Shown: in pieces, positions 1 to 32,894 of the stretch
Layout of the letters: each line of letters opens with the position of its first letter
How positions within the stretch are numbered: position 1 is the first letter of the stretch
DNA from: Saccoglossus kowalevskii
Lineage: Eukaryota > Hemichordata > Enteropneusta > Harrimaniidae
Reading direction: 5' to 3'
Length of the DNA stretch: 32,894 nt
NCBI RefSeq assembly: GCF_000003605.2
Contig: NW_003145799.1
Coordinates: forward strand, 8,151-41,044
Program-made: the position numbers and the translations under genes
The notes under the pieces: model-generated
Seen by the model: the letters and a program-made list of their open reading frames with translations, nothing else
What the model was told of the DNA's origin: nothing
Databases searched by the model: none

Positions 1-1275
1 AAAGTTAAAACACTGGATGCATTTTCCTACCTGTAACAGTACTTAGTACGCTACAGTTATTCTTAGTAAAAACACACATAAACTAATAACAATTAAATTA
101 GCGAGATGGGTTCGATGATGTTTTTGAATGTAGTATTCTCTATATGTTGTCTCTTTCAGAACAGTAATTTAGTGTATATTTCAAAAGCTTGAATTTAGAG
201 GGTCAAATTTGCAAGAAACTAGACAATCATTGTTTACATAATTACCACTTTACCACAAAAATGACGAACCTTGGGAACTGCGGCATTTCTGGATGAAAAA
301 TTCACCTAAGGCATTGCCGTAATCGAGTCCATCGAAATGTCTCCGATAATGGAAAGTTTTTTGTTTTTGTTTGTTTTGTTTTTTTTTTGTCCGCTAGTTA
401 TTTCCTACTTGGCACAATAAAAACACTGTAGTCAAGCTGTATTTTATAAACGAACATTAGGAATGCCTAAGGTTATCTACTGATATCACAGGACTATTTA
501 ATTGTGAGCGTGAAAAGAAAACAACTGTCATTTTGAGTATTACTCAGTTACGATTTACTTTGGATAGCTGCACAATTACCACGTTCGTTACGTAACATTA
601 GTATGAAAATTACCGCATTTCAATTTAACATCGAAGCGTGTTACAGGTCAAACTGGCCATCAACTTCGGTTTTATTAAAATTGTTTTGCAAGAGAAAACA
701 TAAATATAGTTCACAGAATGCAATTAAAAAATATTTACGTCGATGTCAAATCAACTACTTCGTATTGATTTTGCCTACGCTGAATCCAAGCTAAAATTTG
801 ATGTAAAAATTAGTTCTATCGGTTGTAACTAAATTATACATTATCAATTTTTTTGCAGTTGTGGTGGCGTAAAGGTAAGTTAATGCATTATACCACAACA
901 TCAATTCGATCCTTCGGCGGTTGGTCGTACATTATTTTATGTTCTACACCGTTGCGTTAGTAAAATGGTGTTATTATATTCGAATAATGAATAGCAAAAT
1001 AACACGAAATAAAAGCTAATTACAATAAAGTGACGACCGTTTTTCTTGAGTCTTGAGTGATGATACTGATGGCAATAGACGATAGAAGAATACGCATTGC
1101 CTGTGAAAGGAAAATCATCACTTGTTATATAGAAGGGTAAACAACATAATGTAAGCCGCACCAAAGATACACATTATGCAAATATCCAAGAAAAGGTAGC
1201 CGTAGTTATTTGTGTTAGCATTTTAAACACAACATTAGAACAGCGTCTCATGGAAATTTTGATCTTTTGAAAAAC

Positions 1276-1452
1276 ATGATGATGAGCCATGGTCTAAATT
1301 CGTTTTATCGAGTTTTGAAAAAAAAACAAGAAGAAAATGAAAATTCCCCATCAGAACTGTTGATTACTGGAAAACACATATGTACCATGTGTCATCAAAA
1401 TTTGATCAGTATCACTGGATCAGTGAAAATCCAAGGAGCACCTATAAATAGG
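1276..1452 (+). CDS. Possible coding exon with a CxxC motif, function unknown
   Basis: An open frame starts with three consecutive ATG codons at 1,276 and could run to a stop at 1,468-1,470, giving 64 codons. The peptide has a lysine/glutamate-rich stretch and then GKHICTMCHQNL, with a CxxC pair that could be half of a zinc knuckle. The sequence AATAGGGTAATT near 1,446-1,457 would serve as a splice donor, so the frame may be an internal or first exon rather than a whole gene. I recognise no family. It lies in an insert absent from the second copy, so a transposon-derived origin is likelier than a host gene. Random open frames of this size are expected in such DNA. Confidence 0.15.
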
Positions 1453-1576
1453 GTAATTTTTGCAAATTAGTTAACTAGTAAGCACAAACATGTAACTTAT
1501 CCCTGTGCATGTATTGGTGGAAAAGTTAAATTTTGTCTAATTGATATGCAATTAATGTAATTAACATGCATGGATT

Positions 1577-1930
1577 TTCTGTCAAAACAAATTTGGTCTA
1601 TGTAATATGTAAAAAGTTTCATTAGAATCTGTTTATTTCATTAGAAAAATATGTAAATGCCTAAAATTGGTTTATTAGTATGCGGATTAGGTTATTAATG
1701 CTCATATAAAAACAAGTTAGCTCTGTTCATTTTTCCGGAGGATCTATTTACCAAGTTCCACTGAAATCTGTTTAATAGTACATGAGAAAAAAGTGAAAAT
1801 GCTTAAATTTGGTAATTAATATTCACGGAATTTAACTGAACACTGAAAAGGTTTGAGCGTTTTCCCGGAGCATCTATGTACCAAGTTTCATCATAGTCTG
1901 ATAATTAGTTCTTGAGATATTAGTGGAACA
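1577..1930 (+). repeat. Three degenerate monomers of about 120-150 bp
   Basis: Three imperfect units follow one another. Each has a version of 'ATCTATnTACCAAGTTTCA', then a 'TCTGnTTAnTAGTnCnTGAGA' segment, then AT-rich filler. The clearest matches start at 1,741 and 1,870, with a weaker unit from about 1,590. The last unit leads into a short GC-richer tail with CAACG-type repeats at 1,955-1,975. This layout (a 'caagtttcat..gttcttgaga' monomer followed by a CGACnAC-rich tail) is common in non-autonomous invertebrate repeats. The family is not identified. Confidence 0.45.
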
Positions 1931-2288
1931 GTCACACACATTGATGCACTACTCGCAACGTCAACGACAACGACTCCGCTTTGCACACAAAAGACAGAAA
2001 GGGTTTCTCACTCCTCTCAAAAAGGACACTTGTGTTAAACCAATTTAGACTGCTCTAGGTAGTTACTTGCTAAACACCTAACATATTCCTAATCGATTTA
2101 AGGGTCAAATGCATCTATGTCTATAATGATGATGTGAATTTGCATGAAAGCAATCTATAAAATTAAAAGATAATTCATGTATTGATGGATAAAGAACTCG
2201 TAGTATTATCGACCCAATAAAAATAACGATTGTAAAATTGAGTTTATCATTAGTAATTGTTTAACATCAACTGCATAATCGTATTTAA

Positions 2289-3640
2289 GGTAGCGAGACT
2301 ATTATTTGCATACTTGTTTTCATCTTCCGATTTTTTAAGTTACCAGAATTCAAGCTAGTCAAAAGTGTATTTTTCATGCCCGTATCTGCATTCTAGATGC
2401 GTTGCTCAATCAAAAGAAAAACATTACTTTTTCTGTAAAAAAAATAATTACGCATTTATCCTGGTGATATGAAGTTCTTTATTTTCATTTTTCCTAGTTG
2501 TTCAATAGTCAGGTAATAAGTATACGTTATTTTCTTCTTAAAGACCTCGTATTTTGAAAAACATAAACTCGTAGAAAACGTCGATGAAGTCACAGCAAAG
2601 ATTTCCAAGCTTGCTTATCGGCGCAAGCGATTTGTTTTCACATTAAGGTCTGTTTGAACATGTGTAGGGCTTCCAAAGGCTATTGGAAAAAAATGAGATA
2701 GCTATAATTCGATAAAATCGGCAGATAAGAACACTGAAATCAATGATTTCTGTAGTAGCTGTGTGACCTTGTGTCTGACACATTCATATGCAAATGAAAA
2801 TCTGTGAAACACACAGGGGCGGAGACCAACCAAGTGTTTTCAAACACTCATTCTGTGTCAGATAGCTACTGATAACACATCCCAACTTAATGCATTACAT
2901 GAGATGGCGAAAGAGTGCAAGACCCCAAATGCAGACGGACAGCAGTTAATTTAGTTAAGGCCACGAAACATTCGGCAACGTAAACCAAATGCTTGAGCAC
3001 TCACACCGCAAACGGGTGTACAAAAAACACTCTCAGAACTTCGATTTGTTTTGAATAATTGAATTGATTGTTCAGGGCTTAGATTACTATAGCATAGACC
3101 ACAGTGATAGAGGGACTGTGCATGGACGTACTAACACGTCTATGACTATAGATAGTAGTCAGATTTCAGAGAGTGAACAATAACATTCATACTTCTCAGG
3201 ACTTTGCAATACTTCAACCGGGTGTGTGTGTGTGTGTGTTTGTGTGTGATTAGAACTACTAGCACGTCGGACCTTCCATGCCATAGTAGGCAGCGCGAAA
3301 AAAAATAATCATGAAGGTAATATTTTCACATTAGTGTTTTAACTGATCTCTGTCTCAATATGGAAGAACTCCATTTCCTATTAATTGTTTGCGCTACTGC
3401 AACAAAAGGGATGCAAATATCAACATAATGAATGGTGGCGAATAAACATTGCATTGTCTTGTGTTAATCTTAGAAACTTGTAGGCACAGATGAAACCTTT
3501 CTCGTTGATTTTGGCAAACACTACTGAGACTATCTTGATTCCCTTCAGAAAATCTACACTTTAACCAATTTACATGACATTCTATGTTCAATTAATAAAT
3601 AAATGTGAAAATTTTCGACACAAATAATAGTCTCACTACC
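2289..3640. mobile_element. 1,352-bp element with 20-bp terminal inverted repeats (non-autonomous DNA transposon or MITE)
   Basis: The left end reads GGTAGCGAGACTATTATTTG (2,289-2,308). The right end reads CAAATAATAGTCTCACTACC (3,621-3,640), its reverse complement with one mismatch. The paralogous site at about 21,975 is uninterrupted, so the segment behaves as an insertion. TA dinucleotides at 2,286-2,287 and 3,642-3,643 would fit a TA target duplication, but one unmatched base lies between each TA and the paired ends, so this is tentative. The interior has no transposase-like frame. It has a GT microsatellite (3,221-3,248) and a short palindrome (2,833-2,848). The superfamily is not determined; Tc1/mariner-type is possible if the TA duplication is real. 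Confidence 0.65.
3221..3248 (+). repeat. GT/TG microsatellite
   Basis: A nearly pure GT run with one interruption lies inside the 1,352-bp inverted-repeat element. Confidence 0.95.
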
Positions 3641-4029
3641 GTAAAAGTAAATACATTGAAATGGTTGAATGTCAATAATCTATATATCAAAAAAATTGCA
3701 TAATGTGAACAATTCTTCCAAAAAGTTTAGCGTTAAATGGACCTTAAATTAAAAATTGTGAAGATATTTAGATATTAATGATTTATTAAGTTTTAAATAT
3801 AGTTTTATAACAGAAAGGGACTCAACCGTGTACAACAATCTACTTCTTGGTGAAATTTAAAATGTTTTTATATATGATGAAGTTGCTTAGTTATAAACTG
3901 TAAAGTTGTTTCAAAATATGACACAGTTTTTTCCTTACTTTAAAATAATTTTAAGTGTATTATGAGACACAATATGTATGTTCTTATAATGGCAAATGAG
4001 TTATTGTACAACATTAATCTTTTAAAATA

Positions 4030-4330
4030 AAACTTTTAAAGTGTTTATTATCTGTATAATTGCGTGAAATGTATATCATTATAACACTTGTAGTTAGTAT
4101 TTAGGGATGTTTTTATTATCACAACACTTTAAAAAGTGATTTTACTAGACACACATTTTGAAAAGTGTTTTCACCAGGAACATGTATTAAAAGTACTTAA
4201 TGTCAGAACCATTTTGAAAGTGCTTTAACTAGACACACATATTATAACGCAAAACACAAACTGAATAGTGCTTGTAAAAGAAACACATTTTAAAACGTAT
4301 TTACACAGATAACATGGTAACAAGCTTTAA
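4030..4330 (+). repeat. Degenerate minisatellite-like tract within block D
   Basis: Units resembling 'ACACATTTTGAAAAGTGTTTT' recur at irregular spacing near 4,149, 4,208 and 4,290. They are mixed with 'ACTAGACACACAT' at 4,145 and 4,228. The matching part of copy 2 (22,100-22,330) has the same words in a different arrangement, which suggests local expansion and loss after the duplication. No coding potential was seen. Confidence 0.45.
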
Positions 4331-4520
4331 AATTATTATTTTGGAAAACAAAATATATATCAAACAAATACGGCGTTTCATGAATTTTGCACTATTGTAC
4401 AGCAAACATAACATACGATAAAAAAATCACATATTTCTAAATATAAATATTAATAAGGTAAGTTCGACTATAACATTTAAAAAGACAGACATATATAGTA
4501 CTTGTAAAAAATATTATCAA

Positions 4521-5213
4521 TCGCAAGAAGAAGGGCCATCAACTTATTCGCAACTGAACAAATGTGTTTATGTAATTTAAACCTTTCATGAAACTGTAGA
4601 TGTAATAATTGTGAAAATTGAGCAATAAAGTGTAACTGAAGTGATACAATGTGTACAGAATTATAGCTTATAGCCTTTTTGAACGTGGAAATGTATACAC
4701 AATAGTTATGGCCTGCTGTAGACTTCTTGTGTCAGTGATTTGCTATCCTGACGCAATATGTATACAATGTTGCTCTCTGGGTTCAAGAAATAAATATTAC
4801 AATTTACATGGTCAGACGATGATATATGAATGATTACGAGTGTAGTCAATATTTGAACCGTACAACAGTGGCCATGGAGTAATTTGATTCATGCAGTATT
4901 CATTCTGCAGTATCATCAAGAAGCAGTATTAGTATCGATGCTTAGTAATATAGATTGATTAAGTTCATTTTAACTCATTCAACTTTCAAAAGTACTTCTG
5001 ATCTGAACTAACTTTTGTAATGTTCTTTGCTATTGCAATTTAATAATATTTTGTAGTTATAATTTTTTACAAAGTTTGCATATATATCATAATTATTTTT
5101 TACGCGTATCATGTCACATATTGTGTTTGAATGTCACCATGGTATCGCTGACCTCTGTCAGCTTTCACATATTTTTTTTTAAATTCAAAATTATGTTAGA
5201 TGTTTATGAGCTT
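4521..5213. other. AT-rich DNA between blocks D and C1, containing an E-type repeat
   Basis: There is no supported gene. The stretch 4,650-4,830 resembles 6,775-6,965: both have GTGTACAGA, AGCTTA, a TTCAAGAAATA word and a TTACAATTTACA-like word. It weakly resembles 7,500-7,600 too. The 60-codon frame at 4,651-4,833 lies in this repeat and is disrupted in the other copies, so I do not call it coding. Confidence 0.5.
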
Positions 5214-6120
5214 AAGGGAATCATAGAATGGGTGAATATTTTTCTTTCTATATTTGGAATCAACTTTAAACACTTATTATCTAGTAGGATCTGTATTGGA
5301 CATATATAAATAATTACCAATAATGAAAAAAATAGTGAGCAATTGAATTATGTATTTATTATTTTTGTCAGCTCTCCAAATAACTACAATGACAGGCATA
5401 CCATATTTGCCCAAAACCATTGTTATAGTAGTGTGATTTAAGAGCAGGTAACGTAAACATTATTAAAACTGCATGACATAACGGACATTCTGTTCCTATT
5501 TCTGCTCAGTTTAGAAATTTATATACATAGGTGTTATATATACGAATGAATCATATTTAGTTTTGTAAGTTGGCATGAGTAATTTAATTATAACAGATAT
5601 TGTAATTCCAATAGTATTTGTTAGAGATTGCATATTAATAACATTTTCAAATATAATAAAAGTGTTATGGCAATGACGATATTCTAAACTTGATATAATC
5701 TATTTAGCATATATATGTGTAATTTTAATTAAAATAATAATTGCTTTAAATTGATAACTCAAGCTGTTACTATATTGCTTTTCACTAAATAACAGGAGAG
5801 AAATCTGAAACATCATGATATAATATATTGCACAGCGTTCATGCTGTTGTCGCCGTCATTTATGTGGGCTTTAAAACTTTTATTCAAGAATGTCATATCA
5901 ATCAAGTAATTAAACTGAATAAAAATGTGAACATATATGTTATACTGTAGCCTGAATGAATAGAAAATACAGGGATTTGCATATAATCCATTGCATATCT
6001 GTATTGTAATTGATTTATGTTCAATGTATTTTTTAGAAGTAAAAATGAATCAATAAATATCATTTAGAGTGCAGTTGCAGCTGCACAAATCAACTGATAT
6101 GTTATGTCTGGTAAGGTTTA
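5214..6120 (+). repeat. C-family dispersed repeat, copy C1
   Basis: It starts with AAGGGAATCATA, shared with 9,293. It contains 'GAATGAATCATATTTAG' (also near 9,407 and 29,775), then a TTAGCATAT..AATTTTAATTAAAATAATAATT segment shared with 9,656-9,700. A segment reading 'AGAAAATACAG.GATTTGCATATAATC' is shared with C3 at 18,449. No protein frame is conserved between copies. The family is unknown; it may be a long non-autonomous element or part of a larger satellite-like unit. Confidence 0.65.
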
Positions 6121-8570
6121 AATTTAACGTGGACAATGCGAGCATGTGTCTTTATCCACAACTACTCGAAGAACAAATTCCAGGCGCTACATATCTGTTC
6201 TGCACGCTGTTCGTCAGACTTTTTCAGCTTTTTATTGTTTTAGTGTTCCGACAATATGTAAATAACCACAATGGTATGATATATGTTGATTCATATGTAA
6301 ACACTTCATAATACTAGGTTAACCCGACATATACTCCTGAATGTGATCAGCGTATTTACCTTTGCCCACACACGATATTGTCAGTTTATGTTATTGAATA
6401 CCTTGTTGACATTACACCATACCTGAATACATTTTAATTTTCATTTGTTAAGGGCGTCGATAATTTATGTTAGAATCTGCATAATGATGTGTATGCACAA
6501 TATTTAATTCTGAACTGTACCTGTATATGTTTGTATTTTCCAGCATTACTGAAAACTATTACAAGTGAAAAATAGTTCGCATTGTGAGGTTACCTATCAT
6601 ACATATAACTTGCTACCTTGGAACATATATTTATAAAAATAATGTAATCACAGAAAAATAGTATTTAGACATGTATTATTGTATGTGTTATTCAGGTGTA
6701 TACTGAATTACGTTTCTCGTTTTTAAAAGTTACATGTGATGATCTGCTATTTTCTTGAACTAGAAGGCTATTATGGCTAGCTTTGTGTACAGAGATATAG
6801 CTTAAATTCATTTGGAACGCAGGAATGGAAACACAATTTTGTAAAAACAATGGCATGGTGCAGAACGGCATCTTGTGCTAGTGCTTTAACAGCCTGCCCA
6901 AATATGTTGCTGTGTTCAAGAAATACATATTGTAATTTACAATGTGCGATGACAATATATAGATGTTTACGCGTTTAGTCAAGGAACAAGGACAGATTTG
7001 AACTGAAAAAAATGGCAATTGTGACATAATTGGTATTTTAGTATTATATCGGCATTTTTGGAGGAGCCAATATATTTCCTCATGTTTTAAATTTTATTTA
7101 TTTATTTATAAATTTTTTTGCTATTGTTTAATATCTGTAAAATCAATATACAAGCATAACGTAGTAGTCACCAGTTATATAATAAACAATGTGAACATAT
7201 ATTTTTACATATTAACGACTTAATCAATTTTACAATTTATATTAACAAGCGAAAATTTACCTAAATTCTCGTGGTTCTAATAGATAGAATGTACACACAT
7301 TCATATTATGGTTAGGCTTAAATTTAATGTACAAGTTTGAAAATAGTTCGTACTGCAGACAGACACGTCATATTGTGTGTTACACAACTGTATACATGAA
7401 TTGTCTGTATTAATGTTGGAAGTGTATACTATATTTATCTTTATTTTGAGTCAAGATACTGAAATGAACGATTGAATCAGCAGTGTTAATTGCACATAAT
7501 TGCGGTGCTCTGCCATTCTGTCCAAATAATCCAAACGATTACAATGCTGCTCTCTATATTCAAGTTAGGCATATGTTCGTGAAAAGAATAAAGGGCAAAA
7601 GCGGCTACTCTGAACGCAATAGCAAGTGTCATTAAGTTAATTGGACATAAGTGGCAGAAATGCGGGTGGTGCGACAGTTTGTGCCAGTTCAACAACAACT
7701 ACTACTATAACAACAACAACAACAATCACTACTATTCACTACTTGTATATGCCAAACTGATATATTTTTTTTACCATTGCCAAGTACAAACAAAAATACA
7801 GACATTTTGCATAGAAAAATGTGAAAGACGCAATAATGGTTTTACTGGAACAACAGCAACAACAACAATATTACTAAGAAACCAGCGGTGGTCCGAGTAC
7901 ACCCATTTTTCACCTTGCCTGCTGAGTGAAATTTTAGAAATATTCCGCACAAATCAATAGCATGTCATTATTGTCTCCTTGAAAGTGATAACATCGTCCA
8001 GCGTACTTGCATGAATACATAATATTGATGATATATGGATTCGTTTAAAGCAATTGTTCGTTAAGAAGACAAATGTTGTTATGTAAAATAAAATGCTTAC
8101 AATATTGATAATGTGAACTAGTGTGACAGCAATTTAAACAATTAGGAGATACTTGTAATCACGGTGAATAAACTGAAGGTAATTATGTAGTGATATGCAT
8201 TAGAACAACTTGGAGATAAATTAATAAATGGGATAAAACTGATAAATTATTTTGCAAAAAACAACGCTTAAAAGTTAATATTTAACTAATGAAGTTTGTA
8301 TCTCATGAACATCAAGACAATCGTTAATATTTCGTGAAATAAGTTATGTATAACACATATTTCTTTATTTCATTCGGCATCTTTGATGGATCCGATATAT
8401 TTCCTCATGTTTGTAATTTGCTTATTAGTTATTATGTAATCTGTGAAATAATTATACAAGTATAGCGTAGTTTTCACCTTAATCTAAACAATGTTAACGT
8501 ATCACAGATATATTAAGTTATAAGTATTATTTTATATAAAGCGAAACACGAATGACATGGTCCATGAGAT
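6121..8570. repeat. Nested partial duplications of the C/E/F repeats
   Basis: This gene-free stretch repeats itself. Positions 7,055-7,215 match 8,380-8,510 (shared 'ATATATTTCCTCATGTTT' and a TATACAAG..AGCGTAGT-like word). Positions 7,285-7,470 match 10,015-10,260 (shared 'TTCATATTnTGGT', 'GTACTGCA.ACAGAC' and 'TATACTATATTT'). It corresponds to a part of copy 1 that has no equivalent beside the gypsy nest in copy 2. Small frames here (6,069-6,311 and 7,486-7,698) are not conserved between repeat copies. Confidence 0.5.
7688..7730 (+). repeat. AAC/ACT trinucleotide microsatellite
   Basis: CAA/ACT triplets run here, and a second short CAACAACAACAA tract lies at 7,852-7,868. Together they create the Asn- and Thr-rich frame at 7,679-7,960, which I regard as an artefact of the repeat. 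Confidence 0.85.
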
Positions 8571-8614
8571 CAAACGTCGAAATCAACGCTGCGTTGATTG
8601 AAAGTTATTATTTT

Positions 8615-8920
8615 TTAGTTCCCATCTGATGACTGAGAAGAATCAATTACATATATCCGACGTCTTTTCGGTGGAATTGTTGAACTATCATTGTTGTAAA
8701 TGTTGTATTGTACGTGTACATTAAATACTCCGCCGGAGATGGGGCCTCCAAATATCGGTGTTGATTGTGAAAGCAAGGTCGAGGCATGGTGGATTATATT
8801 GGTTGATGTCAACTGGGACGCGATGTTACATTGTGACTGAGGTTGCATGACAAAAGGTATGGATGGCTGTATTGATGTTTGGCGCGGGTTTGCTATAACA
8901 TTCAAACTCGCATTTATCGT
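8615..8920 (-). pseudogene. Possible C-terminal fragment of a Crypton/DUF3504-type (ZMYM/QRICH1-like) protein
   Basis: A minus-strand frame open from a stop at 8,921-8,923 to TAA at 8,615-8,617 encodes about 100 residues. The peptide is Ser/Thr/Gln/Pro-rich, then has a GGPISGGVFNVHVQYNIYNN segment, then PPKRRRIYVIDSSQSSD. A low-complexity stretch, a short hydrophobic 'G..FNV.V..N' segment, a basic KRRR patch and a Ser/Asp tail resemble the ends of the expanded DUF3504 tyrosine-recombinase-like proteins of invertebrates; this is recalled family knowledge, not a search result. The frame has no ATG near its start and no recombinase domain upstream, so it is either a last exon or a 5'-truncated transposon fragment. 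Codon use is less AT-extreme than the surroundings, which supports real former coding. Confidence 0.35.
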
Positions 8921-8954
8921 TCAGGTGATGACGGTGCGAAAGATTTCTGGGTTT

Positions 8955-9240
8955 TTTAAAGGGATGCATTGCCACCGAATAATAGTCTGTTGAAAGTGTC
9001 AAGCATGAAATAATTAGGGGACAAAACCAAAGCTACATTACCGGGAACACATATCAATGGACTTTATTATCGACAGTGCATGACGTTAATTTCAGCCGGA
9101 AATTCCACATTGTGATCTTGCAATCGCGGATTTAGCGATTTTTGTTGTCACGTGGTATGACTGTCCAGTTTGTGCGAACTTGTCCCTCTGTACTTAGGCT
9201 TTTAGATCATATTCGCTAAATTACGGTTCAGAATGAAACA
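8955..9240 (-). repeat. Inverted partial copy of block D (D3)
   Basis: Read on the minus strand, this stretch matches 20,785-21,070 (and 150-420 less well). Shared words are GAACCGTAATTTAGCG, ACAAACTGGACAGTCAT, ATCCGCGATTG and AAGTCCATTGA, followed by CTAATTATTTC. The presumed coding fragment at 8,615-8,920 lies just downstream on the same strand. The two may have been moved together as one inserted unit. Confidence 0.6.
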
Positions 9241-9293
9241 AAAGAAAGAAAATGTTTTATTCCAAAACGTCATCAAACTCTTCTCGCATCTTT

Positions 9294-10260
9294 AAGGGAA
9301 TCATACCATTCGTGAATATTTTGCTTTCCATATTTGGAATCTACTTCAAAAACTTATTAAGCGTCATTCTGTTCCTATTGGTGCTCCATTTAACACTTAA
9401 TATAAACGAATGAATCATATTTAGTTTCGCAAGTAGACATGAGTAATTTAATTATAAATCATATTGTAATTTTAATAGAATTTGTTCAAGAAAAAAGAAA
9501 AAAATTAACAGTGAATATAATAGAGATAGTTCCATGTTAATAATTATGTTCATTATCCAATATTTTATCTTTCACAAATTGTGCATATTCTCAACATTTT
9601 GAAATCTAATAAAATTGTCATGGCAATGATGTTTTCATTAAACTGAAATAATTAATTTAGCATATGCATGAGTAGTTTTAATTAAAATAATAATTACTTT
9701 CAATTGAAACACATGTGTTGCCATATTTCGTTACACTAAACAATACCAGGGAAATCAGAAACACCATGCTATAATACGCTTTAGTTTTCATGAATTTCAA
9801 ATAAGATTTTGATGCAATTTGGTTCATTCGAAAACAAATATCTCAGAATGCCATTCCAATCAGGTAATTTAACTGAACCAAAATATGAGCATATATTTAT
9901 ATCGTGCATATATAATTTGTCATATATCGTGTTGTGATTGATTTATACTCAGTGTATTATTTGGAACCCACCATGAATATCCCAGTATTCAGGTGGTTCA
10001 CATAAATGAAGTGTACATCCGTTCATATTCTGGTAAGTGTGTTCTTGTGATGTTGTAACCCATTTTCTACTAACCGCACTTATCCATTGGGAAGTACAGA
10101 TGGTAATCCTAAATTCACTATTCAAATGAAATCAAATGATTTTGTACTGCAAACAGACCCATATATTGCGTGACATGTTTTTTTTAAACATGTACTGCCT
10201 GCTTTAATGGTGGAAGTATATACTATATTTCTCTATTTTTCGAGTCAAAGGAGCGGAGTT
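9294..10260 (+). repeat. C-family dispersed repeat, copy C2
   Basis: It starts with AAGGGAATCATACC, as in C1. It shares 'ATGAATATCCCAGTATTCAG' (9,972) with C4 (30,199), and a shorter ATGAATATCCCAG with C3 (18,830). It continues without a break into block A1, just as C4 continues into A2. C2 plus A1 and C4 plus A2 are therefore the paired parts of the large duplication. No coding frame is shared. Confidence 0.7.
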
Positions 10261-10279
10261 GCCAAAGGAGCGGAGTTGC
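10246..10279 (+). repeat. Perfect 17-bp tandem duplication
   Basis: CAAAGGAGCGGAGTTGC occurs twice back to back with no mismatch. The corresponding place in copy 2 (near 30,685) lacks it, so it is a local event in copy 1. Confidence 0.9.
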
Positions 10280-10693
10280 ATCTCTAGTTAAATAACGGAT
10301 CACTGAGACATTGCAATGCAACAGAAAGAAATGAAAGCAGCAATCAAAATATCTTCACAATTTTGATTTCATTCCTTCACTGTATATACTCCAAGTGTCT
10401 AGCAAAATTTTCTTTTCATTGATTAAAAAGATAGAAACCTTTTATGTTGTTATTGTGATGATATATTTTCACTAAACTGTCTTAGCCTCTGACAATGGCA
10501 GAGCTCAACTGAAAACTTTCAAAATAAGCATGCAATCAGAGAATATTGTTATTAGTTTTGTACTGACTCTAATCTCACAACTCTCATATAAACAGGGACA
10601 ACACATGCCTCCCGTATTAAGAAATAGACGTTCGTGTCCATAACAAAATAAATTTAGCATATACAAAATGATGTACCACCGGTGTGTTCCATC

Positions 10694-10747
10694 CATGTGT
10701 GAAAGCTCATAGAGGTCGGTGGTACCATGGAAACACTAGATGCTTAC
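10694..10747 (+). repeat. Recurrent ~50-bp module, instance 1
   Basis: The order is CATGTnnnAAAGCTCAT, AGAGGTCGGTGGTACCAT, GGAAAC, GATGCTTAC. Close relatives occur at 12,013-12,068, 31,057-31,105 and 32,162-32,216 on the plus strand, and at 13,721-13,772 inverted. The centre has a nuclear-receptor-like half-site (AGGTCA in most instances, AGGTCG here). Confidence 0.7.
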
Positions 10748-10930
10748 AAAATATATGACTATCAATTTTTGTTTTGTTACAGTACTCAGTACTCAAAGAC
10801 TTGAAATTGTCATCAAATTAATATTTATTTCATTAACCATATGTTTTTGTTATTTTGAATAATATTATAACAAAATGAAAAAGTAGAATAATAATACAAA
10901 ACAAAATAAGGAAAATCACAAAAAAATCAA

Positions 10931-11330
10931 TATCATTTTAATTGAAAAATAACAATAAGTAGAAAAATAATTCCGAATGTGAGTAGTGTGATGTAAACAT
11001 GTAAATTTCTAAAAAGTAAACATTGTAAGTTGAACTGAGCAGTAGCCCTAATTTTAAAAATTTTATGGTGGCCATACTGCAGACCGATACCAGCAGTTGA
11101 TAATGAATACAAAAATAATTTCGAAATTTAGTGTTTCAATATCATTTAAATTGAAAAATAACAATAAATAGAAAAAATATTCCGAATGTGAGTAGTGTGA
11201 TGTAAACATGTAAATTTCTAAAAAGTAAACATTGTAAGTTGAACTGATCGGTAGCCTTTATTTTAACAAATGAATGGTACCCATAGTGCAGGACGATACC
11301 AGCAGATTATAATGAATAAATGAAATCGTT
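10931..11330 (+). repeat. Local tandem duplication with a period of 209 bp
   Basis: Unit 1 starts at 10,931 (TATCATTTTAATTGAAAAAT) and unit 2 at 11,140 (TATCATTTAAATTGAAAAAT). Both contain a near-identical run around 'AGTAGTGTGATGTAAACATG' and later 'CGATACCAGCAG'. Block A2 has a single copy, starting near 31,351. The tandem event is therefore specific to copy 1, or was reduced in copy 2. Confidence 0.85.
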
Positions 11331-12012
11331 TGAGAAAAAAACATTCTTTTTACCAAAATAAATCTTGTAACAAGCTCCAGTTTGTGTACTGCATTATCGT
11401 TGGAGTTCAAAATTATAGATGATGTTCTACATTAAAGGGACAATGTTTCCTAAATGAATAAGGGAATGTGGGTCAGTTCGCGTTGTTAAAACATTGAGGC
11501 TCGAAGATGGTAAAGCATTGTTGTTCCAAGAGTAGCATTGTGAGATGTACAATGTTTAGATATTCAGTTCAGATATGATATTATCCAGAGTACAGTAAGT
11601 ATGTCACAATTTACTGCAAGTATGTGGCGATGCTGGTTTGTTGTATATCACCAAGAGATGGTGAAAACATTATGAGTTTTAGGGTAATAATATACTATAT
11701 CACTAACACGCTCTCACTATTATGATTATTTGAAACATGCAGAATGCATTTTGAGTGTAATTTAGAATACACATTGCCTCTACATTAGTTTTTGTATTGT
11801 ATTAGCATAATTTATACATCTACAATACACTGTCATTGTCCGTTAGAAAATTCCATTTTATTCACAATAAATATTTTTTCCAGTTTATTCACAAAAACTC
11901 TCTGTATTTTATAGTTGTTGAACATTATCTCTGTTGTAAACAGCTGTTTAAATGACTCAATGATTTATAATTTTCATTCACACAAAACCATGCACAAGCA
12001 ATGTAATGTTCT

Positions 12013-12068
12013 CAAGCATGTAAATTGATCGAGGTCAGTGGTACCATAAAAACGGACGATGCTAACTC
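12013..12068 (+). repeat. Recurrent ~50-bp module, instance 2
   Basis: It reads AAGCATGTAAATTGATC, then GAGGTCAGTGGTACCAT, then AAACGGACGATGCTAACTC. It pairs with 32,162-32,216 through the block A duplication, but is also related to 10,694-10,747 within the same copy. Confidence 0.7.
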
Positions 12069-12079
12069 AAACATAAATA

Positions 12080-12690
12080 CAATTGTCTACACTATCCCTA
12101 TAACTATCATTCATTTCCCTTCGACATATATTTAATGACGTACAGAATATTATAAATGTTGTCTGATTAATGTATGACATAGAATGTTTCCCGGTTTGTG
12201 AATCACTAAAAATATGAGACAATATTTCTCTGTTTACGAGACATGGATTGTGCAAAGTACAAAGTACAACTTAGTACTTTGAATACATCAGTAGTTATTA
12301 AGGTACAACGTTATGGGTAATTGACAGCATGTGGAACGTATTAGTATTTAGATTGCCCTAGTCAGTAACTAGATAACTGTGATAAGGCTTATAGCACTAG
12401 TGGTTACTGTATGTACTCGGCAACATTTTGGATCATAGTTAAATATTATAAATAGGGTTATGGTCAAATATTATTCGAAGACACCATGCAATTTTGTATA
12501 ATACCCCACCACATGTGTGACGATTGTTCTTTCCCCACCATATGGCCAGGACCTGATGAAACAAACATAGCATTGTATTAGTTTAGTCAATAAACCTGTG
12601 CCATGAAGTGATTCAGTCTATAATTCAATCTCTTCTTGTTGAGGGTGAGCCTCAGAATCAAAAATTGCGATCTCATGAGCTTCTGGAAAT
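12080..12690. other. Copy-1-specific ~0.6-kb stretch, contents not identified
   Basis: Block A2 passes directly from its module (about 32,216) to the sequence equivalent to 12,690 within about 50 bases. Copy 1 has about 600 extra bases here. It contains a near-palindrome, CAAAGTACAACTTAGTACTTTG (12,259-12,280), with 8-bp arms. I found no terminal repeats and no supported frame; the 62-codon frame at 12,067-12,255 looks random. Confidence 0.4.
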
Positions 12691-13364
12691 GGTGACCAGT
12701 AAAGTGAATCCGACCATTTTATAATTGCCAGCTAAACCATATCGCACATTTTTTTTTTATTCCTAGGATTACGTGTTGCAATAGACATATTATTTAAAAT
12801 GAACGGGATCTTCTGTGGTCAGTTGTATGTAACGGAAACCAATGTTAATTTTGAATGGCTTCTTCCATTGCAAAGAGATCATTTCTATTCAGTCACCAAT
12901 AATTGTTGGTAATAATTTAATCAAGTCAGTAGACATACATATGAATATTCCTTTATGAAATATCAGTTTATACATTTCCTGTGTACATTGGCATTTATAT
13001 AATTTATTTTTTCATATTACGTCGATTATTTTTTTATGTGCATTGTGCAAATCCTGCCGGGATTCAAACTGATTAGGATTTTTAAGAAATGGATAACAAC
13101 TGTGATAAAAAGAATAACAATGGAATGATCTACATACATTTACTCTTTATACACGTTTCCTATTAGCTACGATGATATGGGGCAAAGTGAAAATCAAACA
13201 CATATTGTTGTGATATAGTTTCCATCCAGGAATACAATTAAAAAGGTACTCATCATCAAAAAAATAGCATGTCATATATATTTCAACATTATTATTTTGC
13301 AGAAAAACCATAATCTGATTAATCTAAAATTTCGGCTATTAGTATCGAATTCGAATTATCATAC

Positions 13365-13940
13365 ACTATAAAATGTCTGGGTGAGGCACATTTTTCCACA
13401 AAATATTCAACTTTCTTATATGGTTGAAATGTATGATCTTGCTGCTAAAGTGGATCCGTGGCCATATAGGATTGAAGTATTCACAAATGTGTTTTTTTTC
13501 TTTCACAGAACTACTTGATCCAATGAGCATGTTTGATTTACGTATCAAATGCTCAAACAAACAATCCGTTCAGTAATATTGTTTAATTTATTATGGTTAG
13601 CCTTATAATGGTATTAACCTAAAACAATGGTCCTCACAGGAACGATTTAATTACATTTTATTAAAGATGAAAGAGAATTGTAATTAGGATATAATCACAA
13701 TAATATGGTATCATTTTGTTTGCCATCGATGGTTTCCATAGTACCATTGACCTCGAAAAGCTTACATGCATAATAATTCATATTACGACAAATCTTATTA
13801 AGAGAAAGACATAAAATTATATAAAATAACTTGCTTGCAAAAAACATAATTTGTGTGAAAATAGTAAAACAATGTGGAAACACTTATATACACAGTGAAA
13901 GTATTGTTACGGAAATCGTTGAATACGTAGCGATTTTTAT
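13365..13940. other. AT-rich unassigned DNA after the end of copy 1
   Basis: I see no gene. An inverted instance of the ~50-bp module lies at 13,721-13,772 (minus strand: CATGTAAGC, GAGGTCAATGGTACTATGG, AAACCATCGATG). The overlapping short frames on both strands (13,366-13,560, 13,695-13,883, 13,798-13,995) show no family resemblance. Confidence 0.5.
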
Positions 13941-14380
13941 GATGGCACGATCGCCTAACAAGAACACCGCCACGCCCTGCCCATGCAGTAATCACGTGGA
14001 CTCAAAGGGGCCGTTGGTTGACAACACGACGAGAAGAAAAAGTCGTTGAAAAAAGGATAAATTCACTTAGATAAAGCAACACAGTCGCCTAGATGGGTTC
14101 TACAGTGGTTCCGACTTGTGAACGAACCTATGTCGGCAGAGAAATGTCAAAGAGAGAGATCTTATGACTAAATCAGTTTGGAGCTCGTCAGCAAAGTACT
14201 ACTCGCATAGACGCCATTGCAGAGAGCCGCCAGCAAGAAGTCGCTCGCGAAGTCTCGCGAGAGTTGGTTACCTAGTAACCCAGAGGGTTTCCCTTACAGT
14301 ATTCAAGATAAGGTATGAGAGTGCCAAATGTGTTGATTGGATAAATTAAAATTAGCATAAATCCAATATGGCCGCGATAA
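13940..14380. promoter_or_regulatory. CpG-rich patch with promoter-like motifs (TCTCGCGAGA and an RFX X-box)
   Basis: The base composition changes sharply from the AT-rich surroundings. TCTCGCGAGA is present exactly at 14,253-14,262; this palindrome is a known core-promoter element of TATA-less housekeeping genes in animals. A related CTCGCGA half lies at 14,244-14,250. GTTACCTAGTAAC at 14,267-14,279 fits the RFX X-box consensus (RTNRCC, one spacer base, RGYAAC). CCAATATGGCCGCG at 14,362-14,375 loosely resembles a YY1-type site. A TTTTCCGGCTTCTCTTCT stretch at 14,403-14,420 resembles an ETS half plus a polypyrimidine initiator. I could not identify a transcribed gene on either side, so this may be an orphan promoter, an element-borne promoter or a chance cluster. 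Confidence 0.35.
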
Positions 14381-14736
14381 TATAATTATTTGATGTAACT
14401 TCTTTTCCGGCTTCTCTTCTATATGGCATAAGTAATAAATGTAAGATGCAAGAATACAATTTTAAACAGAATCATACAGTACAGAAAAGATGTAAATAAA
14501 TGGTTTCCTGGGTAGACGGATGCTTCATCTGCATAAATCCAACATTGCCGTCACATCTAAAAGAAAAACTAGAGGAATGAAACACTTTTGTTGGATCTAC
14601 AAATCTGCAATACTATATACATAATAGACCATTTAAACGTAAATTTTCAACTCTATAAACGATATTTTTGATTTAACAAACTGTATTAAACAGTTATAAT
14701 TCTGTCCAAGAGTTAATTAATTGATTAATGTAATTG
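14381..14736. other. AT-rich spacer between the CpG patch and the DIRS-like block
   Basis: No gene is seen. It holds a second copy of GCATAAATCCAA.nTnGCCG (14,531-14,550) that also occurs at 14,355-14,374. On the minus strand this stretch would be the 3' flank or untranslated region of the chimeric YR-CXC frame. I see no clear AATAAA close to that stop codon. Confidence 0.4.
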
Positions 14737-15249
14737 CTAATCATCATCGCTATCATCATCAGATATCTGAACTACATTTGTGCATCCAGATCCTCGACAT
14801 TGACCACAAACTGGAGAACATTCAAGGTTGTGCTTTCTGCAGGTACATATGAGACTGCGACAGTCTGTGGAGCAGTTGCATCCCACTATCCTCAAGAGAA
14901 ATTCAGGTGCTGCGTCCTTTTCAGTCATTAAAGGAATGACGATCGGTAGTGGATCGCGTCCTGGGATTTGCTTCCTGGCGAGAAACCTGATTTGTGTCTT
15001 TATCACGACTTGATTGTCCATAAAAGTGACACACCCGTCCGAGGACATGGCCCCTAGCTCAGCCTGACGCCTACCTGAGGCAAGGGTGAGTAGGAAGAAT
15101 GTTTTCAACGTCAAATGTTTGAGTGGTGCTGATCGGAGTGGCTCAAAGGGTGGTCTGCTTAGAGCATCCAATACAACTGATAAGTTCCTCATTCGGGGTC
15201 TAGGCCTCTGATTAAACAGTAAACAGTCTCCCAATTGTAGGACAACCGG
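14737..15249 (-). CDS. Chimeric frame: YR catalytic start joined to a CXC-like cysteine-rich domain and acidic tail
   Basis: A minus-strand frame is open from after a stop at 15,250-15,252 to TAG at 14,737-14,739, about 170 codons. The first ~95 residues are DIRS-type tyrosine recombinase: LSRPPFEPLRS, LTLKTFFLLTLASGRRQAEL (the second R of GRR lies at the usual first catalytic Arg) and FLARKQIPGRDPLPIVIP. Instead of the rest of the recombinase (His-x-x-Arg and Tyr boxes) the frame continues into GCNCSTDCRSLICTCRKHNL and then ECSPVCGQCRGSGCTN. That is a regular cysteine array like the CXC-type tails of many invertebrate proteins, and it ends in ISDDDSDDD. There is no ATG at the open start. It may be a fortuitous fusion, an exon, or a captured domain. 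Confidence 0.55.
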   Translation of the reverse strand, partial: PVVLQLGDCLLFNQRPRPRMRNLSVVLDALSRPPFEPLRSAPLKHLTLKTFFLLTLASGRRQAELGAMSSDGCVTFMDNQVVIKTQIRFLARKQIPGRDPLPIVIPLMTEKDAAPEFLLRIVGCNCSTDCRSLICTCRKHNLECSPVCGQCRGSGCTNVVQISDDDSDDD

Positions 15250-15489
15250 CTAGCCATGTCCCCAGAGAATCCCAATGGTGGTTGACAAGGCTGACCTATA
15301 GCCAACACTCGCTGTAAGGAAAAGTCCATTTCATTCAAATGATAGACGAAAAGTCATCTGTCTGGCCAACAAAGGGATTGCATGGTACTCCCTTCCACTA
15401 CACCAATCAGTGTATGCACGTCATTTAGAGACGTAGGCTGTGTTGGTGGGATCCCTGTTTGCCCTGGCCAGGACGTTGGCAGCCCACTC
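15250..15489 (-). pseudogene. N-terminal (SAM-like) part of the DIRS recombinase, with stops
   Basis: In one minus-strand frame I read EWAANVLARANRDPTNTAYV (from 15,489 down), a TGA at 15,421-15,423, then RAYTDWCSGREYHAIPLLAR, another TGA, and later YRSALSTTIG before the stop at 15,250-15,252. This is the usual N-terminal core-binding region of DIRS recombinases (a 'Y.S+W..+..WC' segment, then 'GYRSALS'). Two in-frame stops inside it and one before the catalytic half mean no full-length recombinase can be made here. Confidence 0.7.
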
Positions 15490-16260
15490 AGAAAAAATCT
15501 GAGTGAGTCAACTGAGATCCTTGATGCATGTAAGTGGTACACCGCTGGGCTCAAAGGCAGTGCGCCGTCCGGTTGGGAAGCAGATCTGGAAGTCTGGAAG
15601 CACCCCTGGTGTTTTGACTAACATTTCCAACAGTAGTGAAAGCCAGACCTTGTTTAGCCTGTTGGGCGCCACCCGCGTCAAAGTGCAGATGCGCTGCTGT
15701 CAAAGTTTCTCCAGTACACAGTGAATAGCGGGAAGGGAGGAAAGGTGTACAAGTCCATGTGGGTCCACGGGGGTCGACAAAGTGTCTCAGGTCCAGGCTC
15801 CTGGAGTCGGCAGGAGTGTCATGTACGTCGGGAGCTTGGTGTTCCAGGGTGTGGTGAATAGGTATAACCTTGGATCGTCCCACCGTCGAAACAGTCTGGA
15901 GGTTACCCATTGGGGTATCCGCCACTCCGCATTCTCGAGATGGAGCCGCCACGAGAGGGCGTCTGCTTGACTGTTTCTCGACCCTGGAAGGTGGTGTGCG
16001 GCTAGCTGCACATTGTATTCCAGGTACCAGAAGAGAATTTGCTCCATTAGGACTGACAACGATGGGGATCTGGTCCAGAACTATGGGTAGAAAGTGAAGT
16101 AGTGCTAAGCGCAATTCTTTCTTTCCCATAAGAAAGCCCGGTGTTGAAACTAAAGTGCGTTGTAACGGCCTGCTGTGTAACACGGCCTTGAAGTACTACC
16201 CTCCAAACCGCAGACATTTTTCTGATGATCCGCATTAGTTCTCGGAGGGACACAGAGGGA
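15490..16260 (-). pseudogene. DIRS RNase H and C-terminal connection domain, frameshifted
   Basis: The domain is spread over all three minus frames. From 16,253 down there is VSLRELMRIIRKMSAVWRVV (start of the RNase H region). The frame at 15,787-16,059 then has YNVQLAAHHLPGSRNSQADA (with the conserved Asp near 15,962), where the expected Arg after DALS is Trp. That frame continues to RLFRRWDDPRLYLFTTPWNT and LPTYMTLLPTPGAWT. A frameshift leads to DLYTFPPFPLFTVYW at about 15,740, then VWLSLLLEMLVKTPGVLPDF at about 15,640. The segment normally containing the TDN motif before the HLPG region is missing, which suggests an internal deletion near 16,050. Confidence 0.75.
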
Positions 16261-16830
16261 ACGCTGACTAGGCATTCGGCTAGTTCTTCTCGGCAACGGG
16301 CCTACAGCGACCGTACCAAGCCCACCTCTGTGTCGAACTCCCTGGCCAGGAACACCAACTGTTGTGTTGGCTGAGGGTGGGACTTACTAGGTAGCACAAC
16401 TGGTCTATAAAATCTGGTGTTAGCCTTACTGTTTGACTAACCACCCCTTGTTGGGTTGTGTAGCAACCAGCCATCTAGGTACATGTTGATATGTACTGAT
16501 GTCATGTGTACCAGCGCAGCAGTAGCACCACCTGTTTCCACACTCTGGTGAATAAATATGGAGCAATGCAAAACCTAAATGGGAGCACCCCGTGCTTTAC
16601 TACTTGGCCCAACTGGGCGAATCAAGGGAGTCGCTGAGTCACTGGATGTATCGGTATGTGCGGGTAAGTATTGCTCAAATCTAGCAAGGCTAACCAGTAG
16701 AAACAGAGCACGGAGAATAATATGGTGCTCGGCGTTTCCAGGAAGCTCATACTGATTTAGTCTGCTTAAGTCCCGAACGGGGGCTGGTGTCGGGGGGGTG
16801 ATCAGTACCTTGTAACTGTATATCGCCACC
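16261..16830 (-). pseudogene. DIRS reverse transcriptase remnant with YLDG active site
   Basis: Fragments in different minus frames are in the right order: VLPFRFCIAPYLFTRVWKQV (start 16,588), then HINMYLDGWLLHN with YLDGW at 16,467-16,481, then PTQQLVFLAREFDTEVGLV. The catalytic loop of DIRS RTs is YLDD, and here the second Asp is Gly. Frameshifts separate the fragments, and a TAG follows the YLDG segment by about ten codons. The fingers region upstream (16,575-16,829) is too degraded to align by eye. Confidence 0.75.
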
Positions 16831-17208
16831 TGGAGAGTCTAGGGATCAGTTATGCGCTGTCTTTAAACCAGAATACACTGGCGAAATCAGTGCTACAGAG
16901 ATGTGTGGATTTGTTGGTTCCACGTCAGGGTGATCTCTCCTCCGCTGAGGTAAGACCCTGTGAGGCCCGTAGAAGTCGATAGGTTCCGACTCTGCAAGCG
17001 GAAGCATCAAACCTGCTTCCCCTGTGAGCGGGGCAGGCGACCCCTGAGGAAGAGGGGGACTACCACCGGGTCCCTTCTTCGTGGGGGCATGTCGCCAATC
17101 TTCCCTCCACCCGAAAAAACAGGACGCTTGCCTCCTGGCTACTTCTGGCCAGTGGGTGCTGACTTTGGTAGTTACGTTTTCTCAGCTTGGGTTCCTTACC
17201 TCTTGCCC
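16831..17208 (-). pseudogene. Gag C-terminal/linker region of the DIRS-like element, decayed
   Basis: One minus frame shows a basic and proline-rich stretch (MPPRRREPGGSPPLPQGSP) typical of the nucleic-acid-binding end of DIRS gag proteins, before the RT. Stops interrupt all frames. The plus-strand frame at 16,960-17,454 is a shadow of this GC-rich region. Confidence 0.4.
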
Positions 17209-17625
17209 TTAGAAGCCAAACTGGCTTGCGAGTCTCACCTGTACCAACTGGTCAGTGGGATCCGAAGCACTGAGACTGCTCCTTCCATCCTCAAAAAAGA
17301 AGAGAGTGGGGGAGGTCCAGCCTGCGTAACTGAGGCGGTGGTGCGCCCAGTGAAAAACAGCCCAAACCGCATTCTGGTGTACAGAGGCAGCCCCTGCCAA
17401 GAGAGCAAGATGACACTGCAGGATATCCAGCGTAGCCATATGGTGTCCCACTAACGGCTGTGTCTGCTGGTCTAGGAGGCTGGTGCATTTCGCCATTGTG
17501 ACTTGAGAGTGCTCGTGGCGCAAAATAATTCGTTCCAGTGGGCTGGCCACAACTCGAAGGCTGAGGATCGCCATTCTGCTCTCAGTGCGTGGATTGTTTC
17601 CGACTAACTGGTCGAAATATTCCAT
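17209..17625 (-). CDS. gag: Gag-like frame of the DIRS element (partial)
   Basis: The frame runs from ATG at 17,623-17,625 to a stop at 17,209-17,211, about 138 codons. It has a helical segment rich in Leu, His and Gln (GHHMATLDILQCHLALLAGA, then AVWAVFHWAHHRL). A Ser/Asp-rich stretch, SSLSASDPTDQLVQV, lies near the end. Its position just upstream of the RT remnants is where DIRS elements place their first ORF. The function would be nucleoprotein assembly of the retrotransposon; this is inferred from position and composition, since gag proteins of this class are poorly conserved. It probably stops early compared with an intact gag. Confidence 0.45.
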   Translation of the reverse strand: MEYFDQLVGNNPRTESRMAILSLRVVASPLERIILRHEHSQVTMAKCTSLLDQQTQPLVGHHMATLDILQCHLALLAGAASVHQNAVWAVFHWAHHRLSYAGWTSPTLFFFEDGRSSLSASDPTDQLVQVRLASQFGF

Positions 17626-18055
17626 TAACCCGGCCACCCCCTTTGCCCGGCCCACCGAAGCAAAACAATTCGTGGTACTGGGGTTGGGGGAGGAACCGAA
17701 GGATCCGATCTGGCGCGAGATTTGACTCCAGACTCGCTCGATTGGTTAGCGCTTAGTCCAGCGGAAAAGGTTGAGCATAAAATTGACTTATCCTAAGGAC
17801 TTAGGCCTCTATCCCGCGGGGACCAAGGTCCGCCCATCAACACTGTCTGTGCGTTCCCCCTACATCCAGCACTCGGTGGGATCCAAAGCAATAGCGAATG
17901 CAGGACTCTGGATCTCGGAAGTGACAGTCCTACCGGGAGTGACTGTTTCAGAATCGAGGGTGAACATCGGGTCACTAGGATCGATGTTCCCCCCTCACTC
18001 ACGGAGTTATTACGAAGAACAGACTCCGAGTGGCCACGCGAAGCTGCACATTTAA
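17626..18055 (-). repeat. 5' terminal region of the DIRS-like element with hairpins
   Basis: This is GC-rich non-coding sequence upstream of the gag-like frame. It contains GAACATC..GATGTTC (inverted, about 17,963-17,990) and CACTCACGGAGT with ACTCCGAGTG (inverted, about 17,996-18,034). Such foldable ends fit the terminal repeat of a DIRS element, but I could not find its partner at the other end. The 94-96-codon frames on both strands here look like products of the high GC content. Confidence 0.45.
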
Positions 18056-18080
18056 ATGATACTTGATGAATTTTGACAGT

Positions 18081-18095
18081 CATATTGGATTTATG
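18081..18095 (-). repeat. 15-bp inverted match flanking the DIRS block (right arm)
   Basis: CATATTGGATTTATG is the exact reverse complement of CATAAATCCAATATG at 14,356-14,370. A related direct copy lies at 14,531-14,550. The two arms bracket the GC-rich block. They may be ends of a composite insertion, or a coincidence in AT-rich DNA. Confidence 0.4.
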
Positions 18096-18296
18096 AAAAA
18101 GGGATTGCTATTCTATCAAATGTTAATCATAATCATAATAGTACATCTTAGAATAGAAATGAAAACAAATGCAGGAAATAATCATATACATAATATCATT
18201 TTTTAAATATATGATGTATCAGGCAAACTATCAAACAATTACTATTTAGTCATCATTGTATCAAAACACAAATTTGACCTATTTTTATTGTGTAGA

Positions 18297-19370
18297 AATT
18301 TTATAAAACTGCCATGGTAACGATGACCTTAATGCTATTCTATAGTTGAAATAATCCACTTAGCATGTACTTGTTAATTTCCATCGGTAAAATAATATGC
18401 TATTACAGTATATTACGATAACAACACTGCACACTGTATCCCTATTGGATAGAAAATACAGAGATTTGCATATAATCAATTATATATCTGTGCTGCAATT
18501 TATTTACGTTCAGTGTATCCTTTAGAAGCGACCATGAATACAATTTAGAGTTGCATTACAACGAATTTACTGTTTTATATAGATATAGAATGTATGCAAT
18601 CTCATTCCGGTAAGTTATATATTATAGATTCGAATTATATATATTATCGTTGATGTGTTCATTGTGTACAGACACTACGGTTTTATGCAATTTGATTCAA
18701 GTTTTCTTCAATATGAAAATAATGTTGATTATATATAATGACATTCAAATATCTCTAGGTAAACACGGCACGTTCTCCCAAATGTGAAGTATTTGCATTT
18801 ATGATCAGTGTATTATTCTTTAGCCACCATGAATATCCCAGCTGTGCAAGTATTTGAGTTGTTCACAAAGATACAGTGTACATTCAATCATATTCTGGTA
18901 ATGTTTAATGATATATTGTCTATTAGTCTTGTATACTATAACTAATGTAAACCATGACAAGTCTGGTTTAATTAAGATTATTTCAACAGCATCCATGTCT
19001 GTACATTAACTGCATTCATGTATTTTGTTGTCGAACTAAAACTGTGCTATGGTAGATGCTACATATCGCTTTCATCGCTAATGAACAGACGTGTATTTTT
19101 TTCATCAATATGTATATAACCAAACTGATTTGTAATGTAATTCACTTTCCTTGAACCCACTTACTTGGGAAGCACATATAGTAATCCTAAATGTGATTCA
19201 AATATTTGCTGTGTAGAATATTTGTAGAAATGTCCACTACACCTTGCTTAGATAGATTTCTTTTATTTGGAAAGAATCATTTAATATATCATTTTAGAAT
19301 CAACATGCACAACCAGACAGCGTCATGAGTTGTAACAGTATCTGGTAGTATTTTGCAGAACTGCATTGCA
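18297..19370 (+). repeat. C-family dispersed repeat, copy C3
   Basis: It shares 'AGAAAATACAG.GATTTGCATATAATC' with C1 (18,449 and 5,962), 'CCACCATGAATATCCCAG' with C2 and C4, and a later stretch with C4: 'CGTGTA..ATATGTA.ATAAC.AAACTG' at 19,090 and 30,420, and 'GTAACTGTATCTGGTAGTATT'-like text near 19,332 and 30,626. It is the longest C copy visible and holds what C1 and C4 show separately. Confidence 0.65.
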
Positions 19371-20626
19371 ATATTCATATGTATCGCTATTTTGTTACGG
19401 CCGTTGCAGCTGTATGGTGGCTTATATAGGTAAGTATCTGTTCTATTAATGCAGAAGAACCTTTCCAAATAAAACAAGTTATAATATTTGAAAAAATAAT
19501 AGTTAGTCACTGAACCATACACTATCACACTTAGCATGAGAAGATACATTTGTGACATGTTGGTGATATAGCCAAGCATTCTCAGTGTAATTTTATTTGC
19601 AGTTCTCACAAATAAAAAACGAAAAAAAAAAAAACTGCTCCACCCCAAGTAATATCGTGAGTGTCCAGAGTATTTGACTGACTTGACTGACTTGACTTGA
19701 CATATACAAATTAATTTGTTGGACAATAATTCATTTTCCTTTTTTACAATCCATATTTTATGTTTAAATCTGTTTCAAGACATTCTAAAAAATTGTTTTG
19801 GAGCATAACAAAACAACGACTGTATATGGTGTCACAGTCTGTTCCCAATTCAAATTGAAATATTACAAGAAATAATTAATAAATCTTGTTTAGTGTACCA
19901 TTTAGTCCCCGACAACATACCCATTGGCTAGTTCTCAGGATCTACAACACTAATAAATAAACAGAAAACATTTTGATGACATGTTTTCATATTAAATTTT
20001 CATTGGGTCATACTATTCAACAACTAATTATCTAAACAATGACACAACATTCAATAAAGATATCTTCCACACACCACAAAATTTGTATTCATAATTGAAC
20101 ATATAAGAATGCACCAAATATCAGCATGCAAACAGACATTGCAAACATCATCCATCCCTCCCAATACACCATGCAGCATTATTGGTTTCTGTACTCATGT
20201 GAATGTTTGTGTGCTTAGCAAATATATACACGTGACTCATCAATCTTTTGACCAACACCCATTTTATTTATTGTTGAGTGAGGGCTCCATTTACTAATGA
20301 CATATACCTTTTCGAGGAAAGTAATAATACAGGAAGCGAATACCATATTATACCTTGGATCAATGAAACTAAAAAAATAACTCCCATGTGGTGAATGTTT
20401 TTGGAGGTATGAAGTACAACTAAAGTAAGCATATCTTCATTACACATAAAAAGTAATGTATCTATTAAATGGAAAATTGTTAAAATATGTCTTATTTTGA
20501 CCGTACACGATGCTTCCAGTAAAACAAATGACAAAGATAGTTTCAAATAGCGTCGGTTTAACAATTATAAATATTCAATGAAATAACGACTTATTATTTT
20601 GGTCATATAACTTGTCCTACAATAAA
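19371..20626. other. AT-rich unassigned DNA before copy 2
   Basis: No gene is supported. A short tandem of TTGACTGAC/TTGAC units lies at 19,674-19,700. A 145-codon minus frame (19,289-19,726) and a 98-codon minus frame (20,268-20,564) are open, but both are rich in Phe, Tyr, Ile and Leu as expected of AT-rich random sequence. The first overlaps a C repeat whose other copies do not keep the frame. Confidence 0.5.
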
Positions 20627-22500
20627 TTCAAAACACTTTCTGGATGTCTCTACCTACAACAGTACTAAGTACATTTACAGTTATTCACAGTAAGAAACAA
20701 ACATAAATTAATAACAAATAAATTATCGAGAAAGGTTTGATCATGTTTTTGAATTCAGCATTCTCCATATGTTGTCTCTTTCAGAACCGTAATTTAGCGT
20801 AACTTTTCAAGGCTTCTCTTTAGACAGACAAATTTGCACAAACTGGACAGTCATTGTTTACATAATTACCACGTTACCACAAAAATGGCGAACCTTGTTA
20901 AACTGACTCAATCCGCGATTGCGAGATCACACTGCTGAATTTCTGGATGAAATTTCCTTAAGGCATTGGCGTAATCAAGTCCATTGAAATGTCTTCGATA
21001 ATGAGAAGACCTTTTCTTTCAGTTTCTTTGCAGATTTTCTTTTTGTTCGCTAATTATTTCTTAATTATGACAATAAATAATGAATAAAACACTGTAGACT
21101 TGATGTATTATCAAAAACGTACATTATAAATTGCCAAACTTATTAACCACTGATATCACAGTACTGATTGTGTCTGATAACGAATAATTTCACGCGTGAG
21201 CGTTCACATTGACGAAAACATTTTAAATCTCGCACTGCTAGAGCTTTCGGAAGGCTGGCTTCTAGAGTTATCTAAACTCAGACTGAGGGGTATACCACTA
21301 ACAAACATCACTGCCTCTTTGTACACGCTGACTGTTTGCAAACAAGCTAATCCCTCATGTGTCACTGATAAGTGATCTTATAAAACTATATAAATGTCAG
21401 ATGATGGGTAAGTATTGCTCAGTTACGATTTTCTCTTGGATAGCAGCACAATTACCAAGTTCGTTACGTAACATTAGTATGAAGATTTTAATTTAACCTT
21501 TACTTTTTGCGACTATGGTATTACAATGTTACATTTGTTTGTTTTTTATTAGCAAGTATAATTTGTTATGACTACGTTCATTACTTTGAACTCCAAACAA
21601 AGTGTGAAACAGGTCAAACTGTATCTAGGCAACTTTGTTTTTATTAATAATGTTTTGTAAGAGAAGAACTAAATATAGTTCACAGAATGTAATCACCGAA
21701 TATTTACTTCGATATCTAATCAACTGCTTTGTATTTATTTTGCCTACGCCTGTATCCACGCTATTGAAAGTGAGGATGGCAGTGATTTTAATTTATATTC
21801 GATGCTGATCTCGCAAAAAACGACATATATGTGAAATTGCATGAAAGCAATATTTAAAATTAAAGGATACTTGTATTCAAGGTTAATGAACTCATGGCAT
21901 TTTTAACCCAATAAAAAAAACGATTGTAAATGGGAATTTATCATTTGTAATTGTTTAACAATAATTGCATAATCACATCATTCAGAAGTAAATACATTGA
22001 AATTGCTTAATGTCATTAAATTATAAATCAAAAATTGTGCATATCGTGAACAATGCTTCCAAAATGCATAGCGTTAAATAGTGCTTAAACTAACACTTGT
22101 GAACTTTAAAAATTGTTTTCACCAGGAATATGTATAAAACGCGCTAAATGTCACATGACTTTTGAAACTGGACACACATGTTGTGAAGTGTTTATGATCA
22201 CGACAGGTAGAAAAGGGTCTCAATCGACATCATATAATGAAGTGTTTACTATCATAACACTTTGAAAAGGGCTCACGCAAAACACAAACTGAATATTGAC
22301 AACTGCTTGTGACAGACACATTTTAAAATGTATTTTCACTGATAACATGGTAAACAAACATTAACATTATCAATTTGGAAAACAAAATTAATCAAATACA
22401 TATTCAAGTAAGTATTTATTCCTAAATAGAATCATTGATAAGATAAGTTCGACTATAACATTTAAAAAGACAAAAATATATAGTTATTGTAAAAACAAGT
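20627..22500 (+). repeat. Block D, copy 2 of the large duplication
   Basis: This is the counterpart of 1-4,520 without the two inserts seen there. It carries about 200 extra bases near 21,190-21,410 relative to copy 1 (around a CACGCGTGAGCGTTCAC word). At 21,975 it shows the uninterrupted site of the 1,352-bp inverted-repeat element. It ends close to where the gypsy/LINE nest begins. Confidence 0.8.
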
Positions 22501-22625
22501 GAATAATGAACTGAAATAATATCTTTATACCCTTTCCTCACTGACTGTAATAGACTTCTTATTTGGCTAGTGTAAAGACCCCAGTGTAATACCATTTCAG
22601 TCAACAACCAACCAATGATCAGACA

Positions 22626-22695
22626 TGTAGTTCACGATGTAACTCTTTCTTGATACCGGGTTAATGAAAGAATCGTCTCGCAAGACAATCATTAA
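22626..22695 (-). repeat. Probable 3' part of the gypsy LTR, displaced by the LINE
   Basis: On the minus strand the sequence after the LINE tail contains 'CATTAACCCGGTATCAAGAA' and ends GTGAACTACA. That fits the R/U5 end of an LTR that began with TGT at 25,955 (TGT..ACA). Joined across the LINE it would make an LTR of about 400 bp. No second LTR is present to confirm this. Confidence 0.4.
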
Positions 22696-22764
22696 ATTCA
22701 ATTCAATTCGTTTATTTAAAGTCAGTTTAAAATACCTAGCCAAAGGCTAATATCACTACTACTG

Positions 22765-22985
22765 GACTACTAAAAATTACATCAAACAAAAGCAAAAATG
22801 ACAAACATCAAACACAGAGAAAAACAACAGTAAGACTTCACAAATAATTAATTGTTTACGTAATTAAAATATCACTGACTACTAAAAATTACATCAAACA
22901 AAAGCAAAAATGACAAACATCAAACACAGAGAAAAACAACAGTAAGACTTCACAAATAATTAATTGTTTAAGTAATTAAAATATC
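22765..22985 (-). repeat. Tandem pair of 112-bp units in the LINE 3' UTR
   Basis: Unit 1 (22,765-22,876) and unit 2 (22,877-22,985) both start GACTACTAAAAATTACATC. Over the shared length I see only one substitution (TTTACGTAAT against TTTAAGTAAT). The near identity contrasts with the heavy decay of the LINE coding region. Confidence 0.9.
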
Positions 22986-22994
22986 CTAAAATGA

Positions 22995-23690
22995 TGGTGA
23001 CCACAATGACACCATTTGCTTAAAAGAATACAAATCATTGCACTCCTTCATTTGGTTGGGAAGCGAGTTCTACATTTTAGCACCATAATAAGACAATGAC
23101 TCCAGTCCATAGCGTTTTGTCGATTTAACTGTAATTGATGAGAATTTCTCAAATTGTACGTTACGTTTTTCTCCTTGTATAAATCCCACATAAACGATGG
23201 GGAGAGTTTGTTCACACTTTTATAAACTTTAACAAGTGTGTCACGATTCCTGGACATCTCTAGGGTTTGTAGTCCAGCACGTTCCAATAAAGTTTGATAG
23301 CTGGACTGAAAATCATTGTACACAAATTTCAAAGCTCTGTATTGAATACGCTCCATCTTAGCAATGTTTACTTTACCACGAAAATTCCAAACTAAAGAAC
23401 CATAAGTAAAATGTTATAAAATAAAACATCTAAATATACATAGTCTTGAGGCTTGATCTAAATAGCCAGAAATCCTTTGCAAAACTTTCAATTGGGCACC
23501 TGCCCTTTTACACAGAACACTAACATGATGATGACAATTTAAATTCTGATCAATATTAATCCCGAGCAATTTAACACTAATTTCAGTTTCAATAGCAACA
23601 CCCCCAATACTAAAAGTGGTATTGTCAGATTGGTCATTTAATATAATTGCTTGAAATTTATTTATATTAGCTTCCATCATGTTATCTTTG
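22995..23690 (-). pseudogene. LINE ORF2, RT thumb and C-terminal domain
   Basis: Two minus frames cover this region. At 23,414-23,680 is the post-active-site region with 'MEANINKFQAIIL', KLLGINIDQNLNCHHHV, and an 'LCKRAGAQLKVLQRI' segment, all typical of the CR1-like thumb. At 23,048-23,356 is the C-terminal stretch MERIQYRALKFVYNDF, with YQTLLERAGLQTLEMSRNRD and LYKEKNVTYNLRN, common to many invertebrate CR1/L2-like elements. A frameshift or gap near 23,360-23,414 separates them. A further frame change inside the last 50 codons breaks the expected 'LSYYGAKMW' end near 23,060-23,090. Confidence 0.8.
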
Positions 23691-24400
23691 AACCATTTGA
23701 CAGCTATTTCTGACTTTTGAGTTAAGTTGTTTATCAGCTCATTTTTATTTGCACCAGCAGCTGATATAGTATTGTTATCAGCATAATAATAAAGTGATAT
23801 ATTTCTAGATATTTAAATAGGTCATTTACAAAAGTATTAAAAAATATTGGCCCTAAAACAGACCCCTGTGGGACCCCCTTACATAAACTGAGTCAGTCAC
23901 TAACATGCCTAGATAATTTGACTCTCTGCTTTCTAGATGTAAGATAAGACTAGATAAAAGCACATCCCTCCACTGACATGCCATAGGCTCTCAGCTTGGC
24001 AATTATCAGCTGATGGGAGAGACAGTCAAATGCTTTACTAAGGTCCATAAGGATGGCTCCTACTTGTTGCTTGTTTTCTAATGCAAGCTTCCAGTCTTCC
24101 ACAAGACGTAAGAAGACATGTTGACAACTATATCCCTTTCTATAAGCTGCAATTTTAGAATCCCAGATATGATCCAGAAAAACTGACATCTCTTTATGAA
24201 TAATAGTTTCCATAACCTTAGATAGAGATGGCAATATACTAACTGGTCTGTAATTTTTATAACAAGTCTGTTGTCTTTTTTAAAAAGTGGTACAACCTCA
24301 GCTAATTTAGCATTTTCAGGAAAAATACTCTTATCAATGCATTGGTTGAATATGGTGGAAATATGGCATATACTGGAAGCACCATGCCTCAACAGCCTTG
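23690..24400 (-). pseudogene. LINE ORF2, reverse transcriptase core with YADN active site
   Basis: Motifs in order on the minus strand are AEVVPLFKKDNR (about 24,285-24,310), a frameshift, then LSKVMETIIHKEM, RKGYSCQHVFLRLVEDW and the motif A segment ILMDLSKAFDCLSHQL with its Asp near 24,044. A stop follows near 23,950, then GVPQGSVLGPIFFN (about 23,835-23,877). A frameshift leads to YYYADNNTIS, where the second Asp of the usual YADD is Asn (codon at 23,774-23,776). The element therefore cannot make a working RT. The relative order and motif spelling fit the CR1/Jockey superfamily. Confidence 0.85.
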
Positions 24401-24618
24401 GCGGTATATTGTCATACCCCGTGGCATCCTTGTAATCATATGATTTATTATTTCTTCCACACTCTCAGGTGTTGTGTGACAAAAAGAAAAATTACACAAA
24501 TTTCAAATTCTGTTTTATATTAATGATACTATGGTGATCTTTAAAATGTCTTCACAAAGATTCACACATTTAATGTTTGAAGTATCATGTTCATTGTAGT
24601 GTAGATCAATGTGGCCAC

Positions 24619-25060
24619 CTATCTGTGACGCAATATTACATAAAAGTCATTCATTAAATTGGAAACATCGCAAGGATTTGTTTCAATTTTGTTGTTTGTT
24701 TCAATCATTATAGAACCACTATCTTTATTGCCCTTGTATGTCAAAAAGGGTTTGATAGTTTTCCAAAAGTCACTATGTTTGGGTCCCTTGTTACATTTAT
24801 TTTTAAAATAGTCGTTAATGGCCTGCTTACGAATTGAAGTTGTAAGATTTCTTTGGCGGTGGTAAGCTTCCCAGTTGTCATCAGTTGTGTTCTTATATTT
24901 ATTACGAAGGCGTGTCTTAACTCTCACCGCCCTCCTCAGGGTCTTATTCATAAAAGGGGCATCTTTAGCCCTTACTTTCAACTTCTTTAAAGGAGCATGA
25001 TCATCAATCACGTCCTGTAACATGCATTGTAGAGCCCAAAAATTGTCCGAGGGGCCATGG
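24619..25060 (-). pseudogene. LINE ORF2, endonuclease-RT linker
   Basis: The frame at 24,619-25,023 has IDDHAPLKKLKVRAKDAPFM, then Arg/Lys-rich NKTLRRAVRVKTRLRNKYKN, then FWKTIKPFLTYKG. The 'HAPLKK..VR....PF/WMN' linker and 'FWK.I.PF/L' words are characteristic of CR1-like ORF2 proteins between endonuclease and RT. It joins the endonuclease frame with a one-base shift at about 25,065-25,075. Further towards the RT the frames are interrupted (24,400-24,619) and probably partly deleted. Confidence 0.8.
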
Positions 25061-25623
25061 AAATTTGACAGACTGCCAAAGGAATAAAATTGACATCCTT
25101 AGCATATTCATCAATGTCAAAATTGTTATAATTGCGAAAAGTTATACTTTTAGCTTGAAATCTTGGCGAAAGAAACTTCATTATCACGAAAATCACATTA
25201 TGGGAGTCGCTCACTCCATTACTTACCCGATTACCCGATTTGGCATATTGTGATAGATTGTTTATTAAGATTACATCAATAAGCGAGGGTCCATGAATTG
25301 TATAATTTGTGGGTTCCTTAATTAGTTGCGTAAGATCATATTGGTCACATAGGTCCGATAAAAGTGCTCCTTTGGACCGCACTAACATGTCAAAATTCAA
25401 ATCGCCCATCAGACATATACTTTTGAAATGTTGATGCGCTAGATCCAGCATATCTGACATATAATCGTTAAAAATGTTATTAGGTATCTTAGGGGGTTTA
25501 TACGCCATAACAAATAAACACTTACTGCTCCTATTTGGGTTCACTTCAATAGCAATGGTTTTCATCGCGGACTTACTTTCATACTGTTCAAGGCGCCTAC
25601 AAGGAATATCGGACAACCTAAAT
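25061..25623 (-). pseudogene. LINE ORF2, C-terminal half of the AP endonuclease
   Basis: This minus frame encodes LEQYESKSAMKTIAIEVNPN, MAYKPPKIPNNIF, ICLMGDLNFDML (the GDLN catalytic motif), PSLIDVILIN and GVSDSHNVIFVIM (the SDxH-type end of the nuclease). These are the later motifs of the apurinic endonuclease domain that nicks target DNA in LINE integration. The first half of the domain is missing at the 5' truncation near 25,623, where the sequence meets the gypsy LTR. The ATG used by the longer open frame (25,652) lies in LTR sequence and is not a real start. Confidence 0.8.
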
Positions 25624-25955
25624 ACAAGATTAATAGCCCTTAAATAGGCCATGGCTCGTAAATCATAAGGAGGTTGGCTTTCATTTGGGAAAGAAATGAA
25701 ATATTTCTAAATGGTATATTCTAACTGTCCATTGCCATACATGGCTATGTGACTTCAAGTAAACCCTGGTTAATCAACTTGACTCTTAATGAGTTCCTGT
25801 AGGAAGTCCAAGTATTCTAAAATAAATAGAACCTCATATGTTTCCTGGCCTGTATCTTCTGGGAGGGTCAAGTATCTCTCATTAAACTGTGTGTGACCAA
25901 CTCCCACGCATGGACTTGCACTTAACACTATTCAGCTCTGAAAAATATCATGACA
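25624..25955 (-). repeat. 5' part of the gypsy 3' LTR (U3), with a TATA-like box
   Basis: It begins TGTCATGATATT directly after a polypurine tract (minus strand GAAGAAAGGGGG, 25,956-25,967). It ends at the LINE junction just after GCCTATTTAAGG (about 25,638-25,649), a plausible TATA-like core promoter. The LTR start next to the tract is the expected layout for plus-strand priming in LTR elements. Confidence 0.55.
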
Positions 25956-26465
25956 CCCCCTTTCTTCAGGTGAAAAATTGTACTTTTTCTAGAGGGTTAT
26001 TCAAGTGTCAATGATTCTAAAACACTTAAGAGTTATCTTAATGTTCAACATAATTGATCTTCGGATGGTCCACTGGAAACTCATTTCATAATCAGTTCAG
26101 CAAAGTCAAAGGTCATGACTGCACACAATGTAATTTGACATCAGTGACTTTATAATATCAGATGTACCTTGATGTTGTCAGTTCACAGAGTTGTAGTAAC
26201 GTTCCTGCTTAAGATTAAACTTGAATTATTCACATGTCACTATAACCCTTGAAGTGTATTGAGTGTACAAATCAGTATCCTTAGAAATATATTGATGAGC
26301 AAGCATATTATATTGAAATAAACTACAAAATCTTAAAATTCTAAGAGTAAAAATTAACATGACACTATATATATATGTTTTTTTCGTCTTCATCACTCAC
26401 TTGAGTGTGGTTAGCTATTCAACTACAGTAAATTACTAAATACAGTAACTTTAACTTTATGTACC
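25956..26465 (-). other. 3' untranslated region of the gypsy element with polypurine tract
   Basis: Between the pol stop (26,466-26,468) and the LTR there are about 500 AT-rich bases with no supported frame. The purine run GAAGAAAGGGGG lies at its LTR end (25,956-25,967). Confidence 0.55.
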
Positions 26466-27560
26466 TTAAAAACGTCTAGACAGAGCATCCGCATTGTTGT
26501 TTAATTTCCCACTTTTGTGAAGCGTCTGTTTGTAATATGAATTCACATTCAAAGTCAGGGCTTTTCAGCACTGGCTCAGTTGTCAATGCATTTTTCAATA
26601 TATTGAAAGCTTCTTCACGTTGCTCACTCCAAACAATATTGTTGGGTTTATTTTTCTTGATCAAGTCAGTTAATGGACTTGCCACACTAGCAAAATTTGG
26701 GATAGATTTTCGGTAATAGCCTACTAATCCTAAATATGCTCGTATGTCTTTCTTAACAATTGGTGTGGGGAATGCCTTGACTGACTGAATTTTCTCTGGG
26801 TCTGGTTTTACAGTTCCCTTAATTATGTGAACCAGAAATTTGACTGAATCTTTTCCAGCACGAAATGTGTCTGGCTTAGCTGTTAGACCTGCCTGTATCA
26901 ACCTCTTTAATACCGACTTAATGTGTTTCAAATGGCTAATCCAGTCATTCTTATAGATGATGATGTCATTAAATAAGTCTCTGACAAAGTCAGTGCATTT
27001 GCATAATATTTTATCTAGCAATCTTTGAAAAGTAGCTGGGCTGCCCTGGAGTCCAGAAGGCATGACTTTATACATATAAAGCCCAAACGGGTTACAAATG
27101 CTGATTTTTCCCCTGGAATTTTTTCCAAGGGTAGTTGCCAATATCCCTTTGTGAGATCAATGGTTGTGTAAAATTTTGCCTTAGTAACTTCATCAAGAAT
27201 TTCATCAATGCGAGACATTGGATATGCATCAAATTTAGAAATACTATTTAGCTTCCTGAAATCAGTGCACAAACTTATAGTATTATTTTTCTTTGGGACA
27301 ATTTCTATGGGTGATGTCCATGGTTCAGATTCCTCAATGATTCCAGAAGCCAGCACACTCTCAATTTTTTTTTTACTAGATATTTTGTAGCTGGGGGAAG
27401 CCTATAAGGCTTTTGCCTAATTGGTACTTCGCTAGAAGTTTGTATTTGGTGTTCTACCAAATTGGTTCTCCCAGGTACATCAGTAAACACATATGCATAA
27501 CTTTGCAAGACAATGTAACTCAGTGGTTTGTTCAACAGATAAGTAATCATCTACATTTAC
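26466..27560 (-). pseudogene. pol: Gypsy reverse transcriptase and truncated RNase H
   Basis: From 27,550 down I read VFTDVPGRTNLVEHQIQTSS and PIRQKPYRLP, then after a frameshift ASGIIEESEPWTSPIEIVPK, LCTDFRKLNSISKFDAYPM and TTIDLTKGYWQLPLEK. After a second shift come FGLYMYKVMPSGLQGSPATF and a catalytic loop reading LFND where YLDD is usual (Asn codon 26,968-26,970). Next are the thumb (GLTAKPDTF, PDPEKIQSVKAFPTP, YLGLVGYYRKSIPNFA) and the start of RNase H (FILQTDASQKW). The middle of RNase H is deleted. The final NNADALSRRF and stop codon (26,466) follow in another frame. RT is very probably inactive. Confidence 0.85.
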
Positions 27561-28030
27561 CTGTTCCCAAGTAAGGGTTTTTGTAAATCCAGGTGCCAAC
27601 TGTGACTCATCCTCCTCATTTTCCCCATCACTGTCAAACACAGCTGGATGTACATATCCTTCCTCCCATTCAGCTTTATTTGCATTCATTTCCTCTGTAA
27701 CATTTACATTCAGACACTCTCTCTCCACATATAATCTTAACATATTGACATAGAAAACTTTACTTTTCTTTCGTCGTTTTCCTATTCCGATTTCATAATC
27801 TAACTCCCCCACTTTCTTTTTAATAATGAAGGGGCCCTGCCATTCTGCTTCCAGCTTGTTAGAACTGGTTGGCAAAAGAACTAAAACTTTGTGACCCACT
27901 TCAAAATGATGATACTGTGCATTTCTATAATATCAAGTCTTTTGACCTTTCTGAGCTTCCGCTAGATTTTCATGCACCAGGTTCATCATATCAGTCATTT
28001 TGGATTTCATATCCAGCACATAAGTCACCA
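27561..28030 (-). pseudogene. pol: Gypsy integrase C-terminal domain and linker to RT
   Basis: The frame (GTG or upstream start at 27,899) has GHKVLVLLPTSSNKLEAEWQ, GPFIIKKKVGELDYEI and KVFYVNMLRLYVERE. This is the SH3-like/chromo-type end of a Ty3/gypsy integrase, which usually reads 'W.GP..V......Y......K....H.NMLK.Y'. It continues into a long acidic linker (DSDGENEEDESQLAPGF) and then VEQTTELHCL, which leads by frameshift into the RT start. The continuous run from integrase tail to RT shows that integrase lies upstream of RT within the same polyprotein. Confidence 0.8.
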
Positions 28031-28900
28031 CACTTCACTCATCCACTTTACCACCCGTCCATGACTTTTTTACTACATCTAATGGCTCCCGAATCTGTAT
28101 TCCATAGAGTAATTCAACGGTGACTGTTGACTGTTGAGAGACCTCCCGACATGCAAATAATACATATGGTAAATAGGTATCCCATTGGGATAGGTTTTCC
28201 ATGGCACATTTACGCATCATATTTTTCAAAGTTTGGTTGAAACGTTTAATTAAGCCATTAGTTTCTGCATGGAAAGGACTTGATTTCAGGTGATTAATTA
28301 CCAAACTTTCACATAATTGCTTGGTAAGATGGGACATGAAATTTGTTCTTTGATTTGAAACTATTTCTTCTGGGATCCCTATCCTTGCAAATACATGAGT
28401 GATTGATTAGTGCTTCTGTAATAGTTTCTGAATCCTGGTTTCTAATTGCAATTGCTTCAGGAAAACGTGTTGCATGATCACAAACTACCGGAGCATATTT
28501 CATACCTCGTTTACTTCTTGGCATTGGTCCAATCATATATCTATATTTATTTTTTGAACGGTGTACTAATAATGTCTGATGACTGCAGTGGAGCTTTATC
28601 TTTACTTCTAATTTTCATAGTTTTCTGACAAGCATCGTATGGTCTACAGTACTTAGCAACATCAAAAAATATACCTGGTCAATAAAAGTTCTGCAACATT
28701 CTTTGTTTTTTTTTTCAATACCTAAATGACCAGCCATTGGTATTTCATGTGCTATATACAGTAATTCTGACCTACACTTTTGAGGTACTACGATTTGAAT
28801 AAACACCTTCCCTTCGGGGTATTTTATAGACTTGCCCTTTGTTTTAGGATTGGGACTCCACTTCCTGTACAAAATATTATCTCTTACAAATGCCACTCGT
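28031..28900 (-). pseudogene. pol: Gypsy integrase zinc finger and catalytic core, catalytic residues lost
   Basis: The N-terminal zinc finger is visible: AHEIPMAGHLG with both His (28,726-28,749), then after a frameshift CRPYDAC (28,628-28,648). The core shows IGPMPRSKRG and VVCDHATRFPEAIAIRNQ. The first catalytic Asp, expected just before IGP, falls in a frameshift (about 28,530-28,545). The second, expected in a 'SDQGT'-like motif, reads SNQRT (Asn codon 28,353-28,355). The third, a Glu in the NGLxERFN motif, reads NGLIKRFN (Lys codon 28,245-28,247). The frame then continues with WDTYLPYVLFACREV. All three acidic positions are thus lost, so the enzyme cannot integrate DNA. Confidence 0.85.
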
Positions 28901-29147
28901 TCCTCACCTAAGGAACTTTATGGAACTGCTTTATCCCTCACCCCTTGTAATGTTATGTCCCCTGTCTGCAATCTTGGCAACTGAGTTGGGTCTAAATTTA
29001 GTCAACTTCCAGTTTCTTCCTGAACTTCTAATGCACTCGCCAACCCTTTATGAGCACTATTTCCTGTGTGTGACTATTTCTGACTGATTAATTGGCTTGG
29101 TGACTATCCCGCTTGCTTTGGCACTTTCGTTTTTTTTTTGTTCAATT
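28901..29147 (-). pseudogene. Protease-integrase spacer of the gypsy element
   Basis: On the minus strand, short broken stretches such as a 'VTRSQ'-like word would be expected here. I can only follow discontinuous frames with stops. A homopolymer run of T (29,129-29,138 on the plus strand) marks a likely frameshift site. No separate gene is present. Confidence 0.4.
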
Positions 29148-29402
29148 TCAGCTATTTTCTGACTGATTTCGTGTAATTAGAAAAACCAATTTACATGTAG
29201 TTTCTTCATCATTTCCTAACAAGAAGTCACACACAAGATCTGGGGTCACTCCTACCAAAATCTGTCCAGAAAAATACTCACAATGTACATTAACTTTGGC
29301 CAATTTGACCCCATATGCCCCAGGTTTAAATCCTTTTACAACTACTGTTTCACCCTCTAAATAATTTGCATCTTTAACAAATTTGGGGTGTACCAAAGTT
29401 GA
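29148..29402 (-). pseudogene. Gypsy aspartic protease, N-terminal end lost at the breakpoint
   Basis: The minus frame reads LVHPKFVKDANYLEGETVVV, then KVNVHCEYFSGQILVGV and DLVCDFLLGND. A '..CDFLLGND' end is typical of retropepsin-like proteases of gypsy elements, which process the polyprotein. The catalytic DTG/DSG motif should lie immediately before TLVHP. It is absent because the sequence switches at about 29,400 into a plus-strand gag fragment, so the residues before LVHP in the open frame are antisense gag. Confidence 0.7.
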
Positions 29403-29712
29403 GAGAACGTGAGTTGGAAGAATGAATGTGGCAACAGCATGAGGTGTTTGAGGCACGATTGCGTGTGTTGAGTAAAACTCAAGCTAATAATGCGATCAAA
29501 GTTCCAAAATTGGGAATACACGATGATATTGATGTTTATTTGAATGCTTTCGAACATTTGGCAATGATAAACAAAAATCGGAAAAAGAGTCTTGGTCAAA
29601 TAGACTGGCACCAGAGTTAACTGGAAAAGCCAGAGAGGCTTATACAGCACTTCCTTTGGAAGATGTGATTAATTATAATAAGTTAAAATTAGCCATTGTA
29701 AACTTATTATTA
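29402..29712 (+). pseudogene. gag: Gag fragment (SCAN-like region) in inverted orientation
   Basis: On the plus strand the sequence encodes a charged Arg/Glu stretch (RERELEE), then QQHEVFEARLRVLSKTQ, then VPKLGIHDDIDVYLNAFEHL. After a frameshift come LAPELTGKAREAYTALPLED and VINYNKLKLAIVN. This is the 'KLPKL...DDI..YL..FE....LAPxLTGKA..AY..L......Y..LK.AIL' pattern of SCAN-related gag proteins in gypsy elements. It points away from the neighbouring minus-strand pol, so the element has been rearranged. It stops abruptly where the C4 repeat begins (about 29,713). Confidence 0.75.
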
Positions 29713-29715
29713 ACC

Positions 29716-30665
29716 GTCATTCTTTTTCAATTTGTGCTCAATTTAACACTTTGTATACATAGGTGTGATATAAACGAATGAATCATATTTAGTTTCGCAA
29801 GTAGACATGAGTAATTTAATTATAATTGATATTGTAATTTTAGTAGTATTTGTTAAAGAAAAACGTAAAAATAAATATAAATACAAAAAATAAATGTAAC
29901 AGTTAAAATTAATAGAGATTATACCATGTCAATAATTAGCTTCATTTTATCCCTCGCTAATTGTGCATATTGTAAACATTTTTAAATCGAATAAAATTGT
30001 CATGACAAAATCAGAAACACCATGATAACATGCTTTTGATGCAATTTTGTTCATTCAAAAAAAATATATCAGAATATCATACCAATCGGGTAATTTAACT
30101 GAACCAAAATGTGAGCATATATCTATATCGTAAATATATAATTTGGCATATATCGTGGTGTCATTGATTTATATTCAGTGTATTATTCTGAAGCCACCAT
30201 GAATATCCCAGTATTCAGGTGGTTCACATAAATGAAGTGTACATCCGTTCATATTCTGGTAATGTTAAACTAGTTCTTGTGTGTTAAATATTAACCAATT
30301 TAGACAATGTCAAGTCTAGTTTAACTAATGTTACGTCAACAGCATGCGTTCATGTACTTTTGTCGTACAAGCACTGGGCTCTGTTAGATGCTACATAGTT
30401 TTTTCACGTTGTTGGACAGACGTGTAATTCCTTCCCTAATATGTAAATAACAAAACTGGTATATATTGTAACCCGTTTTCTCTGAACTCACTTATCCATT
30501 GGGAAGTACAGATGTTACTCCTCAATGTGATTCCAAGAACTTGCTCCTTATACCATTTGCAGAAATTCCTACTATTCCATGCTTGGATAGATCTGTTTTT
30601 CATTTTAGAATCAATATACTGCAAATGTAACTGTATCTGGTAGTATTGTGCAACACTGAATGGTA
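29716..30665 (+). repeat. C-family dispersed repeat, copy C4
   Basis: It starts CGTCATTCT and continues ACGAATGAATCATATTTAG, matching C2 from 9,363 on. It shares 'AATATCCCAGTATTCAGG' and CACATAAATGAAGTGTACAT with C2 (10,000 and 30,224), and its second half with C3 (19,090-19,370). It continues into block A2. The gypsy gag fragment abuts its left edge. Confidence 0.7.
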
Positions 30666-31056
30666 CTATTAAAATCAAATCATATTAAAACGGAGACACT
30701 GCGATATTTCGACAGAAAGAACGGAAAGCAGCAATCAATATCTCTTTATCTCTTTTGATTTCTTTACTTTACTGTATAGATCCCAAGTGACTAGCAACAT
30801 TTTCTTTTCATTGATTAAAAAGATAGAAACCTTATATATTGTGTTATTGTTTACACTAAACAGTCTTTGCTCCTGACAATGTCAGCGCTCATCTGATTTT
30901 TTTTAAATAAGCATGCAATCAGAGATTATTGTTATTAGTTTTGTACTGACTCTAATCTCACAGCTCTCATATAAACAGGGACAACACATGCCTCCCGTGT
31001 CCATAACGAAATAAATTTAGCATATAAAACATTATGTGCCAGCGATGTGTTCTATT

Positions 31057-31105
31057 CATGTATGAAAGCTCATAGAGGTCAGTAGTGAAAACATTCGATG
31101 GTTAC
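31057..31105 (+). repeat. Recurrent ~50-bp module, instance 4
   Basis: It reads CATGTATGAAAGCTCATAGA, then GGTCAGTAGTGAAAAC and TTCGATGGTTAC. It is the paralogue of 10,694-10,747, but has lost the GGTACC centre. Confidence 0.65.
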
Positions 31106-32161
31106 ACAGTATATGACGATCATTTTTTTTAGTTTTGATACATAAATATAAATATAAATAAACGGTTCAATACCCCGGGATTGTTTTGTTATTTTCATCA
31201 CATAAATAATTAATACAAATTAATGTTTATCATTCCATAACCACTTTTTGTCTATTTTATATTATATTATATTAGAACAAGATGAAAAGAATAATAATAT
31301 AAACCAAATTAAGGACAATCTCAAAAGCAATCTGGAAATTTATTGTTTCAATATCATTTAAATTGAAGAACAATAAGTAGAAAAATATTCCGATTGTAAG
31401 TAGTGTGATGTACGCATGTGAATTTCCCAACAAGTAAACATTGTAAGTTTACTTTAAAAAATGAAAGCTACCACGACCCTACTAATGAATGAATGAACGA
31501 ATGAATGCTACCAGGACGCTACCAAGATTTCATTATGAATGAATAAAAAATTCATTTGAGTAAAACCATTTTTTTTACAGCAATCAAATATTGGCACAAG
31601 CTTCATGGCATGTAAATATACCAGTTTGTGTCATTATCGTTGGAGTTCGAAATTAGAAGATGCTGTACCACATTAAGAGACAATGTTTCCATGAATGAGG
31701 CAATTTGGGTCAGTTCGCGTTGTTAAAACATTGGCGAGACCTGAAGAGTATAAAGTATTTTTGTTTTTGGAATAACATTGCGAGATGTACAATGTTTAGA
31801 TATTCAGTTCAAATATAATAAGTTCAGATATGATGTAATCCAGTGTACAGTATGTTGGTTAGAATATACCGTGATGCTATGGTTTGTTGTTATACAAAGA
31901 GACGGTGTAAATTATGAGTTTTAAGGAAATAATATACTATATCACTAAAACTCTCTCAGTATTGCCTCTTTATTAGTTTTTTGTATTGCATTCAGAATAA
32001 TTATTATATCTACAATATATTTTCATTATCTGGTAGAAAATAAATATTTTTCCCAGTTTATTCATATTTCTCTGTCGTAAGCAGATGTTTAATCAATACT
32101 GTGCCTCAATGATTTATAATGTTCATTCACACAAAACCATGCACAAGCAATGTAATGTACT

Positions 32162-32216
32162 CAAGCATGTAAATTGATCAAGGTCAGTGCTACCATAGAA
32201 ACGGACGATTCCAACT
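32162..32216 (+). repeat. Recurrent ~50-bp module, instance 5
   Basis: It reads CAAGCATGTAAATTGATCA, then AGGTCAGTGCTACCATAG, then AAACGGACGATTCCAACTC. It is the paralogue of 12,013-12,068. Confidence 0.7.
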
Positions 32217-32894
32217 CAAAAATTCAACATTACAGTCACATCTCATTCTTATCTGTGAACATTGGGTGGCCAGTAAGGTGAATCCGACCATTGTATAATT
32301 GCCAGCCAGACCAAAACGCATACCTTTATTATTCATACGATTACGTGTTGTAACGTATTATTTAGAATGATCAGGATCTTCCGGAGTCAGTTGTAAGTAC
32401 AGCAACCGATGTTTATTCTTAATGGGTTCTTCCCTTGCAAGGAGACCATTTCTATTCATTCACTCATCAGGTGGATCCACTATGGCGAGTTTCGATGTGT
32501 ATACATTTCCTGTTTACATTGTCATTTATATATTTTCTTTCTTCATATTACCTCAACTAAATTGGTTATGTACATTGTACAAACTCGGCCTGTATTCAAA
32601 CTGGTTAGGATTTTTAAAAAAATGGATAATAACTGTATTAACAAGAAAAACAATGGAGTGAACTACAAGAACAACAATGTTTCTTTTTAGCTATGATGAT
32701 ATGATCAAGGTGAAAATCTGACACCTATTGTTGTGGTATAGTGTCCATCCAGGAATATAATTAAAAATGTACTCATCATTCTAGGTGTATTACGGATCTC
32801 TCCATCGAAAAAAAATATATGTAATAATGTGGTTAATCTAAAATTTATGATTATTAGAATCAGATTCGGATTAAAATATACTCTTCATAAAATA

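Follow-up and report, generated by a model that had tools for sequence, protein, structure and literature searches.

An open frame joining a DIRS-type recombinase fragment to a CXC-like cysteine module in Saccoglossus kowalevskii belongs to a decayed interspersed repeat family

The open frame and its surroundings

We analysed a 32,894-nucleotide stretch of Saccoglossus kowalevskii DNA (hereafter, the window), on the minus strand of which an open frame of 170 codons runs from stop to stop across positions 14737..15249 and ends in TAG. The frame is made of two halves. Residues 1-106 (14932..15249, minus strand) are a DIRS-type tyrosine-recombinase fragment, recognised by eye from its likeness to DIRS recombinases in stretches including 'LASGRRQAELGAM' and 'PLPIVIP', and delimited by a five-copy alignment and by the position of the join. 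By eye, this fragment retains the first box, that of a catalytic arginine (GRRQAEL), together with the PIVIP stretch. The H-x-x-R and tyrosine boxes that come later in such recombinases are absent, and Pfam returned no match on the fragment. Residues 107-170 (14737..14931, minus strand), delimited with the help of paralogues in the same genome, comprise a lead-in peptide, a CXC-like module and an acidic tail, with nine cysteines in all and SDDDSDDD at the terminus. The Pfam domain preSET_CXC (PF18264) aligns with residues 123-152 at 18.1 bits against a curated cut-off of 23.3 (E 0.004); at E values up to 1 it was matched by six of ten copies, the best of which (E 0.00067, 20.5 bits) is also below the 23.3 cut-off. 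The nine cysteines are like those of known CXC domains (PF18264 preSET_CXC and PF03638 TCR), although the scores obtained here lie below the curated cut-offs. An earlier note on this DNA had described a frame of about 170 codons passing from a DIRS-type recombinase into a cysteine array with an acidic end, and this description holds: the frame is real, and we count nine cysteines. PDB sequence searches gave no match beyond GATA-4 at E 0.44, scans of viral contigs with the window frame protein, the CXC alignment and the recombinase alignment found no relative in any, and we found no literature that treats DIRS, a tyrosine recombinase and a CXC domain together.

Upstream of the segment, the same frame contains stops, and the preceding part of the recombinase (15250..15740, minus strand) is a pseudogene whose stops are common to copies elsewhere in the genome. 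Beyond it, all on the minus strand, lie an RNase H-like remnant (PGSRNSQADALSW; 15787..16080) and a reverse-transcriptase-like remnant with frameshifts and stops (YLDGWLLHNP; 16300..17181), both identified from motifs by eye, and a gag-like remnant (17209..17745), assigned by position only, which forms the beginning of the DIRS stretch. In a three-frame translation read by eye, the gag-like, reverse-transcriptase-like and RNase H-like remnants extend to about 18,040. Pfam found no matches on these three remnants, and their DIRS assignment rests on motifs recognised by eye. The G+C content is about 0.5 throughout the DIRS stretch; beyond about 18,100 it is 0.24, and on the other side, below about 14,700, it is about 0.3.

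The segment and the DIRS stretch are enclosed by the remains of terminal inverted repeats. On the 3' side, an A+T-rich non-coding part leads into the inner 3' terminal inverted repeat (14307..14736, minus strand), the outer part of which is present in other copies and missing here; on the 5' side, the inner edge of the opposite repeat occupies 18062..18135 (minus strand), after which the match ends and the outer repeat is missing. The window copy is therefore truncated, with both outer ends lost. Just outside the truncated end, a G+C-richer island (13900-14300, 0.45-0.50) carries TCTCGCGAGA and may be a promoter. Elsewhere in the window, also on the minus strand, we noted by eye broken frames of a non-LTR retrotransposon type at 23048-25706, with endonuclease and reverse-transcriptase pieces, and broken frames of Gypsy type at 26476-29483, with pieces of reverse transcriptase, RNase H and integrase.

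A join shared by many copies and the source of the cysteine module

When the 513-base segment was searched as DNA in the window's own genome (572 Mb in 4830 contigs), at least 42 matches were returned, the window included, with 40 of 284 candidates scored. The join is crossed, with at least 30 bases on each side, by 36 of the 42 matches listed, the window's own among them, and residue 107 marks the switch to the CXC module both in the window and in 29 aligned copies. The peptide of the CXC part, searched against the same genome, yielded 98 rows. Identity is 72% or higher in 49 of these, some being fragments of a single copy, 61-66% in 4 and 28-52% in 45; the last group includes at least two decayed members of the same composite family (C2720 and C4409). 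DIRS sequence adjoins the CXC part in all 30 loci fetched, the window's own included; these loci were the best rows of the CXC peptide search and hence a biased sample. Because it is common to dozens of copies, the segment is more than a chance open frame. An accidental juxtaposition, which the earlier note had named as the outcome that would undo its proposal, is ruled out as a one-off event, since a whole repeat family has the join; the number of listed matches that cross the join likewise leaves a one-off origin at this locus, or an assembly error, next to no probability.

The copies also bear on the state of the recombinase before the family spread. Two of the upstream stops are common to 14 of 17 and 18 of 19 copies, and a third column, shared by 18 of 18, we read as a change of frame. 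Therefore, the parent that was amplified already had a broken recombinase.

The donor of the cysteine domain, which the earlier note had proposed to look for, can be traced within the genome, where the module has matches at the C-terminus of a different protein family. Aligned with the window protein, one paralogue starts to match at residue 107 (L075, E 4e-19) and another at residue 103 (L076, E 4e-15), that is, at the join, with nothing notable upstream in either pairwise alignment, and in both of these paralogues, the two that were read, a different upstream protein precedes the CXC module. In L075, the module follows this different protein in broken frames and, like that of the window, closes with an acidic run (DLDDDDD). 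L076 has a frame of 263 codons that contains the stretches GDDTDLLVLL and ALSGCDTTS and finishes with the module; it has no acidic run, so that the acidic tail of the window is common to one of the two paralogues read. On the reading of these sequences, the cysteine domain would not be a DIRS ending. Pfam gave no match on L075 or L076. The DTDLLVLL and GCDTTS stretches of L076 resemble, by eye, motifs of FEN/XPG nucleases, and the CXC-ending family is possibly a transposon gene with a FEN/XPG-like nuclease; this link was not confirmed by Pfam, by the PDB search or by an AlphaFold model of L076, which from one-sequence input reached a mean pLDDT of 31. The family that ends in the CXC module is multi-copy, comprising L075, L076 and about 41 further rows at 28-52% identity. 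Two other CXC matches (G000:C2864:63182-63370 and G000:C2261:2059995-2060180) lie in open frames of 4751 and 1381 codons, for which masked runs of N are possibly responsible, L076 being itself partly masked.

Substitution pattern and decay of the frame

The earlier note had asked whether a clean frame below a recombinase full of stops could reflect selection, and had proposed a Ka/Ks-type comparison with relatives. For the window and 29 copies, we counted departures from the commonest base at each position; the mean divergence from that base is 5.9%. Over the whole segment, 584 non-synonymous changes, 229 synonymous changes and 42 stops were observed where 577.5, 248.9 and 28.6 would be expected in the absence of selection (ratio 1.10), and in the CXC part alone the corresponding numbers are 174, 62 and 11, against 176.1, 63.2 and 7.7. 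The changes appear neutral to either side of the join, and selection on the frame, as a property of these copies, was rejected on these counts; the test sees changes that followed amplification and is blind to selection on the parent. Both observations behind the question are correct, namely that the upstream half has stops and that the piece itself is clean, but the cleanness is not special. The window alone shows 20 non-synonymous changes, 10 synonymous changes and no stops, against 20.3, 8.7 and 1.0 expected; because its substitution counts are those of neutral change, with no stop where one was expected, its clean frame is ordinary luck among many copies. In this regard, the idea that a host gene exonised the fusion, now under selection at this locus, has the clean frame of the window copy in its favour and is very improbable in view of the same counts.

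The other copies have decayed further. A stop or frameshift interrupts the segment in 28 of the 29, the exception being L025, which is partial at its 5' side. The earlier suggestions of exonisation or of a new working chimeric protein are thus not supported, given the neutral changes, the broken state of these copies, the stops that copies share just upstream and the absence of the later recombinase boxes, and we found no sign that the fusion was kept as a working protein. What survives of the proposed recent fusion is an in-frame join of two unrelated coding sequences, and not a working chimeric recombinase.

It is nevertheless conceivable that the parent made a protein from this frame, with the first recombinase box and the CXC module, for example as a spliced exon that aided or regulated a transposase, and that only the copies died. 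If the commonest reading is taken at each codon column of the 29 other copies, the frame stays open over the join, between the shared upstream stop and the TAG end, which is kept in 25 of 26 copies; inner stops are never the majority reading, the most frequent being present in 7 of 26 copies, and the internal indels of the window relative to the majority measure 15 and 3 bp, as would suit a coding parent. However, the upstream bound of the frame is itself a shared stop, the commonest reading offers no methionine before 'FMDNQ', and a young remnant would be found in frame by chance at about one join in three. The neutral pattern among copies also speaks against such a protein, although it does not register selection on the parent. 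We give this reading a small chance.

The ends of the element and its probable origin

In copies that retain their ends, inverted terminal repeats of about 300-345 bp enclose the DIRS stretch and the CXC part, and the copies are sharply bounded, beginning with 5' TAGTCCAGTCA.. and finishing with 3' ..TGACTGGACTA (the 3' end also given as ..GCTAGAATGACTGGACTA). The two repeats pair over 293 bp at 80% in L037 and over 325 bp at 72% in L039, and in parts only in L032. Equal and variable 3-bp flanks were found in four of the six copies readable at both ends: L032 (TAA/TAA), L037 and L039 (ATA/ATA in each) and L044 with L007 (TTG/TTG). The other two copies lack equal flanks: L031 with L002 reads AAG/AAA and has its 3' end on the far side of an insertion, and L024 with L042 is altered at its 5' end. 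When 5' and 3' flanks from different copies were paired as a control, 7 of 127 pairs were equal. Terminal inverted repeats with a target duplication of fixed length, by which TIR DNA transposons are recognised, are therefore present in copies other than that of the window, the duplication in four of six. A comparison of the outer 60 nt with all remaining sequence revealed no internal complementary region in three of three copies: apart from the opposite terminal repeat, the matches of the outer 60 nt were only 11-13 nt long, with E values of at least 0.5, and a search that left out 380 nt at each end gave matches of 9 nt at most. Because of the inverted repeats, the matching 3-bp flanks and the absence of internal complementary regions, the carrier resembles a DNA transposon at its ends, with the DIRS stretch as its apparent cargo.

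These features also bear on how the inverted repeats are to be understood. It could be argued that a DIRS lineage itself acquired the CXC module, that the repeats are its own termini and that the copies are its dead members. Most of a DIRS gene set (gag-like, reverse-transcriptase-like, RNase H-like and recombinase, by eye) does lie between the repeats, and lengths of 66-316 bp are given for the inverted repeats of DIRS elements (PMC3266345). Moreover, among the 40 places scored, from 108 candidates, in a search with the 5' repeat, 21 have one or more of 51 join or CXC places no further than 8 kb away, and L077, the only one of the remaining 19 to be read, and that in part, carries the DIRS stretch too. 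Against this stands the same source, according to which DIRS elements leave no target duplication and possess internal complementary regions (PMC3266345), whereas here variable 3-bp flanks match in four of six copies and the internal complementary region is absent in three of three; the end of the recombinase is missing, and the upstream stops are shared. We rejected the inverted repeats as DIRS termini on the 3-bp flanks and the absent internal complementary regions, and regard an origin within a DIRS lineage as unlikely. An autonomous element with the same inverted repeats was not found among the 40 scored places, L077 alone having been read of the 19 away from the join.

Taken as a whole, the window most probably contains one member, decayed and truncated at both ends, of a composite DNA-transposon family that is non-autonomous. 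The original transposon, with a CXC-like module at the end of its last coding stretch, would have taken in a DIRS retrotransposon, or a DIRS element would have inserted into it. Deletions would then have taken away the transposon's own coding part and, from the DIRS recombinase, its 3' part, so that the N-terminal half of the recombinase came to lie in frame with the cysteine module. A transposase provided by another source would have copied the package between the long inverted repeats, duplicating 3 bp of target, and neutral decay of the copies would have followed. The inverted repeats presumably belong to the family of the CXC donor, and both mobilisation in trans and this order of events are what we infer from the remains. 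A mixed history, to which we assign a slim chance, is that a retrotransposon body lay within DNA-transposon ends and that the fusion protein of the parent, with its box and CXC module (perhaps a targeting factor or a repressor that binds DNA), amplified the package.

Non-autonomous or composite transposons with captured sequence are a known kind of element. The family described here is like them in its inverted repeats, foreign interior and many decayed copies, and differs in having captured most of a DIRS element. Its interior gene set, as read by eye and with no Pfam matches, resembles that of DIRS1-like retrotransposons, as does the first recombinase box; unlike them, the composite element has no full recombinase and, in the three copies compared, no internal complementary region, its 3-bp flanks match in four of six copies, and its DIRS stretch is cargo-like. 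Academ-type DNA transposons have an XPG-like nuclease and 3-4 bp duplications. The 3-bp flanks are alike and the L076 stretches are XPG-like by eye, whereas the composite element has no transposase; an Academ-like superfamily is only a tentative lead. Duplications of 3 bp are also reported for other groups, such as Zator (PMC10045372), and in bivalves Academ elements are reported to have expanded while DIRS elements are low in copy number (PMC10294476).

Our findings document an interspersed family in which apparent DNA-transposon ends carry most of a DIRS element, and illustrate how an uninterrupted frame within an old repeat can be mistaken for a novel chimeric gene. The CXC-ending protein family from which the module is known, with its many copies and no Pfam match in the two that were read, may deserve a closer look.
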